Assembly (NCBI GenBank): GCA_018829205.1
Contig: JAHJUE010000010.1
Coordinates: 124,001-188,000, forward strand
DNA length: 64,000 nt
Origin: Bacteroidota bacterium
GTDB lineage: Bacteria; Bacteroidota; Ignavibacteria; Ignavibacteriales; Melioribacteraceae
Reading direction: 5' to 3'
Below are positions 1 to 64,000 of the stretch, piece after piece. Each line of letters opens with the position of its first letter. Position 1 is the stretch's first letter. A model generated the notes under the pieces. The model worked only from the letters and a program-made list of their open reading frames with translations, was not told where the DNA came from and ran no database searches. The translations under genes were made by a program, and so were the position numbers.

Positions 1-69
1 TCATCTATTATTAACAGTTATCTTCAAAAAATTTATGATATATTATTTTCAACATGTATATTTTTTTTC

Positions 70-86
70 TTTTGCAAGTTGCAAAA
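70..86. promoter_or_regulatory. Short perfect inverted repeat upstream of tex
   Basis: TTTTGCAA and TTGCAAAA are separated by a single G, about 50 bases before the tex start codon. The size and position suit a dimeric repressor site. No candidate regulator is visible next to it, so this is only a possible operator. Confidence 0.25.
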
Positions 87-135
87 TAACAAAATAAGAG
101 TTTGATTTACGTTCCTAAAATTAAAAAGGTATAAA

Positions 136-2343
136 ATGAATATTCCCTTTGTTGTCTCCAAAGAATTAAACATAAAAGAAAATCAAATTTTAGAAGTAAT
201 TGGTTTATTTGCCGAAGGCGCCACAATCCCGTTTATTTCACGTTATAGAAAAGAAAAAACAGGCGGACTAGACGAAGAACAGCTGCGCGAAATAGAAACC
301 CGCTTAAACTATTTAACAATTCTTGAAGAAAGAAAACAGACAGTACTAAACAGTATCGAAGAACAGGGAAAACTTACCGATGAATTAAAGAATAAAATTC
401 TTGCCGCGGAAAAGCTTCAGGAAGTTGAGGATTTGTATCTTCCTTACAAGCCTAAAAGAAAAACAAGAGGCACAATTGCGAAAGCAAAAGGACTTGAACC
501 GCTTGCAATATTTATTTTGGAAAACCCTAAATTCTCAGGTGACTTCAATTCTAAACTTGCTGAATTTATTAATGAAGAAAAAGAAGTCCCCACAATTGAA
601 GATGCATTATCGGGCGCAAAAGATATTATTGCCGAAATGATTAGCGAAACTGCGGAAGTTCGTCAGGTTACCCGCGAATTTTTACTGGAGAAAGCTTCAA
701 TTGTTTCTCAAAAATCCACTGCAAAGGTAGACGAAACAAACAAAAAGAAGCCTGCCTCGCCGGCAGGCAGGAAAGATGTTTACGATATTTATCACGACTT
801 CACTTGCGAAATCCCAAAATTAAAGGAATACCAGGTTCTTGCCATAAACAGAGGCGAAAACGAAAAGTATCTTAAGGTAAATTTAAGCTTCGACAAACCA
901 TTAATACTTTCCGAAATATTTAATGCATTTTTTGAATACGAGGATTCTTTCTTCCTAGATATATTAAATGAAGTAGTTGAGGAATCATTCGGACGATTAA
1001 TTTTTCCTTCAATTGAAAGAGAGGTAAGAAATACTTTAACAGAAAAAGCGGATCTTCATGCAATTGAAATTTTCGCAAGCAATCTTAAACAGCTTCTGCT
1101 TCAGCCGCCCATTAATAATAAAATGATTATGGGAATTGACCCCGGATTTTATTCGGGTTCCAAAGTAGCGGTTATTGACCGTACGGGCAAATATCTTGAC
1201 GGAAGCACAATTTACCCTCATCCGCCTCAAAATAAAATTGAAGCGGCTAAAAAAACTGTTCTGGATTTCGTGAAAAAATATGATGTAGGTTTAATTGCTA
1301 TAGGCAACGGTACCGCCAGCCGCGAAACAGAACTGATGATAGCAGATTTAATTAAAGATAATTCACTTAAGTGCCATTATCTAATCGTAAATGAAGCGGG
1401 AGCTTCCGTTTATTCAGCGTCGCCTTTGGCTAAAACAGAATTCCCCGATCTTGAAGCCAGTCAAAGAGGAAATATATCAATTGCCCGCCGCGTGCTGGAT
1501 CCGCTAGCCGAGCTTGTTAAAATTGATCCTCAGTCCATCGGGGTGGGATTATACCAGCACGACGTTGATCAGAAACATCTTGCGAAAAAATTAGATGATG
1601 TTGTTGTTAGCTGCGTTAATTATGTAGGCGTTGATATTAATACCGCTTCTTCCGCTCTTCTTACATATGTTTCCGGTCTTAATAAAAGAATAGCCAATAA
1701 CATTATAAAACACCGCGAAAAAATTGGCAAGTTTACCAAACGTGAACAGATTCTTGAAGTAAGCGGTGTAGGTGAAAAATTATTTGAACAGTCCGCTGGT
1801 TTCTTAAAAATTCCTTCGGGTGAAAATCCGCTGGATAATACCTTTATTCATCCCGAATCTTATAAAGCGACCGAAAAACTATTAAAACTATGCAATCTTT
1901 CCACTACCGCAATTAACGAACCTGCCTTGCCGGCAGGCAGGAAAGGTGGGCTTGTCGACCTTGTAATAAAACAGAAAGGCGCAGTGAACGTTGCTTTGGA
2001 AGTCGGGGTAGGCGAACCGACATTAATGGATATTGTTGAAAACTTAAAAAAACCGGGACGCGATCCGCGCGAAGAAATGCCGAAACCAATTTTAAGAAGC
2101 GATGTGCTTAAAATGGAAGATTTAACAATCGGAATGAAATTAAAAGGTACGATTAGAAATGTTGTTGATTTCGGCGCCTTTGTAGATATTGGAGTAAAAC
2201 AGGACGGACTGATTCATATTTCTCAAATCACAAATAAATTTATTAAGCACCCAATTGAGGTTTTAAATGTGGGGGATATTGTTGACGTTAGCGTAGTAAG
2301 TATTGATATTCCCAAAGGGAGAATTTCATTGAGTATGAAATAA
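136..2343 (+). CDS. tex: Tex-family RNA-binding transcriptional accessory protein
   Basis: A cytoplasmic nucleic-acid-binding protein of the Tex/YhgF family, which is linked to transcription and RNA turnover. It has the usual order: a Tex N-terminal helical domain (about 1-190), an YqgF/RNase-H-like domain starting at GIDPGFYSG (about 333), tandem helix-hairpin-helix motifs (about 497-560) and a C-terminal S1 domain (about 661-735) ending ISLSMK. The 735 residues fit the family. AAAGGT precedes the ATG at a suitable distance. Two short GC-rich palindromes lie in frame inside the gene and encode ASPAGRK (about residue 207) and ALPAGRK (about residue 597). Both fall between domains, and they look like insertions rather than family sequence. 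Confidence 0.95.
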   Translation: MNIPFVVSKELNIKENQILEVIGLFAEGATIPFISRYRKEKTGGLDEEQLREIETRLNYLTILEERKQTVLNSIEEQGKLTDELKNKILAAEKLQEVEDLYLPYKPKRKTRGTIAKAKGLEPLAIFILENPKFSGDFNSKLAEFINEEKEVPTIEDALSGAKDIIAEMISETAEVRQVTREFLLEKASIVSQKSTAKVDETNKKKPASPAGRKDVYDIYHDFTCEIPKLKEYQVLAINRGENEKYLKVNLSFDKPLILSEIFNAFFEYEDSFFLDILNEVVEESFGRLIFPSIEREVRNTLTEKADLHAIEIFASNLKQLLLQPPINNKMIMGIDPGFYSGSKVAVIDRTGKYLDGSTIYPHPPQNKIEAAKKTVLDFVKKYDVGLIAIGNGTASRETELMIADLIKDNSLKCHYLIVNEAGASVYSASPLAKTEFPDLEASQRGNISIARRVLDPLAELVKIDPQSIGVGLYQHDVDQKHLAKKLDDVVVSCVNYVGVDINTASSALLTYVSGLNKRIANNIIKHREKIGKFTKREQILEVSGVGEKLFEQSAGFLKIPSGENPLDNTFIHPESYKATEKLLKLCNLSTTAINEPALPAGRKGGLVDLVIKQKGAVNVALEVGVGEPTLMDIVENLKKPGRDPREEMPKPILRSDVLKMEDLTIGMKLKGTIRNVVDFGAFVDIGVKQDGLIHISQITNKFIKHPIEVLNVGDIVDVSVVSIDIPKGRISLSMK
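751..771. repeat. GC-rich palindromic element inserted in tex (copy 1)
   Basis: A 21-base element beginning CCTGCC and ending GGCAGG with GCCGGC inside. It is almost identical to the copy at 1921-1941 (one base differs). It keeps the reading frame and adds seven codons read as PASPAGR in a linker. Its GC content is far above that of the surrounding gene. Confidence 0.8.
1921..1941. repeat. GC-rich palindromic element inserted in tex (copy 2)
   Basis: Second copy of the 21-base palindrome at 751-771, in the same orientation and the same reading frame. It is read as PALPAGR and lies between the helix-hairpin-helix region and the following conserved part. Confidence 0.8.
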
Positions 2344-2369
2344 ATATCCCCATCTTTGTTTTAATCTTT

Positions 2370-2411
2370 ATCCCGATCTTTATCTGATTAGGATAAAGAT
2401 CAAGATCGGGA
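2370..2411. terminator. Bidirectional terminator-like inverted repeat
   Basis: ATCCCGATC followed by TTTATC pairs with GATAAA and GATCGGGAT on the far side, with small internal offsets. It lies between the convergent tex gene and the small cysteine-rich gene and ends at the latter's stop codon. Confidence 0.6.
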
Positions 2412-2597
2412 TTATTTTACAAGGCACTTATTATTCTTATTATTATACTTTTCCAGAAGCGAGCACCAAACGGCAAGTTCTTTTCTGCATGCTCCGATCG
2501 AGTTTGGATCTGTAAATTCCGCGTGTTCGCAATAATAATCGCAAAACCTGGGCAAGTTCTTCAATTCTGTTTTATCTTTCTTTTTTGCTTTGGCCAT
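2412..2597 (-). CDS. Small cysteine-rich protein, function unknown
   Basis: A 61-residue protein with a lysine-rich start and five cysteines (C19, C23, C37, C45, C58) plus H25. The CxxxC spacing and the later cysteines suggest metal binding, but the pattern is not one I can name. It stands alone between tex (convergent) and the GGGP synthase gene (divergent). The composition and the terminator between it and tex support a real gene. No function is assigned. Confidence 0.55.
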   Translation of the reverse strand: MAKAKKKDKTELKNLPRFCDYYCEHAEFTDPNSIGACRKELAVWCSLLEKYNNKNNKCLVK

Positions 2598-2692
2598 ATT
2601 AAATCATTCTTTTTATAAAATTTGTGAGAATTATAACAAACTTTATTATCTTTGACAATAAATTTGAACATTCAAATCACAACACTTAATAA

Positions 2693-3451
2693 ATGAAAAT
2701 TTACGATTCCCTACAACAAGTCATTAATCTTAAAGGCGCGGCTTATCTTGTATTAATTGATCCGGATAAAACTGAAGAAATTAAACTTGGTAAGTTTGTT
2801 AGTTTCTGCGAAAAAAACGGCGTTGACGGATTCCTAATCGGCGGAAGCTTATTAACAAACGGAGATCTGTCAGGCACAATAAATATTGTAAAAAAGAATT
2901 CATCTCTCCCCGTAATAATATTCCCCGGAGCAGTAAACCAGGTAGTCCCTAACGCAGACGCAATACTTTTTATATCTTTAATAAGCGGAAGGAACGCCGA
3001 GCAATTGATAGGCAAACATGTTTTCGCAGCTCCGATAATAAAAAAATATAATATCGAACCAATCTCAACCGGATATATTTTAGTCGAATCGGGAAATGTA
3101 ACTACCGCCGGGTATATGAGCGGAAGCATACCTGTCCCGAGAAACAAACCTGAGATTGCGGCTTCTACCGCTTTAGCCGCCGAATATCTGGGAATGAAAT
3201 TAATTTATCTTGAAGCAGGTTCCGGAGCTGATATTTCGGTTCCCGAAGAAATGATAAAACTTGTCACGGAAACTTGTTCTGTCCCCGTGATTGTAGGGGG
3301 CGGAATTAAAGACGCGGATACGGCGCGTTCAAAAGTAAAAGCCGGCGCGAAAATAATTGTTACCGGAAATTATTTTGAGAATCAGAACAACTGGGAAAAA
3401 ATAAAAGAATTCGCTCAGGCGGTTCATATTAAAGAATCCATAAAAGTTTAA
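2693..3451 (+). CDS. Geranylgeranylglyceryl phosphate synthase family protein (PcrB/GGGPS)
   Basis: A TIM-barrel prenyltransferase that joins a polyprenyl diphosphate to glycerol-1-phosphate to form an ether-lipid precursor. The sequence shows the family's opening LIDPDK (about 22-27), the GGS motif (about 50), YLEAGSGA (about 173-180) and the phosphate-binding run GGGIKDADTA followed by ADKIIVTGN-like ending residues. The length (252) fits bacterial group II enzymes known from Bacteroidetes relatives. Substrate chain length cannot be read from sequence alone. It is followed by a strong hairpin and then gmhA. Confidence 0.9.
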   Translation: MKIYDSLQQVINLKGAAYLVLIDPDKTEEIKLGKFVSFCEKNGVDGFLIGGSLLTNGDLSGTINIVKKNSSLPVIIFPGAVNQVVPNADAILFISLISGRNAEQLIGKHVFAAPIIKKYNIEPISTGYILVESGNVTTAGYMSGSIPVPRNKPEIAASTALAAEYLGMKLIYLEAGSGADISVPEEMIKLVTETCSVPVIVGGGIKDADTARSKVKAGAKIIVTGNYFENQNNWEKIKEFAQAVHIKESIKV

Positions 3452-3456
3452 TAAAC

Positions 3457-3489
3457 AAAAGCCCAACTTCTCCAAGAAGTTGGGCTTTT
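3457..3489. terminator. Terminator-like hairpin, copy 1 of a dispersed family
   Basis: A perfect 15-base stem, AAAAGCCCAACTTCT against AGAAGTTGGGCTTTT, with a three-base CCA loop, six bases after the GGGP synthase stop. The A-run and T-run arms make it work as an intrinsic terminator on either strand. Near-identical hairpins occur at 4086, 4208 and 4817. Confidence 0.85.
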
Positions 3490-3499
3490 ATGAGGACTC

Positions 3500-4081
3500 A
3501 TGAACGCACAAGAATTTGTCTCCAATTCACTAAGAGAAAGCTCCGAAGTAAAATTACTTATTGAAAAAGAATGTTCGGCAGATATTATTAAATCAATCGG
3601 AATATTAGTCGATGCTTTTAAAAACGGGAAAAAACTTCTGCTTTGCGGAAACGGCGGCAGCGCCGCTGATAGTCAGCATATTGCCGCGGAATTTATGATC
3701 CGTTTAAGTCATGATCTTGATAGACCCGCGATTCCCGCAATTGCTTTAACAACCGATACATCAAATTTAACAGCCGGCGGTAATGATATCGGTTATGAAA
3801 ATGTATTTGCCCGCAATGTAGAAGGGCTTGGAAATGAAGGGGATGTTTTAATCGCTATATCAACAAGCGGAAACTCGGCTAACGTAATAAAAGCAGTGGA
3901 AAAAGCGAAAAGCAAGAACATGAAAGTAATAGGTTTTCTCGGAGGAAACGGAGGAAAATTAAAACATATTTCAGATGTCGCGATTGTTATTCCCTCTCAA
4001 AGCACACAAAGAATTCAGGAAGGACACATAACCGTTGCTCATATAATCTGCGAAGCGGTTGAGAGAAGTTTGTATTCATAA
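3500..4081 (+). CDS. gmhA: D-sedoheptulose 7-phosphate isomerase
   Basis: A cytosolic SIS-domain isomerase that converts sedoheptulose 7-phosphate to D-glycero-D-manno-heptose 7-phosphate for lipopolysaccharide core synthesis. The sequence shows the phosphate-binding LLCGNGGSAADSQHIAAEF (about 47-65), STSGNSANV (about 121) and the C-terminal QEGHITVAHIICE helix with the conserved histidines. The length (193) is typical. It lies between two copies of a terminator-like hairpin, so it is probably transcribed alone. No other heptose genes are nearby. Confidence 0.93.
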   Translation: MNAQEFVSNSLRESSEVKLLIEKECSADIIKSIGILVDAFKNGKKLLLCGNGGSAADSQHIAAEFMIRLSHDLDRPAIPAIALTTDTSNLTAGGNDIGYENVFARNVEGLGNEGDVLIAISTSGNSANVIKAVEKAKSKNMKVIGFLGGNGGKLKHISDVAIVIPSQSTQRIQEGHITVAHIICEAVERSLYS

Positions 4082-4085
4082 AGCA

Positions 4086-4119
4086 AAAAGTCCGACTTAT
4101 TTAAGAAGTCGGGCTTTTG
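4086..4119. terminator. Terminator-like hairpin, copy 2
   Basis: AAAAGTCCGACTT pairs with AAGTCGGGCTTTT apart from one wobble pair. It starts five bases after the gmhA stop and has the same design as the hairpins at 3457, 4208 and 4817. Confidence 0.8.
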
Positions 4120-4207
4120 AAATATTAGCGAGACCTGTGAAAACGAAACTCGCGTCAATAGTTGGGTTTAGCGGAAATATACACAGTGTAAAATTTATGA
4201 AACTAAG

Positions 4208-4240
4208 AAAAGCCCGACTTTTTCAAAAAGTTGGGCTTTT
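4208..4240. repeat. Terminator-like hairpin, copy 3, at the left side of the RAYT gene
   Basis: AAAAGCCCGACTTTTT pairs with AAAAAGTTGGGCTTTT with one wobble pair. It ends 16 bases before the transposase start codon, whereas a plain terminator would normally follow a gene. With the copy at 4817 it brackets the transposase gene. Confidence 0.75.
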
Positions 4241-4256
4241 AAGTTTTGGAGCATAA

Positions 4257-4814
4257 ATGCCTTACCGAAAACCCGCATACAAAAATCATTATTATCATGT
4301 ATATAATAGGGGCAATAATTATGAACCGATTTTCTACAACCAGCAAAATTATCACTTCTTTTTAAGAAGACTTCTTCTTTACTTTGAAAATAAAATCAAC
4401 CTTGTCGCATATTGTTTAATGCCGAATCATTATCATTTATTATTGGAAATTTTGGAAGATGATTTTTTACAGAAAGCCATGCAGAAATTTTCTACTAGTT
4501 ATACTAAAGCAATTAACAAAGAACAGAATAGAGTTGGTCATTTATTTCAGGGCAGGTACAAATCTAAACTAGTTCCTGACAATAACTACCTGCTCCATTT
4601 ATCTAGATATATTCATTTAAATCCGGTAAAAGCTGGATTAGTTCAAAATCCTCAAGACTGGTTTTTTTCTAGCTATCTGGATTTTATTAACATAAGAAAA
4701 AGCGAATTTCTAAACTTGGAGATTATAAGTTCACAAATTCAAGATTATCGGTATTTTGTAATGAGTTTCCAAGAAGAGCAGAATTATTATTTAAAAGACT
4801 TGTTGTTTGATTGA
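4257..4814 (+). CDS. REP-associated tyrosine transposase (RAYT, Y1 family)
   Basis: A single-strand DNA nickase/transposase of the IS200-like Y1 superfamily. It has the HUH-type metal site in MPNHYHLLL (H58, H60), a downstream tyrosine helix (SYTKAINKEQNRVGHLFQGRYKS, with the candidate nucleophile in SYTK at about 82) and the family ending YIHLNPVKAGLV. The length (185) is that of stand-alone RAYTs. Such proteins act on small palindromic REP elements. Here near-identical hairpins sit 16 bases upstream and 2 bases downstream, and related hairpins end the neighbouring genes. It looks intact, and no target-site duplication is obvious. Confidence 0.9.
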   Translation: MPYRKPAYKNHYYHVYNRGNNYEPIFYNQQNYHFFLRRLLLYFENKINLVAYCLMPNHYHLLLEILEDDFLQKAMQKFSTSYTKAINKEQNRVGHLFQGRYKSKLVPDNNYLLHLSRYIHLNPVKAGLVQNPQDWFFSSYLDFINIRKSEFLNLEIISSQIQDYRYFVMSFQEEQNYYLKDLLFD

Positions 4815-4816
4815 CA

Positions 4817-4851
4817 AAAAAGCCCAACTTCTTTAAGAAGTTGGGCTTTTT
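4817..4851. repeat. Terminator-like hairpin, copy 4, at the right side of the RAYT gene
   Basis: A perfect 17-base stem, AAAAAGCCCAACTTCTT against AAGAAGTTGGGCTTTTT, with a one-base centre. It begins two bases after the RAYT stop codon. Its arms match copy 1 (3457-3489) almost exactly. Confidence 0.85.
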
Positions 4852-4980
4852 AATTGGTCCTTAACATTTTTTCAGACAAATAAATTTTTTATCCTCTCAA
4901 AATCTGCATATGAAATACAAATTCATTATTTTGTGACCATAATAGAAAAACAAGTTAAAATCATAAAGGATGGTAATATT

Positions 4981-7239
4981 ATGACTGCAAATTTAGATAT
5001 GATTCAGAGAGTTTATGACGGACTGAAAGACAAGCATGAGAAAATCAGAGCTGTTTTAGGCAGACCATTAACTCTAACCGAAAAAATTCTTTACTCCCAT
5101 TTATGGGATGAAGTTTCACGCGAATTTAAACGCGCAAAAGATTACGTTGATTTGGCGCCCGACCGTGTTGCAATGCAGGACGCAACAGCACAAATGGCTA
5201 TGCTTCAGTTTATTCATTCGGGAAGAAAAAAAGCCGCCGTGCCTTCTACAATTCATTGCGATCACTTAATTCAAGCTCAAATTGGCGCAAAGGAAGATTT
5301 AGCAAGAGCAAACGATGAGAATGATGAAGTTTATAAATTTATGGAAACCGCCGGAGCTAAATACGGTGTTGGTTTCTGGAAACCGGGCGCGGGTATTATT
5401 CATCAGGTAGTTCTTGAAAATTACGCATTCCCCGGCGGATTGATGATCGGATCCGATTCACATACTCCTAATGCGGGGGGACTTGGAATGATTGCCGTCG
5501 GCGTTGGCGGAGCCGATGTTGTTGATGTTATGTCGGGTATGGCATGGGAATTAAAATGGCCGAAAATTATCGGAGTTAAATTAACCGGAAAACTTAACGG
5601 CTGGACATCTCCAAAAGATGTAATATTAAAACTTGCAGGCATACTAACTGTTAAAGGCGGAACCGGAGCTATAGTTGAATATTTCGGCGACGGAACCAAT
5701 TCAATTTCATGCACGGGTAAAGCTACAATTTGTAATATGGGTGCCGAAATTGGCGCTACTACTTCCCTATTCGCTTATGATGATAGAATGGCCGGATATT
5801 TAAAAAGCACAGATAGAAGCGATGTGGCCGATCTTGCGGATAAACATGCCGAATATTTAAAAGCAGACGATGAAGTGATTTCTGATCCGGTAAAATATTA
5901 TGATCAAGTTATTGAAATAAATCTGAACGAATTGGAGCCGCACCTAAATGGTCCTTTTACACCTGACAGAGCATGGCCTGTATCTCAAATGAAGGAAGCC
6001 GTAAAATCAGAAGGGTTCCCGGATAATATAAGCGTTTCTTTAATCGGAAGTTGTACTAACTCCAGTTATGAAGATATTGACCGCGCGGCAAATATTGCAA
6101 AACAGGCTTTATCAAAAGGACTTAAAGCAAAATCGCAGTTTACAATTACTCCCGGCAGCGAACAGGTACGCGCTACAATTGAAAGAGACGGTCAATTAAA
6201 GACTCTTACAGATTTCGGAGGTGTTGTTTTAGCTAACGCCTGCGGTCCTTGTATCGGCATGTGGAATAGAATGGATAATCCGAGCGGCGAAAGAAATACA
6301 ATTGTTACTTCTTTTAACAGAAACTTCGCTAAAAGAAATGACGGCAATCCGAATACCTTAGCATTTGTCGCGAGCCCCGAAATTACAACCGCGCTCGCTA
6401 TTTCAGGCAGTTTGTCATTTAATCCGGTTACCGACGAATTAGAAAACGAAAAAGGCGAAAAAGTTAAATTGGACGATCCGCACGGACTTGAACTTCCTGA
6501 AAAAGGTTTTGAAAAAGATCTTGAAGGTTTTCTCGCACCGCCTGAAGACGGTTCAAATGTGGATGTTATAATATCACCCGATAGTAAACGTCTGCAGTTC
6601 CTCGAAAAATTCTCTCCGTGGGATGGAAAAGATTATCTGGATTTGCCTGTATTGCTCAAAGCAAAAGGTAAATGCACTACGGATCATATTTCAATGGCAG
6701 GTCCATGGTTGCGTTTCAGAGGCCATCTTGACAACCTGTCCGATAATATGTTTCTCGGCGCAATAAACGCTTATAACGATAAACCCGGCGACGTAAAAAA
6801 TCAATTAACCGGTCAATATCAGCTCCCCCATCAAGTAGCTAGAGATTATAAAAAGAATGAAATTAACTGGGTGGTTGTAGGCGATGAAAACTACGGCGAA
6901 GGTTCAAGCCGTGAACACGCCGCTATGGAACCTAGGTTTCTCGGAGGTAAGGTTATCATAACAAAAAGCTTCGCGCGTATTCATGAAACTAATTTAAAGA
7001 AACAAGGAATGCTTCCGCTTACATTCGACAATCCTTCCGATTATGATAAAATTCTTGAGGATGACAGAATAAGCATTGTAGACTTAAAAGATTTCGCCGA
7101 AGACAAACAATTTATATGCGTAATAAAACATAAAGACGGTTCAACGGAAGAAATAAAATTAAACCATACTTTTAATAATGCGCAGATTGAATGGTTTAAA
7201 GCCGGAAGCGCATTAAATTTAATCGCTAAACTGCAGTAA
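4981..7239 (+). CDS. acnA: Aconitate hydratase (mitochondrial type)
   Basis: A TCA-cycle [4Fe-4S] enzyme that interconverts citrate and isocitrate. The three cluster cysteines are C358 (GSCTNSS) and C421/C424 (NACGPCIG). Their 63- and 3-residue spacing is that of mitochondrial aconitase. The C-terminal swivel domain carries [15 protein letters not shown]. The length from this start is 752 residues. I chose the ATG at 4981 because AAAGGATGG lies just before it and the protein start then fits the family; an upstream GTG at 4933 gives a non-conserved extension. It follows hairpin copy 4 and ends at a strong terminator, so it is likely monocistronic. Confidence 0.95.
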
Positions 7240-7265
7240 CAAATCCTAAAATTATTATTTAAACA

Positions 7266-7290
7266 AACGGGCAATTTATTATTGCCCGTT
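7266..7290 (+). terminator. Intrinsic terminator of the aconitase gene
   Basis: AACGGGCAAT and ATTGCCCGTT form a perfect 10-base stem around a TTATT loop and are followed by a T-rich stretch. Confidence 0.8.
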
Positions 7291-7370
7291 CTTATTTTAA
7301 ATCCACTGTAACCTTTATTTCTTCCACTCTGTCTAAAAAAATACATTTGAAAAACTTTATGGGGGTACTT

Positions 7371-9197
7371 GTGAAAAAATATATAATAATTATCAGCGCT
7401 TTGCTAATTATAAACGGCAGCGGACTTTTACTGAAGGCTCAGGGAAATGCCGATAAAATAAAATATGAATTAAGATTTGACAACGTTTCCGACGATCTGT
7501 TTCATGTGACTATATATCCTCCGCAATTAACAGAACTTAACAAGACATATAATTTTATCTCGACCGCTCCCGGAACTTATAAGGTATTGGATTTCGGAAG
7601 ATTTGTAAAATCATTTGAAGCCTATGATGCCGAAGGCGGAATGATCCCGGTAAAACAGATTTCGGTAAATAAATGGGAAATTTTAGATCCGCAAAAAGCC
7701 GTTCAAATTGTATATACAATCGAAGATTCATATGACGCCGACACAAAAGAAAACAGGCTTTCGCCTATGACCGGAACGGCAATCGACGATAAATTCGCGC
7801 TTATAAATAATTTCGGTGTATTCGGTTTTTTTGAGAATATGCAGAAGAATCCTATCAAACTTAAAATTTCATATCCTGAAAACTGGTCGGCGGGAACTGC
7901 ATTAAATATTTCCAATGACGGATATTATTACGCCGATTCGTTTGATCATTTTGCCGATTCCCCGATTCTCCTCGGCGAACTTACACATGCGGCAACAGAC
8001 GCAGGAGGCATAAAGGTTGAAATGTTTTCGTTTTCAGATTCCGAAGAAATATACGCAGACACATTATTGAAACTATGCGGACCGATTCTAAACGCGACCG
8101 CAGAATTTATAGGCTATAACCCGGTAGATAGATATTCATTCCTAATGATATTCATGAGTTTGGAAACATATCAGCGCCAGAATTTGTGGGGAGCCGGCGC
8201 GCATGAACATTCATACAGTTCGGTATACGGAATTCCAATATCGCCCGAAACCCTAAAATCCATAACCGGCACAATCTCTCACGAGTTTTTTCATATAATG
8301 ACCCCGCTTAATCTTCACAGCGATATTATTGAAAACTACAACTGGGCTGAGCCTATTGCCTCCCGGCATTTATGGCTGTATGAAGGACTTACAGAATGGG
8401 CTTCGGAAATTCTTCAGTTCAGAGGCGGACTTATTACAATGAAGGAATATTTGAAAGAAACCAGCATGAAAATAAATCGAACCAAAAGATTTAATACCGG
8501 TTTAAGCCTTACCGAGGTTTCCGAAAAATCCTACGATCCCGCAATGACAATGGAATATCTTAATTTTTACCAGAAAGGTTCTCTCGTTAATTCGCTTCTT
8601 GATATATTATTGCTCGATTTATCAGACGGCGAAAAAGGGCTGCGTGAAGTATTTATTGATCTTTCTAAAAAATACGGGAAGAACAAGTCGTTTAAAGATG
8701 ACGAATTTTTCAAGATTTTTTCCGATAACACATATCCTGAAGTGGGATTATTTTTCGATAAATATATAAAAGACACATTGGCGCTCCCCATTGAAGATTA
8801 CTTCGGCAGAATCGGGGTCAGGTTAATTCCCGAAAGAATTCCGGAAAACGCGAAACCTAGGATGGGATTAAGCTTTATGCCGTCTGAAAATAAGGAGATT
8901 ATGCTGAGAGATGTTTCGGCGGAAGCTGCAGTATTTGGATTTAAAAACGGAGATATCGTAGTTAAATTTTTTGGTGAAGACGCAACATTCACTAATTTCG
9001 GAAAACTTATTGATAAATCAAGAAAGCTGAATATAGGCGACGAGTACGAGGTGCTTGTAAAACGAGACGGTGAGGAAAAGCTTATAAAGGCAAAACTATT
9101 TATGAGCATTGAACACAACGTGCTCGAACCAATGGAGAATATGAACGACAGGCAGTTAAAATTATTCGACGCCTGGAAACGGAACATGCCTTTATAA
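7371..9197 (+). CDS. Secreted M61-family metallopeptidase (glycyl aminopeptidase-like)
   Basis: An exported zinc peptidase. After a signal peptide (KKYIIIISALLIINGSGLLLKA) comes an N-terminal beta domain, then the HExxH zinc motif HEFFH (304-308) and the downstream glutamate in EGLTEW, and finally a PDZ-like C-terminal domain starting near PRMGLSF. The family removes N-terminal residues, often glycine. The start is a choice between TTG 7347, ATG 7359 and GTG 7371. A GGGGG run five bases before the GTG, and a signal peptide starting directly with VKKY, favour 7371. It faces the DUF192 gene. Confidence 0.85.
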   Translation: MKKYIIIISALLIINGSGLLLKAQGNADKIKYELRFDNVSDDLFHVTIYPPQLTELNKTYNFISTAPGTYKVLDFGRFVKSFEAYDAEGGMIPVKQISVNKWEILDPQKAVQIVYTIEDSYDADTKENRLSPMTGTAIDDKFALINNFGVFGFFENMQKNPIKLKISYPENWSAGTALNISNDGYYYADSFDHFADSPILLGELTHAATDAGGIKVEMFSFSDSEEIYADTLLKLCGPILNATAEFIGYNPVDRYSFLMIFMSLETYQRQNLWGAGAHEHSYSSVYGIPISPETLKSITGTISHEFFHIMTPLNLHSDIIENYNWAEPIASRHLWLYEGLTEWASEILQFRGGLITMKEYLKETSMKINRTKRFNTGLSLTEVSEKSYDPAMTMEYLNFYQKGSLVNSLLDILLLDLSDGEKGLREVFIDLSKKYGKNKSFKDDEFFKIFSDNTYPEVGLFFDKYIKDTLALPIEDYFGRIGVRLIPERIPENAKPRMGLSFMPSENKEIMLRDVSAEAAVFGFKNGDIVVKFFGEDATFTNFGKLIDKSRKLNIGDEYEVLVKRDGEEKLIKAKLFMSIEHNVLEPMENMNDRQLKLFDAWKRNMPL

Positions 9198-9252
9198 TTT
9201 AATTAACGGGGAAGGAAATAATTTTTCATGCGGCGCGGGCGTTAAGTTTGCG

Positions 9253-9828
9253 CTACATCCTTCTCCAAACTATTTTATCATTTTCTTTAATGGAGTATTT
9301 GTCGCAGTAGCCGGCATTAACTTCAACAACATAAATTGCCGGCGCGCCCGAAGGATATGACTTTTCCGATAATGTATCCGTACTTCTGTGTATCTTTACT
9401 ATTTTATTATTCTTATTAACAAAAATTATGTCCAATGAAATTAAGGTATTCTTCATCCAGAAAGACTGCGGGGTTTCAAAATCGAATATGAAAAACATTC
9501 CCTGGTTCTCTTCCATTTTATCTCTGTACATCAATCCTTGTGTACGTTCGACTTCACTGCCGGCAATTTCAATATCAATCTGAGCTAAAAAATTATCATC
9601 AGCGCTTATAAAGGTTAATTCCCCTTCTTTCTTAAATTTATAAACGGTTGCAGATTTTTCTTTATACGTTACCGTGGTATTTTCAGTATCATCCTTTTGC
9701 CACAATATGTAAAAAGCGGAAGCTATAATAGCGGCAATTAAAGTTATAATAATAATTTTCTTTTTTGAATTTGTTGTAGTAGTTTCGCTTTGATGGTTTT
9801 CTTTTGATCTTATTTTTGATTTCGCCAT
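9253..9828 (-). CDS. Membrane-anchored DUF192 protein
   Basis: 191 residues with a basic N-terminus, one membrane segment (about 24-44, KKIIIITLIAAIIASAFYIL) and a DUF192 domain (about 78-190). The domain shows the family signatures EVERTQGLMYRDKM, GMFFIFDF, FWMKNTLISLDIIFV and the ending NDKIVW. The function of DUF192 is not settled; the domain here would face the periplasm. It is convergent with the M61 peptidase gene and divergent from the alpha/beta hydrolase. Confidence 0.85.
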   Translation of the reverse strand: MAKSKIRSKENHQSETTTTNSKKKIIIITLIAAIIASAFYILWQKDDTENTTVTYKEKSATVYKFKKEGELTFISADDNFLAQIDIEIAGSEVERTQGLMYRDKMEENQGMFFIFDFETPQSFWMKNTLISLDIIFVNKNNKIVKIHRSTDTLSEKSYPSGAPAIYVVEVNAGYCDKYSIKENDKIVWRRM

Positions 9829-9892
9829 AATATTGTTTTAATTGATTAAATAAACTGTTAATAAAATTACGAAATATTAAGGAATATATTTA

Positions 9893-10744
9893 ATGGGAAA
9901 TTTGCTGATTGAAAGAAAAGAAGTTGAACTGAATCCTACCCAGTTAAAAATGATAAAAAGCGGCTGGAGCGAAGAAGCTATTGATAAAACCGTCGTTGAG
10001 AAAATCACATATTTATCCGACGGCTTAAAAGTAAAAGGATACATTGCTTATCCCAAAGACAAATCAAAAAAATATCCGTGCATTATTTGGTGCAGAGGCG
10101 GTATCGGCAACGCTGGAGTGATTGACGCGTTTAACGCGCGCGGAATTTTCGGATCGCTTGCAAGCTGGGGTTATGTTGTTCTTTCTACTCAGTACAGGGG
10201 CAACGACGGAAGCGAAGGGCATGATGAATTCGGGGGGGATGATTTAAATGATATCACTAATTTAATCCCGGTTGCTGAGGAAATTGAATGCGCCAATACA
10301 AATGTTTGGGGTATTGAAGGATGGAGCCGCGGCGGTATGATGACATATTTAACCCTTACCCGGAATAATAAATTTAAAGCGGCTGTTGTAACCGGCGGTA
10401 TCGCGAACCTCAGGTGCAATGCCGATGAAAGCAGGTTTATGAAAAGACTTTATGAAGTTACAATGGGTAAGTATGGGTCGGAAGGATTCGCAGAAAGATG
10501 CGCCTCACGTTCAATTATTAATTCTGCGGATAAACTTTCCAAGGATACGCCGATTCTTATAATGCACGGTACCGGCGACGACAGGGTGCTGCCTCATGAT
10601 TCTCTGGATCTTTCTTATAAATTGCTTGATCTGGGAATTCCTTTCCGTTTGGTTATGCTGGAAGGAGGAGATCACTTTCTTAAATCGCATAGAAAAGAAG
10701 TTGATACCCTGAGGAAAATGTGGTTCGAAAAATATTTAATATAA
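9893..10744 (+). CDS. Alpha/beta hydrolase, prolyl oligopeptidase-like
   Basis: A serine hydrolase of the S9/dipeptidyl-aminopeptidase-like group without the beta-propeller (283 residues). The nucleophile elbow is GWSRGG (S145), the acidic residue is in HGTGDDRV (about 229-230) and the histidine in GGDHFL near the C-terminus. No signal peptide is seen, so it is probably cytoplasmic. The substrate cannot be predicted. An imperfect hairpin follows the gene. Confidence 0.8.
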   Translation: MGNLLIERKEVELNPTQLKMIKSGWSEEAIDKTVVEKITYLSDGLKVKGYIAYPKDKSKKYPCIIWCRGGIGNAGVIDAFNARGIFGSLASWGYVVLSTQYRGNDGSEGHDEFGGDDLNDITNLIPVAEEIECANTNVWGIEGWSRGGMMTYLTLTRNNKFKAAVVTGGIANLRCNADESRFMKRLYEVTMGKYGSEGFAERCASRSIINSADKLSKDTPILIMHGTGDDRVLPHDSLDLSYKLLDLGIPFRLVMLEGGDHFLKSHRKEVDTLRKMWFEKYLI

Positions 10745-10767
10745 TTCCTTTGTGTTCTTTGATTGGG

Positions 10768-10802
10768 CTTTGTGTTTACGCAAGTTTTATATAAACACAA
10801 AG
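10768..10802. terminator. Hairpin after the alpha/beta hydrolase gene
   Basis: CTTTGTGTTTA and TAAACACAAAG form an 11-base perfect stem with a 13-base loop. There is no clear T-tract, so terminator function is likely but unproven. Confidence 0.45.
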
Positions 10803-10872
10803 TCCTCGAAGAAGAAACCTACAAAGAACGCTAAGTATAATTTCTAATTTTGTTCAAAAGGAGTAAATGATT

Positions 10873-11343
10873 ATGTCAAAAAAATATTGGCTTGTAAAAT
10901 CGGAACCGGACGTATACTCAATTGACGATCTTGCTAAAGAAAAAGATAAAACTACTTACTGGGACGGCGTAAGAAATTACCAGGCCCGTAACTTTATTCG
11001 TGATGAAATGAAACTTGGAGACGCTGTATTATTTTATCACAGCAATTCGGATCCCACGGCTGTTGTTGGCGTATGCGAAGTTGTAAAAGAAGCATATCCT
11101 GATTTTACCGCTTTCGATCCGAATGATCCGCATTATGACCCCAAAAGCAAAAAAGACAATCCTGCGTGGATGATGGTTGGTATTAAACTAGTCAAAAAAT
11201 TTAAAACTCCGGTTACTCTTGAAGAAATTAAGAATAATCCGAAATTAAATAATATGAGACTTGTGCAGCGCGGGAACCGTTTATCGGTTTTTCCTGTTGA
11301 GAAAAATGAATTCGATGAAATACTTAAAATGGGGTCAAAATAA
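10873..11343 (+). CDS. EVE domain protein (thymocyte nuclear protein 1 family)
   Basis: 156 residues forming one EVE domain, a PUA-like fold believed to bind modified bases. Visible hallmarks are YWLVKSEPDVYSIDDL at the start, WDGVRNYQARNF (about 36-47), the aromatic and basic pocket around FYHSN, and HYDPKSKKDNPAWMMV. AGGAG at 10859-10863 is nine bases before ATG 10873 but only three from ATG 10867, so the second start is preferred. The photolyase gene begins 11 bases after its stop, so the two are probably co-transcribed, which fits a DNA-damage setting. Confidence 0.88.
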   Translation: MSKKYWLVKSEPDVYSIDDLAKEKDKTTYWDGVRNYQARNFIRDEMKLGDAVLFYHSNSDPTAVVGVCEVVKEAYPDFTAFDPNDPHYDPKSKKDNPAWMMVGIKLVKKFKTPVTLEEIKNNPKLNNMRLVQRGNRLSVFPVEKNEFDEILKMGSK

Positions 11344-11353
11344 TACGGGCTTT

Positions 11354-12706
11354 ATGAAAAACGAAAGACTAAATATCCTTGTCAACAAGGAAATAAAAAA
11401 CGGTCCAATTGTATACTGGATGCAGCGCGATCAAAGAGTAAACGACAACTGGGCATTAATTCATGCGCAGGATTTGGCGTTAAAAAATAATGTTAAACTT
11501 ATTGTTGTTTTCTGTCTCGTTCCCACCTTCCTCCAAGCGACTTTCCGCCAATATGATTTTATGTTAAAAGGACTTGAAGAAGTTGAAGAGAATCTTAATA
11601 AAAAGAATATCCAATTTGTTTTGTTAACAGGCAATCCGCCCGATGAAATTTTATCTTTCATAAAAAAGATTAATGCCGGAGCCTTGGTAACGGATTTTAA
11701 TCCTCTGAAAATTACCCAATCGTGGAAAGATCAAGTTAGGGAAAAAATAGAAATACCTTTTTATGAAATCGACGCCCATAATATTGTACCATGCAGATCC
11801 GCTTCCGGTAAATTGGAATTCGCGGCTTATACAATTAGACCCAAAATAAATAGGCTGCTGAGCGATTACCTTGATGATTTCCCCCCTGTGAAAAAAATGC
11901 GCGATAGTAATTTTATATTTTCAGATATAAACTGGACAGGTTTAAGAAAAAATTTAATAATTAATTTTGACGTTGCCCCTGTCGATTGGATTAAACCGGG
12001 TGAAAAAGAAGCCTCGAAAGTATTGAAGAATTTTTTAACAAATAAATTAAAAAACTATAACGAAGACAGAAACGACCCGGGTAAAAACGCTTTGTCAAAT
12101 CTTTCCCCATACCTGCATTTCGGTCAAATTTCCGCTCAGCGTATTGCCCTTGAAGCACAGCCGTTTATTGAATACCCCGAATCGCAAAAATCATTTCTTG
12201 AAGAACTGATTATAAGAAGAGAGCTTTCAGATAATTTCTGTTTTTATAATAATAATTACGATTCAATTGACGGCATCCCCGATTGGGCTAAAAAAACGTT
12301 AAATGAACACCGTCATGATAAAAGAGAATATATTTATTCATTAGATCAGTTTGAAAAAGCCGAAACTCACGATGTTTTATGGAATGCCGCGCAAATTGAA
12401 ATGACAACTACGGGCAAGATGCACGGTTTTATGCGTATGTACTGGGCCAAAAAAATACTTGAATGGACCCCTTCTCCCGAAATTGCTTTAAGTACGGCTC
12501 TATATTTAAATGATAAATATGAACTTGACGGAAGAGACCCGAACGGTTATACAGGATGCGCATGGTCAATAGGCGGTGTTCACGACAGGGCATGGACGGA
12601 AAGAACCGTATTCGGTAAAATCAGGTTTATGAATTTTAACGGGTGTAAAAGAAAGTTTGACGTAAATTATTATATAAACAAATTTACCCCTTCAAAAAAT
12701 GAATAA
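11354..12706 (+). CDS. phr: Class II CPD photolyase
   Basis: A light-driven FAD enzyme that splits cyclobutane pyrimidine dimers. The class II signature is clear near the C-terminus: MHGFMRMYWAKKILEW, LNDKYELDGRDPNGYTGCAWSIGG and HDRAWTERTVFGKIRFMN. The N-terminal alpha/beta antenna domain begins VYWMQRDQRVNDNW. I placed the start at ATG 11354 (450 residues). The frame remains open further upstream, but that part overlaps the EVE gene and does not resemble photolyases. Confidence 0.93.
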   Translation: MKNERLNILVNKEIKNGPIVYWMQRDQRVNDNWALIHAQDLALKNNVKLIVVFCLVPTFLQATFRQYDFMLKGLEEVEENLNKKNIQFVLLTGNPPDEILSFIKKINAGALVTDFNPLKITQSWKDQVREKIEIPFYEIDAHNIVPCRSASGKLEFAAYTIRPKINRLLSDYLDDFPPVKKMRDSNFIFSDINWTGLRKNLIINFDVAPVDWIKPGEKEASKVLKNFLTNKLKNYNEDRNDPGKNALSNLSPYLHFGQISAQRIALEAQPFIEYPESQKSFLEELIIRRELSDNFCFYNNNYDSIDGIPDWAKKTLNEHRHDKREYIYSLDQFEKAETHDVLWNAAQIEMTTTGKMHGFMRMYWAKKILEWTPSPEIALSTALYLNDKYELDGRDPNGYTGCAWSIGGVHDRAWTERTVFGKIRFMNFNGCKRKFDVNYYINKFTPSKNE

Positions 12707-12817
12707 TTCAGCATATTCTAATTAAATTATTTGATTTCGTAATAAACTAAAAGAAATACAGCGCGTCTAAAATCTGTACCAATAAATAATTTATTGTAAT
12801 TATTGCGCGTTGGTTTT

Positions 12818-14725
12818 ATGATTGCAAATATTAGAATTCATTCAATTTTTATTCTATTTTTTTTGTCTTTATCTTTTTACGGCTGTAATAAAAATAATAC
12901 GGCGCCTATTATACCTGTGGAAAACTTCTTCCGGAAACCGGATAAAACTTCATTTCAGATTTCTCCCGGCGGTAATTACATTTCATATCTTGCCCCGTGG
13001 AAAGGATATATGAATTTGTTCATTACGCATGAAAGGGAAAACGATTCTACTAGAATTTCAAATTCCGATAACGGCGACATTCAGAAATATTTCTGGAAAA
13101 ACGATTCTACCATTATATTTTTAAAATCAATTGAGAATTCAGAGAAAAAGATTCTGTCCGCTGTTGATATAAACATCAAATCCGAGAAAGTACTTATCGA
13201 TTCAGGAGATACGGATATAAAAATTATTAACATGCTGAAAAATAATGACTCTGAAATTTTAGTTTCACTTAATGAAAGAGATAAAAGAATTTTTGATGTT
13301 TACAATCTTAATATCCGCTCGGGTAAATTAACGATGACGGAAAGAAATCCCGGGAACATTACATGGTGGTTCACTGATAACGAAGGCAGTATTAGAATCG
13401 CGGTTACCAGCGACGGCGTAAATTCAGGTCTTCTTTACAGAAAAAATGAAGAACATAAATTTAAGCCTGTCTTACAAACCAATTTTAAGAATTTTATTGA
13501 ACCTGTGGCTTTTACAAACGACAATAAAAATATTTACGCGATTACAAATATCAACAGGGATAAATCCGCTTTAATTGAATATGATCTTGAAAACAATAAA
13601 GAAGTAAGAGAAATATTTAACCATTACGAAGTTGACCTTGATTGGGCATTTACATCTGAAATTTCCAATGAAGTGTGCGGAGTTTCATTTACAACATGGA
13701 AAAAGGAATTTAAGTTTTTCTGCGGCGATTGGGAGAAAGCTTACGTAAATATTTCAAAAAAACTGCCCGGCAGAATTATTTCATTTGTTAATTCAGATTC
13801 AAAAGAAGAAACCTTCTTAATAAAAACATTATCAGATAAAACCCCGGGCGAGTATTATACATATAATATAAGATCGCGTAACTTAAAAAAACTTGCCGAT
13901 ATAAGTCCGTGGATTGATGAAAATTTAATGTCCGATATGAAACCTATAAGTTTTAAATCACGCGACGGTTTAACCATACACGGTTATTTAACTGTGCCTA
14001 AAGGTAAAAAAGCACTTAAACTTCCCGTTGTTGTTTATGTGCACGAAGGTCCCTGGCAGAGAAACGTTTGGGAGTTTAATAGTGAAGTTCAATTTTTGGC
14101 TAACCGCGGGTATGCCGTACTGCAGATAAATTTCAGAGGCTCAACCGGTTACGGGAAAGATTTCTGGATGGCCGGTTTTAATCAATGGGGACTTAAAATG
14201 CAGGACGATATAACAGACGGTGTTAATTGGATTATTGATCAAAACATTGCCGATAAAAATCGAATTGCAGTATTCGGGAAATCTTACGGCGGTTATGCCG
14301 CTTTAATGGGACTTGCACTTTCGCCCGAATTATATAAATGCGGAATAAGTTTTTCCGGAATATTAAATGTCGCCGATCTTGTAGAATCCATTCCCCCTCA
14401 ATACGAACCATTCCGCGATATGATGTACGAAATGGTTGGAAACCCAGTAGATAATAAAACCGAACTTCAGAATGTATCCCCTTCCTTCTTGATAGATAAA
14501 TTTAAAGACCCTATATTAATAGCGCACGGAGATAAAGATCAGCGCGTTAAAAAATATGAGGTTGATAGATTTGCCGCCGCGCTTTCTACTAGAAACGTTC
14601 CGGTAAATTATCTTATTCAAAAAAATGAAGGCCATTCATTTAAAAACCAAAAAAACAAATATGAGCTGTACGGTGAAGTTGAAAAATTCCTGTTAAAATA
14701 TTTGAAAGGCCAAAAAAAATTATAA
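12818..14725 (+). CDS. S9-family prolyl oligopeptidase-like lipoprotein
   Basis: A serine peptidase predicted to be lipid-anchored, with signal peptide and lipobox LSFYGC (C23). The N-terminal half (about 30-380) is a beta-propeller-like region. The C-terminal alpha/beta hydrolase domain has the nucleophile in GKSYGGYAA (S489), aspartate in HGDKDQRV and histidine in NEGHSF, the usual S9 triad. Total length is 635 residues from ATG 12818; a TTG at 12803 would add five residues. Typical S9C enzymes release dipeptides or acylated amino acids. No terminator is visible after it. Confidence 0.85.
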   Translation: MIANIRIHSIFILFFLSLSFYGCNKNNTAPIIPVENFFRKPDKTSFQISPGGNYISYLAPWKGYMNLFITHERENDSTRISNSDNGDIQKYFWKNDSTIIFLKSIENSEKKILSAVDINIKSEKVLIDSGDTDIKIINMLKNNDSEILVSLNERDKRIFDVYNLNIRSGKLTMTERNPGNITWWFTDNEGSIRIAVTSDGVNSGLLYRKNEEHKFKPVLQTNFKNFIEPVAFTNDNKNIYAITNINRDKSALIEYDLENNKEVREIFNHYEVDLDWAFTSEISNEVCGVSFTTWKKEFKFFCGDWEKAYVNISKKLPGRIISFVNSDSKEETFLIKTLSDKTPGEYYTYNIRSRNLKKLADISPWIDENLMSDMKPISFKSRDGLTIHGYLTVPKGKKALKLPVVVYVHEGPWQRNVWEFNSEVQFLANRGYAVLQINFRGSTGYGKDFWMAGFNQWGLKMQDDITDGVNWIIDQNIADKNRIAVFGKSYGGYAALMGLALSPELYKCGISFSGILNVADLVESIPPQYEPFRDMMYEMVGNPVDNKTELQNVSPSFLIDKFKDPILIAHGDKDQRVKKYEVDRFAAALSTRNVPVNYLIQKNEGHSFKNQKNKYELYGEVEKFLLKYLKGQKKL

Positions 14726-14781
14726 CGTTTCTTTTTATTACTAATCCTGATTCAATCAATAATTAAAATGAAAGGCATAGA

Positions 14782-16248
14782 ATGAAAAGGATAATAATAA
14801 TCAATTTCGTTTTTTCAATAATATTCATTTCATGCACGCAGAACGAAGCGCAGATATCAATTGTAGAAGCTTTCCCAAACATTTCTTTTAATCAGCCTGT
14901 AGATATTCAAAACGCGGGAGACGGTTCCGACCGTTTGTTTGTTTTGTCGCAGGAAGGTGTTATACATGTATTCGCAAATGATAAAAACGTAAATTCTAAA
15001 AAAACTTTTCTGGATATAAGAGATAAAGTCTTAAGCGGCGGCGAACAGGGTTTGCTGGGTCTGGCTTTTCATCCTAATTATAAAAATAACGGATATTTTT
15101 ATGTTGATTATACGGTATCCAATCCAAGAAGAACAATTATTTCGCGTTATTCAGTAAGCGGCGACCCCGATGCTGCGGATAAAAACAGCGAACAAATATT
15201 AATGGAAATTGAACAGCCCTACGCCAATCATAACGGCGGACAAATATCGTTCGGACCCGACGGATATTTATATATATCTTTGGGAGACGGCGGTTCGGGC
15301 GGCGATCCTTTAAATAACGCGCAAAGTTTAAAAAGCCCTCTTGGAAAATTATTACGTATTGATATAAACAGCACCGAAGGCGGGAAAAATTATTCAATCC
15401 CCGAAAGCAACCCATTTAAAGGAAATACTAATGAATTAGTTGAAGAGATTTACGCTTGGGGACTTCGAAATGTCTGGCGTTTCAGCTTTGATAATCAAGG
15501 CAGAATTTGGGGCGCGGATGTAGGACAAAACGAATGGGAAGAAATTAATATAATAGAAGCTGGCAAAAATTACGGCTGGCGTATTACCGAAGGTTTTCAC
15601 TGCTACAATCCCGCCAGCGGATGCGATAAAACTAATCTAACTGATCCGGTCTGGGAATATGGTCATAACCAATCGGGCGGATATTCAATTACCGGGGGAT
15701 TTGTTTACAAGGGAAGCGGCGCGGCCGAATTATTAGGCAAGTATATTTACGGTGATTATGTTTCGGGGAATTTGTGGGGACTTCAAATAAACAACGGAAC
15801 TGCCGAAAACTCTCTTCTATTTTCTACAAGATATAATATTTCAACGTTCGGGGTTGATGAAAACAAGGAACTGTATTTTGCCGACTACGGAGGGAAAATA
15901 TATAAATTCAAAGGGACTGAAACTTCTTCGGCCGGAGAAATTATAAATAATAAATTTAAGTTATATCAGAATTATCCGAATCCTTTTAATCCTTTAACTA
16001 CTATTTCGTTTACTGTTCCATACCCGGATAATTATATTTACAATAAAGAAACCGCAAATACAGATCTTGTGGACCTTACAATTTACGACTCACTTGGGAA
16101 CAAAATAGCCGATTTAATAAACGATAGAGATTTAAGCGGTTATCATGAATTTCAGTTCAATGCTTCAAATCTAGCCAGCGGTGTTTATTTTTATAGTCTC
16201 TCTTCGGGTAAAATAAAACAGACTAAAAAAATGATGCTAATAAAATAG
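14782..16248 (+). CDS. Secreted PQQ-type glucose/sorbosone dehydrogenase-like protein with T9SS sorting domain
   Basis: A six-bladed beta-propeller related to soluble aldose sugar dehydrogenases. Signatures are GDGSDRLFVLSQEG, EQGLLGLAFHPNY, NHNGGQISFGPDGYLYISLGDGG, YAWGLRNVWRFSFD and GWRITEG. About 90 C-terminal residues form a type A sorting domain (YQNYPNPFNP, then GVYFYSL and KKMMLIK) that directs export by the type IX system and cell-surface attachment or release. The N-terminus (IIFISC) also resembles a lipobox, which would be unusual together with a sorting domain. PQQ use is inferred from the family. Confidence 0.85.
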   Translation: MKRIIIINFVFSIIFISCTQNEAQISIVEAFPNISFNQPVDIQNAGDGSDRLFVLSQEGVIHVFANDKNVNSKKTFLDIRDKVLSGGEQGLLGLAFHPNYKNNGYFYVDYTVSNPRRTIISRYSVSGDPDAADKNSEQILMEIEQPYANHNGGQISFGPDGYLYISLGDGGSGGDPLNNAQSLKSPLGKLLRIDINSTEGGKNYSIPESNPFKGNTNELVEEIYAWGLRNVWRFSFDNQGRIWGADVGQNEWEEINIIEAGKNYGWRITEGFHCYNPASGCDKTNLTDPVWEYGHNQSGGYSITGGFVYKGSGAAELLGKYIYGDYVSGNLWGLQINNGTAENSLLFSTRYNISTFGVDENKELYFADYGGKIYKFKGTETSSAGEIINNKFKLYQNYPNPFNPLTTISFTVPYPDNYIYNKETANTDLVDLTIYDSLGNKIADLINDRDLSGYHEFQFNASNLASGVYFYSLSSGKIKQTKKMMLIK

Positions 16249-16279
16249 TAACCTGCAGTAACTATAAATAATTCTTTAA

Positions 16280-16319
16280 TAGGACATGATGTTCAATTAT
16301 ACGTTAAGTCCTAATTTTT
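16280..16319 (+). terminator. Possible weak terminator
   Basis: TAGGAC and GTCCTA are separated by a 22-base loop and followed by a run of six T. The long loop makes this a weak call. Confidence 0.3.
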
Positions 16320-16421
16320 TGAATTGTATTTTAGTCCTTGCTTCTATACCTTATCTTAAAATTACATGTATCTAATTATTGTACGCTAGCTGAAAGTTAC
16401 TTAATCGGGTAGGAGTAAAAA

Positions 16422-17735
16422 ATGAAGACATTAAAACAAACAGCCGCAATTTTTTTCGGATTAATAATATTTTCGTCTGCTGTATCTGCGCAGTGGGTTA
16501 ACAAATCAATTGAATTTCCTGATGAAGTAATAGCTTGGTCAATAGACGCTGTTGACAGTTTAAATGCGATTGTTTCATTTAGCCAATTTATTTATAAAAC
16601 AGAAAATGGCGGAGAATCATGGGAATTAATATCACTTAATCCCGATATTTATGAAAGTGCTCAAGATATATCGATGATAGACGCTGATAACTTCTGGGTT
16701 GGAACTGATCACGGCAGAATTTATAAATTAACCAACGCATCGCAAATCGGTACACTGCAATATAATGATACTTCCAAAACAAAATTTATAAATTATATTG
16801 AAATGTTCGACTTGAATAACGGTATTGCAATGGGAGATGCGGATCAATTTAGCGAAGGAATTCCGGTTTTTCTAAAAACAACCGACGGAGGGTTAAACTG
16901 GGTAAGCACAACAGATACAGCAATAGGCGGCTGGTCGGGTGACATTTGGAGGAGAATGGATTTTGTTGATGAAAACCTGGGTTACTTTTATGAATCAGGT
17001 AATAGCCCGCAGAAATTATATAAGACTACAAACGGCGGATTGAATTGGAATGAAACGAACTTCACAAAATTTCCTATGATCCTTAAATTTTATGATATGA
17101 ATTTCGGATTAATATATAGCCCCAATTTCGCCGATTCAACCAAGGAAATTAATAGAACAACCGACGGCGGTTTAACATGGGAATCATTTACTGTTAGCAT
17201 GACGGGCTGGGGTAATGATATTGAATTTGTCCGCGGAGATCCTTCAAAAGTCTGGTTTACGGATTGGCTGGGTCTGTATTTCAGCAGCGACAGCGGAAAA
17301 ACATGGACTGAAGAAAAACTATCAGACAGTGAGCTTAAAGGAAGAGATATTGTTTTTACCGATGACAATTCCGGATGGTTAATATGCGACAACGGAAAAA
17401 TATATAGAACAACAAATACTGAACCGGGCGTTACTGCCTTAGAAACCGAAAAAGTGATTGGCTCTTCATACAAACTTATGCAGAACTACCCGAATCCTTT
17501 TAACCCGGAAACTACAATTAATTATCAGCTGCCTTTTTCTTCTTATGTTACGTTAAAAGTTTATGATGCATTAGGGAAAGAAATCACGACACTGGTAAAT
17601 GAATTTAAGACTGCCGGAGAATATCAGATAAAATTTAGAAGCAGCATAAGCTCCGGAATATCAAGCGGAGTATATTTTTACAGACTTAAGACAAACGATT
17701 TTATTGAAATAAAGAAAATGCTTTTGTTGAAATAA
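16422..17735 (+). CDS. Secreted BNR/YCF48-like repeat protein with T9SS sorting domain
   Basis: 437 residues. After a signal peptide (ending VSAQW) it contains repeated units of the type TTDGGLNWVST, TTNGGLNWNET, TTDGGLTWESF and SSDSGKTWTEE, the Asp-box/BNR pattern of beta-propellers such as YCF48 and sialidase-like proteins. The C-terminal type A sorting domain starts at YKLMQNYPNPFNPETT and ends EIKKMLLLK. The enzymatic role is unknown; structural or adhesive functions are possible. It runs tail to tail with ypdA, seven bases apart. Confidence 0.8.
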   Translation: MKTLKQTAAIFFGLIIFSSAVSAQWVNKSIEFPDEVIAWSIDAVDSLNAIVSFSQFIYKTENGGESWELISLNPDIYESAQDISMIDADNFWVGTDHGRIYKLTNASQIGTLQYNDTSKTKFINYIEMFDLNNGIAMGDADQFSEGIPVFLKTTDGGLNWVSTTDTAIGGWSGDIWRRMDFVDENLGYFYESGNSPQKLYKTTNGGLNWNETNFTKFPMILKFYDMNFGLIYSPNFADSTKEINRTTDGGLTWESFTVSMTGWGNDIEFVRGDPSKVWFTDWLGLYFSSDSGKTWTEEKLSDSELKGRDIVFTDDNSGWLICDNGKIYRTTNTEPGVTALETEKVIGSSYKLMQNYPNPFNPETTINYQLPFSSYVTLKVYDALGKEITTLVNEFKTAGEYQIKFRSSISSGISSGVYFYRLKTNDFIEIKKMLLLK

Positions 17736-17742
17736 TAGCATA

Positions 17743-18711
17743 TTATTTGTCAGCAAGCTGTTCAATAATTACATCGGCATGATAACGGGAATTTTCAATA
17801 AACCATTTTCCCGTCTTCATTCCCCCGCACACTACTCCGGCAAGGTATATACCTTTTACATTTGTCTCAAAGGTATTCTCGTCATACTGAGGCGTTTGCG
17901 TAATTTTTCCTTTAATCTGAACCCCGGCCCTTTTTAGAAAATCAAAATCGGGATGATAACCTGTCATCGCCAGAACAAAATCATTTTCTATTGTGATTTT
18001 ACCTTGGGGTGTTTTTACGTCAATTTCTTTTTCTCTAATTTCAATTACCCTGCTATTAAAATAAGCCTTGATCCTTCCCTCTTCAATCCTGTTATTAATA
18101 TCCGGGCGCACCCAGTATTTAACATTTTTATCTACGCTGTCTTTTTTTAAAATCATTGTTACGTCGGCTCCGTAACGGTAAGTCTCAAGCGCTACATCAA
18201 CTCCGCTGTTGCCTCCTCCTATTACCGCAATTTTCTGTCCGGCGTACGGATGAGGTTCATCATAATAATGTTTTACTTTTGGCAAATCTTCGCCGGGAAT
18301 TCTCATCAAATTTTCCTTATCAAAAAAACCGGTTGAGATTATAACGTTTGAGGTTTCATAATTCCCTTTTTCCGTTTCAACTTTAAACTCGTTTTTCTTC
18401 CCTGTTATATTTTTCACAGCTTCGTAAAGATTTACATTTAACTTCCATGAAGTTTTGACGCGCCTGTAATACTCAAGCGATTCTCTGCGTGTGGGTTTTA
18501 CACCGTGAGATATAAAGGGGACATCCCCAATTTCAAGTCTTTCCGACGTTGAAAAGAATGTCATATTCGTAGGATAATGAAAAAGAGAATTTACAAGGCA
18601 TCCCTTTTCGATTATAAGATATTTTAATTTTCTTTTAGCCGCTGCGATTCCGCAAGCCAGGCCTATTGGTCCTGCGCCGATTATAATTACGTCGTATTTA
18701 ATTTGTTTCAT
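17743..18711 (-). CDS. ypdA: YpdA-family bacillithiol disulfide reductase
   Basis: An FAD/NAD(P)H flavoprotein of 322 residues. It has the FAD motif IIIGAGPIGLACGIAA (about 9-24), the family-specific NMTFFSTSERLEIG (about 49-62) and a second Rossmann motif VIGGGNSGVDVAL (about 164). YpdA proteins reduce bacillithiol disulfide, which implies that this organism makes bacillithiol. No biosynthesis genes are in the window. It lies head to tail, 17 bases after the VirK-like gene on the same strand, so the two may be co-transcribed. Confidence 0.88.
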   Translation of the reverse strand: MKQIKYDVIIIGAGPIGLACGIAAAKRKLKYLIIEKGCLVNSLFHYPTNMTFFSTSERLEIGDVPFISHGVKPTRRESLEYYRRVKTSWKLNVNLYEAVKNITGKKNEFKVETEKGNYETSNVIISTGFFDKENLMRIPGEDLPKVKHYYDEPHPYAGQKIAVIGGGNSGVDVALETYRYGADVTMILKKDSVDKNVKYWVRPDINNRIEEGRIKAYFNSRVIEIREKEIDVKTPQGKITIENDFVLAMTGYHPDFDFLKRAGVQIKGKITQTPQYDENTFETNVKGIYLAGVVCGGMKTGKWFIENSRYHADVIIEQLADK

Positions 18712-18728
18712 TGTCGGATTCCGTAAAA

Positions 18729-19193
18729 TTATTTATATAAATAAACGGCCCCGGTATTACCGTCGTTAATTTCTGAATAAAAAGTCTCATCCATTTTTAC
18801 TTCAAATGTATTCGGGTCAAGATAACGAGCAATAATTTCAACCTTATTATCCTCATAAATTCTAAGCTTCGCGTAATTAAATACATACCCGTAATAACTG
18901 TGTCCTATAAGCACTGACTCGGATGTTGTAACATAAGCTTTCTCATTTCTAACCGCTCCTTTCTCGAAGAATTCCCAGGTGTCAAATTTCATTCCTCCTA
19001 CCGCGTCGGGGGCTTTTTCTTCCTTTCCGTCTATTATCATTTTTGTAAGTCCGTAATGTATAACGGTTCTTACATTCTCACCCGAGGTTAATGCCGACAT
19101 AAGCTCTGCGTAGTTTTTAATCTGTGCCGACTGGGCGCTGCTTATACTAATTGAAAGCAGCATCAATAATAATATTTGAGAAATTCTTTTCAT
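18729..19193 (-). CDS. Secreted VirK-family protein
   Basis: 154 residues with a signal peptide (KRISQILLLMLLSISISSAQSA). The mature part opens with NYAELMSALTSGENVRTVIHYGL and continues DAVGGMKFDTWEFF, which resembles the VirK family of small secreted or periplasmic proteins. The precise role of that family is unclear. It sits upstream of ypdA on the same strand. The family call rests on pattern similarity only. Confidence 0.65.
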   Translation of the reverse strand: MKRISQILLLMLLSISISSAQSAQIKNYAELMSALTSGENVRTVIHYGLTKMIIDGKEEKAPDAVGGMKFDTWEFFEKGAVRNEKAYVTTSESVLIGHSYYGYVFNYAKLRIYEDNKVEIIARYLDPNTFEVKMDETFYSEINDGNTGAVYLYK

Positions 19194-19324
19194 TATTCAT
19201 CCTTTAGATTAATAAGTTAACTGTAAAAAATAACTGAATAAATCTGAAATGACAAAATTATAGGAATACATATTTTAGTTCAATATTCCGTAAATTTAAT
19301 TAACAAAAATCGGACGATAATTAA

Positions 19325-19846
19325 ATGAAAGAATACGGCTATCCATTTCTTGCCAGACTTATTTACAGATACGCGAATATCCCTGTATCGTTTTTACTTA
19401 TTATTTATGTGTTCATTTCAATTGTAGGAATAAGAGAGGATTGGCTGTATGTAATCTCTCTTATAATAAACCTTGTTCTGCTTTATGTTCTTAACCGTTA
19501 TTATTTTAAAATGTATAAAATGTTCCCCTATAAAATTCAAATCGACAATGAGAAAATAATCTGCTCGGATTTTATGAACAAATCCAAAAGGGTTGAGGTA
19601 AAGCTTATTGACATAAGCAGAATAACAGGGGGCATATTCAGCGGCAGCCCGATTAGACCTATTTACATTTCAGACGAAAAAAATAATATAACAATCGGTT
19701 TTAACCAGCACTTAAAAGATTATAATAAATTTTTAACCATAGTGCTCAGCAATATACCGCAGGAATTATACAATGACCTGCTTGAAAAGATAAAAGAGAA
19801 CAGCATTGTTAACAAGTACCAGAAGAAAAAAGAAAAGAGTAAATAG
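19325..19846 (+). CDS. Two-helix membrane protein with PH-like cytoplasmic domain, function unknown
   Basis: 173 residues. Two adjacent membrane segments (about 17-34 and 39-58) are followed by a soluble part rich in beta-type sequence (KIQIDNEKIICSDFMNKSKRVEVKLIDISRI) and a lysine-rich tail. This layout recalls small bacterial PH-domain membrane proteins, but no motif proves it. It is a single gene that ends at a strong terminator shared with the HU gene. Confidence 0.6.
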   Translation: MKEYGYPFLARLIYRYANIPVSFLLIIYVFISIVGIREDWLYVISLIINLVLLYVLNRYYFKMYKMFPYKIQIDNEKIICSDFMNKSKRVEVKLIDISRITGGIFSGSPIRPIYISDEKNNITIGFNQHLKDYNKFLTIVLSNIPQELYNDLLEKIKENSIVNKYQKKKEKSK

Positions 19847-19881
19847 AAAAGTAATTTAGATGAGTAAATGGAACATACAAA

Positions 19882-19905
19882 AAAGCCCCGTATTTACGGG
19901 GCTTT
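19882..19905. terminator. Bidirectional intrinsic terminator
   Basis: AAAGCCCCGTA and TACGGGGCTTT form an 11-base stem with a two-base centre. It lies between the convergent membrane-protein and HU genes, with A- and T-rich flanks suited to both directions. Confidence 0.8.
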
Positions 19906-19924
19906 CTTATAATACTAAATCAGT

Positions 19925-20215
19925 TTATTTTGCAGGAAATACTGCGTCCTGAGCTGCTTTTGCTACTTTGAATTTCACAAATTTCTTTGCAGGTATAACA
20001 ATAGTTGCGCCGGTAGCTGGGTTTCTGCCCATTCTTTTCTTTCTGCTGCCGGTTGTTAATTTACCAAGACCCGGAATTGTAAAATCTTTTTTCGCTTCTT
20101 TGTGAGCTAAGCCAACTAATTCTTCTAAGAATTGTGTTGAAAGTTTTTTTGTTGTTCCAAGTTTTTTGGAAAGGTGATTTACAATGTCGCCTTTGGTCAT
20201 TGATTTTGCTGCCAT
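19925..20215 (-). CDS. HU-family nucleoid protein
   Basis: 96 residues, a histone-like DNA-bending protein. It shows the helical N-terminus (TKGDIVNHLSKKLGTTKKLSTQFLEELVGLAHKEA), the GLGKLTTGSRKKRMGRNPATGATI beta-arm with the conserved RNP tip, and the closing helix FKVAKAAQDAVF. It probably acts as a dimer on the nucleoid. Whether it is nearer HU or IHF cannot be decided by eye. About 200 bases of AT-rich promoter region separate it from the next gene. Confidence 0.93.
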   Translation of the reverse strand: MAAKSMTKGDIVNHLSKKLGTTKKLSTQFLEELVGLAHKEAKKDFTIPGLGKLTTGSRKKRMGRNPATGATIVIPAKKFVKFKVAKAAQDAVFPAK

Positions 20216-20417
20216 GGTATATCCTTTTATTTGTGAGTGATTGAACCGTTGATTAAAGATAAATAATTTCTACTGCAAATAAAAACATCTTTTTGATAAT
20301 ATACAAATGTTTTTTTTAATATAAGCCGTGAATTACTCAATGCAGATAGGTGTAATCCGGCTTTGTTAGTAAACATTAAATTAGTTATTTTGCTTTTTAT
20401 CAATTACAAGCGAAGAC

Positions 20418-22493
20418 ATGACCCGTACAAACTGCTTTACATCATCACTTATATTTTTTTTAATACTCGCTTTTATGCCCGTAAATAAAGGACTTGAGGC
20501 CTATTCCTTTTTCCAGCCGGTTAAAGATTCCACGGCGCAAGCCGATTCGTCCGATATTGCCGACTCATTATCGGCCGGTTTGCTTAAGTCTGAAGCTGCC
20601 GACACTTTAAGAAATATTTACTCGCAAGGATATTTAAGTGTTTCAGATCACGGAGTTATTTTTAAAAAAGAAACCCTGCGTAAAAATGATTACAGGTATT
20701 CGGGTGATTTGTTTAAATATACTTTAGCCGGATTTGTTTACGACCTCGGTTCATTCGGCCAGCCGAATGAAATTTCAATATACGGCAAAGGCTTTCAGAA
20801 TATTTCTTTTACGGCTGACGGTATTAGCGCCAATAACAGGATTACAAATTCATACGACCTGTATAATCTTCAATCGGAAAACATGGACTCGCTTGAGATT
20901 ATGCCTCTGCCCAGAGGTTTCTTATACGGCGTTTATAATAATCCCGTAACCGCGGCGATTTATACAATTGATACGGTATCATTCATCCCCCGCTCCCGCA
21001 TAAGATTTTTTCAGGCTCCGGAAAACGAAACATATTTTGACGCTTCATTCGGCGCGTATATATTTAAGAAGTTAAATTTTTCCTTCGACGCCGTCAACAG
21101 CAGGGTCTCATCAAGATTCGACAACAGTAATTACGGCGGATGGAAGGTTTCGACTAAACTTCGGTATATGCTTTCGAACAAAATAAATTTTACGGCCGGA
21201 TATAATTATATAAAGACCGAAACGGAATTTAACGGCGGATCAGTCGCAGCCTCAAAAGAATTTGTTAACTACGATAATCTATTGGAAAATGTTTTATACC
21301 CTACCGCTCCTGTCCTTGGTGAAGTATTTTCTTCGCGTTATCAAAAACTTACGCAGCAGAATTTGTATTTTAAAATGCTTACAAGATTCTTAAAAGATTT
21401 CCCGGCTGAATTAACCTTATATAGATTATCATCAAACACGGAATTCAGACAGAATGAACGTACGGAACTGCCGAATATTCCCGTAATAATAAACGATAAT
21501 AAATATACAGCCTTAGGTTTGGCATTTAAGCAGGATATAAATCTTGAGCCTATAAAATTAAAATTAATTTCTAACTATGAATCAGTTAAGTATGATACCG
21601 GCATACCGGAGGTTAATAATACTTTAAAAAGTTTCTCGGTCGGCGGTTCGGCTTCAATTAATTTATTTGAAGAGAAACTAACTCCCTCCTTCTTCACAAA
21701 ATATTTAAATTACGACGGTAATAGTTACAGCGGCGCGGGAGCAGATGTAAATTTCCGTTTTACTGAAGCGCTGAATTTTTACGCAGGTTATTCGGAATTC
21801 GAAAGACAGCAGAATCCTTTGTCCGCGGACATAAACAACAACATAAGCTCCCCTATTATTCAGAAAATTAAATCGTATGAAATAGGTTTAAAACTTAATT
21901 CATCTCAATTATACGGCTCGGCCTCATACTTCAGCACTAAAAATAACAATGATTTATACTACATTGCTGACCGGGGACCGGGTACAATAATTACAAATGA
22001 AGTTTCGCAATATTTTGTTAAAGCCAGCGCGCTTGCGGGAATAAGTTTAAATATGAATTTTCGTTTCTGGAAACTCCTTTTGGAATCCAACTCTTCTTAT
22101 TATTTAAATCACGACCGGGAAAAATTAACGCTTCCTCAATACAGTCTCTTCTCGGGTATATATTATGTTGATACATTATTCAACGAGAACCTGAAATTAA
22201 AAGCCGGTTTTAATTTTTATATAAACGGAAGTCAGAATTATTTTTCCTATGATTTTGAAAGAAGCATCAGGTTTCAATATGAGAATACCGGAACCGTTAT
22301 TAAATTAATTAAGGAAGAAACATCGGATATTTCATATCAGCTTGACCTGTTTATTGCCGGGCAGTTTCAGGACGAAGCAATTTTATATATCACATTCGAA
22401 AACCTGCTTGGCTACAATTATTATATTGTACCGTATTTTCCAAAACAGCCCAGATCGCTTCGATTCGGAATTTCATGGGAATTTCTTGATTAG
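20418..22493 (+). CDS. TonB-dependent receptor-plug outer-membrane barrel protein
   Basis: 691 residues with an N-terminal signal (SSLIFFLILAFMPVNKGLEA). A plug-like domain (about 95-185) contains GQPNEISIYGKGFQNISFTADGISANNR and an ending with DSLEIMPLPRGFLYG. The rest alternates aromatic beta strands and ends GISWEFLD, as outer-membrane barrels do. No TonB box is obvious, and the protein is slightly short for a full receptor, so the substrate and TonB dependence are open. Confidence 0.7.
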   Translation: MTRTNCFTSSLIFFLILAFMPVNKGLEAYSFFQPVKDSTAQADSSDIADSLSAGLLKSEAADTLRNIYSQGYLSVSDHGVIFKKETLRKNDYRYSGDLFKYTLAGFVYDLGSFGQPNEISIYGKGFQNISFTADGISANNRITNSYDLYNLQSENMDSLEIMPLPRGFLYGVYNNPVTAAIYTIDTVSFIPRSRIRFFQAPENETYFDASFGAYIFKKLNFSFDAVNSRVSSRFDNSNYGGWKVSTKLRYMLSNKINFTAGYNYIKTETEFNGGSVAASKEFVNYDNLLENVLYPTAPVLGEVFSSRYQKLTQQNLYFKMLTRFLKDFPAELTLYRLSSNTEFRQNERTELPNIPVIINDNKYTALGLAFKQDINLEPIKLKLISNYESVKYDTGIPEVNNTLKSFSVGGSASINLFEEKLTPSFFTKYLNYDGNSYSGAGADVNFRFTEALNFYAGYSEFERQQNPLSADINNNISSPIIQKIKSYEIGLKLNSSQLYGSASYFSTKNNNDLYYIADRGPGTIITNEVSQYFVKASALAGISLNMNFRFWKLLLESNSSYYLNHDREKLTLPQYSLFSGIYYVDTLFNENLKLKAGFNFYINGSQNYFSYDFERSIRFQYENTGTVIKLIKEETSDISYQLDLFIAGQFQDEAILYITFENLLGYNYYIVPYFPKQPRSLRFGISWEFLD

Positions 22494-22629
22494 TAGTCAG
22501 AAATTAATTGATGTACATAAATCCTGCAATATGAAATCTTGTAATCTTGTAATCTAACAATTAACCCCCCTATTTGTGTAGTTGAATTTCTCTCCGGCAT
22601 TTCATATTTAAGGTTAAAAAAGAGAGAAA

Positions 22630-25488
22630 ATGCGTATTAAATTTAAGTTGTTTTTGTTTATGCTAAGCGCACAGATTTATTTCGCGCAGGTTGTTATTAC
22701 TACTCCTCAGTTCCCTACGGAAACCGATTCTATAATTGTTACATTTAACGCGTCCGAGGCACAGAATAAATCATTGATCGGTTACACCGGCACTCTTTAT
22801 GCTCACACCGGGGTTACAACACGCATCAACGGCGGGAGCGAAACAAAATGGCAGCATGTTATTGAGTCGTGGGGAAACAACAACACACAGCCTTCATTAA
22901 CAAGAATAGGAACAAATCTGTATCAGCTTGTAATTAATAACCCGCGCAATTATTATAAACTTACAAACGCTAATGAAAAAATTACCGAACTTAGTTTTGT
23001 ATTCAGAAGCGCCGACGCTTCAAAACAATCTGAAGATATTTTTATCGAAATTTTCGAAGAAGGAATTAAGCTTAAAATTATTGAACCGGCTGAACTTCCC
23101 ATATACCCAGAAGCGGGAGAAAAAATAAATTTTAAAGCGGCTTCGGATAACGCGGATAGCATTTCATTGTTCTTAAATAATCAGTTTATAACTTCTACAT
23201 TAAACGATACAATTTCTTATGAAATTACAGCCGCTGGAAACGGAAGACAGTGGATTAAGTTTACGGTTTATAGTCAGGGACAAAGTGCTTCTGATTCAAC
23301 TCATTTTTATGTGCGCGGACCGGTTAAAGTTGAGAGTCTCCCTTCGGGCACTTCGGCCGGAATTAACTACGTTGATAATTCTACCGTTACGCTTGCTCTA
23401 TTCGCGCCGGACAAAGACTTTGTTTATTTAATAGGCGATTTTAATAATTGGCGATTCGATCCGGATATAAATCCCGATACGGATGAAGAGTGGCTGTTTG
23501 ACCCGGTGTATTATTTAAATATTACGCCCGACAGTACTACTTACTGGACTACAATTACAGGGCTAACGCCGAAACATGAATACCGTTTCCAATATCTTGT
23601 CGACGGCACATTAAGAATCGCCGATCCCTACGCCGATAAAATTCTTGAAGCGGAAGATTCTCTAATTTCCGAAACTACATACGCCGGTTTAATTCCTTAC
23701 CCAATTAATGAAACAAATTTTTCCGTATCGGTTTTTCAAACCGCGCAGCAGCCTTATATATGGCAGGCCGAAGGTTACGTTAAACCGGAGAAAACAAATC
23801 TTATTATTTATGAATTGCTTATAAGAGATTTCGTTTCAACCCACGATTATAAAACATTAATTGATACCCTTGATTATCTGGAAAACCTTGGGGTTAACGC
23901 GATTGAGTTAATGCCGGTTAATGAATTTGAAGGAAATGAAAGCTGGGGTTATAATACATCATTTTATTTCGCGCCCGATAAATATTACGGCTCTAAAAAT
24001 GATCTGAAAAAATTTATCGACGAATGCCATAAAAGAGGCATCGCCGTAATTATGGATATTGTATTAAATCATATGTACGGAAGATCTTCCTTCGTACGCC
24101 TTTATTCCTCGGGCGATTACGGACCCCCCTCTTCCGGAAACCCATGGTTTAACGTTACAAGCCCGAACCAGACATTCTCTTTCGGATACGACTTAAACCA
24201 TGAAAGCCAATACACAAAAGAATTAGTCGACCGTGTTAACAGGTACTGGCTTGAAGAATATAAATTTGACGGCTACCGTTTTGATTTTACAAAAGGATTT
24301 ACTCAGCGCCCCGGCGACGGCGGCAGTTATGACCAGTCGCGAATTGCCATATTAAAAAGAATGGCCGATAAAATCTGGGAATATGATTCAACCGCCTATG
24401 TTATTCTTGAACATTTCGCTCCAGACTCCGAAGAGAAAGAATTAACCGATTACGGTATGATGACCTGGGGAAACAACAACCATAATTATCTTGAAGCCTC
24501 GATGGGTTATATTTCTAATTCAAACTTCAGCAGAATTTCTTATAAAAATCATTCCTTCACAAAACCTAATTCCGTTGGTTATATGGAAAGCCACGACGAA
24601 GAAAGAATGATGTATAAAAACCTGCAGTTCGGAAACTCATCCGGAAACTACAGTATAAAGAATTTATTAAACGCTCTGCAGAGAGTTAAACTTGCGGGCG
24701 CTTTCTTTTTTACAGTTCCCGGACCGAAAATGATTTGGCAGTTCGGCGAACTCGGTTATGATTACAGCATAGATTATAACGGCAGGGTCGGCAATAAACC
24801 TATCAGATGGGATTATTATGAACATCCGGCAAGGCATAAGGTATATCAGGTCTTTTCCGAGCTGATAAAACTCAGGAAAGAAAATGAAGTGTTTAATACT
24901 TCAGACTTTGTTTTATCTCTGGCGGGTTCTGTTAAAAGAATTGAATTGAAGCATGAATCCATGGATCTTATTGTGCTCGGTAATTTTGATGTAGTTAATA
25001 GAACCTCCTCGCCGAGTTTTACGAAAAAAGGAATGTGGTATAATTATTTCTCCGGCGACAGTATTAATGTAACCGATACATTAATGAGCGTGGATTTATC
25101 CCCTGCAGACTTTCATATTTATACTACTAAAAAATTATCGGTTCCCGCGGAGGATATATTAACCGGCGTTGAAGAAATTAATTCTCTGCCGGATATTTAT
25201 GAATTGCATCAGAACTATCCTAACCCTTTTAATCCGACTACGGCAATATCATTTACAATTCCAAATGTAGCGGATGCAACCCACCCCGGCGGGCAGGACT
25301 TTGCGTCCACTACGTTAAAAATATATGATATTCTCGGGAGAGAAGTAACGGTTCTAGTAAACGATAATTTACATGCGGGCAGATACACGATAAATTTCAA
25401 CGCGGCCGGATTATCAAGCGGAATTTATTTTTATAAATTAACATCGGGAAGTTTTAGCGTAACAAGGAAGATGATGTTGCTAAAGTAG
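22630..25488 (+). CDS. Secreted GH13 alpha-amylase-family enzyme with CBM48-like and T9SS sorting domains
   Basis: 952 residues. In order: signal peptide, an N-terminal beta region (about 20-235), a CBM48-like domain (about 250-355, with FAPDKDFVYLIGDFNNW), the GH13 barrel (about 390-800) and a type A sorting domain from LHQNYPNPFNPTT to KMMLLK. Catalytic regions are visible as DIVLNHMYG, DGYRFDFTKG (nucleophile Asp), VILEHF (acid Glu) and ESHDEERM (third Asp, here SHD instead of the common NHD). It likely acts on alpha-glucans outside the cell; exact specificity is unknown. Confidence 0.9.
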   Translation: MRIKFKLFLFMLSAQIYFAQVVITTPQFPTETDSIIVTFNASEAQNKSLIGYTGTLYAHTGVTTRINGGSETKWQHVIESWGNNNTQPSLTRIGTNLYQLVINNPRNYYKLTNANEKITELSFVFRSADASKQSEDIFIEIFEEGIKLKIIEPAELPIYPEAGEKINFKAASDNADSISLFLNNQFITSTLNDTISYEITAAGNGRQWIKFTVYSQGQSASDSTHFYVRGPVKVESLPSGTSAGINYVDNSTVTLALFAPDKDFVYLIGDFNNWRFDPDINPDTDEEWLFDPVYYLNITPDSTTYWTTITGLTPKHEYRFQYLVDGTLRIADPYADKILEAEDSLISETTYAGLIPYPINETNFSVSVFQTAQQPYIWQAEGYVKPEKTNLIIYELLIRDFVSTHDYKTLIDTLDYLENLGVNAIELMPVNEFEGNESWGYNTSFYFAPDKYYGSKNDLKKFIDECHKRGIAVIMDIVLNHMYGRSSFVRLYSSGDYGPPSSGNPWFNVTSPNQTFSFGYDLNHESQYTKELVDRVNRYWLEEYKFDGYRFDFTKGFTQRPGDGGSYDQSRIAILKRMADKIWEYDSTAYVILEHFAPDSEEKELTDYGMMTWGNNNHNYLEASMGYISNSNFSRISYKNHSFTKPNSVGYMESHDEERMMYKNLQFGNSSGNYSIKNLLNALQRVKLAGAFFFTVPGPKMIWQFGELGYDYSIDYNGRVGNKPIRWDYYEHPARHKVYQVFSELIKLRKENEVFNTSDFVLSLAGSVKRIELKHESMDLIVLGNFDVVNRTSSPSFTKKGMWYNYFSGDSINVTDTLMSVDLSPADFHIYTTKKLSVPAEDILTGVEEINSLPDIYELHQNYPNPFNPTTAISFTIPNVADATHPGGQDFASTTLKIYDILGREVTVLVNDNLHAGRYTINFNAAGLSSGIYFYKLTSGSFSVTRKMMLLK

Positions 25489-25518
25489 TAATTGCAACCG
25501 CCGCGGAATGCGATTACT
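25487..25518. terminator. Hairpin between convergent amylase and methyltransferase genes
   Basis: AGTAATTGCA pairs with TGCGATTACT apart from one wobble. The stem overlaps both stop codons. It has no T-tract, so it may be only a weak bidirectional terminator. Confidence 0.4.
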
Positions 25519-26275
25519 GCTTTGTCAATTCAGATAATATAACCGCCGAAGCGCTGGCAACATTAAGCGATTCGGCTTTTCCTTTTCGGGGAATATTTAT
25601 TAAACTGTCGGAAATTTCTATCAATTCTCTAGTAGGTCCGTTTGCTTCATTGCAGAATACAATTACGTTTTTTTTTCTCTTCTCAAATTTATAAAGATTT
25701 TCCCCTTTTAGATCCGCGGTAATAATACTGTATTTTTTAAGCTGCAGGTTTATCAGATAATTTATAAATCCGCCCGCCTCATAAATATTCAAATGAAATA
25801 TCGAACCCATACTGGCACGCAGTACCTTTGGACTGTAAACTTCGGCGCATCCGCCGCTTATAATTATATTTTTAATTCCGAACCAGTCGCAGTTTCTAAG
25901 TACCGCCCCCATATTTCCCGGATCGGATATATTCTCGAGCGCGGCGGCAATAGGCGTTGAAATTTCCCCGGCGTCTTTAATCTCTTTTATTAAAAACACT
26001 CCCGCTATCCCCTGCGGAGTTTTTGTTTCGCAGAGCTTTTCAAAATCATGGTTGTTAATTACTTCAATTCTTCTATTATCGAAAAACCCGCTCGAAAGAA
26101 ATTTTTTATTATTTTCTTTGAATAAATTGGTGCATATAACCAGTTCATTATTATAGCCGCTCTCAATAGCTTCGGAAACTAATTTTTTCCCTTCGGCTAT
26201 GAATTTATTTTCAATTACCCTGTTTTTCTTCTGCAGAAGTGAGGAATAATATCTTATTTCGTTTTTTGTAAGCAT
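25514..26275 (-). CDS. TrmH/SpoU-family RNA 2'-O-methyltransferase
   Basis: 253 residues: an N-terminal substrate-binding domain and a C-terminal SPOUT knot. The three SpoU motifs are ENISDPGNMGAVLRNCDWFG (about 130), VIVFCNEANGPTREL (about 208) and LINIPRKGKAESLNVASASAVIL (about 225-247). These bind S-adenosylmethionine in the knot. The target is probably the 2'-OH of an rRNA or tRNA nucleotide, but the site cannot be predicted. It is a single gene with the repeat cluster upstream. Confidence 0.92.
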   Translation of the reverse strand: MLTKNEIRYYSSLLQKKNRVIENKFIAEGKKLVSEAIESGYNNELVICTNLFKENNKKFLSSGFFDNRRIEVINNHDFEKLCETKTPQGIAGVFLIKEIKDAGEISTPIAAALENISDPGNMGAVLRNCDWFGIKNIIISGGCAEVYSPKVLRASMGSIFHLNIYEAGGFINYLINLQLKKYSIITADLKGENLYKFEKRKKNVIVFCNEANGPTRELIEISDSLINIPRKGKAESLNVASASAVILSELTKQ

Positions 26276-26367
26276 AAAATTTTCTTATAATATGAACATA
26301 TCTAATTTAAAACAAAAAAAGGATGTATAAAACATCCATTTTAGTTTTGAGTCGATAAGATCCGGCT

Positions 26368-26480
26368 GGCTGGCAAGCTTATGCTTCTACCATGCCTTCA
26401 GCAGGCTGGCAAGCTCATGCTTCGACCATGCCTTCGGCAGGCTGGCAAGCTCATGCTTCGACAAGCTCAGCATGACATTC
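26368..26480. repeat. 36-base tandem repeat array (about three units)
   Basis: Two full 36-base units (26368-26403 and 26404-26439, four differences) and a third diverging unit to 26480. Each starts GGCTGGCAAGCT and contains ATGCTTC. The last unit ends in TTCGACAAGCTCAGCATGAC, in which CATGC and GCATG frame a hairpin. There are no unique spacers, so this is not a CRISPR. It lies in the 440-base space between trmH and the potassium operon. Confidence 0.85.
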
Positions 26481-26512
26481 CATTGCTGCCACCGACCATT
26501 CGGTGGCGCATA
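26477..26512. repeat. Dispersed 36-base hairpin repeat, copy A
   Basis: Contains the perfect hairpin GCCACCGACCATTCGGTGGC (8-base stem, CCAT loop). A copy with one mismatch over 36 bases is at 44168-44203, about 17.7 kb away and next to a RAYT gene. Confidence 0.85.
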
Positions 26513-26594
26513 ATGAATAAATAAACCATAATTAGTTATACTTATCAAATTTCTTTTCTAACATGCACCTAATGGCAGGATATTGGATGCGAGG

Positions 26595-26629
26595 ATTTTC
26601 ATTTTGAAAATCTTTTTCATTTTGGAAAA
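26595..26629. promoter_or_regulatory. Paired upstream activator sites for an NtrC-type regulator
   Basis: Two similar palindromes, TTTTCATTTTGAAAA (26596-26610) and TTTTTCATTTTGGAAAA (26613-26629), centred 18 bases apart and about 70-85 bases before the -24 element at 26680. Placement and pairing are typical for enhancer sites of sigma-54 activators. The regulator encoded just downstream is the obvious candidate. Confidence 0.6.
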
Positions 26630-26678
26630 GTTTAATTTATAAAATCTCTGTTTATTGACTATAAATCCATTTTTGTTA

Positions 26679-26694
26679 GGGCATGATACTTGCG
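26679..26694 (+). promoter_or_regulatory. Sigma-54 promoter of the lipoprotein-regulator-kinase operon
   Basis: GGGCATGATACTTGCG has the invariant GG (26680-26681) and GC (26692-26693) exactly ten bases apart, with TTGC at -12. The transcript would start near 26705, 13 bases before the first start codon. Confidence 0.75.
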
Positions 26695-26717
26695 CATTGA
26701 ATCAAAAAGAGTAATCC

Positions 26718-27095
26718 ATGCCCATAAAAATTGATTCAATACTTTTATTTTTTTTAGTTATGGTTCTTATTCTTTCTTGCGGTGAAATAGAAAGCAAGCA
26801 GACCTTATCAAAAAAGATTATTTTAAATAATGAACTTCATCTAATTATTTCAGAGCTTGAGCAAACAATGGAACAGCTGAGGGGTGATTTAATACAATCG
26901 GCGTCCGATTCCAACTATCAAAAATTGAAGTATCTTAAAATCCTTGAAGGGCACAGGCATTTACTAACTGAAAAACTAAATAAACTTAGATATATTTCAG
27001 ATAATCTTTGGAAAGATTACGAATCGGATGCGACAAACGAAATATCGCTAAGCAGGGAAGAATTAAAACAGTCTCTAAATTATAAGTTTAAGTGA
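26718..27095 (+). CDS. Small lipoprotein, first gene of the two-component operon
   Basis: 125 residues with a signal peptide and lipobox LILSC (C21). The mature part is mostly charged helix with coiled-coil character (HLIISELEQTMEQLRGDL and KILEGHRHLLTEKLNKL). No known domain is recognised. It is preceded by a sigma-54 promoter and lies 26 bases before the regulator gene, so it may act as an accessory sensor or partner of the kinase. That role is inferred from position only. Confidence 0.6.
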   Translation: MPIKIDSILLFFLVMVLILSCGEIESKQTLSKKIILNNELHLIISELEQTMEQLRGDLIQSASDSNYQKLKYLKILEGHRHLLTEKLNKLRYISDNLWKDYESDATNEISLSREELKQSLNYKFK

Positions 27096-27121
27096 TTTCT
27101 TCACTAAATATATTCTAAATT

Positions 27122-28471
27122 ATGAATAAAGGAAATATTTTAATAGTTGATGATGAATCTGAAATCAGAAATCTTCTTTCTAAACTTCTCCAGCTTGAAG
27201 GTTATACCGCTTACACTGCCGGTACAATTAATGCCGGACTAAAGATTTTATCGGAAGATGAAATTCAGGTGATCATTTTAGACGTGCGTCTTCAAAATAT
27301 TACAAGCATAAAATACCTGCCTGAAATAAAAAATATATCACCGCTTACGGAAGTAATAATGCTTACCGCGTATGGCACAATAGCGGACGGAGTCGCTTCT
27401 ATTAAACTCGGCGCGTTTGATTATATAACCAAGGGTGACGACGACGATAAGGTAATCCCGACCGTAGAAAAGGCGTTTGAAAAAAATCGTCTCTCTACTC
27501 AATTGTTACGGTTAAGAAAAAAGATAACTTCCAGATACACGTTCGATAATATAATTGGAACATCGCAAAATATTAAAGAAGCGATAACGCTCGCAAAGAA
27601 GCTGACGGCTTCGGATACTACGGTTTTACTTAAGGGTGAAACCGGAACGGGCAAGGAAATTTTCGCGCAGTCAATTCATTATAACGGCAATAGAGCAAAT
27701 AAACAGTTTGTAGCTATTAACTGCAGCGCGATTCCTAATGAAATTTTAGAGTCCGAATTATTCGGATATAAGAAAGGGGCATTTACCGGGGCTGACTCCA
27801 ATAAAAAAGGAATAATGGAAGAAGCAGACGGCGGCACATTATTTTTAGATGAAATAAGCGAGATGGCGTTTAATCTTCAAGCTAAACTGCTGAGGGTTTT
27901 AGAATCTAAATCCTTTATTAAACCCGGCGATTCAAAAGAAACAAAGGTTGATGTAAGAATTATAGCCGCTTCAAATATTAATCTTGAAAAGGCTATTGAA
28001 GAAGGCAAATTTCGCAACGATTTATATTACAGGATAAGCACCTTTATAATCGATCTTCCGTCACTTCGCCAAAGAAAGGAAGATATACCTATTCTCGCCG
28101 ATTACTTTATTAATTATTTCTCCGCTAAATTAAACAAACCTATTTATTCGGTCGATAAGGAATTTTATTCGAAGTTAAGCTCTTACGGTTTTCCCGGCAA
28201 TATTCGCGAACTGAGAAACATCTGTGAGCGGGTCGTTATATTATCGGAAAAAGGCGATATCTCGGCGGATTATTTGCCGCAAGAGTTTTCCGATAAACAA
28301 CTTAAAGCCCTCTCCGGTAATGATGATCTTTCAATCGCTTCCGTTGAAATGCGGCAAATTAAAAAAGTTCTTCAATTAACAAATAATAATAAAAATACGG
28401 CAGCGGAATTGTTGGGAATCGGCTTAACTACCCTGTACCGCAAAATTGAGCAGTATAAAATTGATATGTAA
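27122..28471 (+). CDS. NtrC-family sigma-54 response regulator
   Basis: 449 residues: a receiver domain (about 5-118, acidic DD at 10-11, phosphoacceptor D54 in IILDVR, and TKGD replacing the usual K-P pair), an AAA+ domain (about 145-375, Walker A GETGTGKE at 172-179, GAFTGA loop at 219-224 that contacts sigma-54) and a Fis-type helix-turn-helix (NTAAELLGIGLTTLYRKIEQ) at the end. It activates sigma-54 promoters. Two such promoters flank it: one before its own operon and one before the potassium transporter. It is followed four bases later by the sensor kinase. Confidence 0.93.
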   Translation: MNKGNILIVDDESEIRNLLSKLLQLEGYTAYTAGTINAGLKILSEDEIQVIILDVRLQNITSIKYLPEIKNISPLTEVIMLTAYGTIADGVASIKLGAFDYITKGDDDDKVIPTVEKAFEKNRLSTQLLRLRKKITSRYTFDNIIGTSQNIKEAITLAKKLTASDTTVLLKGETGTGKEIFAQSIHYNGNRANKQFVAINCSAIPNEILESELFGYKKGAFTGADSNKKGIMEEADGGTLFLDEISEMAFNLQAKLLRVLESKSFIKPGDSKETKVDVRIIAASNINLEKAIEEGKFRNDLYYRISTFIIDLPSLRQRKEDIPILADYFINYFSAKLNKPIYSVDKEFYSKLSSYGFPGNIRELRNICERVVILSEKGDISADYLPQEFSDKQLKALSGNDDLSIASVEMRQIKKVLQLTNNNKNTAAELLGIGLTTLYRKIEQYKIDM

Positions 28472-28475
28472 AAAT

Positions 28476-30323
28476 ATGCTGAATCTAAAATCTAAAATAT
28501 ATGCGGGTCTGGCTGTTTTAATTTTTATAATCGTATTTATAGGATTTGCCGGAATATATAATCTGAAAGTTTTGTCAGAAGATTCATCGGCTATTATTCA
28601 AGACAACTACCATACAATCGACTATTCATTCTTAATGCTTGCTCAACTGGACAGTATTAATAATAAAATTATCAGTTTCTCTCAATCGGAAAGTAGCGGC
28701 ACTTCGAAAATAAATGAAACGCGCTCGGCAATTTTTAACCACCTTAATAAATTTAACGGAGTTCTAAAATTACAGCAGAACAATATAACAGAGGCCGGCG
28801 AAGCGGAATTGGTGGATACTTTAACTCAATACTTTTTTCTTTTTAGAGACAATATAAGCTCATCGCTGCAAAATCATTCAAATATTCTTACCCCCGAAAT
28901 ATTGAATGAATTTAATGTATTAAGAATTACAATCCAGAGGATTTATAATCTTAATATGAAAAGCATAATTCATAAAAATGATATTGCGGAAGAGACATCA
29001 TCAACAACAATTACTTATATGGTAATAATTTCTTCAATCAGTTTGGTTTTTATACTATTCTACCTTTATCGATTTCCTAATTATATAATTGCCCCGATTA
29101 GAGAACTGACGGAAAAAATACGCGCGATTTCTTCAAAGCGCTATGATCAAAAGATAACGATTAAATCCAGCGATGAAATTGGCGCCCTCACGGAATCCTT
29201 TAATAATATGGCAGACAGATTAAAGGAATACGAGGAGCAGCACTTGGACCAGCTTCTGCTTGAAAAGAAAAGAATCGACAGTCTCGTACACGGATTAAAC
29301 GACGGGGTTCTGCTTCTTGATGAAAATCAAAATATTATACTTATAAACAATACCGCCCAGCGGATACTTCTGCTGCACAGCGCCGAGGTATTAAACAAAA
29401 ATATTCTTGCTCTAAAAGAAAGTTCAAAAATAATAGGAACAATCTGTTCGGTGATTTCTTCGACGGAGAATCATAAAAACGAAAATGATCATGAAACTCT
29501 TGATGTTTTTACCGATGAATCCGGGCAGTATTATAATATTGACACAATAGAAATTAAAGATGAAGACGATTTGCATGAGCATGGAAAAATAAAAGGTCTT
29601 GTTATTATTTTAAGAAACGTTACCCCGTTTAAGGAAAGAGATATTGCAAAGACTAATATGCTGGCTACCGTTTCGCATGAGTTAAAAACTCCCATTTCAT
29701 CAATTAACCTCAGCCTTAAATTACTGATGGATGTTCGTCTGGGCGCGTTAAACCATGAGCAGAAAAAACTGCTTGAGTCAATTTCCAATCAGAATAAAAA
29801 GCTGTTAAGAGTTGTGAATGATGTTCTTGATTTCGCGCAAGCCGAGACCGGCAAAATTAACCTTATAATTGAAAAGATTGATCCCGCCCAGGTTGTTGAC
29901 CTTGCCGCTTCCGCGCTTATGATGCTGCTTTCCGAGAAAGAAATAAACCTTGAAGTCGACATAATGAATAATCCCCCGTTAGTAAAGGCCGATCTTGAAA
30001 AGTCGGTTTGGATACTTGTTAATATATTAAATAACGCTATACGGTATTCCCCTCTTAAAGGGACAATTAAAATAAACCTTCAGCTTGAAGGCAGCTTCGT
30101 TAAGTTTTCAGTGCTTGATCATGGACCGGGTATTTCGGAATCGGATAAAGAAAAAATATTCCGGAAATTTATTAAAGATAAAACCGGGTACTTCAAAGGC
30201 ACCGGACTCGGTTTAGCAATAGCTAAAGAATTTGTGGATTCGCAAGGCGGAAAAATTTGGGTGGAAAGCTTAAAAGATTGGGGCAGTCAATTTCATTTTA
30301 CCCTGCCTATTGCGGCAGGCTGA
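28476..30323 (+). CDS. Membrane sensor histidine kinase (HAMP-PAS-HisKA-HATPase)
   Basis: 615 residues with two membrane segments (about 8-28 and 176-198) enclosing a helical periplasmic sensor, then HAMP, a PAS-like domain (about 260-370), HisKA with H401 in SHELKTP, and HATPase_c with an N box (LNNAIRYSP), GPGIS and GTGLGLAIAKEF. The start at ATG 28476 is four bases after the regulator stop; a TTG in the overlap is less likely. It probably phosphorylates the adjacent NtrC-type regulator. The last codons form a CCTGCC/GGCAGG hairpin ending in the stop, which resembles the tex palindromes and may also help end transcription. Confidence 0.9.
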   Translation: MLNLKSKIYAGLAVLIFIIVFIGFAGIYNLKVLSEDSSAIIQDNYHTIDYSFLMLAQLDSINNKIISFSQSESSGTSKINETRSAIFNHLNKFNGVLKLQQNNITEAGEAELVDTLTQYFFLFRDNISSSLQNHSNILTPEILNEFNVLRITIQRIYNLNMKSIIHKNDIAEETSSTTITYMVIISSISLVFILFYLYRFPNYIIAPIRELTEKIRAISSKRYDQKITIKSSDEIGALTESFNNMADRLKEYEEQHLDQLLLEKKRIDSLVHGLNDGVLLLDENQNIILINNTAQRILLLHSAEVLNKNILALKESSKIIGTICSVISSTENHKNENDHETLDVFTDESGQYYNIDTIEIKDEDDLHEHGKIKGLVIILRNVTPFKERDIAKTNMLATVSHELKTPISSINLSLKLLMDVRLGALNHEQKKLLESISNQNKKLLRVVNDVLDFAQAETGKINLIIEKIDPAQVVDLAASALMMLLSEKEINLEVDIMNNPPLVKADLEKSVWILVNILNNAIRYSPLKGTIKINLQLEGSFVKFSVLDHGPGISESDKEKIFRKFIKDKTGYFKGTGLGLAIAKEFVDSQGGKIWVESLKDWGSQFHFTLPIAAG

Positions 30324-30342
30324 TTATCATTATGAAAATTTC

Positions 30343-30355
30343 TTTCCATTTTGAA
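30343..30355. promoter_or_regulatory. Candidate upstream activator site before the potassium transporter
   Basis: TTTCCATTTTGAA follows the TTTYC-ATTTT-GRAA pattern of the two sites at 26595-26629 and lies about 80 bases before the sigma-54 promoter at 30429, a matching distance. Only one clear copy is visible here. Confidence 0.45.
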
Positions 30356-30428
30356 TGCCCGCAATAATTTACTTCTAAAAATATCTCTCCTTTCATCACA
30401 TATACCCGCTTTATTATTAATCAATCAA

Positions 30429-30444
30429 TGGCATACTGCTTGCA
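30429..30444 (+). promoter_or_regulatory. Sigma-54 promoter of the trkH-trkA operon
   Basis: TGGCATACTGCTTGCA is a near-perfect -24/-12 element with GG at 30430-30431 and GC at 30442-30443. The expected transcript start (near 30455) lies downstream of the first in-frame ATG (30451), which forces translation to begin at ATG 30481. Confidence 0.85.
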
Positions 30445-30480
30445 AGGCTAATGATATTAATAATAACTATTGTAAGGTTT

Positions 30481-31824
30481 ATGAACCGGTTTATTAAAAA
30501 GATATTTACCCCGCTGCAATTAATTAGTCTCGGCTTTATCATATTAATTTTATTAGGCGCATTCATTCTAATGCTTCCCATATCTTGCGAACAGGCAGCG
30601 TCACAAAATTTTATTGACGCATTGTTTACATCAACATCGGCTGTTTCAACAACCGGGTTAATTGTTGTTGATACAGGTTCTTATTATTCGTTATTCGGTG
30701 AAATTGTTATTTTAATATTAATCCAAATCGGCGGTTTGGGTTATATGGTTTTATTTGTTCTTATTACCCTTTTACTGCGCAGTAAACTTTCAATAACCGG
30801 GAAAAAATATCTTAGGGAATCCTTATCCAGACTTTCGAACATAGAAATAATTAAATTTGTTAAACTGACAATTCTATTCACAATTGCTTTTGAACTTACC
30901 GGCGCGCTGTTTTATGTTTCTGTCTTTATAGATCATTTTGATACTTCCGACGCAATCTACATTTCATTGTTTCACTCAATCTCGGCATTCTGTACGGCCG
31001 GGTTTTCACTTTTCGCCGACAGCCTTTCCGGCTACGGAACGAATTGGTTAATAAATATTAATACCTTCATTTTGGTAATTGCCGGATCAATCGGATTTTT
31101 TGTTATTTATGATATTTCTCATTATTTAAAAGGATTTATTAAACGCCAGCCTATTAAAAGGTTTACCCTGCAGACCAAAATTGTATTAACCGCGTCAATA
31201 TTTTTATACGTAATAGGCGCGGTATTATTGTTTGTTTTGGAAAATGACAAATTCACAAATAACTTTTTTGACAAAATACTTTATAGTTTATTTCAGTCTA
31301 TCACCGCTTCAACAACAGTCGGATTTAATACGGTTGACATCGGTTCTCTTACAACAGCGGGTCTATTTGTAATAATCATTTTAATGTTTATCGGAGGATC
31401 GCCGGGCAGTACCGCAGGCGGCATAAAAACAACTAATCTGGTTATCTTCTCAAAATTTGCAATTGCAGCTTTGCGTGAAAAAAAATATGTATCTGTATTC
31501 AAACGAACAATTAATTCCGCGTTATTTCAAAAAGCCGCCGCGCTAATATTTGCCGCGCTTATATCAATTACCTTTTTTACGTTTCTCCTTACGGTAAGTG
31601 AACAAGCGGATTTTATTAAAATATTATTTGAAGCGGTTTCCGCTTTCGGAACAATCGGATTATCAACTGGAATTACCCCCAATCTAACACCCGTCGGTAA
31701 GATGTCAATTATCGTTTTAATGCTGATCGGAAGAATCGGTCCGCTCGTTATCGGACTGTCTCTAATTCCGAAAGCGCGGAACAATAATTACATTTATCCG
31801 GAAGAAGAAATACTAATATCATAG
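30481..31824 (+). CDS. TrkH/KtrB-family potassium uptake channel subunit
   Basis: 447 residues, an integral membrane protein with eight or more hydrophobic segments and four pore repeats. The selectivity-filter glycines appear in TSAVSTTGLIVVD, ISAFCTAGFSLF, TASTTVGFNTVD and VSAFGTIGLSTG. It imports K+, usually with Na+ or H+ coupling and a cytosolic RCK partner, which is encoded 14 bases downstream. The ATG at 30481 is chosen because the sigma-54 promoter leaves the upstream ATG outside the transcript; GTAAGG precedes it. Confidence 0.92.
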   Translation: MNRFIKKIFTPLQLISLGFIILILLGAFILMLPISCEQAASQNFIDALFTSTSAVSTTGLIVVDTGSYYSLFGEIVILILIQIGGLGYMVLFVLITLLLRSKLSITGKKYLRESLSRLSNIEIIKFVKLTILFTIAFELTGALFYVSVFIDHFDTSDAIYISLFHSISAFCTAGFSLFADSLSGYGTNWLININTFILVIAGSIGFFVIYDISHYLKGFIKRQPIKRFTLQTKIVLTASIFLYVIGAVLLFVLENDKFTNNFFDKILYSLFQSITASTTVGFNTVDIGSLTTAGLFVIIILMFIGGSPGSTAGGIKTTNLVIFSKFAIAALREKKYVSVFKRTINSALFQKAAALIFAALISITFFTFLLTVSEQADFIKILFEAVSAFGTIGLSTGITPNLTPVGKMSIIVLMLIGRIGPLVIGLSLIPKARNNNYIYPEEEILIS

Positions 31825-31838
31825 TTAAGGAAAATAAA

Positions 31839-32495
31839 ATGAATAACTTTGTTGTAATAGGTCTTGGTAACTTTGGTTTTCACGTTGCAAAAAATCTCGC
31901 TGAAAAAGGTAAAAATGTTTTAGCGATTGATTCAAACCCGGGCCAAATTGATAAAATTAAAAATATTGTAAGCGATTCCGTTATAGGAGATGTAAAGAAC
32001 AGACAATTTCTTGCTGAATTTATAGACGGCACGGCAGACGCGGCTATTATAAGTACCGGCGACAGAATGTTTGACAGTATTTTAGCTGTCCATCATCTAA
32101 AAGAAATCGGCGTAAAAAATATTTATGTTAAAGCAATTGACGAAACTCACGCTCAGCTATTAAAACTGATGGGCGCGACCGATATTATTTTTCCCGAAAA
32201 AGATATTGCCGGCTGGTGGGCCAACAAACTTTCCGAACCTAATCTTATTGAGCATCTTCCGCTGTCCGAAGACTATTCCATTGTTGAATATGCCTGCCCT
32301 GATAAATTCGCCGGAAGTACTCTTAAAAAATTAGAGCTGCGTTCCAAATACAAAATTTTATTAGTCGCCGTAAAAGATATTATGACGGATGAATTTATCT
32401 TAATGCCCGCGGCCGATTTTGTATTAAAACCGGATACAATACTTATACTAATGGGAAAAAAAGAAGATATTAATAGGATGAAATTAAAAGTATAG
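31839..32495 (+). CDS. TrkA/KtrA-family RCK regulatory subunit
   Basis: 218 residues: an RCK_N Rossmann domain (VIGLGNFGFHVAKNLAEKGKNVLAIDSN, with the acidic residue D that binds the ribose) and an RCK_C/TrkA_C domain (about 135-215). Peripheral on the cytoplasmic side, it gates the KtrB-like channel in response to nucleotides. The single-RCK length is of KtrA type rather than the tandem TrkA of enterobacteria. It is co-transcribed with the channel gene and is the last gene before the accessory island. Confidence 0.92.
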   Translation: MNNFVVIGLGNFGFHVAKNLAEKGKNVLAIDSNPGQIDKIKNIVSDSVIGDVKNRQFLAEFIDGTADAAIISTGDRMFDSILAVHHLKEIGVKNIYVKAIDETHAQLLKLMGATDIIFPEKDIAGWWANKLSEPNLIEHLPLSEDYSIVEYACPDKFAGSTLKKLELRSKYKILLVAVKDIMTDEFILMPAADFVLKPDTILILMGKKEDINRMKLKV

Positions 32496-32918
32496 CGCCA
32501 ATTTAGTACGGCAATAAATAACGGCAAACACAAAGTTCCGCATAACTCCAAAGTTTCTTTTATAAATCACCCGCCATAAAATTCCCGCCGGTAATTTCAC
32601 TGTATTTTTCATTACAGTAAATCAAAACTCGTCTCATTATAGGTTTATGCTTGTTATATGCTGGTTGCTTGCTGGTTTCATGCTGGTTTCACAGTAGTTA
32701 TACGCCGGTATAGTATAAAATTCTTCGTTTTACGCGGTTGTGTTTATCGCACCTATTTTTCGTACTGTATCCGTAATTACAGTAAGGGGTTTTATATGGC
32801 CTGTCCGCTAAAATGTTGTACTAAGACAGTTGTTCGGTAACAAATTTAAATCTATTCAGGTGTGTTTAGTAATTAAAATGGATTCAAAACAAAGCGCAAA
32901 AAAGAAAGAATAATCCCA
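32496..32918. other. Gene-free left border of the accessory island
   Basis: No credible gene. It holds a threefold 11-base tandem repeat (32659-32691) and two copies of TTACAGTAA-like sequence near 32616 and 32775. It separates the potassium operon from the integrase remnant and probably contains the old integration boundary. I could not identify a matching repeat at the right end. Confidence 0.5.
32659..32691. repeat. Three 11-base tandem repeats
   Basis: TGCTGGTTGCT, TGCTGGTTTCA and TGCTGGTTTCA follow one another directly. Short iterated sites next to an integrase gene can be arm-type integrase or excisionase binding sites. That role is a guess. Confidence 0.7.
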
Positions 32919-33251
32919 ATGAATGATACAGTTAAAAATTTATTAGTTGGGAGATTGCAAAAGGTAAGAAAAATCAATTTAAAAAATGACTATTCATTTA
33001 ATAGAATTCCAGGAGTAAAGTTAAATGAAGATTTTTTAAGCAAGAATTTTAAGAAATCAGTAAGAGACGCAAAATTAAATAATAAAATCCATTTGCATAT
33101 TTTGAGACATAGCTTTGCAAGTATCTTAGTTCAAAGTGTCGTATCTCTTTATGTAATAAAAGAATTATTGGGACATTCTGATTTAAGAACGACTCAAATT
33201 TACGCTCATTTACAAAATGAGAATTTATTTGAAGCTGTATTAAAAATTTAA
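32919..33251 (+). pseudogene. Tyrosine recombinase (integrase), truncated C-terminal part
   Basis: 110 residues, about a third of a normal integrase. The catalytic C-terminal motifs remain: HILRHSFAS (HxxR), [16 protein letters not shown] (second His and the nucleophile Tyr). The N-terminal DNA-binding part and the first catalytic arginine box are missing, and I find no continuation upstream. It marks the left end of the island and is probably inactive. Confidence 0.75.
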
Positions 33252-33278
33252 TACGATTTTTATTGACTTTTATTTTGC

Positions 33279-33319
33279 TGTGGTATATCTTTACCACACT
33301 GTGGTAAAGATATACCACA
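33279..33319. promoter_or_regulatory. Nested perfect palindrome upstream of the Xre-ImmA operon
   Basis: TGTGGTATATCTTTACCACA is followed, after one C, by its exact reverse complement. Each arm is itself an interrupted palindrome (TGTGGTA and TACCACA). The 41-base structure lies about 110 bases before the Xre gene. It could be a double operator for the Xre protein, or a transcription stop for the integrase remnant, although it has no T-tract. Confidence 0.55.
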
Positions 33320-33426
33320 CATAAAAATCATTAAATGTTAAAAACCATAATTTAACTAGGAGGTAAAAATAGATTAATAATTATAAAAATAAGTATTTAT
33401 ATCATTATATAAAGAGGGAGAAGATT

Positions 33427-33789
33427 ATGAATTTTGGGGAATTTATAAAAGAAAAGCGACTTCAAAAAAGGCTTAGTTTAAGAAATTTTTGTGAGTTGTG
33501 TGTATTGGACCCCAGTAATTGGAGCAAGATAGAAAGAAGTAGACTACCATTAACATTAGACCGGGGTAAATTAGAAGAGATTGCTTCAATATTAGATTTA
33601 AAGGCTGGTTCTGAAGACTGGCAAAAATTTTTTGATTTAGTCACAATAGCAAAAGGTATAATTCCAGAATATGTTTATTCAGATGAGGAAGTTTTAGAAG
33701 CTTTGCCAATTTTCTTTAGAACGGCAAGTGGGGAAAAACCAAATAAACAAGAACTTGAGAAGATAATAACATTAATAAAACAAAGGTAA
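33427..33789 (+). CDS. Xre-family helix-turn-helix regulator
   Basis: 120 residues with an N-terminal Xre-type helix-turn-helix (about 3-60, FGEFIKEKRLQKRLSLRNFCELCVLDPSNWSKIER) and a helical C-terminal part. GAGGGAGAAG provides a strong ribosome binding site. The ImmA/IrrE protease gene begins three bases after its stop, and this pairing usually means a repressor that its partner protease cleaves or modulates. The nested palindrome upstream is the likely operator. Base composition is more AT-rich than the core genes. Confidence 0.85.
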   Translation: MNFGEFIKEKRLQKRLSLRNFCELCVLDPSNWSKIERSRLPLTLDRGKLEEIASILDLKAGSEDWQKFFDLVTIAKGIIPEYVYSDEEVLEALPIFFRTASGEKPNKQELEKIITLIKQR

Positions 33790-33792
33790 TTT

Positions 33793-34413
33793 ATGATTGA
33801 TCCCAGTACAATGAAGATACCCTATATATCGCCTGCCAAAATTGAAATGGAAACTAGGAAAATATTAGACAAATATTGGGATCAAAAGTTGCCTATTGAT
33901 ATTGAATCAATTTGTGAATTCGATTTGAGAATTCAATTATCACCTATCCCGGGATTAAAAAATTATTCTTCTACAGATGGGTTTTTGCCAAGGAAATTGG
34001 ATGAAATATTTTGGGACCCAGAAGTGGTGCCTCATAGAATCAGATTTACAATTGCACATGAATTAGGACATTTTATTTTGCACCGAGATTTAATTAAAGA
34101 ATTATCTTTCAAAAATATTCAAGAATGGATTGACTTTTGTATTGCGATACCTGATGCGACAAGACAAATGGCTGAAACTCAGGCTAATCGGTTTGCAGCA
34201 AATATTTTAGTTCCTAGGAGTCTACTTATTGAAGAGATCAAAAAAATGAAAGACATCATAAATAAGGCTATTGATTTAGTTGGTAAAGATTCAATAGATA
34301 CTATTAAAGATTATATTGCAGTTCCATTAAAAAAATTATTTGGGACATCTGAACAAACAATAAAAATTAGAATAGAAAACGAAATAGATAACATTTTTGA
34401 TATAATTAAGTAA
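33793..34413 (+). CDS. ImmA/IrrE-family metallopeptidase
   Basis: 206 residues. The zinc-peptidase motif is HELGH (90-94) in RFTIAHELGHFILH, and the third ligand is probably the glutamate in ETQANRFAANILVP. Such enzymes cut Xre-type repressors to induce mobile elements or act as the toxin-like member of a pair. It is translationally linked to the Xre gene upstream and followed by a terminator. The target is inferred from gene pairing. Confidence 0.88.
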   Translation: MIDPSTMKIPYISPAKIEMETRKILDKYWDQKLPIDIESICEFDLRIQLSPIPGLKNYSSTDGFLPRKLDEIFWDPEVVPHRIRFTIAHELGHFILHRDLIKELSFKNIQEWIDFCIAIPDATRQMAETQANRFAANILVPRSLLIEEIKKMKDIINKAIDLVGKDSIDTIKDYIAVPLKKLFGTSEQTIKIRIENEIDNIFDIIK

Positions 34414-34842
34414 TAAGAATATTTGTATACTTGTTTTGTACTTTTAATTATTAGTATAGTAATGTTTACAATATTTAGATACCTTAGAACTTTTCAGTTC
34501 TTTTTTTGCATGCTCAATTTCAACAATTCAGCGGTGCTTTAATTGCAATGCAAGTTTAAGAAAACCATTCGAATACATAAACGCAATATCTTTATAGATT
34601 GCATAGTCAAATTTTCTTTTAATGGATTTTAAAATGTTGTAAATGGTATTAAAGGAATTTGACAAAAGTATCAAATTTCTATTGAGCAAATTCCAGTGTA
34701 AGTCATCAACATTATATCTTTTTTGCCGTAATTAATTGTGTCTTTCTATTACCTACTAAGATTCATCTATCATAATAACCTTATAATTAGAATTATTTAG
34801 TGATTAGCTTACTGAATTAACCGGCAAACTAAATATCAACCA
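34414..34842. other. Intergenic region with terminator
   Basis: No gene recognised on either strand. It contains the terminator at 34486-34507 and AT-rich sequence that may hold decayed coding remnants. Confidence 0.5.
34486..34507 (+). terminator. Intrinsic terminator of the Xre-ImmA operon
   Basis: AGAACT and AGTTCT with a TTTC loop are followed by seven T. Confidence 0.75.
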
Positions 34843-35106
34843 TCAATTTAAAACCCTGTTTATATTTTTCCCATTCTTCCCCGATATCCAATTATTCAGT
34901 TCGTCCTTAAAAAAGAACAGATATTTTCCCGTAGGTTTATGACAAGGGATTTTCTTCTTCCTTGTAAGCTGATAAAGATGCGATTGTGACAGACTAAGGT
35001 AATATGAGGCTTCTACAAAATTGAGCGGTTTGTCCTCTTTTGCTTTAAGAAGGGCTATAATTAATTGTAATCTATCTAAAATTTCCTTTTCGGCGTGGGT
35101 TCTCAT
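34843..35106 (-). CDS. Excisionase-type helix-turn-helix protein
   Basis: 87 residues. A MerR-like/HTH_17 DNA-binding domain (about 28-76) reads LNFVEASYYLSLSQSHLYQLTRKKKIPCHKPTGKYLFFFKDELNNWI, the pattern of excisionases and small mobile-element regulators. It fits the integrase remnant in the same island. The divergent neighbours and the unknown 206-residue gene upstream on the same strand suggest an old integrative element control region. Confidence 0.8.
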   Translation of the reverse strand: MRTHAEKEILDRLQLIIALLKAKEDKPLNFVEASYYLSLSQSHLYQLTRKKKIPCHKPTGKYLFFFKDELNNWISGKNGKNINRVLN

Positions 35107-35183
35107 AACGCCTCCATTAGTTTAGTTTGTAATGGATTCGGCATTAATATACAGTATTAAAATAATTAAATATCTTATACTTA

Positions 35184-35804
35184 TTATATAATGTTTTTTT
35201 GCATATTCCTTAATAGATCTGACAGCTCTTCCAGCACCTCCGGTTTTTTCGCAAAATTGTCTGTAATAAAAAGTTTTATAAAATTGGCCAGCTCGTTGCT
35301 GTTGGAGTTCCTATTATTATTCTTTATGTCCCGTTTTATCGCGTTATATGCAGCCTGAAATTTTTTCTTTTCAAGAGGCTCATGAAAAAACAAACCCGCG
35401 ATTTTCCCGGAATTTGTTGTTTTTGAGCTGATTATTTCCGCGTCCTTCATAGCCTCAAATATTCTTACAATATCGGTCATATTGGACGTAATATATAATT
35501 TATTGATGTTGTGTTCCCCCGCCCGGTTTTCATTAACCGTAATTCCGCTTAACTCATTATAAAGTTTATCCAGTTCCAGCTCCATGATAAACTTGAATTT
35601 TCCCAATCCTTTGGCGTTAATAAGCTGATCTTTTTCCGCGCCGTAAACAACCGTATTTTCTCTTGTTGTATTTCCTGCCTCTTCTGCTTCCTTTATTTTT
35701 AAGTCCGATTCTTTTATTACCTCGGTAATATATAATATTTTGTCTTCCGTTCTTTCCAGTACACTTAATTTGGAAAGTATTTCTTCTATTTTTTCTCTTT
35801 TCAT
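35184..35804 (-). CDS. Island protein of unknown function
   Basis: 206 residues, charged and mostly helical, with no signal peptide or membrane segment. No family is recognised. The N-terminal 50 residues look coiled-coil-like (EEILSKLSVLERTEDKILYITEVIKESDLKIKEAEEAG). The central part is mixed (MELELDKLYNELSG). It is upstream of and co-oriented with the excisionase-type gene (77 bases apart) and divergent from hsdR. A mobile-element accessory role is possible from context only. Confidence 0.55.
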   Translation of the reverse strand: MKREKIEEILSKLSVLERTEDKILYITEVIKESDLKIKEAEEAGNTTRENTVVYGAEKDQLINAKGLGKFKFIMELELDKLYNELSGITVNENRAGEHNINKLYITSNMTDIVRIFEAMKDAEIISSKTTNSGKIAGLFFHEPLEKKKFQAAYNAIKRDIKNNNRNSNSNELANFIKLFITDNFAKKPEVLEELSDLLRNMQKNII

Positions 35805-36020
35805 ATTATACTCACAGTTTTAATGATTTAAGCCCCATTAATTTCGAATATAATTAATTGTTTACATTTTGTCTATTTATTTTTTAAAGACTACATGACT
35901 TAATAACACATTGCACTGTATTGAATTATTCCTAAATAAATGATTATTTATATTATTTACTATTAAGTTCATTTATTGTAACTTTATTAAAAAAGAAATA
36001 ATACCTTTAGACAAATAACT

Positions 36021-38816
36021 TTGAATGAAAATCTAACACGGAAAGAAATTATTGACCGGCGGCTGAAATATGCAGGCTGGGATGTGACTGATAGAACAAA
36101 AGTAATTGAAGAATTTGATATAAAGGTTGACCTTCCTGAAGGAATTAACGAACCGCAAACGAAATATCAAGGACACCAATTCAGCGATTATGTTTTATTA
36201 GGTAAAGATGGGAAACCACTTGCCGTTGTTGAAGCAAAGAAAACTTCTGTTGATGCAGCCATTGGAAGAGAACAAGCGAAACAATATTGTTATAATATTC
36301 AAAATAAAAATAGCAGCGAACTTCCTTTTTGTTTTTATACTAATGGGCATGATATATACTATTGGGATTTAGAAAACTACCCGCCAAAAAAAGTTTATGG
36401 TTTCCCGACAAGAGATGACTTAGAACGTTATCAATACATTCGCAAATCAAGAAAAGCCTTAGCAAATGAATTAATAAATACTAAAATTGCCGGGCGTGAT
36501 TACCAGATTCGCTCCGTTCGTTCTGTAATGGAAGCGATAGAAAAACGAAAAAGAAAATTTCTATTGGTTATGGCTACGGGAACTGGAAAGACCCGTGTTT
36601 GTATTTCTTTGGTTGATGCTTTAATGAGGGCTGGCTGGGTTGAAAGAACATTATTCCTTGTTGATCGAATAGCGCTTCGCGATCAAACTCTTGAGGCGTT
36701 TAAAGAACATTTACCGAACGAACCTAGATGGCCTAAAGCAGGCGAAAAAACAATAACTCCTGATAGAAGAATTTATGTCTCCACTTATCCAACCATGCTG
36801 AATATTATTCGCGATGAACAAAATTCACTTTCACCGCATTTCTTTGATCTTGTTGTTGTAGATGAAAGTCACCGTTCAATTTATAATACATATCAGGAAA
36901 TTCTTGATTACTTTAATACAATTACACTTGGTTTAACGGCTACCCCAACAGATATAATAGATCATAATACTTTCGAATTATTTGAATGTGAAGACGGGGT
37001 ACCGACTTTTGCTTATTCATATGAGGAAGCAATTAATCATATTCCGCCGTATCTATGTGATTTCCAAGTTTTAAAGATTAAGACTAAATTTCAAGAAGAA
37101 GGAATTAATAAAAGAACGATTTCACTTGAAGATCAGAAGAAACTTATTCTTGAAGGCAAGGAAGTAGAAGAAATTAATTATGAAGGTACTGAATTAGAGA
37201 AAACAGTTATTAACCGCGGTACCAATGCACTTATTGTACGCGAATTTATGGAAGAAAGTATTAAAGATGCTAACGGTGTTCTCCCTGGTAAAACCATTTT
37301 CTTTTGTATAAGCAAAGCTCACGCGCGTAGAATGGAAGAAATATTTGATGCTTTATACCCGGAATATAAGGGAGAGCTTGCTAAAGTAATTGTTTCCGAA
37401 GATCCCCGTGTTTACGGTAAAGGCGGTTTACTTGACCAATTTACACACAACGATTTGCCGCGTGTTGCGTTAAGCGTTGACATGCTTGATACAGGTATTG
37501 ATATTCGAGAAATTACGAATCTTGTTTTTGCCAAACCCGTTTATTCTTACACAAAATTTTGGCAGATGATTGGACGCGGAACCCGTTTATTGGAAAGTGA
37601 AAAAATAAAGCCATGGTGTACATACAAAGATGAATTCCTAATTCTTGATTGCTGGGATAATTTTGAATATTTCAAATTGACTCCTAAGGGGAGGGAAATA
37701 AAACCACAGATTCCCCTACCGGTTCGTTTGTTTGGGCTGCGTTTGGATAAAATAGAGAAGGCGTTAGAGTTAAATAAAACTTCTATTGCCGAAAAAGAAA
37801 TCCAAAAACTGAAATGTCAAATTGAATGTTTACCGCAAAATTCTGTTGTAATTTTAGACGCTAAACATGAGATGCAGAAATTAGAAGATGAAAATTTCTG
37901 GAATCATCTTTCACCAGATAAAATAGGATTTCTCCGTTCAGTTGTAAAACCGCTTTTTAGAACTATCTCCGATTCTGATTTTAAAGCGATGCGTTTTGAA
38001 AAAGACATTGTTGAAGTTTCGCTGGCCCTTTTAAACAATGAGAATCAAAAATATGAAACTATCAAAGAAAGTATTATAGAAGAAATATCGGAGCTTCCGC
38101 TTTCTATAAATATTGTCGCAAAGGAAGAGAAGTTGATCCGGCTGAGTCAGACAAATAATTATTGGACAACTGTTGATGAAGCAAAGTTTGACGAACTGAT
38201 TTATAAACTTGCGCCATTAATGAAATATCGTGAATCTGTTCTTCCAATTGGTCCAACTAAATTTAATCTAAAAGATATTCTTTACTCAAAAGAATTTGTT
38301 GAGTTTGGACCGCAGCATGAATCATTAACCGTCGCAAAATATCGGGAATTTGTAGAACAAAAGATTCTTGAAATGATTAATACTAATCCTATCTTACAGA
38401 GACTTAAGGAAGGTAAAGAAATTTCGGAAGAAGAAGCTGAAGTGTTGGCTGAACAGTTGTATAATGAACATCCGCATATTACTATTGATTTATTGCGCAG
38501 AGTTTATAATCACCGCCGGGCGCAGTTTATACAATTTATTAAACATATCTTAGGAATCGAAGTTTTGGAAAGTTTTCCTGAAACAGTATCTAAGGCGTTT
38601 GATGAATTTATACCATATCATAGTTATCTTTCCAGCCGTCAATTACAGTTTTTAGAGCTTTTAAAAAACTTCATTTTAGATAAGGGAGAGATATCTAAAA
38701 GAGATTTGATTCAATCTCCTTTTACGTTGTTGCATCCCGAAGGAATTAGAGGTGTTTTTAATCCAAATGAAATAGATGAAATTTTAATCCTTACTCAAAA
38801 AGTTCTGGCTGCTTAA
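36021..38816 (+). CDS. hsdR: Type I restriction enzyme, R subunit
   Basis: 931 residues. The N-terminal nuclease domain carries a PD-(D/E)xK-type motif (LAVVEAKK, about 68-75). Two helicase RecA-like domains follow, with Walker A ATGTGKT (about 184-190), DESH (about 279) and LTATP, then motif VI in QMIGRGTRL. The subunit translocates and cuts unmodified DNA with HsdM and HsdS. The only suitable start in the open frame is TTG 36021; the ATG at 36025 is out of frame. It begins the hsdR-M-S series, with 214 bases before hsdM. Confidence 0.93.
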   Translation: MNENLTRKEIIDRRLKYAGWDVTDRTKVIEEFDIKVDLPEGINEPQTKYQGHQFSDYVLLGKDGKPLAVVEAKKTSVDAAIGREQAKQYCYNIQNKNSSELPFCFYTNGHDIYYWDLENYPPKKVYGFPTRDDLERYQYIRKSRKALANELINTKIAGRDYQIRSVRSVMEAIEKRKRKFLLVMATGTGKTRVCISLVDALMRAGWVERTLFLVDRIALRDQTLEAFKEHLPNEPRWPKAGEKTITPDRRIYVSTYPTMLNIIRDEQNSLSPHFFDLVVVDESHRSIYNTYQEILDYFNTITLGLTATPTDIIDHNTFELFECEDGVPTFAYSYEEAINHIPPYLCDFQVLKIKTKFQEEGINKRTISLEDQKKLILEGKEVEEINYEGTELEKTVINRGTNALIVREFMEESIKDANGVLPGKTIFFCISKAHARRMEEIFDALYPEYKGELAKVIVSEDPRVYGKGGLLDQFTHNDLPRVALSVDMLDTGIDIREITNLVFAKPVYSYTKFWQMIGRGTRLLESEKIKPWCTYKDEFLILDCWDNFEYFKLTPKGREIKPQIPLPVRLFGLRLDKIEKALELNKTSIAEKEIQKLKCQIECLPQNSVVILDAKHEMQKLEDENFWNHLSPDKIGFLRSVVKPLFRTISDSDFKAMRFEKDIVEVSLALLNNENQKYETIKESIIEEISELPLSINIVAKEEKLIRLSQTNNYWTTVDEAKFDELIYKLAPLMKYRESVLPIGPTKFNLKDILYSKEFVEFGPQHESLTVAKYREFVEQKILEMINTNPILQRLKEGKEISEEEAEVLAEQLYNEHPHITIDLLRRVYNHRRAQFIQFIKHILGIEVLESFPETVSKAFDEFIPYHSYLSSRQLQFLELLKNFILDKGEISKRDLIQSPFTLLHPEGIRGVFNPNEIDEILILTQKVLAA

Positions 38817-39030
38817 AAGATTAATATGGCTAAAAATATTTGATTCAATAAAGCATATGTAGAACATAAAAAACACTATGAATCAATTTGTAGGAAAAGC
38901 CGGTAGATGGTAAAGTAGGGTCTATTAGAAATACCATAAAAATTATGCATGGACATTCGCATAGACATTAAGTCCATGGTGCATTATTATACAAACATTT
39001 TTTATAATAAATTTTAAAAAGAGTTGATTT
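38817..39030. other. hsdR-hsdM spacer with interrupted inverted repeat
   Basis: No gene. TGCATGGAC (38946-38954) faces GTCCATGGTGCA (38972-38983), an imperfect inverted repeat about 50 bases before hsdM. It may be a control site that lets hsdM be transcribed apart from hsdR. Confidence 0.35.
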
Positions 39031-40689
39031 ATGTTACTTGCGAACCCGACTTTAAATTCACTGATTAAAAAACTCTGGGATAATTTCTGGAGCGGGGGAA
39101 TAAGCAACCCGCTTACTGCTATTGAACAGATTACATATTTGCTTTTTATGAAACGCCTTGACGACCTGGAAACAAAACGTGAACGCGATGCTGAGTTTAC
39201 AGGTGAAGAATATGCTTCACGGTTCTCAGGTAATTACAATCCTTATGTTGACGAGACACGTTATCCTTTTGAGATTTTCGAAAACCCTACTGAGAGAGAA
39301 AACATGCAGATCGAATTACAGAATGCAAAGAAACCTCGATCAAAGCAGGAATTAAGATGGAATAATTTTAAAAGAATAGCTCCCACTGATAAAATGCTAG
39401 AACATGTGCGTTATAATGTTTTCCCGTTTATCAGAACTTTAAACGGAAATACTTCCTCATTTACAAAACAAATGGCTAATGCCGTATTTATAATTGAAAA
39501 ACCAGCCTTGCTCTATGAGGCTATTAACATAATTGAAGATATATTTAAAGAAATTGAAAGAGACGCAACCGAAAAAGGGCAAGCATTCCAGGACATACAA
39601 GGCGATGTTTATGAAATGCTTCTTAATGAAATCGCTTCAGCAGGAAAAAACGGGCAGTTCCGTACACCGCGCCATATTATAAAACTTATGGCTGAATTGG
39701 TAGAGCCTAAGCTGGGTCAAAAAATCGCGGATCCGGCGTGCGGCACCGGCGGATTTCTGCTCGGAGCTTATCAATATATACTTACGGATATTGTACGCAA
39801 CACAGATGCATCCAAACTAATTAAAGACAATGACGGCTTTGTTCGCGGTACCATAAGCTCTTTAATTAATGAAAATGTAAAAAAGAATCTCCAGGATAAT
39901 TTAGTCGGTTATGATTTTGAAATTACAATGGTGCGTCTTGGATTGATGAATTTAATGATGCACGGAATAGATGAACCGCAGATATTTCAAAAAGATACTT
40001 TAAGCAAAGGTTTTAACGAGGATGGAATTTACAAAGTTGTTATGGCAAACCCGCCTTTTACGGGCAGCATTGATAAAGGCGATATTAACGAGGGTTTAAA
40101 AACACCTACAACTAAAACAGAATTATTATTTGTTGAGCGGATATACAACATGCTTGCTATGGGCGGAACAGCCGCTATTATAGTTCCGCAAGGCGTTTTG
40201 TTCGGAAGCGGTAAAGCGTTTGTTGCTCTTAGAAAATTATTGCTGGAAAGTACTGAACTTAAAGCCGTTATTACTATGCCAAGCGGGGTATTTAAACCTT
40301 ATGCAGGCGTAAGTACCGCAATTCTATTATTTACAAAGGGCGGCGAAACTCAAAATGTTTTCTTTTACGAAATGTTGTCCGACGGTTACTCGCTTGATGA
40401 TAAACGTTCTAAGCTTGATAACAACAGCGACCTTCAGGACATAGTTGAAAAATATCATAACCGGGAAAAACTTAATCCAACAGATAGAACCGCTAAATTC
40501 TTTTTTGTGCCTAAAGAAGAAATCGTAGAAAATGATTACGACCTAAGTTTATCCAAATATAAAGAAGAAGTTTATGAGCCGGAAGAATATGAACATCCTT
40601 CCAAAATTGTTAATTCGTTACAAGCATTCGAATTAAATATTACAAAACAACTAAAAGAATTAGAAAATATTTTTTCTGAAAATGAATAA
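39031..40689 (+). CDS. hsdM: Type I restriction-modification, M subunit (N6-adenine methyltransferase)
   Basis: 552 residues. The helical HsdM N-terminal domain (about 10-160) is followed by the methyltransferase core with the SAM motif DPACGTGGF (about 235) and the catalytic NPPF (about 341). With HsdS it methylates adenine in the recognition site and protects host DNA. The gene overlaps hsdS by eight bases, indicating coupled translation. The length and motifs look intact, so the modification activity is probably functional. Confidence 0.95.
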   Translation: MLLANPTLNSLIKKLWDNFWSGGISNPLTAIEQITYLLFMKRLDDLETKRERDAEFTGEEYASRFSGNYNPYVDETRYPFEIFENPTERENMQIELQNAKKPRSKQELRWNNFKRIAPTDKMLEHVRYNVFPFIRTLNGNTSSFTKQMANAVFIIEKPALLYEAINIIEDIFKEIERDATEKGQAFQDIQGDVYEMLLNEIASAGKNGQFRTPRHIIKLMAELVEPKLGQKIADPACGTGGFLLGAYQYILTDIVRNTDASKLIKDNDGFVRGTISSLINENVKKNLQDNLVGYDFEITMVRLGLMNLMMHGIDEPQIFQKDTLSKGFNEDGIYKVVMANPPFTGSIDKGDINEGLKTPTTKTELLFVERIYNMLAMGGTAAIIVPQGVLFGSGKAFVALRKLLLESTELKAVITMPSGVFKPYAGVSTAILLFTKGGETQNVFFYEMLSDGYSLDDKRSKLDNNSDLQDIVEKYHNREKLNPTDRTAKFFFVPKEEIVENDYDLSLSKYKEEVYEPEEYEHPSKIVNSLQAFELNITKQLKELENIFSENE

Positions 40690-42472
40690 AATAAATTATA
40701 TACCATTCTTAACTCTAGTGACAGATATTACTTCCAGATATTCCAAACTAAATAAGGAAGATTATATATCAAATGGAAATTACAGGGTAATTGATCAAGG
40801 CCAAAGTTTTATAGGAGGATTTACTAATGATAAAAATCTGGTTACTGAAAACAAGTTTCCTGTAATTGTTTTCGGCGATCATACAAAAATATTTAAATAT
40901 GTTGATTTCCCATTTGCAATAGGTGCTGATGGTGTGAAAGTGCTGATGGTAAATGAACAATTGGCTTATCCTCTATATATTTATTATTATTTAAAAACTA
41001 TACGTTTACCTGAAGCGGGATATAGCAGACACTTTAAATACCTTAAGAATATTAAGATTCCCATTACTTCTAATATCACAGATCAAATCCGTATTGCAAC
41101 TGTACTAAGCAAAGCAGAAGAACTAATTAAACAGCGTAAAGAAAGTATAACATTGCTCGATGAATTATTGAAGAGTACTTTTTTGAAAATGTTTGGCGAT
41201 CCGGTAAGGAATGAGAAAGGTTGGGACAAAGTTAGATTAGGAGATATATGTAACAAGATAGGTTCCGGCGCAACTCCTAGAGGAGGAAAAGAAAATTATA
41301 AGTTAGATGGAATTAGATTGATCCGTAGTCTAAATGTTCATAACAATCAATTTGAATACGAAAATTTAGCTTTTATTGATGACGGACAAGCAAATTTGTT
41401 AAGTAATGTAATTGTTGAACAAGATGATGTTTTATTAAATATTACTGGAGCTTCTGTTGCAAGGTGTTGTATTGTTCCTGATAATGTGTTGCCTGCAAGA
41501 GTAAATCAACATGTCGCAATTATACGTCCAGATGACAAAATATTAAATCCTTACTTTTTGAACCGACTTATTACTACCGACAGATTTCAAACATTTTTAG
41601 TTAAGAATTCAAAGAAAAAGGGTGCAACAAGGGAGGCAATAACAAAAGATGAAATAGAAGCTCTCAATATTTGCGTTCCGCCTATTGATAATCAAAATCG
41701 ATTTACTAGAATCGTTGAAAAAGTTGAATCATTAAAAGCTGAATACAACAACAGCTTAAAAGAAATAGAAAATTTATACGGCTCATTGAGTCAGCGTGCA
41801 TTTAAGGGAGAGTTAAATCTTTCTACAATTCAAGTTCAGTTATCCAAAAAAGAGAAACCGGGAATAAACACAACAGATTTACATGCTGGTATTATAGCAA
41901 AAATTATTTACCTTCATTCGTTAAATCCGAAGCATGAATTAACACTGGGACACGTTAAAGCAGAAAAAATATCTCATATAATAGAATCACATCTTAACAT
42001 TGATCTCGGCAGAAACCCGAAACGTATAGCCGCCGGGCCTGCTGATTTTACGCATATAAAAAAGGTAGAGCACCGTGCAAAAATGAAAAACTGGTTCGCA
42101 GTTTATAAAAGAGAAGGCACCTCCGGTTATAAATATAATCTCGGCAAAAACTATAATAATTTGCTTGAAATAACCTCCAACGAACTGGGCAGTAGAGAGG
42201 CTGAAATAGATAAAATAATAAATCTGTTTTTAAAACAAGATTCGCATCAAGCTGAAGTTGTTGCAACAACATACGCTGCGTGGAATGATTTATTAATTGA
42301 AGGTAAAAATCCCTCAGATGCCGAAATTATAAAAGAAGCGAGATTAAACTGGACAGAAAGTAAATTAAAAATTTCCGAGGATAAATTTTTAAAATCAATA
42401 GAATGGCTCCGGAAGAAAAAATTAATACCTGCCGGCAAAGGCAAACATACTATTCCTACTTCTGATATCTAA
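40682..42472 (+). CDS. hsdS: Type I restriction-modification, S subunit with C-terminal extension
   Basis: 596 residues, longer than usual HsdS (about 400). A first target-recognition domain (about 1-135), a central conserved helix region (IRIATVLSKAEELIKQRKESITLLDELLKS), a second target-recognition domain (about 175-335) and a distal helix (VEKVESLKAEYNNSLKEIENLYGSLSQRAFKGELN) make up normal HsdS. The last 215 residues or so form an extra, mainly helical part that I do not recognise. It sets the DNA specificity of the complex. The first domain is short compared with the second. Confidence 0.88.
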   Translation: MNKINYIPFLTLVTDITSRYSKLNKEDYISNGNYRVIDQGQSFIGGFTNDKNLVTENKFPVIVFGDHTKIFKYVDFPFAIGADGVKVLMVNEQLAYPLYIYYYLKTIRLPEAGYSRHFKYLKNIKIPITSNITDQIRIATVLSKAEELIKQRKESITLLDELLKSTFLKMFGDPVRNEKGWDKVRLGDICNKIGSGATPRGGKENYKLDGIRLIRSLNVHNNQFEYENLAFIDDGQANLLSNVIVEQDDVLLNITGASVARCCIVPDNVLPARVNQHVAIIRPDDKILNPYFLNRLITTDRFQTFLVKNSKKKGATREAITKDEIEALNICVPPIDNQNRFTRIVEKVESLKAEYNNSLKEIENLYGSLSQRAFKGELNLSTIQVQLSKKEKPGINTTDLHAGIIAKIIYLHSLNPKHELTLGHVKAEKISHIIESHLNIDLGRNPKRIAAGPADFTHIKKVEHRAKMKNWFAVYKREGTSGYKYNLGKNYNNLLEITSNELGSREAEIDKIINLFLKQDSHQAEVVATTYAAWNDLLIEGKNPSDAEIIKEARLNWTESKLKISEDKFLKSIEWLRKKKLIPAGKGKHTIPTSDI

Positions 42473-42507
42473 ATAAATGAAGAAAATAAAATAATTGGAG
42501 AAAAGTT

Positions 42508-42780
42508 ATGCCGACAAGTCCGATAACGGCATTTGCCGAAAAAGTATTAGACAAATTTTCAAACGAAATAACTGATCAAGTATTTCTTATGATTGAAAAT
42601 AACAAAGAGCTGCTTCAAAATTATTTAGAGATTGTAAGTAATGAAGGACTGGATAATGTGAATCAAACCTTGGGTAAAAAAGTAAAAGAATATTTTAAAT
42701 TGGAAAACTTAGAAGAAAACCAAAACCCGAAAAGTAAATTAATTAAAAGTTATACTGTACATAAAGGACCTTCCAAATAA
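42508..42780 (+). CDS. Small protein downstream of hsdS, function unknown
   Basis: 90 residues, soluble and helical (FAEKVLDKFSNEITDQVFLMIENNKELLQNYLEIVSNEGLDNVNQTLGKKVKEYF). GGAGAAAAG precedes the start. Lying 35 bases after hsdS, it is likely part of the restriction operon. No domain is recognised. Confidence 0.6.
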   Translation: MPTSPITAFAEKVLDKFSNEITDQVFLMIENNKELLQNYLEIVSNEGLDNVNQTLGKKVKEYFKLENLEENQNPKSKLIKSYTVHKGPSK

Positions 42781-42802
42781 AATTAAAAGTGTGGGAAAAT
42801 AA

Positions 42803-43060
42803 ATGCCGCAAGAACAAAGGTATATAACATTAACGTATCTTGATAATACTCAGAGTCACGCAACAGCTACAGGTAATAATGCCTCATGGAATTGTATTTG
42901 CGGGTTCGAACTCCCCTTAATAGGTAGAACAGGCAATTTAGAAGGTCCTTCTGACAATACTATTGTAGAATGCCCCAAATGCAATAGAAGATTTTATGTT
43001 TATCCTGAATTAAAAGATCAAGGAAGAGCTATTAGGGTTTTAGAAGTGAAAAATCCTTAA
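42803..43060 (+). CDS. Small zinc-ribbon-like protein
   Basis: 85 residues with two cysteine pairs, WNCICGF (C30, C32) and VECPKCNRRF (C53, C56), the layout of a zinc ribbon. The tail RFYVYPELKDQ is basic and aromatic. It follows the 90-residue gene after 22 bases on the same strand and probably belongs to the same unit. Role unknown. Confidence 0.6.
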   Translation: MPQEQRYITLTYLDNTQSHATATGNNASWNCICGFELPLIGRTGNLEGPSDNTIVECPKCNRRFYVYPELKDQGRAIRVLEVKNP

Positions 43061-43165
43061 CTGATTGCACATCAAACACTTTTTTAACAATTAGTTTTAA
43101 AAAAAGTGTTCGAAGGGAAGGTAGAATCAAATTAGTTACTCAAACTATTATTTTAAGGGTGTTTT

Positions 43166-44095
43166 ATGAAAAAGAATCTTTCACGATTAGTAAAGACCGA
43201 TTTAAGAAAAGTCTGGAACCATGAGGCGCAAGATTTTACTACATGGCTTGCACAGGATATTAATTTGGAATTACTTAGTGAAGAAATCGGTATTGATATT
43301 AAACTTATTCAAACAGAAGCAGGGGTAGGTAAATTCAATGTTGATATTTTGGCGGAAGAAGAAACTACAGGAAGAAAAATAATTATTGAAAACCAACTTG
43401 AAATTACCGATCACAATCATTTGGGTAAAGTCGTTACTTACGCATCAGGCTACGATGCTAATATTATTATATGGATTGTAAAAGATGTGAGGGAGGAACA
43501 CAAAAGAGCTGTTGAGTGGTTGAATGAACATACTGATGAAGATGTTAACTTTTTCTTAATAAAAATTGAAGTCTGGCAGATAGGAAATTCATTTCCAGCG
43601 CCAAAGTTTAATATTATATCTCGCCCAAATGAATGGGCAAAAGTTATTAAAAATATTTCTTCTTCATCTATTTCAGATACAAAATTACAGCAACAGCAAT
43701 TTTGGTCAAGCTTTAGTGAATTCGTAAAAACTAAAAACTCAAAACTAAGACTAAGAACTCCAAAACCTCAGCATTGGTATAATTTCAGTATCGGTAGTTC
43801 TCACGCCCACATAGGGTTAACTATTAATACTAGGGATAACTTTTTAGGTTGTGAGATTTATATACCCAGAAACAAAGAGCTTTTTAATCATTTGAAGAAA
43901 CATAAAAAAGAAATCGAAAAGAAATTAGGACAGAAACTCGAATGGAAAGATGCCAATATAGCTTCACGTATACTATTAAAAAAACAAGTTAGGTCTGTCT
44001 TCGATAACGCTTCTTATGAAGACTATTTTCAATGGTTTTATGATAAAACAATCATTTATACCAATTTGTTCGGTAAGCTGATAAAAAGTTTCTAA
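43166..44095 (+). CDS. DUF4268 protein with PD-(D/E)xK-type nuclease fold
   Basis: 309 residues. The N-terminal domain shows GKFNVDILAEEETTGRKIIIENQLEITDHNHLGKVVTYASG (about 55-95), which matches the D...ExQ core of PD-(D/E)xK nucleases. The C-terminal region (about 190-305) is the DUF4268 part. Proteins of this group often occur beside type I restriction genes and may cleave or bind DNA. An accessory defence role is plausible. It has its own 105-base leader after the small zinc-ribbon gene. Confidence 0.75.
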   Translation: MKKNLSRLVKTDLRKVWNHEAQDFTTWLAQDINLELLSEEIGIDIKLIQTEAGVGKFNVDILAEEETTGRKIIIENQLEITDHNHLGKVVTYASGYDANIIIWIVKDVREEHKRAVEWLNEHTDEDVNFFLIKIEVWQIGNSFPAPKFNIISRPNEWAKVIKNISSSSISDTKLQQQQFWSSFSEFVKTKNSKLRLRTPKPQHWYNFSIGSSHAHIGLTINTRDNFLGCEIYIPRNKELFNHLKKHKKEIEKKLGQKLEWKDANIASRILLKKQVRSVFDNASYEDYFQWFYDKTIIYTNLFGKLIKSF

Positions 44096-44167
44096 TGAAT
44101 GATATAGAGATATTATTATGAGCAAATCGCATCTGTTTTTTAGAAATTCGCCAGCCGGTCCGGTTGA

Positions 44168-44203
44168 ATTCCATTGCTGCCACCGACCATTCGGTGGCTC
44201 ATA
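44168..44203. repeat. Dispersed 36-base hairpin repeat, copy B
   Basis: Matches 26477-26512 with one mismatch in 36 bases and has the same hairpin GCCACCGACCATTCGGTGGC. It lies 240 bases upstream of a RAYT gene. Confidence 0.85.
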
Positions 44204-44242
44204 GGCAAAAGGTTTGAAAAGACTGTACAAGAAAAAAACATT

Positions 44243-44254
44243 ACTGAGTGGTCA
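44243..44254. repeat. 12-base repeat flanking the second RAYT (left)
   Basis: ACTGAGTGGTCA, repeated exactly at 45019-45030 on the other side of the transposase gene. Confidence 0.5.
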
Positions 44255-44442
44255 ACAATTATAGCAAAAATTAGTATACGTGGCAACAGGCTTGTAGGTA
44301 AAATTGTGGTTGCAAATAAAACCAATACTAAATATTATTACTTTGTTTCCGGATGCCACTATCCACACAGTAACAGTTGATAAATAAGCATCTAAAACTG
44401 TATCGGTCATGGCGTGGTCAATAACTACAGCGCAATAAGAAC

Positions 44443-45006
44443 ATGAGCAGAAGAGGGCGAAATAATTTAACTCAAGAAAGCTTTTACTTTGTTACTACAA
44501 CAATTTTAAACTTCGTAAAAGTTTTTGAAGATGAAGATTGTTGTTCTGCTTTAATAAGCAACATCAAACACTATCAAAATAAATACAATTTTACTGTACT
44601 TGCATATGTAATAATGCCAGCCCACTTCCATTGGATTGTTTTAACAGATAATAAAAAGGGAACTATTTCGGATATAATGCGTGATGTAAAAAAATACAGT
44701 GCTTGGGAAATACTTGATATACTTGCGAATAAAGAGAAACAAGAATTACTGGAACATTTCATCGAAGGAGCTAAAGACTTCCCTACTCATAAAAGGAAAC
44801 TGTGGATGCACCGCTTTGATGATGAAGTAATAAGTCCCGCCATGGCGGGATGGGTAAAATTAAATTACATTCACAAAAACCCGGTGAAAGCCAGATTGAT
44901 TTCAAAAGAAGAAGATTACAAATATTCCAGTGCCCGAAACTATATAAACCAAGATCATTCTATACTGTTTGTTGATACAGAATTTGTTGGCGTGGAAATA
45001 ACCTAA
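44443..45006 (+). CDS. REP-associated tyrosine transposase (RAYT), second copy
   Basis: 187 residues, distantly related to the RAYT at 4257. The HUH-type motif is MPAHFHWIV (about 57-65). The downstream region has a MRDVKKYSAWEIL helix with the candidate tyrosine, then DDEVI and YIHKNPVKARLISKEEDYKYSSARNY, the family ending. A perfect 16-base palindrome (44835-44850) lies in frame and encodes SPAMAG where relatives have a few other residues. It sits between two copies of ACTGAGTGGTCA and near the 36-base hairpin repeat. It appears intact. Confidence 0.88.
   Translation: MSRRGRNNLTQESFYFVTTTILNFVKVFEDEDCCSALISNIKHYQNKYNFTVLAYVIMPAHFHWIVLTDNKKGTISDIMRDVKKYSAWEILDILANKEKQELLEHFIEGAKDFPTHKRKLWMHRFDDEVISPAMAGWVKLNYIHKNPVKARLISKEEDYKYSSARNYINQDHSILFVDTEFVGVEIT
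44835..44850. repeat. Perfect GC palindrome inside the second RAYT gene
   Basis: TCCCGCCATGGCGGGA is its own reverse complement. It is in frame and translates to SPAMAG. It resembles in kind the palindromes inside tex. Confidence 0.7.
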
Positions 45007-45350
45007 GCTTTTTCCGTCACTGAGTGGTCAGTGACGGCTGTGCAAGCCCTAATTTTTCTGTAAATATGGTAGATGCTATTGCTATTCCAGGGTTTAAACT
45101 ATCGCCTGCTTCTACGAGCATTACTACTAAATAACCTGAACGTTGTGGAACATAACTATTAATTTTCCTATTGATGTTATTCTAATTGGCTGGCACGGTT
45201 TGCAACTACTCGAAGGTGGCGATTTAGAAGCACTTCACTGTCAATAAACCACAAACTTTGATAAATGCACAAAGCTTGGTTTAACCACTGATTCATCACT
45301 TTTGGGTAGCTGCAGTGCTTCTTTAAGGTCTTAAAATTATTTTAGTTTTT
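45007..45350. other. Intergenic region with a possible decayed coding segment
   Basis: After the hairpin at 45014 the + strand holds no gene. On the minus strand, roughly 45180 down to 45017, an open stretch of about 54 codons reads YVPQRSGYLVVMLVEAG and DSLNPGIAIASTIFTEKLG. It has no credible start and ends in the hairpin. It may be a gene remnant, but I cannot name its family. Confidence 0.35.
45014..45037. repeat. Hairpin and 12-base repeat after the second RAYT
   Basis: CCGTCACTGA and TCAGTGACGG form a perfect 10-base stem with a GTGG loop, eight bases after the stop codon. It includes the second copy of ACTGAGTGGTCA (45019-45030). Confidence 0.7.
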
Positions 45351-46169
45351 TTATGGTAAAACTATCAAAGGCGTTTGTCCATCGTAAATTAATTCATTGA
45401 TTAAAAATTTTCGGAAAATTTGGTCAGTTAAAAGACGTGAGCCTTTTTGAACAATCAGCATTTCATCAATTTTGTTGTTAATTACTTTCTTAATATCGTC
45501 AAAAGAGTTGTGCCCTTCGTATATGGCAAAGTCAGTTTTAAATCTGTCGGCAAATATTTTTGATAATTCTCGCAGTTGCTTTTCAATGCCTATTATTTTT
45601 TCATTGGGTTTTGCCAAATAGAAAAATGTGATGTTGGTGTTTTTGTTGTCTATGAATTTAAGAAAGTTGTTTAGTTTCAATATATTAAAAGGATGTTTTT
45701 CAGTAACTGCCACAAATATTTTTTCGTGTGAAAAAGTGTTAATTTCTTTAGGCATTGCAACAACAATATTATTTGTACTGTCAATTATCTGAATTGCAAC
45801 ACTGCCAAGTAATATTTTTTTGATTAGTCCTGTGCCTTTCAGCCCAACAAAAATTAAATTTTCAAACGGCTCTGCTAAAAATTTAGGTAAGATAAGTTGC
45901 AAATGACTATCCGAAACTGAATAAGAAACATTAAAAATATTCGGAATGAGTTCTTTTGCAAGTGATTTTAATTTTTGAAGTGCTTCATCATTGGCGTGTT
46001 GAGCAATTTGTTGCCTGCTTTCATTGTCGGTAAGTGCAGGCGCTAATACTATGGTTTTATGAAGCAAAAGGATTTCGGCATTTACTTGTTTGCTCCAATC
46101 ACAAGCATACTTTATCAAGTTGCTCGAATATTCAGAAAAGTCAATAAGTATGATAAATCTTTTGGTCAT
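45351..46169 (-). CDS. Universal stress protein (tandem UspA domains)
   Basis: 272 residues, two UspA-like halves (about 1-140 and 145-272). The first opens KRFIILIDFSEYSSNLIKYACDW and contains VGLKGTGLIKKILLGSVAIQII, the usual nucleotide-binding G-x-G(9)-type loop. The start is placed at ATG 46169 because GGAGAAG lies just before it; an upstream frame extension overlaps the antiporter gene. It is probably co-transcribed with the K+/H+ antiporter, so it may report energy or ion stress to it. Confidence 0.85.
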   Translation of the reverse strand: MTKRFIILIDFSEYSSNLIKYACDWSKQVNAEILLLHKTIVLAPALTDNESRQQIAQHANDEALQKLKSLAKELIPNIFNVSYSVSDSHLQLILPKFLAEPFENLIFVGLKGTGLIKKILLGSVAIQIIDSTNNIVVAMPKEINTFSHEKIFVAVTEKHPFNILKLNNFLKFIDNKNTNITFFYLAKPNEKIIGIEKQLRELSKIFADRFKTDFAIYEGHNSFDDIKKVINNKIDEMLIVQKGSRLLTDQIFRKFLINELIYDGQTPLIVLP

Positions 46170-46186
46170 TTTTCTTCTCCATAATT

Positions 46187-47659
46187 TTACTGAGCTATTG
46201 GTTTGTAAAGACAATCATTTACTTTATCAAGTCCTCCCTGATCGTCTGAAAGAATAACCAAAGTATCGTTTGCTTCAATGACAGTAGAACCATTTGGCGT
46301 TAGATACTTATTGTTTCGCTTAATCATTGCAATGATGGCGTTTTTAGGAAAGCTTAAATCCACTATCTTTCTGTTTACCGCAGACCAATCCGATAAAACT
46401 TGAATTTCTTTCAGTGCAGTTTTAGGAATATCCAATGTGAGTTTTTCAGTTTCTGAAAGAGGTTTAGCTTCCTCAGGTAAAGCAACGTGCAGCCATCTAG
46501 CAACAATTGGTAATGTTGTTCCCTGAATTAAAACTGATGTAACCGATATGAAAAACACAATATTAAAAATCATATCAGCTTTTTCGATACCAGCCAATAA
46601 AGGATATGTGGCAAACACAATTGGAACAGCGCCACGCAACCCAACCCAAGAAATATAAAAACGTCTTCTTAACTTCATTTTGAAAAAAAACAAACTGATA
46701 AAAACACTTATGGGGCGAGCAACTACTATCAAGAATAATGAAATAAATAGTCCAAGGCCGATATATGGAACTATTTGAGATGGGAAAACTAGTAAGCCTA
46801 AAGTAAGGAACAAGACAATTTGCATCAACCAAGCCAAACCGTCATACATTTTTAAAATAGTTTTTTTGTGTATCAGGTCTTGATTTCCTAAGTACACCGC
46901 ACAAATATATATTGCAAGAAAGCCGTTGCCACCGACAAAATCAGTTGCCGAAAATGTAATAAACATTAAGGCAATTACTAAAACAGGATAAAGTCCTTCA
47001 AAGTCAAGCTTTATTTTATTGATTATAAATTTACTCGTTATTCCAAATGCAAAACCTGCAATAGCTCCCAAAATCATTTGTTGCAGAAATAGAGGAATAA
47101 TAGATACAATACTTTGGTCTTGATGAATTACTAAAGTCAGAAATGCAATAGTCAGAACATAAGCCATTGGGTCGTTACTTCCGCTTTCTAACTCTAAAGT
47201 CGGTCTTAAGTTTGTCTTTAAGGCAAGACTTTTTGATCGTAAAATGGAAAATACAGCTGCTGCGTCCGTCGATGATACGATTGAACCCAACAGCATACTT
47301 TCATAAATAGTGAAGTCTGTAACGAACCAAACGAAAGTTCCAAGTGATATCGCTGTTAACAAAACACCAAGCGTGGATAAAACAATACCTTCCCGAAATA
47401 TTGGTTTTACAGACTTCCAATTCGTGTCAAGTCCGCCTGAAAACAAAATGAAGTTAAGAGAAACAACACCTATAAATTGGGCTATTTGGGGGTTGTTAAA
47501 ATTAATACCGCCAATTCCGTCCGTGCCTGCCAACATTCCTATTGCTAAAAAAAGCAATAGTGTGGGGACGCCAAATTTATACGAAGTCTTGCCTACAATA
47601 ATGCTTATAAAAAGTAATATAGAGCCAACTAAAAGTATATTTTCAATTGTTAAATTCAT
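46187..47659 (-). CDS. nhaP2: K+/H+ antiporter of the NhaP2/CvrA type (CPA1)
   Basis: 490 residues with about twelve membrane segments. Signatures are GVPTLLLFLAIGMLAGTDGIGG (about 31-52), LFSGGLDT (about 74), SSTDAAAVFSIL (about 129, the Asp involved in ion exchange) and GLRGAVPIVFATYPL (about 343). A cytoplasmic RCK_C/TrkA_C domain occupies about 410-490. The protein exports K+ in exchange for protons. Its stop is 17 bases before the UspA start, so both form one operon. Confidence 0.9.
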   Translation of the reverse strand: MNLTIENILLVGSILLFISIIVGKTSYKFGVPTLLLFLAIGMLAGTDGIGGINFNNPQIAQFIGVVSLNFILFSGGLDTNWKSVKPIFREGIVLSTLGVLLTAISLGTFVWFVTDFTIYESMLLGSIVSSTDAAAVFSILRSKSLALKTNLRPTLELESGSNDPMAYVLTIAFLTLVIHQDQSIVSIIPLFLQQMILGAIAGFAFGITSKFIINKIKLDFEGLYPVLVIALMFITFSATDFVGGNGFLAIYICAVYLGNQDLIHKKTILKMYDGLAWLMQIVLFLTLGLLVFPSQIVPYIGLGLFISLFLIVVARPISVFISLFFFKMKLRRRFYISWVGLRGAVPIVFATYPLLAGIEKADMIFNIVFFISVTSVLIQGTTLPIVARWLHVALPEEAKPLSETEKLTLDIPKTALKEIQVLSDWSAVNRKIVDLSFPKNAIIAMIKRNNKYLTPNGSTVIEANDTLVILSDDQGGLDKVNDCLYKPIAQ

Positions 47660-47902
47660 TCTTTTTTTCTGAAATTTTTATTCGCGCAAAGTTACATTTT
47701 ATAGTCGGACGAGTTCTTCTTTGTTTTTGTCTTGTAGAACCCGAAACTGTCAGCTTACACTATATTGTATTGGTTAGCATTGTAGCCAACGTTCTTGGCT
47801 ATAAGTAGTTGTATTTGTAAGTACACCTACTAAGAAAGACTACCTTAGAACTTCCAGTGTTGGCAATAACAAGCAATTACTTATAACCATTGTTAGCAAT
47901 AG
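47660..47902. other. Intergenic region with nested inverted repeats
   Basis: Holds a short hairpin, TAGCCAACGTTCTTGGCTA (47783-47801), and a longer inverted repeat, GGCTATAAGTAGTTG (47797-47811) against CAATTACTTATAACC (47874-47888), matching at 13 of 15 positions. GTTAGCA occurs on both sides (47773 and 47892). It may be a terminator after the alcohol dehydrogenase gene or the trace of a small mobile element. Confidence 0.5.
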
Positions 47903-48943
47903 TTATTCATTATTAATAATGATTTTCATTGCTTTTTCTTCAGCACCATTTAAGAACACTTGATAAGCATGCCCAAGTTCTGAAAGAGGGAAATGATGTG
48001 TAATCATTTTATTTAAATGCGAATTATTAGCAGATGTCGCTTTTAATAGCATTGGAGTTGTATTTGTATTAACAAGTCCAGTAGTTATGGTAAGATTTTT
48101 AATCCATAGTTTTTCAATATTAAAATCTACCTTTTTGCCATGTACTCCTACATTAGCAATATGAGCTCCTGGCTTCACTATTTTTTGACAAATATCCCAA
48201 GTTGGAGGGATTCCAACAGCTTCTATAGCAACGTCAACACCATCTTCGCCAACTATTTTTTTAATGGTTTCTTCTACATTTGTAGTTCCAGAATTAATTG
48301 TATGTGTAGCGCCTAATTCTTTGGCTAATTTAAGTCTGTTGTCATCTAAATCAATCATGATTATTTTAGAAGGAGAATAGAACTGAGCTGTTAAAAGTGC
48401 AGACATCCCAACAGGACCAGCACCAACTATAGCAATTTCATCTCCGGGTTTTACATTTCCGTATTGAACCCCAATTTCATGACCCGTAGGCATAATATCG
48501 CTTAACAAAACAGCTATGTCATCATCAATATTTTTTGGGATTCTATGTAAGCTATTATCAGCATGAGGAATTCTCACATATTCTGCTTGTACGCCGTCTA
48601 TCATATATCCTAAAATCCAGCCGCCATCTTTACAATGCGCATACATTTGTTTTTTACAATATTCGCAAGAACCACAAGAAGTAATACATGAAATCAAAAC
48701 TTTGTCTCCCTTTTTAAACTGAGAAACACTATTCCCAATCTCTTCAATAATACCTACACCTTCATGACCAAGAATGCGTCCACTTTCAATTTCAGGGTTT
48801 TTACCTTTGTAGATGCCTAAGTCAGTTCCGCAAATGGTAGTTTTTAATACTTTAACAATCACATCTGTTGGCTTGATGATTGTTGGTTTTGGTCTATCTT
48901 CTAAAGCGATATTATGATCACCATAATAAACTAAAGCTTTCAT
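47903..48943 (-). CDS. Zinc-dependent secondary alcohol dehydrogenase-like protein
   Basis: 346 residues of the medium-chain dehydrogenase family. Catalytic zinc ligands are in TICGTDLG (C38) and GHEGVGIIEE; the structural zinc site is SCGSCEYCKKQMYAHC. The Rossmann motif is VGAGPVGMSALLTAQ (about 171-185), and the acidic D in IMIDLDDNRLKLA suggests NAD rather than NADP. It is similar to alcohol and threonine-type dehydrogenases; the substrate is uncertain. It stands alone, with 260 bases upstream before the next gene. Confidence 0.88.
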   Translation of the reverse strand: MKALVYYGDHNIALEDRPKPTIIKPTDVIVKVLKTTICGTDLGIYKGKNPEIESGRILGHEGVGIIEEIGNSVSQFKKGDKVLISCITSCGSCEYCKKQMYAHCKDGGWILGYMIDGVQAEYVRIPHADNSLHRIPKNIDDDIAVLLSDIMPTGHEIGVQYGNVKPGDEIAIVGAGPVGMSALLTAQFYSPSKIIMIDLDDNRLKLAKELGATHTINSGTTNVEETIKKIVGEDGVDVAIEAVGIPPTWDICQKIVKPGAHIANVGVHGKKVDFNIEKLWIKNLTITTGLVNTNTTPMLLKATSANNSHLNKMITHHFPLSELGHAYQVFLNGAEEKAMKIIINNE

Positions 48944-49206
48944 TTTTTACCTTTTGGTTTGTAATTATTAATAATACATTTATTATCCAACAATCTCAAA
49001 CCTTTCATCAACAAGATTTATCCTATCAATATTTCTTTTAATATCAGAAACAAACCTTTCAAGAGAAGTATGCAAAGATAAATTTATTTTTCTCAATACT
49101 TTTTCTTCATATAGTTAATTGATTCGGTAATTACTTTTACTTATGTTTTCTTCATATTCAAAGTGTATTATTAAAGTTATTCGCGTATATGTAATTTTGT
49201 ATTTAA
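48944..49206. other. Intergenic region without recognised features
   Basis: AT-rich sequence between two minus-strand genes, expected to hold the promoter of the alcohol dehydrogenase. I see no repeat or strong terminator. Confidence 0.4.
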
Positions 49207-49878
49207 TTAAAACTCTTCCTTAACAATCGCTGACGCATCTACTTTAAGATTTGCCAACTGTTTTTCTAAAGCCTCCATCATTGACGGAGGTCCGCAGATG
49301 TAAAATGTTTTATTAAAATCATCAACAAAAGATTTTAGAAATTCTTCGGTGATAAATCCATTAGCATAACCCTCCACTTTTTCATCCGATAAAATATTTC
49401 TAAAATTTTTATTTAGCATTTTTTCAAATTCATCTTTTAGAATTATATCAGATTCCATTTTATTTCCAAATATTAATTTGTTGTTTCCAATTTTATTTTC
49501 TGAATTTAAGTTTCTAATAATTGCAATAAAGGGCGTTACACCTGCACCGCCGGCAATAAATATTCCTTCACCTTTATATTGAATTGAGCCCCAGGGGTCA
49601 CTGATAATCAGTTCGTCACCGGCTTTAAGATTACCAATTTCCTTGGTAACGCCGTTATGATCATTATAAATTTTAATTATGAATTCGAGATAGTCCCAGT
49701 CATTTAAACCGGTAAAAGTGAATGGACGTTTTTGTTCAACATAATCGGGTTTGTTAATTGCAACATCCGCCGCCTGCCCGGGAGTAAAGCTAAACCCTTT
49801 TGGCTTTTCTAACTTTAATATTCTTACATCGTGAGTAACATTTGTAATTTCTAGTATTTTTACTTTGTAATCACTCAT
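49207..49878 (-). CDS. FAD-binding ferredoxin/flavodoxin reductase-like oxidoreductase
   Basis: 223 residues of the ferredoxin-NADP reductase superfamily without an iron-sulfur domain. The FAD site is RPFTFTG (the RxYS-type motif), the NAD(P) site begins GIFIAGGAGVTPFIAI (about 103-118), and FYICGPPSMMEALEKQL follows near the end. ATG 49878 is chosen, with AGAGG upstream; the longer frame adds 23 residues not typical of the family. It is co-oriented with the AhpD-like gene, 79 bases downstream of it. Confidence 0.85.
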   Translation of the reverse strand: MSDYKVKILEITNVTHDVRILKLEKPKGFSFTPGQAADVAINKPDYVEQKRPFTFTGLNDWDYLEFIIKIYNDHNGVTKEIGNLKAGDELIISDPWGSIQYKGEGIFIAGGAGVTPFIAIIRNLNSENKIGNNKLIFGNKMESDIILKDEFEKMLNKNFRNILSDEKVEGYANGFITEEFLKSFVDDFNKTFYICGPPSMMEALEKQLANLKVDASAIVKEEF

Positions 49879-49957
49879 AACAAGCCTCTTAATTTTAATA
49901 ATATTGATTAAATTAAGTCTTAGTTCTCGCAATCGGGTTTTTAACAAAAGCTAACAT

Positions 49958-50416
49958 TTATTTAGAATTCCTATTAGACACATAATTCCCAACATCAGAT
50001 TTGAATCCAACTCCAAGTCTGTTCCATGCATTAATAGCAACAATCGCAAGCGTAAGTTCAACCAACTCTTCCGGGTTAAAAAAACTTACAACCTCCTCAT
50101 ATAAGTTATCCGGCGCCCCGATTTGGGAAATAAGAGTCAAACTTTCACACCAGGCAATTGCAGCTTTTTCACGAGGCGTATAAATTGGCGCTTCACGCCA
50201 TACAGTAAGAAGATTAATACGTTGCTCGCTTTCTCCAATTGCGAGTGCATCTTTAGTATGCATATCGAGACAATGCGCACATCCGTTTAGTTGTGAAGCC
50301 CTGATTTTTATCAACTCAAGTAAATATTTATCCAGTTTACTTTTGTTTACTGTTCTTTGAAGATTTAACATCGCATTATATGCTGATGGAGACACTTTAT
50401 ACCAGTCAATTCTCAT
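49958..50416 (-). CDS. AhpD-like carboxymuconolactone decarboxylase-family protein
   Basis: 152 residues, all helical. The redox-active CxxC-H motif is in NGCAHCLDMHTKDA (about 46-59), as in AhpD and related peroxidase partners. The sequence then follows the family pattern EREKAAIAW-like and NAWNRLGV. ATG 50416 is preferred because GGGA lies before it; ATG 50428 adds four residues. It is followed by the flavin reductase gene, which could supply reducing power. Confidence 0.85.
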   Translation of the reverse strand: MRIDWYKVSPSAYNAMLNLQRTVNKSKLDKYLLELIKIRASQLNGCAHCLDMHTKDALAIGESEQRINLLTVWREAPIYTPREKAAIAWCESLTLISQIGAPDNLYEEVVSFFNPEELVELTLAIVAINAWNRLGVGFKSDVGNYVSNRNSK

Positions 50417-50529
50417 TTTAATTCCCATTAAATTTTGCGATTTACTTATTGAGTTAAATTCCTTTCCAATTATGGGTTAGGATACAAACATTTGAGATAA
50501 ACTTATATTGATGTAAGTAATTAAACAAT

Positions 50530-50539
50530 GACTTTAGTC
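50530..50539. promoter_or_regulatory. Candidate Crp/Fnr-type site upstream of the AhpD-like gene
   Basis: GACTTTAGTC, almost palindromic and one base different from the site at 51407. It lies about 110 bases upstream of the minus-strand AhpD start and next to the Crp/Fnr gene. Confidence 0.3.
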
Positions 50540-50582
50540 TGGTTTGTTCAATTTATCACTTAAGAATCAGAAGGAATAAGAA

Positions 50583-51251
50583 TTACTTGGCAAGCTTTTT
50601 CAGCTTGTCGTAATCCTTTATAAACACTGTTTTTCTATAAATGGATATAACGCCTGTCTCTTTCAGTTTTTTGAAGGCACGTGAAATCGTTTCAGTAATA
50701 GTTCCAAGGTATGCCGCTAATGTAGGATACGAGAATACAAGTTTTAAAAAAGGTTCAGGTAAATTATGAGTTCCTTTTTTCTCTATTTCTCTTACAAGAT
50801 AATCTGCAAGTCTATTGATTACTTCTTTTAGCGATAGTGCTTCTGCCTTTACACTAATTGACTGTAAACGTTTTGCAAATCCCGACATTACTTTAAAACT
50901 TAATTTTGGATTTTCTTCCAATAACTGGAGGAATTCTGTTTTGGGAATGAACAGCAGCGTTGCGTCTTCAAGCACTTGAACACTCGCAGGACAATCACCG
51001 CCTGTGAATAACGGTACATCTCCAAATAATTGTGGTTTCTTTAACAAGTGAAGAATGTATTCCTTTCCGTGAGGTGAAATTTTAAATATTTTTACCGCTC
51101 CCTTGATTACTATAAAAATGCCTTGAAACTTCTCACCCTCGTGAAAAATAAATTCTGATTTTTTGTAGTTCACTAGCGAACTTAATGCCGTTATCTTTCT
51201 TAAATCCTCAATGTTCAAATCGGAAAAAAGAGGGATTTCATTAAGTGTCAT
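50583..51251 (-). CDS. Crp/Fnr-family transcription regulator
   Basis: 222 residues: an N-terminal cyclic-nucleotide-type beta barrel (about 5-120) and a C-terminal winged helix with TLAAYLGTITETISRAFKKLKETGVI (about 173-200), the Crp/Fnr recognition helix. It has one cysteine only, so it lacks the [4Fe-4S] sensor of Fnr and more resembles Dnr/NnrR-like or Crp-like regulators. It is divergent from the cbb3 oxidase genes, which makes control of respiration by oxygen or nitric oxide a reasonable guess. Confidence 0.88.
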   Translation of the reverse strand: MTLNEIPLFSDLNIEDLRKITALSSLVNYKKSEFIFHEGEKFQGIFIVIKGAVKIFKISPHGKEYILHLLKKPQLFGDVPLFTGGDCPASVQVLEDATLLFIPKTEFLQLLEENPKLSFKVMSGFAKRLQSISVKAEALSLKEVINRLADYLVREIEKKGTHNLPEPFLKLVFSYPTLAAYLGTITETISRAFKKLKETGVISIYRKTVFIKDYDKLKKLAK

Positions 51252-51406
51252 TGCTCAACTTCTTTATTATTGATTTAAATGGAATATTTATAATGAAGTA
51301 TTTTATAAAGAATAAATTATTTATATCAAGGTACAAAAAGAATGTAATTTAACAAACATAATAAACCGGAATTAGATACTCCTTCAATGAAAAACCGCAT
51401 AACATA

Positions 51407-51416
51407 GACTTAAGTC
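51407..51416. promoter_or_regulatory. Candidate Crp/Fnr-type site in the crp-ccoN intergenic region
   Basis: GACTTAAGTC is a perfect 10-base palindrome 72 bases before ccoN and shared (one mismatch) with the other side of the regulator gene. The assignment to the neighbouring regulator is inferred. Confidence 0.35.
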
Positions 51417-51488
51417 ATTGTTGTCCTTTCTGACTTTCAATATGTTGTATATAATTTTTAGTATAAAAATTAATTTGAAAAAGAGCTT

Positions 51489-52910
51489 ATGGCAACCTCA
51501 AGACCAATAGCCGTTTCTAAAAGCAATATAGATGAGATAATAGATGAAGACAGTAGGTTAACAAAGCTTATTTACTCATACTTGACATCTGCCGTAGGCT
51601 GGTTAATTTTCGGAACATTTATTGGATTATTTCTCGGATTAAAGTTTGTTTATCCTGATTTAGGAAACTATCCGTGGTTGTCATTTGGAAGGCTTCGACC
51701 GATACACACAAATGTTGTTTTTTGGGGATGGTCTTCTTTATCTATGATGGCTCTTGCTCTTTATGTAGTTCCTCGCACTAGTCAAAGGAGACTGTTTAAT
51801 ATTCAGCTAAGCAGACAAGCTCTTTATATAATTAATGTTTCTATATTATTAGGTGTATTGAGTTTGTTGTTCGGAGTAAACAACGGAGGCCAGGAATACA
51901 GAGAATTTATTTGGCCTGTAATGTGGCTTTTTGCCTTGGGTATCTCGGCAAACTTACTAAACTTTTATAATACTGTCGCATTAAGAAAGACTGAAGAAAT
52001 ATACCTATCTAACTGGTATATAATCGCGGCGTTCATCTGGACGTTTGTTGTAGTTGTTATTGCCTACTTACCTTTTTACCAACACAGTCTCGGCGAGACC
52101 GTAATACAAGGCTATTACATGCATATGGGTGTCGGTATGTGGTTTACACCGATGGTGCTTGGTCTTACTTATTATTTTCTTCCCAAGCTTTTAAATAAAC
52201 CGATATATTCCTACTCATTAGGTGTGCTTGGGTTTTGGACACAAATGGTATTTTATTCATTAATAGGAGCCCATCACTTTGTATTTAGTCCGGTGCCCTG
52301 GTGGCTACAAACAGTGGCCATCGTTTTCAGTATTGGAATGTTTGTAACCTTATTTGCCGGTACTGGTAATTTTCTTCTAACCATGAAAGGTAGTTTTAGA
52401 ACAATTAAGAAAAGTTATTCTTTGCCTTTTATACTTGTTGGAGTAATATTTTATTTCTTAGCATCTGGACAAGGCTCACTCGAAGCATTGCGTTCTTTAA
52501 ATGAAATATGGCACTTCACAAATTATACGGTGGCACATTCACACCTAACAATGTACGGTTTTGTAGCCTTTTTGATCTGGGGTGGAATATATGCCCTTTT
52601 ACCACGTTTAACAGGAAAAGAACCGTCTCATTTATTGGTAGGAGTACATTTTTGGTTTGCCTTAATTGGATTGTTGGTTTATGGTTTTGCTTTAATGATT
52701 GGAGGAACATTGCAAGGAAAGTCTTGGATTGAACAACAACCATTTATAAACTCAGTTGAACTTATGTCTTCTTTCTGGTTATGGCGCGCAATAGGCGGTA
52801 CGTTTATGTTTATTGCTCATATAGTATTTGCGGTTAATATTGTGAAAATGAAACCGGTGTTATCTAAGGAGTTTGAGACAGAGAAGAAAATAGCGAGCGA
52901 ACCAATATGA
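51489..52910 (+). CDS. ccoN: cbb3-type cytochrome c oxidase subunit I
   Basis: 473 residues with twelve hydrophobic segments. Haem and copper ligands are seen in FGRLRPIHTNVVF (low-spin haem His), YYMHMGVGMW (CuB His), MVFYSLIGAHHF (the cross-linked Tyr and two CuB His) and TNYTVAHSHLTMYGF (haem b ligands). It is the catalytic oxygen-reducing subunit of a high-affinity oxidase. Its stop overlaps the next gene by four bases (ATGA), so the genes form one operon. No CcoG/H/I/S assembly genes are near. Confidence 0.9.
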   Translation: MATSRPIAVSKSNIDEIIDEDSRLTKLIYSYLTSAVGWLIFGTFIGLFLGLKFVYPDLGNYPWLSFGRLRPIHTNVVFWGWSSLSMMALALYVVPRTSQRRLFNIQLSRQALYIINVSILLGVLSLLFGVNNGGQEYREFIWPVMWLFALGISANLLNFYNTVALRKTEEIYLSNWYIIAAFIWTFVVVVIAYLPFYQHSLGETVIQGYYMHMGVGMWFTPMVLGLTYYFLPKLLNKPIYSYSLGVLGFWTQMVFYSLIGAHHFVFSPVPWWLQTVAIVFSIGMFVTLFAGTGNFLLTMKGSFRTIKKSYSLPFILVGVIFYFLASGQGSLEALRSLNEIWHFTNYTVAHSHLTMYGFVAFLIWGGIYALLPRLTGKEPSHLLVGVHFWFALIGLLVYGFALMIGGTLQGKSWIEQQPFINSVELMSSFWLWRAIGGTFMFIAHIVFAVNIVKMKPVLSKEFETEKKIASEPI

Positions 52911-53878
52911 AATTAGATTTTCACAAGAATCATAGATTATTATTTAATACGGTATTTTGGGGTTTCGTGATACTTTCAATTATAATTGCTGTTGTTCCGG
53001 CTTATTATGTGAATGATGTAACTCCAACTCCCGGCTCAAAACCAATGACATTTGAGGAGTTTCAAGGACTAAAAGTTTATGTCTCAGAAGGTTGTATGTA
53101 CTGTCATACCCAGCAGGTTAGACCGTTGGAAAGTGATAAAATGTTCGGGAGACCGTCAGCTCCGGGAGATTATGCTTATCTAAAACCTCTTGATGATTTA
53201 AGGATGACACCTGCAGTTCTCGGCAGCGAAAGGACAGGCCCTGATCTCAGTAATATAGGAAACAGACAACCAAGTGAAGCGTGGCATTACATGCACCTGT
53301 ATAATCCTAGATCTGTTGTCAAAACATCTGTCATGCAGGCATATCCTTGGATGTTTGAAATAAAGGAAGATCCATTGCCTGATGATTATATTGTATCACT
53401 CCCCCCGGATGATGCACCGAAAAACGGAAAGTTAGTTGCAACAGAAGATGCTCAGCACCTCGTTGCGTATCTACTTTATTTGAAACAAGCTCCGATTAAA
53501 ATCTTGGGTGTTAAAGAGATTGCAAGCACATCATCAAACAAAACGGGGCTTAACATAGGAGAATCTATTTATAAGTCCAATTGTGCAAGCTGCCACCAGC
53601 AGAACGGAGAAGGTCTTACAGCGGTATTCCCGCCTTTGAAAAATTCTTCAGTCGTAAATTCAGATAATGCAGATGAACATATAGGGATAGTTCTTTTTGG
53701 TGCGAAAGGACGAACAATTGACGGAGTTAAATATACTTCCGAAATGCCTGCTCAAAAAGAGAATTATTCAAATGAAGAAATTACTGCCGTGATTAATTAC
53801 GAAAGAACAAGCTGGGGAAATAAAGGCAAAGAAATAACTGCTGAAGATGTAAAAAGAATACGAGAGCGGGGAAAATGA
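52907..53878 (+). CDS. ccoO: CcoO subunit fused to an extra cytochrome c domain
   Basis: 323 residues, about 100 more than ordinary CcoO. One N-terminal membrane anchor (about 13-32), the CcoO haem-binding CMYCH (63-67) and its Met-containing AYPWMF region, then a second haem c motif CASCH (226-230) in a C-terminal class I cytochrome c domain. The extra domain is very similar to that of the protein at 54102. Electrons would pass through these haems to CcoN. It starts and ends with ATGA overlaps to its neighbours. Confidence 0.88.
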   Translation: MKLDFHKNHRLLFNTVFWGFVILSIIIAVVPAYYVNDVTPTPGSKPMTFEEFQGLKVYVSEGCMYCHTQQVRPLESDKMFGRPSAPGDYAYLKPLDDLRMTPAVLGSERTGPDLSNIGNRQPSEAWHYMHLYNPRSVVKTSVMQAYPWMFEIKEDPLPDDYIVSLPPDDAPKNGKLVATEDAQHLVAYLLYLKQAPIKILGVKEIASTSSNKTGLNIGESIYKSNCASCHQQNGEGLTAVFPPLKNSSVVNSDNADEHIGIVLFGAKGRTIDGVKYTSEMPAQKENYSNEEITAVINYERTSWGNKGKEITAEDVKRIRERGK

Positions 53879-54099
53879 TTTTTTTAACAATTCTAAAACT
53901 TTTGTTTATTCAGTCGTGTTCACTGCCAGATACCTTTGGAGAACCGAACACTCCGGCAAATGCGTTAATATTCTACCTTGTGTACGGAACTTCAATATTA
54001 ATAGTAATAGGGGTATTCTTATTATTCCTCTGGTTTACAATAAAACCAAGGGAAAAATCAGAAAACCATATAAAAAGAAAAATCTTATTAGACTTATAA
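53875..54099 (+). CDS. Small membrane protein of the cbb3 operon
   Basis: 74 residues with a hydrophobic start (LTILKLLFIQSC, possibly a lipobox-like cleavage site) and one membrane segment (about 28-52), then a basic tail. It overlaps ccoO by four bases and is followed two bases after its stop by the next cytochrome gene. The position recalls CcoQ or assembly subunits, but the sequence does not prove it. Confidence 0.65.
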   Translation: MIFLTILKLLFIQSCSLPDTFGEPNTPANALIFYLVYGTSILIVIGVFLLFLWFTIKPREKSENHIKRKILLDL

Positions 54100-54101
54100 A
54101 A

Positions 54102-54917
54102 ATGAATCAACCTGATTACAGCAAAATCGAAGTTTACTTGGATAGCAATCAAGAAGCCATTGCGTCATATTCACCTCCGGCACAGATGGAGCTTGATACC
54201 TCTAAGTTAGATGACGGTGAACATACAATTAAATTCGTTGCGATCGACACCGGGAACAAACGATCAATTAAAAAGATAAATTTTGTTGTAAGGAATGGAC
54301 CTGGTATTACGGTTTATGGATTGAAAGATAATGATGTTGTAGAAGGCAAGTTACATTTGCTGTTAAATTCTTACGGCGGCGCTTATATGGAAAAATGGGA
54401 ACCAGCAAGAGCTGAGACACCTGCACCGATTCCAACTTGGACTTGGATTGTTTTTATTGGCATAGTTGTGTGGAGCATGTACTACTTTATTGACCAATGG
54501 TCCCCGACTGGAAGTTTTGCCGAGACTCCGACTTATCAAAATATTAGACACGAAGAAACAAATGAGGCTAATAATATAAAAACGATAGGCATAAGCGGTT
54601 CTGAAGTGTATAGAAAAAGTTGTTCAAGCTGTCATCAGGAAAACGGGCAGGGAGTGCCGAATGTGTTTCCCCCATTAGCAGGGAATTTAGTTGTTAATGA
54701 TAATGATCCTTCTAAACATATTAGAACAGTGCTTTTTGGACTTCAAGGTGAAACCATAAACGGTACACTATACAATACACCCATGCCTGGTTGGGCGGAG
54801 CAATTATCAAATGAAGAGCTTGCTGCTGTTATAAATCATGAGAGAAGTAGCTGGGGTAATAACGGAAGAATGGTTACACCAGAAGAAGTAAGAAAAGTTA
54901 GAGAAGAAGGTAAGTAA
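54102..54917 (+). CDS. CcoP-like protein: Ig-like domain, one membrane helix, single cytochrome c domain
   Basis: 271 residues. An N-terminal beta-type domain (about 4-100, DDGEHTIKFVAIDTGNKRSIKKINFVV) resembles Ig-like modules. A membrane helix follows (about 112-132), then cytochrome c with CSSCH (174-178) and a Met ligand region (PMPGWAEQL). Canonical CcoP has two haem c; here there is one. The start is ATG 54102; the longer frame from 53916 overlaps the small membrane gene. Without a signal peptide the N-terminal domain would be cytoplasmic, which is odd for an Ig-like module. Confidence 0.75.
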   Translation: MNQPDYSKIEVYLDSNQEAIASYSPPAQMELDTSKLDDGEHTIKFVAIDTGNKRSIKKINFVVRNGPGITVYGLKDNDVVEGKLHLLLNSYGGAYMEKWEPARAETPAPIPTWTWIVFIGIVVWSMYYFIDQWSPTGSFAETPTYQNIRHEETNEANNIKTIGISGSEVYRKSCSSCHQENGQGVPNVFPPLAGNLVVNDNDPSKHIRTVLFGLQGETINGTLYNTPMPGWAEQLSNEELAAVINHERSSWGNNGRMVTPEEVRKVREEGK

Positions 54918-54970
54918 TCCATTTCTGTAATAGTAGAAGTATTAAAAGATTATAAATTCTAAAAAAGTGA

Positions 54971-55381
54971 ATGAAATTTATGACAGAAATTAGAAATATT
55001 AAAAATAGTAAGGACGATTTAACGCTTGTGTATTCGTGTTCGGGATGCAGTAATATTGCACAGCTTGCAAATGATGTTGCTGTAAGAATGGATAGGGAAG
55101 AAATTGCCGAAATGTCTTGTATTGCGGGTGTTGGCGGGAATGTAAAACCTCTGGTGTCAAAGGCTCAATCAGGTAGAAAGATCATTGCAATTGACGGATG
55201 TGTACTTCAATGTGCTAAAAGCTGTCTTAATAATGTTGGAGTTGAACCGGATGTTCATTATGTACTTACAGATTACGATTTAAAAAAGGAATTTCATAAA
55301 GATTATAATATTGAAACAACTAATGAAATATTTGAATTAATAGTTGAAGAAAATTTTAATGTTTTAGACAAGCATGTATAG
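54971..55381 (+). CDS. DGC-domain putative zinc-binding protein
   Basis: 136 residues with eight cysteines in the DGC pattern: YSCSGCSN (about 21-28), EMSCIAGVGG (about 47) and AIDGCVLQCAKSCL (about 73-86). The domain is named for this motif and probably binds zinc or a redox metal. The function is unknown, though it is often near redox genes. It follows the cbb3 cluster by 53 bases on the same strand. Confidence 0.8.
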   Translation: MKFMTEIRNIKNSKDDLTLVYSCSGCSNIAQLANDVAVRMDREEIAEMSCIAGVGGNVKPLVSKAQSGRKIIAIDGCVLQCAKSCLNNVGVEPDVHYVLTDYDLKKEFHKDYNIETTNEIFELIVEENFNVLDKHV

Positions 55382-55419
55382 TTTTTATAGTTGCATAATA
55401 ATTTATTGAAGGGTTTTCT

Positions 55420-55920
55420 ATGGTAAAACAAAAAATAGAGATGCTATTAGAGATACATAAGGCTTCTTCCGTTCCATTGTATTCGGTAATGAATGGGATA
55501 ACCGAGATACATGCGAACTGGAGACCTACATCCGAGTCACGTTCTGTTAATCAAATAATTAGACATTTAATTCGTGTTGATAATTATTTCTTGCAAAGAT
55601 TAAATCAAGAGCAAGAATATAATGACCCTGTAGATGGAAAAGCATATGAAACTACTGAAGCACTAAAGAATATTCATCAGCAAATTCAAAATCTTATAAG
55701 TAATTGTGCCGATGATTCGGAACTCTTTTTAAAGAGTTCTATCAATGATGCTGATGATGGTGATACCATTAACAATCATATATTACATAGCTGCCAACAT
55801 AACCTTTATCATCTTTCGCAGGTAATTTATTTGAGAAGGGCTTTGGACAGACAATGGGAATCACCCCTTAGCGAATGGGACTATGCTACCCGCGTTATTG
55901 CAAAATATCTTTTGCAGTAG
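55420..55920 (+). CDS. DinB-superfamily protein
   Basis: 166 residues, a four-helix bundle. Metal-binding histidines are H48 (IRHLIRVDN) and the HNLYHLSQ pair near residue 127-131, the usual DinB/YfiT triad. Members act as thiol-dependent S-transferases in some lineages, including bacillithiol transferases. This would match the ypdA gene in this window, but the link is inferred. It runs convergent with the crotonase gene. Confidence 0.8.
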   Translation: MVKQKIEMLLEIHKASSVPLYSVMNGITEIHANWRPTSESRSVNQIIRHLIRVDNYFLQRLNQEQEYNDPVDGKAYETTEALKNIHQQIQNLISNCADDSELFLKSSINDADDGDTINNHILHSCQHNLYHLSQVIYLRRALDRQWESPLSEWDYATRVIAKYLLQ

Positions 55921-55960
55921 CGGCTATTTTCTTTACAACAATTAGTTCTATTTGGTTCGG

Positions 55961-56743
55961 TTACTTCCCTGCAAATTCACATACTTCCATATTTGTATAT
56001 TTCTCCAAATCGATAAAATTATATGCTAACATTTTTATAGTACTTTTAATAACATTATCTCCTTTATTCAAAATTTGCCTAACTTTTTCAACGCATAATT
56101 CTTCATAATTTAAGGATGGAAATATTTCAAACACAATGCCTAATTCAAAAGCTTCTTGCGCAGTAATTTTATCGGAACATAACAATATTTTTGCAGCTTT
56201 TGCGTGACCCAAGTATTTAGGTAAAAAATACGGCACGGCTCCATTGGGATGGACATCCATTTGAGCATGTGATAATAAATAAACTGTATCGGCTGAAGCA
56301 AATCTTAAATCAGCCGCAAGAGCAGCCCCAAAAAAAGGAGTAACTATTTCACCGTTTGAAGCGTTAACAATAATTTTGTTAGACCGTACAATTTTAGAAA
56401 TAATATTATTAAGAACAACGTGTTCTCTTGTTCTCGTTTCATTATTTAATATTTGGAATTTCAATGTGTCCCATCTGTCATCAAGCTTCTTGTGAGATGA
56501 AACTCTTGCTAAATAATCTTTGTACTCCTCATTGCCTAAAGAATCTTTTTCATTAAAAATGATAATGCCTGAAATTAGTTTATCATTCTCTAAAATATTC
56601 CATGAATCCATAAATATATGGCTGTTTGCTAGATCAGTTATAATTTTAAAAACATTTTTTTTGATTTTGATGATGCCCATATGTTCAATTTTAGAGAACT
56701 CGAAATTCTCATCCTCATAAATCATTTCTTTTTGAGTTTCCAT
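55961..56743 (-). CDS. Enoyl-CoA hydratase/isomerase (crotonase) superfamily protein
   Basis: 260 residues. The crotonase oxyanion region is PFFGAALAADLRFASADTVYLL (about 131-153), followed by MDVHPNGAVPYFLPKYLGHAKAAKILL and a typical C-terminal helix. The usual enoyl-CoA hydratase glutamates are not clearly visible, so the reaction is uncertain and a decarboxylase or hydrolase is possible. It sits alone before the small genes at 56881 and 57241 on the same strand. Confidence 0.75.
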   Translation of the reverse strand: METQKEMIYEDENFEFSKIEHMGIIKIKKNVFKIITDLANSHIFMDSWNILENDKLISGIIIFNEKDSLGNEEYKDYLARVSSHKKLDDRWDTLKFQILNNETRTREHVVLNNIISKIVRSNKIIVNASNGEIVTPFFGAALAADLRFASADTVYLLSHAQMDVHPNGAVPYFLPKYLGHAKAAKILLCSDKITAQEAFELGIVFEIFPSLNYEELCVEKVRQILNKGDNVIKSTIKMLAYNFIDLEKYTNMEVCEFAGK

Positions 56744-56880
56744 ATCTCCTCCAAATTTTGATTTTCATGTTATTCTACTCATTAATTTATAATATCTATT
56801 TACTCTTAAAAAGCAGATATATTGTTATAATGTAAATTATGAGTAAAACAATCATTCTAACTACCTTTAATACATCGTTT

Positions 56881-57174
56881 TTAATCTGAATAAAATAAAA
56901 CCTTATTGCCTTGAGTTGTTTTATTAAAATCCCTCACATCTCTTCTAAAATTTGGAGACGCAAAACTCCCTCTTTTATTCTTATCGGGATTGAGAAAAAG
57001 ATTATTTCCATGTTCACTAAATATACTTTTAAGTGATTCTAAGTATTTAGAAACATCAATAACTCTGATATCAATAATTTTAGCTCTTATTGCGCTTTGC
57101 AAAAATTCAATCTTGCTACTAAAATCATTTAACTCTTTTAAGAGTATTTTCCAATACAATAAATCATTATTCAT
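56881..57174 (-). CDS. Small protein upstream of the crotonase, function unknown
   Basis: 97 residues, soluble, with a helical N-terminal half (LYWKILLKELNDFSSKIEFLQSAIRAKI). No family is recognised. It follows the ferredoxin gene on the same strand with a 66-base gap and may be in its transcript. Confidence 0.5.
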   Translation of the reverse strand: MNNDLLYWKILLKELNDFSSKIEFLQSAIRAKIIDIRVIDVSKYLESLKSIFSEHGNNLFLNPDKNKRGSFASPNFRRDVRDFNKTTQGNKVLFYSD

Positions 57175-57240
57175 TTTTCTTCTCCCTTAATCGTATTAGT
57201 CTTTAATAAAACTCAGCTACATGCTATTCTAAAATATTTT

Positions 57241-57462
57241 TTAAACACAAGATTCTTTTATTCTGCTTTTATCTATTAGTATTGCATCTTCAACCGGGCA
57301 TACGCTTTTGCATTGAGGTTCATCAAATAAACCAAAACATTCTGTACATTTGTCCGGATTTATTTCGTATTGTAGTTCATCGTTTTCAAAAATTGCTTCA
57401 TTTGGACACTCATGAATACATGCGGCGCAAGAGATACATTCTTCAGTTATTAAGTAAGCCAT
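57241..57462 (-). CDS. 4Fe-4S ferredoxin (YfhL-like, two clusters)
   Basis: 73 residues. Two cluster motifs, CISCAACIHECP (C9, C12, C15, C19) and CTECFGLFDEPQCKSVCP (the longer second spacing of YfhL-type ferredoxins). It is a low-potential electron carrier in the cytoplasm. A good sigma-54 promoter lies 39-54 bases before its start codon, and GAGAATGAA serves as ribosome site. The following 97-residue gene may be co-transcribed. Confidence 0.92.
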   Translation of the reverse strand: MAYLITEECISCAACIHECPNEAIFENDELQYEINPDKCTECFGLFDEPQCKSVCPVEDAILIDKSRIKESCV

Positions 57463-57822
57463 TTCATTCTCAGAAATTGTTTTTAGTATATAATATTAGA
57501 TGCAATTTATGAGCCAAAAATTAGCCCATGAATAAGTGCGGTTTTATAAACTTATTCTAAAATATTTCTATGATTATATTTAACAAGTTGCATTTCCGCA
57601 ATAATGTTTAATATTGGTTTCAAAAATGCAATTAGTTGCCCTGCGAAAAGATTTATAAAAAAAAGGGCTAAGTATTTGTTAATAATTTGCTATCTGTTAT
57701 GGTAATAAAATTGGCAGTATTTTTGATTTATAGAATACTAAAGAGTGTGGAAAAATTTAAGAAGCAGTTTTAATATATATTGAATAAATTGATTACAAAC
57801 CTAAATACAAAATACGTTTTAA
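57463..57822. other. Divergent promoter region between ferredoxin and fhs
   Basis: 360 bases without a gene. It contains the minus-strand sigma-54 promoter at 57501-57516. TTGGCAGTATTTTTGAT (57711-57727) on the + strand has the GG and spacing of a sigma-54 site but lacks the C at -12, so it is at best a weak version for fhs. Confidence 0.5.
57501..57516 (-). promoter_or_regulatory. Sigma-54 promoter of the ferredoxin gene
   Basis: Read on the minus strand this is TGGCTCATAAATTGCA, with GG and GC ten bases apart and a consensus TTGCA. The transcript start would fall near 57490, 28 bases before the ferredoxin start. Confidence 0.75.
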
Positions 57823-57834
57823 ATGGAGAAAATA

Positions 57835-59517
57835 ATGGACTCAGATCTTGAATTATCCCGTAAAGTTAAACTGAATGATATTAGAAATTTAATGGTAGAA
57901 TTAGGAATTACAGATGATGATTTTGAGTTTTACGGTAAATATACCGGTAAAATAAAATTATCTGTTCTGGAAAAACTAAAATCAAAACCGGACGGCAAAC
58001 TAATTTTAGTTACCGCAATAACCCCAACAAGTTTTGGCGAAGGGAAAACACTTACCACTATTGGACTTGGACAAGCATTAAAGAAAATTGGCAAGAAAGG
58101 TATTATTGCTATTAGAGAACCCTCTGTTGGACCGGTATTTGGAATTAAGGGCGGTGCGGCTGGCGGAGGTTATTCCCAAGTGCTTCCAATGGAAATGATT
58201 AATCTTCATTTTAATGGAGACTTTAGTGCAATTGCGGCTGCGCACAATTTGTTAGCCGCTATACTTGATAATCATATTCTTAAAGGAAATGATCTTGGCA
58301 TTGACGTAACCAATATTTTGTGGAATCGAACAATGGATATGAACGACCGTTCACTAAGGCAAATTGTAATTGGATTAGGTGGAAGAGTAAATGGCATTCC
58401 AAGAGAATCTAGTTTTGTTATTACTGCCGCTTCGGAAGTTATGGCAATTCTTGCTCTTGCAACTTCACGGAAAAATTTAAAAGAAAGATTAGGCGAAATT
58501 GTTGTTGGCTACACGTACGATAAAAAAGTCGTAAAGGCGAAAGACCTTCAAGCGCACAAAGCTATGGCTGTTTTATTAAACGAAGCAATTATGCCGAACC
58601 TTGTACAAACCAGTGAGCACACGCCGGCTCTTGTGCATGCGGGTCCGTTTGCAAATATTGCTCATGGAACTAACAGTATTATTGCCGATAAGATTGCTTT
58701 AAAGTTAGCTGATTATGTTGTAACTGAATGCGGATTTGGCGCTGATCTTGGTGCTGAAAAATTTTTCGATATAGTTTGCCGTAGCTCTGATATTTATCCC
58801 TCGGCAGTCGTTATTGTTGCAACTTGTAGAGCAATTAAGTTACACGGAGGTGTTAGTGAAAAACCGGAAGAAAATCTTTATAAAGAAAACACATATGCCT
58901 TCAAGAAAGGTTTGGCTAATTTAGAAGCACACATAATAAATATGAAAAAGTTTGGTGTTCCGTTAATAGTCGCAGTTAACAAATTTCCTAAAGATTCTGT
59001 TTCAGAAATTGAAATGATTTTTGAATTGTGCAAGTTTATGAATGTTGAATGTGCCGCTCATGATGCTTTTATAAAAGGCGGAGACGGAGCTATAGAACTA
59101 GCGCAAAAGACGGTGTCACTTGCTGATAATTATATAAATACAGAACGAAAATTTTTATATGAACTCGATCAATCTGTTGAAGAAAAAATTACAGAAATTG
59201 CGACAAAAATTTATGGTGCGACAGATGTTTATTTTGAAAAAAGAGCAAAAGCAAAAATAAAAAGATTTGTCGAACTTGGTTATGGAAATCTCCCTATATG
59301 TATTGCGAAAACTCAGTCATCATTATCGGATAATCCAAAAGCGATTGGTGTTCCTACTGATTGGTCTTTAACTGTGACTGATGCCAAACTTTCTGCCGGA
59401 GCCGGGTTTATAGTTATTATTTGCGGAGACATGATGTTGATGCCCGGTCTCCCAAAAATTCCCGCAGCAGTTAATATGGATGTGGATGAAAATGGAGAGA
59501 TAACCGGGTTATTTTAA
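57835..59517 (+). CDS. fhs: Formate-tetrahydrofolate ligase
   Basis: 560 residues. It makes 10-formyltetrahydrofolate from formate, ATP and tetrahydrofolate in one-carbon metabolism. Signatures are the P-loop-like TPTSFGEGKTLTTIGLGQAL (about 63-82), GIKGGAAGGGYSQVLPMEMINLHFNGD (about 103-128) and the folate-binding region VTECGFGADLGAEKF. The first ATG (57823) overlaps its own GGAG ribosome site, so ATG 57835, six bases after GGAG, is the better start. No other one-carbon genes are adjacent except a FolE2-like protein. Confidence 0.95.
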   Translation: MDSDLELSRKVKLNDIRNLMVELGITDDDFEFYGKYTGKIKLSVLEKLKSKPDGKLILVTAITPTSFGEGKTLTTIGLGQALKKIGKKGIIAIREPSVGPVFGIKGGAAGGGYSQVLPMEMINLHFNGDFSAIAAAHNLLAAILDNHILKGNDLGIDVTNILWNRTMDMNDRSLRQIVIGLGGRVNGIPRESSFVITAASEVMAILALATSRKNLKERLGEIVVGYTYDKKVVKAKDLQAHKAMAVLLNEAIMPNLVQTSEHTPALVHAGPFANIAHGTNSIIADKIALKLADYVVTECGFGADLGAEKFFDIVCRSSDIYPSAVVIVATCRAIKLHGGVSEKPEENLYKENTYAFKKGLANLEAHIINMKKFGVPLIVAVNKFPKDSVSEIEMIFELCKFMNVECAAHDAFIKGGDGAIELAQKTVSLADNYINTERKFLYELDQSVEEKITEIATKIYGATDVYFEKRAKAKIKRFVELGYGNLPICIAKTQSSLSDNPKAIGVPTDWSLTVTDAKLSAGAGFIVIICGDMMLMPGLPKIPAAVNMDVDENGEITGLF

Positions 59518-59783
59518 TAACAAATCTCTTTGTACTAAAAAATAATTAATCTGACAGCTTTTGTGGGTTTAGTATTAATTGTAATATTATAGACAAGTAT
59601 TATTGTTTTTTTGTTAATTCACTAGGCTATTACAAAAGTTCCTATGGATGCTTAACCGGTATTTTTTCGAATTTATCCTAAGAGCTCTATTTAAGAATAT
59701 ATTTCGTTCGGGAATGGGAATGCTATTTAACTGAAAGGCATCGAATTATCCGCATAATTTCTAATTATTTCTACCAATATGAA
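59518..59783. other. Intergenic region without recognised features
   Basis: AT-rich space between convergent genes. No clear terminator is visible. Confidence 0.4.
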
Positions 59784-59993
59784 TTAATTATTACAAACTT
59801 CTTCTCTCTTACTATTAAGCTCGTTACTAAAGTTTTTTTCAATTTCATTTTTTGCTCTAAGATAACCAAACATTATTAAATTTTCAGCAATCATTAAATC
59901 AGCTTTGGTTAAATTTGTGCCTTTAACATCAGTCATATATTCTTTCGCAATATTTTCTATTTCTTCAATAATATGTAAGGAAACTTCACCCAT
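59784..59993 (-). CDS. Small helical protein, function unknown
   Basis: 69 residues, acidic and helical (VSLHIIEEIENIAKEYMTDVKG, then LMIAENLIMFGYLRAKNEIEKN). No membrane segment. It is the last gene of the minus-strand series that begins at 62400, with 57 bases after the FolE2-like gene. Confidence 0.55.
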   Translation of the reverse strand: MGEVSLHIIEEIENIAKEYMTDVKGTNLTKADLMIAENLIMFGYLRAKNEIEKNFSNELNSKREEVCNN

Positions 59994-60050
59994 AATGCTA
60001 TTTCTATTTTTATTGATAATTTTTCAGTATAAATAATTATTTAATGATTT

Positions 60051-60827
60051 TTAGTTAAATATTTGTTCAAGTTTATAAACGCCAACGGCTTTTATTTTGT
60101 CTTCAGTTTGCACCGTTTCTGCTGAATATAAATACAACAATTGTTGATTAATGGCTTTAATAGAGCAATGATCAATATTGAATTTTGATAACAGGGAATT
60201 CTTTACATCCTCTATTATCTTGATCTTGAAATTTATCTTATTTTCATTCGAATTAGTATTGTCATTTATTATGCTGTTACTAATTATCTTTATAATACTG
60301 TTCTCAACAATCTCTACAATATCTTCAGTAAAAATCGTATCATCACCTTCAAATTCAACAACTATCTCAATTGGAGAGTCAAGGGGAGCGTTTATAAGTG
60401 AAAATAATGTGTGATACATGATAACAGGAACAACTACTTTATAACTTCTTTTGTAGCCTGATAATATTTTTTTTTCAATACTGTAAGTGCAAAAACATTT
60501 TGTAATTTCATTGTTTGCGTCGTTGAGCCGATTACTAATAAAATATGGATATTCAAAAGATATGTTTGTTTTTACTCCATTAATTGAGTTTGTATAATCA
60601 AAGATTTTTTTCGACAATTGATTTGGTCCTATATATTCCTTTCTGTCATTGATGATCTTCATAATATTTGAGGCGAATTCAGCCTCGTGTTTGGGTTCTA
60701 TTAATGTACTCATTGAAATGTTTACAATGCTACTTTCTCCATTATAAATGTTTCTTGACATTACTTTCATTGGATAATATAAATTGTTCATACTTACTTC
60801 AATAAGTGAATTCTTTTCGTCATTCAT
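60051..60827 (-). CDS. FolE2-like protein lacking catalytic residues
   Basis: 258 residues. The order of elements parallels GTP cyclohydrolase IB (FolE2): VSMNNLYYPMKV at the start, ISMSTLIEPKHEAEFASNIMKI, NISFEYPYFI, SYKVVVPVIMYHT, IEIVVEFEGDD with EDIVEIVENS, and HCSIKAINQQLLYLYSAE at the end. True FolE2 has CPCS, a GAHNQRS histidine and an ESIHNH motif; here none of the metal or catalytic residues remains. It should therefore be a binding or regulatory relative. Homology is judged by eye. Confidence 0.6.
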   Translation of the reverse strand: MNDEKNSLIEVSMNNLYYPMKVMSRNIYNGESSIVNISMSTLIEPKHEAEFASNIMKIINDRKEYIGPNQLSKKIFDYTNSINGVKTNISFEYPYFISNRLNDANNEITKCFCTYSIEKKILSGYKRSYKVVVPVIMYHTLFSLINAPLDSPIEIVVEFEGDDTIFTEDIVEIVENSIIKIISNSIINDNTNSNENKINFKIKIIEDVKNSLLSKFNIDHCSIKAINQQLLYLYSAETVQTEDKIKAVGVYKLEQIFN

Positions 60828-60969
60828 TTTTACTCCTCTCGTGTGCCTTATCTTTTTTGAAATATTTAATTATAACCACATAAAGTACCCATATTCCAGA
60901 GCAGAGCATTGTGAATAATGAAATCTTATAAATAAAACTATATAACACAGAAGCCGTCACGGAATTCAT
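60820..60969 (-). CDS. 49-residue single-helix membrane protein
   Basis: Starts MNSVTASVLY, has one membrane segment (about 17-36, SLFTMLCSGIWVLYVVIIKY) and ends in a basic tail (KKDKAHERSKNE). Its ATG overlaps the stop of the 82-residue gene (ATGA), and its stop overlaps the start of the FolE2-like gene. This tight coupling supports it as a real gene too small for usual gene callers. GGTGA precedes the start. Function unknown. Confidence 0.65.
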   Translation of the reverse strand: MNSVTASVLYSFIYKISLFTMLCSGIWVLYVVIIKYFKKDKAHERSKNE

Positions 60970-61199
60970 ATTTTCACCAAATAGTATTTTAGAATATCAT
61001 CTTCAATTTTATCCAAATACTTTTTTGCTATATTATTTTTGCCTCTTATTGAATAAAGACGATATAAATCTGCATTTTTTAAATCGTTATCTAAGTTATA
61101 TAGGTAATATTTTTTTATGCCTATTACTCTTCCAGTTGCCATTTTGCTTAGAATTTTTATTTCTTCTTCTGATAAATTATGTTCATAAATTGTATCCAT
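60966..61199 (-). CDS. Small soluble protein, function unknown
   Basis: 77 residues from ATG 61199, chosen because GAGAGGG lies just before it; an upstream ATG would place the ribosome site inside the gene. The N-terminus (NLSEEEIKILSKMATGRVIGIKKYYLYNL) is charged and helical. No domain recognised. It is downstream of rnk by 50 bases and overlaps the small membrane gene. Confidence 0.6.
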   Translation of the reverse strand: MDTIYEHNLSEEEIKILSKMATGRVIGIKKYYLYNLDNDLKNADLYRLYSIRGKNNIAKKYLDKIEDDILKYYLVKI

Positions 61200-61248
61200 T
61201 TTACCCTCTCTCATACGTATAGTAATATTTATAAATAGTTACTTAAGT

Positions 61249-61662
61249 TTACTTTTGTTCATGAACCATTGATTCTTGATAAATAATTTCTTTTACTTCT
61301 AATCTTCGCTTGCCCGCAGGCACTGCCCACTCAATAATATCACCAACGCTATACCCTAATAAAGCGGTACCAATAGGAGCCAAAATTGAGATTTTGTTTT
61401 CATCACTATTTGCATCTTCGGGATAAACCAATGTATAAGTAAACTCAGAACCTGAATCAAGATCTTTAACCCGAACTGTGGAATTCATAGTAATTACATC
61501 TTTAGTTAAATCTTCGCTAGTTACAACTTCAGCGCGTTCAAGTTCATATAACAAAACTTTCAGATTTTTTAAATCAAGATTTCTGAATCCTATAGTAGAG
61601 GCAAATAATTTTTTTAATTTTGCTTTGTCTCTCTCTGTAATGTAAATTTTTCGACTATCCAT
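61249..61662 (-). CDS. rnk: Rnk/GreA-GreB-like nucleoside diphosphate kinase regulator
   Basis: 137 residues: an Rnk N-terminal helical part (ITERDKAKLKKLFAS, ELERAEVV) and a GreA/GreB-type C-terminal domain (VRVKDLDSGSEFTYTLVYPEDAN, ISILAPIGTALLGYSVGDIIEWAVPAGKRRLEVKEI). It binds RNA polymerase in the secondary channel in related species. ATG 61662 follows GGGTGG; a GTG three codons upstream is less likely. It is in the small-gene operon. Confidence 0.9.
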   Translation of the reverse strand: MDSRKIYITERDKAKLKKLFASTIGFRNLDLKNLKVLLYELERAEVVTSEDLTKDVITMNSTVRVKDLDSGSEFTYTLVYPEDANSDENKISILAPIGTALLGYSVGDIIEWAVPAGKRRLEVKEIIYQESMVHEQK

Positions 61663-61727
61663 TTTTACCACCCTATTGATTTCAACTGTTATCTCACATT
61701 AAAATTAATAACAGTTCTAATTTTTAA

Positions 61728-62243
61728 TTATTTTCTAGCACCGTGAATAAATCCTCTTAACGGTAATGCAGGCTGAATATTAATAAATCCGTTTGGATCA
61801 ATTTCATCAACAATTGCTCTCAGCTCTTTCATCTTTCTTTTATTAATAACAGTATTAATAATATTCACCCCGCCGCTTATTCCGGTTGCCGACATTACTG
61901 TTACCCCAAACTGATTGTTTCTTAAGGCATCAACTATAGCATCAGTACTGAGGTTTGACATAATATTAACTTGGGCAAATCCAATCCCAATTTTCTGCTC
62001 TAATGTTAAGCCAAGGATTGCTCCAAGACCAAAACCAGTTGCATAGCCAATAAGGTTAAATATGTTATCCATGTGTTCAACTATATATTTCATAGCAAAA
62101 ATCCAAACCAATACTTCAAAAAATCCGGTTATTCCTGCATGATATTTTCTAGACTGAATCACAAACAAAGTCCGTAGTGTTCCTAACGTTACGTCACAAA
62201 TACGGAGTATCATTATTATAACTGCACTGTAAAAGACTTCCAT
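61728..62243 (-). CDS. DUF2179/UPF0316 membrane protein (YebE-like)
   Basis: 171 residues with three membrane segments (about 1-22, 38-55, 60-80) and a cytoplasmic DUF2179 domain (about 95-165, ANVNIMSNLSTDAIVDALRNNQFGVTVMSATG-like). The opening ILRICDVTLGTLRTLFVIQSRKY is the family signature. Function unknown; the domain may bind a small ligand. It follows the 41-residue basic gene by 31 bases and precedes rnk by 65. Confidence 0.85.
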   Translation of the reverse strand: MEVFYSAVIIMILRICDVTLGTLRTLFVIQSRKYHAGITGFFEVLVWIFAMKYIVEHMDNIFNLIGYATGFGLGAILGLTLEQKIGIGFAQVNIMSNLSTDAIVDALRNNQFGVTVMSATGISGGVNIINTVINKRKMKELRAIVDEIDPNGFINIQPALPLRGFIHGARK

Positions 62244-62274
62244 TTTAATTCTCTAATTTTAAATTGAATAGGTT

Positions 62275-62400
62275 TTATTGAATTAGTTCTTTTATTCTCT
62301 TCTGTTCACGCTTTAATCTCTTTTCCGCCTTTCTCTCTTTTATTGTTTTAGCCGGCTTTTTTTTGAGAGATATCTTTTTGCTACTTTGATTCTTATTCAT
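62275..62400 (-). CDS. Basic 41-residue protein
   Basis: Starts MNKNQSSKKISLKKKPAK and is about 45 percent lysine and arginine. GGAG lies six bases before the ATG, a strong ribosome site. Such peptides may bind nucleic acid or ribosomes, but no family can be named. It is the first gene of the minus-strand operon and too short for normal gene calling. Confidence 0.6.
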   Translation of the reverse strand: MNKNQSSKKISLKKKPAKTIKERKAEKRLKREQKRIKELIQ

Positions 62401-62718
62401 TTTATTCTCCGTAGAATTATTCAAAATATTTTTTGTGATTCGAATAAATATTTAACAGTTTTATTTATATGTTAGATTAGTACAAAAAGAGAGCCAACTT
62501 TAATTGTATTAAAACATTGATAATGTGATAGTGTAATTTGTATCTGTAATGAAATGATTGCAGAAATGAAACTAAAGAAAATATCAATCTCAGTTTTGCA
62601 ACCTAATATTAAATTGCGGCTGTTAAGTTTAAAACATACAGGTTATTTCTCATTTGCGTTTCAAACTAAATTGATATTATTATTGTAAATTAGTTTTAAT
62701 AATTTTTAATAATAAGAT
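62401..62718. other. Divergent promoter region upstream of the small-gene operon and the sigma-54 activator
   Basis: 318 bases with no gene seen. The minus-strand sigma-54-like element at 62481-62496 is the only notable signal. Confidence 0.5.
62481..62496 (-). promoter_or_regulatory. Sigma-54-like promoter of the small-gene operon
   Basis: On the minus strand it reads TGGCTCTCTTTTTGTA. The -24 part equals that of the ferredoxin promoter and the spacing is right, but -12 has GT instead of GC, so activity is uncertain. Confidence 0.4.
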
Positions 62719-64000
62719 ATGACTGAAAACCACATTAACAGTAAAGCCTTAGCTCCGGATGGAATAATTGCTATTAATAAAGAGCAAAAGATAATAGTCT
62801 TTAATGAAGCCGCTGGAAGAATTACCGGCTTCCACAATAAAGATATTCTTTCAAGGGATATAAATTTTTTATTCCAAAATTCAGATGAAAAAAAATCTTA
62901 TCTTTTAAGAAGTTTATTAACTGGAGAAATTTTTTCCAATATTTCTCTAACAATAACTTGTGAAAATAATAAAGATTTATTGACAACTGCTTCAATTACA
63001 CCTTTAACTCAGCCAAATCAAGGAGTTATAGGAATTATAATAGTATTCAGGGATACTAATGAAACACTGTCTCTTCACCATGCGCTTGCCAACAAGAACA
63101 ACGAGATTTTACATGAGAAAAATAAGCTGGAAACGATCTTTAATAGCTTGCTTGAGGGAACTTTTACTATAAACTCCGATTGGGAAATTACATCCTTTAA
63201 TAAGGCTGCTGAAGAGATAACTGGTTTTAGCACATCTGAGGCAATAAATAAAAAATACTGGGAGATTCTTCTTTCAGAAGATACGAAGCAAGATTCTCAG
63301 TTAAAATCATTTATAATTGCACATCACCCAACATTGCTCAGAGAAACTACAATTATAAAAAAGAACAGGAGTCGGGTTCCGGTTAGAATTAATTCAGCAC
63401 CGTTAATGGACATATCCGGCGAAAAAATTGGGCGCGTTGTAACATTTGAAGATATAAGCATTATTAAGAACTTGTCTGATCATATTGAAGAAAGATTTCA
63501 TTTTAATAATATTATTGGGCGAAGTAAATCAATGCTGAAAGTTTACAATCTTATGCAGAACGTTATTAATACAGATAGTACGGTTCTAATAACAGGAGAA
63601 AGCGGGACAGGGAAAGAAATAATAGCGCGTTCAATTCATCTTAACAGTGAGAGAAAATCAACCCCGTTTATTGCTGTTAACTGCACCGCCTTTGCAGAAA
63701 CACTATTAGAAAGTGAACTTTTTGGTCATGATAAAGGAGCTTTTACAGGCGCGGTACATACAAAACCAGGGCGATTTGAACTTGCCGGTGAAGGAACTTT
63801 ATTTTTAGATGAAATTGGCGATATTCCATTGTCTGTTCAAGTAAAGTTACTGCGTGTGTTGGAAAACAGGCAATTTGAAAGAGTGGGGGGCACTAGTTCA
63901 CTTGAGTTAAAAGCAAGGATAATTTCGGCAACTCATAGAGACTTAGAAAAAGAAATTAGAGAGGGTCGATTTAGGGAAGATCTTTATTATAGAATAAATG
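62719..64000 (+). CDS. PAS-PAS sigma-54 activator, incomplete at window end
   Basis: 427 codons are visible; the gene runs past base 64000. Two PAS domains (about 8-115 and 135-245) precede an AAA+ domain with Walker A GESGTGKE (293-300) and the GAFTGA loop (340-345). No receiver domain is present, so it should sense a ligand or redox state directly in the PAS domains, perhaps with a haem or flavin. The C-terminal DNA-binding part is not in view. It may be the activator for the ferredoxin and small-gene promoters. Confidence 0.9.
   Translation, partial: MTENHINSKALAPDGIIAINKEQKIIVFNEAAGRITGFHNKDILSRDINFLFQNSDEKKSYLLRSLLTGEIFSNISLTITCENNKDLLTTASITPLTQPNQGVIGIIIVFRDTNETLSLHHALANKNNEILHEKNKLETIFNSLLEGTFTINSDWEITSFNKAAEEITGFSTSEAINKKYWEILLSEDTKQDSQLKSFIIAHHPTLLRETTIIKKNRSRVPVRINSAPLMDISGEKIGRVVTFEDISIIKNLSDHIEERFHFNNIIGRSKSMLKVYNLMQNVINTDSTVLITGESGTGKEIIARSIHLNSERKSTPFIAVNCTAFAETLLESELFGHDKGAFTGAVHTKPGRFELAGEGTLFLDEIGDIPLSVQVKLLRVLENRQFERVGGTSSLELKARIISATHRDLEKEIREGRFREDLYYRIN

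Follow-up and report, generated by a model that had tools for sequence, protein, structure and literature searches.

The gene at positions 4257 to 4814 is a RAYT-type Y1/HUH transposase gene, and its cognate repeat is a sharply delimited 33-nt palindrome which lacks the GTAG tag of classical REP elements. The stretch of DNA analysed, termed the window, comprises 64,000 nt of the genome of a Bacteroidota bacterium. The preferred reading, held at a probability of about 0.75, is that a single-strand transposase gene of the RAYT type is bracketed by its own cognate palindromes, with four more copies, two of them next to gmhA and the other two at distant genomic places. The pairing follows from the excess of such brackets around homologous genes, from the way in which the hairpin sequence tracks the protein sequence, and from four hairpin types that are enriched by RAYT group. 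Transcription termination by the hairpins would, judging from the sequence, be a plausible local twist on this RAYT-repeat pair.

The RAYT locus and its hairpins

The features of the locus are as follows.

2693-3451: GGGP synthase gene, 5' neighbour of HP1
3457-3489, no strand: HP1, a 33-nt hairpin in the gap between the GGGP synthase gene and gmhA, with a 15 bp stem, a 3-nt loop and an A4/T4 foot
3500-4081: gmhA, between HP1 and HP2
4086-4118, no strand: HP2, a weaker hairpin 3' of gmhA, with 13 bp including one G-T pair and a 7-nt loop
4208-4240, no strand: HP3, a 33-nt hairpin 16 nt 5' of the RAYT start codon, with 15 bp including one G-T pair and a 3-nt loop
4257-4814, plus strand: RAYT-type Y1 transposase gene of 185 aa, with motifs NHYH, FQ and YIHLNP (Pfam Y1_Tnp, 1.8e-10)
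4817-4851, no strand: HP4, a hairpin 2 nt past the RAYT stop codon, with a 16 bp stem and a 3-nt loop; its 33-nt core is 4818-4850
From an ATG at 4981: aconitase-type ORF, 3' of the RAYT gene, recognised by sequence alone

The preliminary description had placed four nearly identical hairpins within 1.4 kb, among the GGGP synthase, gmhA and RAYT genes. All four are present at these positions and the genes stand in the order given there; near identity is too strong a term for HP2, which is weaker and less alike. The element itself is a near-perfect hairpin of 33 nt with a 15 bp stem and a 3-nt loop, free of the GTAG tag, and the predicted RNA folding energies of HP1 to HP4 lie between -17.2 and -23.0 kcal/mol (z between -4.6 and -6.3). 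A strict form of the hairpin pattern, AAGCCCRACTTN{0,14}AAGTYGGGCTT, under which HP2 with its one mismatch is not counted, matches three times within the window and in none of 100 dinucleotide shuffles. The search of the whole genome (4.59 Mb), which the preliminary description had proposed, returns five places, three of them in the 1.4-kb RAYT locus, and none for the reversed pattern as a control. The hairpin thus also occurs outside the locus, at two further strict places, both between convergent ORFs. Such clustering is not readily reproduced by chance: in 200,000 trials with six random points, three never fell together in a span of 1.4 kb. Elsewhere in the window, positions 33279-33319 form a 41-nt palindrome (stem of 19 bp, TGTGGTATATCTTTACCACA..); 20 nt taken from it have no exact match among 273 fetched loci.

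The protein exceeds the Pfam cut-off for Y1_Tnp, the sole domain found in its 185 aa. Against NCBIfam REP_Tyr_transpos it scores 78.7 bits (curated cut-off 80; E 4e-22), and its best match among solved structures is TnpArep, PDB 4er8 (3.2e-05). The closer homologs are 175-206 aa long; by simple text match NHYH occurs in 84 and Y-IHLNP in 72 of 86, and FQ in 65 of 86, the text match having partly missed the rest. The genome has one copy of this RAYT. Two other Y1 genes differ from it and have other hairpins nearby. One is an ORF at 44443-45006 of the window, with its own hairpin CCGTCACTGA..TCAGTGACGG directly 3' at 45014-45037. The other, in locus L007 (G000:C33:182785-186120), is bracketed by the hairpin type GTCTGATTG..CAATCAGAC at positions 1197-1220, 1282-1309 and 1917-1938, where the upstream gene ends within one copy and the transposase frame within another.

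Hairpin brackets around homologous genes

Homologs were taken from the order, in which 43 of 97 genomes (the present genome among them) gave a match and at most 30 loci were fetched, and from named genomes, of whose 561 matches the best 80 were kept; the latter represent Cyanobacteria, Chloroflexi, Poribacteria, Desulfobacterales and others. This provided 107 loci, 101 of which have enough flanking sequence; L074, from the same contig as L018, and six loci with short flanks were left out. A bracket was scored when a stem of 12 bp or longer lay in the 200 nt upstream or the 230 nt downstream of the gene, and 200-nt windows from the same loci served as controls.

A hairpin is found upstream of 58, downstream of 68, on both sides of 52 and on either side of 74 of the 101 homologs, compared to 20 of the 589 control windows; 27 of the 101 have no flanking hairpin by this measure. 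The bracketing of the RAYT gene proposed in the preliminary description, by HP3 and HP4, is seen here and, on both sides, in 52/101 homologs. The commonest geometry among the brackets is again a 15 bp stem with a 3-nt loop. The two brackets of one locus differ on average at 1.1 of 15 stem positions, compared to 5.5 after permutation (46 loci), and the distance between proteins correlates with the distance between their hairpins (r 0.66 for 70 loci; maximum of 2000 permutations 0.30). Hairpin and protein thus vary together. Conservation falls at the edge of the 33-nt element, and across phyla the brackets consist of that element only.

An AGA/TCT foot is present in 77 of 95 hairpins (loci L075-L153). 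The A/T foot is local to the present lineage, in which the usual AGA/TCT mostly reads AAAA/TTTT. The GTAG/GTGG tag occurs in 2 of 115 hairpins, compared to 6 in the shifted background.

Within the order, the RAYTs of genomes G071 and G087 have hairpins on both sides, and those of G041 and G002 downstream only. The RAYT of G043 (53% identity) has no adjoining hairpin of the GCCCRACTT type; in G036 the contig ends too soon for the upstream bracket to be read, and in G052 a fragment of a RAYT at the end of a contig lies about 40 nt from a hairpin. The RAYT in locus L018 (G087; 1501-2064) contains one in-frame TAA, while both of its brackets are kept and eight copies of the type occur in that genome.

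Hairpin type and RAYT type across genomes

The hairpin and the RAYT go together, as is supported by their distribution. The GCCCRACTT hairpin occurs in 12 of the 97 genomes of the order. When a carrier is defined as a genome with a RAYT of at least 53% identity, or with the fragments of G052, the hairpin is present in 6 of 8 carriers and in 6 of 89 others (P 2e-5, kinship uncorrected); when only RAYTs seen beside a GCCCRACTT hairpin are counted, the figures are 5/5 and 7/92 (P 1e-5, kinship likewise uncorrected). These two counts are relied upon because a third, 6/6 versus 6/91, depended on a definition made after the hairpins had been seen, which admitted G043 at 53% and excluded G071 and G087 at 57-60%; it was set aside. 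Carriers hold 5-14 copies of the hairpin, compared to 1-4 in each of the six exception genomes, four of which are congeneric with a carrier. The two carriers without GCCCRACTT, G071 and G087, have another hairpin type, ACCCAATTTC, beside the RAYT, with 5 and 8 copies respectively; this type has 1-2 copies in six other genomes, including the present one, and two of these six belong to the genus of G087. The hairpin is thus neither lacking elsewhere (five strict places in this genome, 12/97 genomes) nor equally common in relatives without the RAYT (6/89, compared to 6/8 carriers).

A similar trend is reflected in 50 named genomes, hand-chosen by hairpin type, four of them without a core hairpin and none corrected for kinship. 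The two types compared there, GATCCCCGACTTCT and GAAACCCGGTTTCT, are cyanobacterial. At least three copies of GATCCCCGACTTCT are present in 17 of 18 genomes with a bracket within one mismatch of it, and in 3 of 28 others; among these three, L131 carries the type in another register and L084 has many copies of both types. At least one copy of GAAACCCGGTTTCT is found in 6/9 genomes of that type versus 0/37 others, and at least three copies in 3/9. Seventeen of the 18 cyanobacterial genomes of one type hold 6-83 copies, 83 being the largest exact count seen. The small dispersed repeats of Nostoc, reportedly described by Elhai in 2008, may overlap these cyanobacterial hairpin copies.

Relation to known systems

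The arrangement resembles the REPtron (Nunvar 2010, PMC2817692; Bertels 2011, PMC3116915), in which, according to the available text of these papers, a Y1/HUH gene is flanked by hairpins that also occur elsewhere in the genome, and repeat and transposase co-vary. It differs from the REPtron as described there in the lack of GTAG/GTGG, in its near-perfect palindrome, in its paired AGA/TCT or AAAA/TTTT foot and in its few copies; canonical REPs exceed 100 copies per genome, compared to five strict places here. The available text of Bertels 2011 (PMC3116915) also includes a RAYT of Nostoc punctiforme and its repeats.

RAYT-repeat pairs of an untagged kind are already known, because Di Nocera 2013 (PMC3733652), in its available text, describes RAYT-like genes (TIRYT, forming the TIRtron) flanked by untagged repeats, some of them wholly self-complementary and some forming repeat families of moderate size. 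The GGGGWSAS motif, reported there for most repeats though not all, is not seen in HP1 to HP4 when their sequences are read by eye, and the present hairpins, unlike the TIRtron repeats as described in that text, have a uniform 33-nt geometry over several phyla. An overlap of the present group with TIRtron families is possible, the comparison being with the available text of PMC3733652 apart from its supplementary lists.

Quentin 2018 (PMC6006769) characterises TnpA-Y1 subclass 2.1, in the text available, by the motifs NH[YF]H, FQ and Y[IV]HLNP and by a C-terminal HTH domain, and states that automatic and manual searches found no REP-like sequences near its genes. The present RAYT group shares these motifs, and its assignment to the subclass is by motifs alone. 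In contrast to the subclass as described in that text, hairpins here bracket the gene, and the HTH extension is lacking, Y1_Tnp standing alone in 185 aa. The automatic search would have missed the present hairpins because, as that text describes it, the GTAG/GTGG tag was required. If the motif-based assignment is right, the locus offers a clean target on which to test a RAYT group that was reported to have no repeat. Six hairpin sequences gave no match in the main text of open-licence papers.

The pair of a RAYT with an untagged, uniform repeat is real, and its use in termination may be reasonable. A wider proposal joins these elements, namely that a multi-phylum RAYT group with the 2.1 signature has a cognate tagless 33-nt palindrome, and that in the present lineage a change of foot to A4/T4 would turn this mobile repeat into ready-made two-way terminators at gene ends; as a whole this is tentative and rather doubtful.

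Gene ends and possible transcription termination

Sixty-seven hairpin places were considered. L221, a duplicate of L163 at the opposite end of one contig, and a second L201 copy with duplicated flanks were removed, and 12 of the remaining 65 were left out for want of two clear flanking ORFs or because of ORF overlap, leaving 53 classified copies. Between convergent genes lie 24 of the 53, compared to a background of 8.4% of intergenic positions in 20 hand-placed 20-kb stretches. The tabulation of distances to stop codons, also proposed in the preliminary description, places 38 of the 53 within 50 nt of a stop, compared to 31.7% in the same stretches. Six copies with a long flank shared by G041 and G018 are all between tandem genes, and 0/6 lie within 50 nt of a stop. 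Among the remaining copies, 20 of 32 with an A/T foot are convergent, versus 4 of 15 with another foot (P 0.03, uncorrected). It is a weak idea that placement at gene ends should be due to the A/T foot alone, as 10/15 copies with non-A/T feet also lie within 50 nt of a stop.

The T run of the window hairpins comprises 4-5 T followed by A or G, and several copies in other genomes have longer runs. A scan for the terminator consensus flags only HP2 of the four, on the minus strand, partly because it seeks T past the whole stem and the T run here is itself paired. The reading of the hairpin as a possible intrinsic terminator has partial support, from placement at gene ends above background and from stems that fold well, and is weakened by the short T-tracts and the flagging of HP2 alone. 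HP1 does not occupy a site at which a terminator would seem to be required, because 25 of 29 relatives keep the same gene pair in order without such a hairpin. With only five strict copies and HP2, any spread of terminators in this genome is small.

According to the preferred reading, a RAYT with its cognate palindromes, the enzyme may, by analogy with TnpA-REP, recognise the hairpin in single-stranded DNA, nick near its foot and occasionally seed a new copy. With an AAAA/TTTT foot, the GC-rich stem of a transcribed copy would run out into 4-5 U, so that such a copy might serve as a weak terminator or insulator in both directions, for the RAYT gene too. The copies retained near stop codons would then be the least harmful or the useful ones. 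The feet AGA/TCT, AAT/ATT and AAAA/TTTT form a natural series for asking if regulatory terminators can arise from mobile hairpins.

Site history and alternative explanations

Matches to gmhA occur in 55 other genomes, of which 29 loci were fetched. The GGGP synthase gene lies directly 5' of gmhA in 25 of these 29, with a gap of 6-619 nt, mostly below 100 nt, and the gap contains no stem of at least 10 bp in any of the 25 (a 7-bp stem of other sequence was seen by eye in L048). In the seven relatives in which the aconitase gene follows gmhA, the gap is 52-301 nt, compared to 902 nt here, and no RAYT was found in it. At this site, the relatives examined thus lack both HP1 and the RAYT. The comparison with related genomes for empty sites, suggested in the preliminary description, succeeded in showing 25 relatives without HP1; a base-exact empty site was out of reach, because the DNA of the relatives is too diverged.

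Among closer genomes, G041 has two copies inside mosaics (about 330-370 nt) whose sites are empty in G018; one site is also empty in G053, in which the other is unreadable. Pieces bearing hairpins have therefore moved. G018, which lacks a RAYT of this group, holds copies of the mosaic too. Dispersed mosaics of this size with a hairpin inside can be seen in L261 (G041:C89:37000-56500), at about 1032-1392 and 17518-17884. When 22 pairs of RAYT loci from Cyanobacteria were compared, in no case had one hairpin been cleanly gained or lost, and one 85-nt indel contains hairpin pieces.

The mosaics raise the hypothesis that an unrelated enzyme moves longer repeats of which the hairpin is one module, and that the RAYT locus simply happens to include such modules. 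Besides the two mosaic copies with their empty sites, several G041 and G018 copies with identical long flanks would agree with this; however, the long flank is confined to the G041/G018 genus among the copies examined (6 of 53 classified), and the brackets across phyla are the bare 33-nt element, which makes the hypothesis scarcely credible. It is very unlikely that the RAYT and its two hairpins form an autonomous unit which jumps whole, with the hairpins as its ends. IS200 has a terminator hairpin just upstream of the start codon of its Y1 transposase, and the present locus is alike to IS200/IS605 in having a hairpin shortly 5' of that codon. The missing RAYT between gmhA and aconitase in seven relatives, and the RAYT segment of G041, which is without a counterpart in G018 between flanks of 92-95% identity, are what such a unit would leave. 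Yet in place of several near-identical full copies the gene is present once, the two remaining Y1 genes being different and having other hairpins, and hairpins also occur away from the gene. Five RAYT loci of Nostoc share several kb of surroundings at about 88-90% identity, and a precise empty RAYT site in G018 had to be rejected, as the place is filled by other sequence.

Another explanation, judged unlikely, holds that the hairpins are ordinary intrinsic terminators of the lineage which share a sequence, so that the proximity of the RAYT is incidental. The fixed 33-nt geometry with its AGA/TCT foot outside this lineage, the link of hairpin type to RAYT type with brackets in 52/101 homologs, and the position of HP1 within a close gene pair all argue against it, in spite of the many copies near stops (38/53) or between convergent genes (24/53) and the longer T runs of several copies elsewhere. 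One pattern match does fit it: L183 in G041 is a common terminator that G053 has kept by descent and that survives in G018 in degenerate form. The set of pattern matches is therefore mixed, and the notion that every match is a REP copy was rejected. At a further site, shared by the congeners G041 and G018, the hairpin at 1501-1525 of L155 (G041) and of L165 (G018) stands in the same place, but its orientation to the flanking sequence is opposite in the two, as though the palindrome had been turned round.
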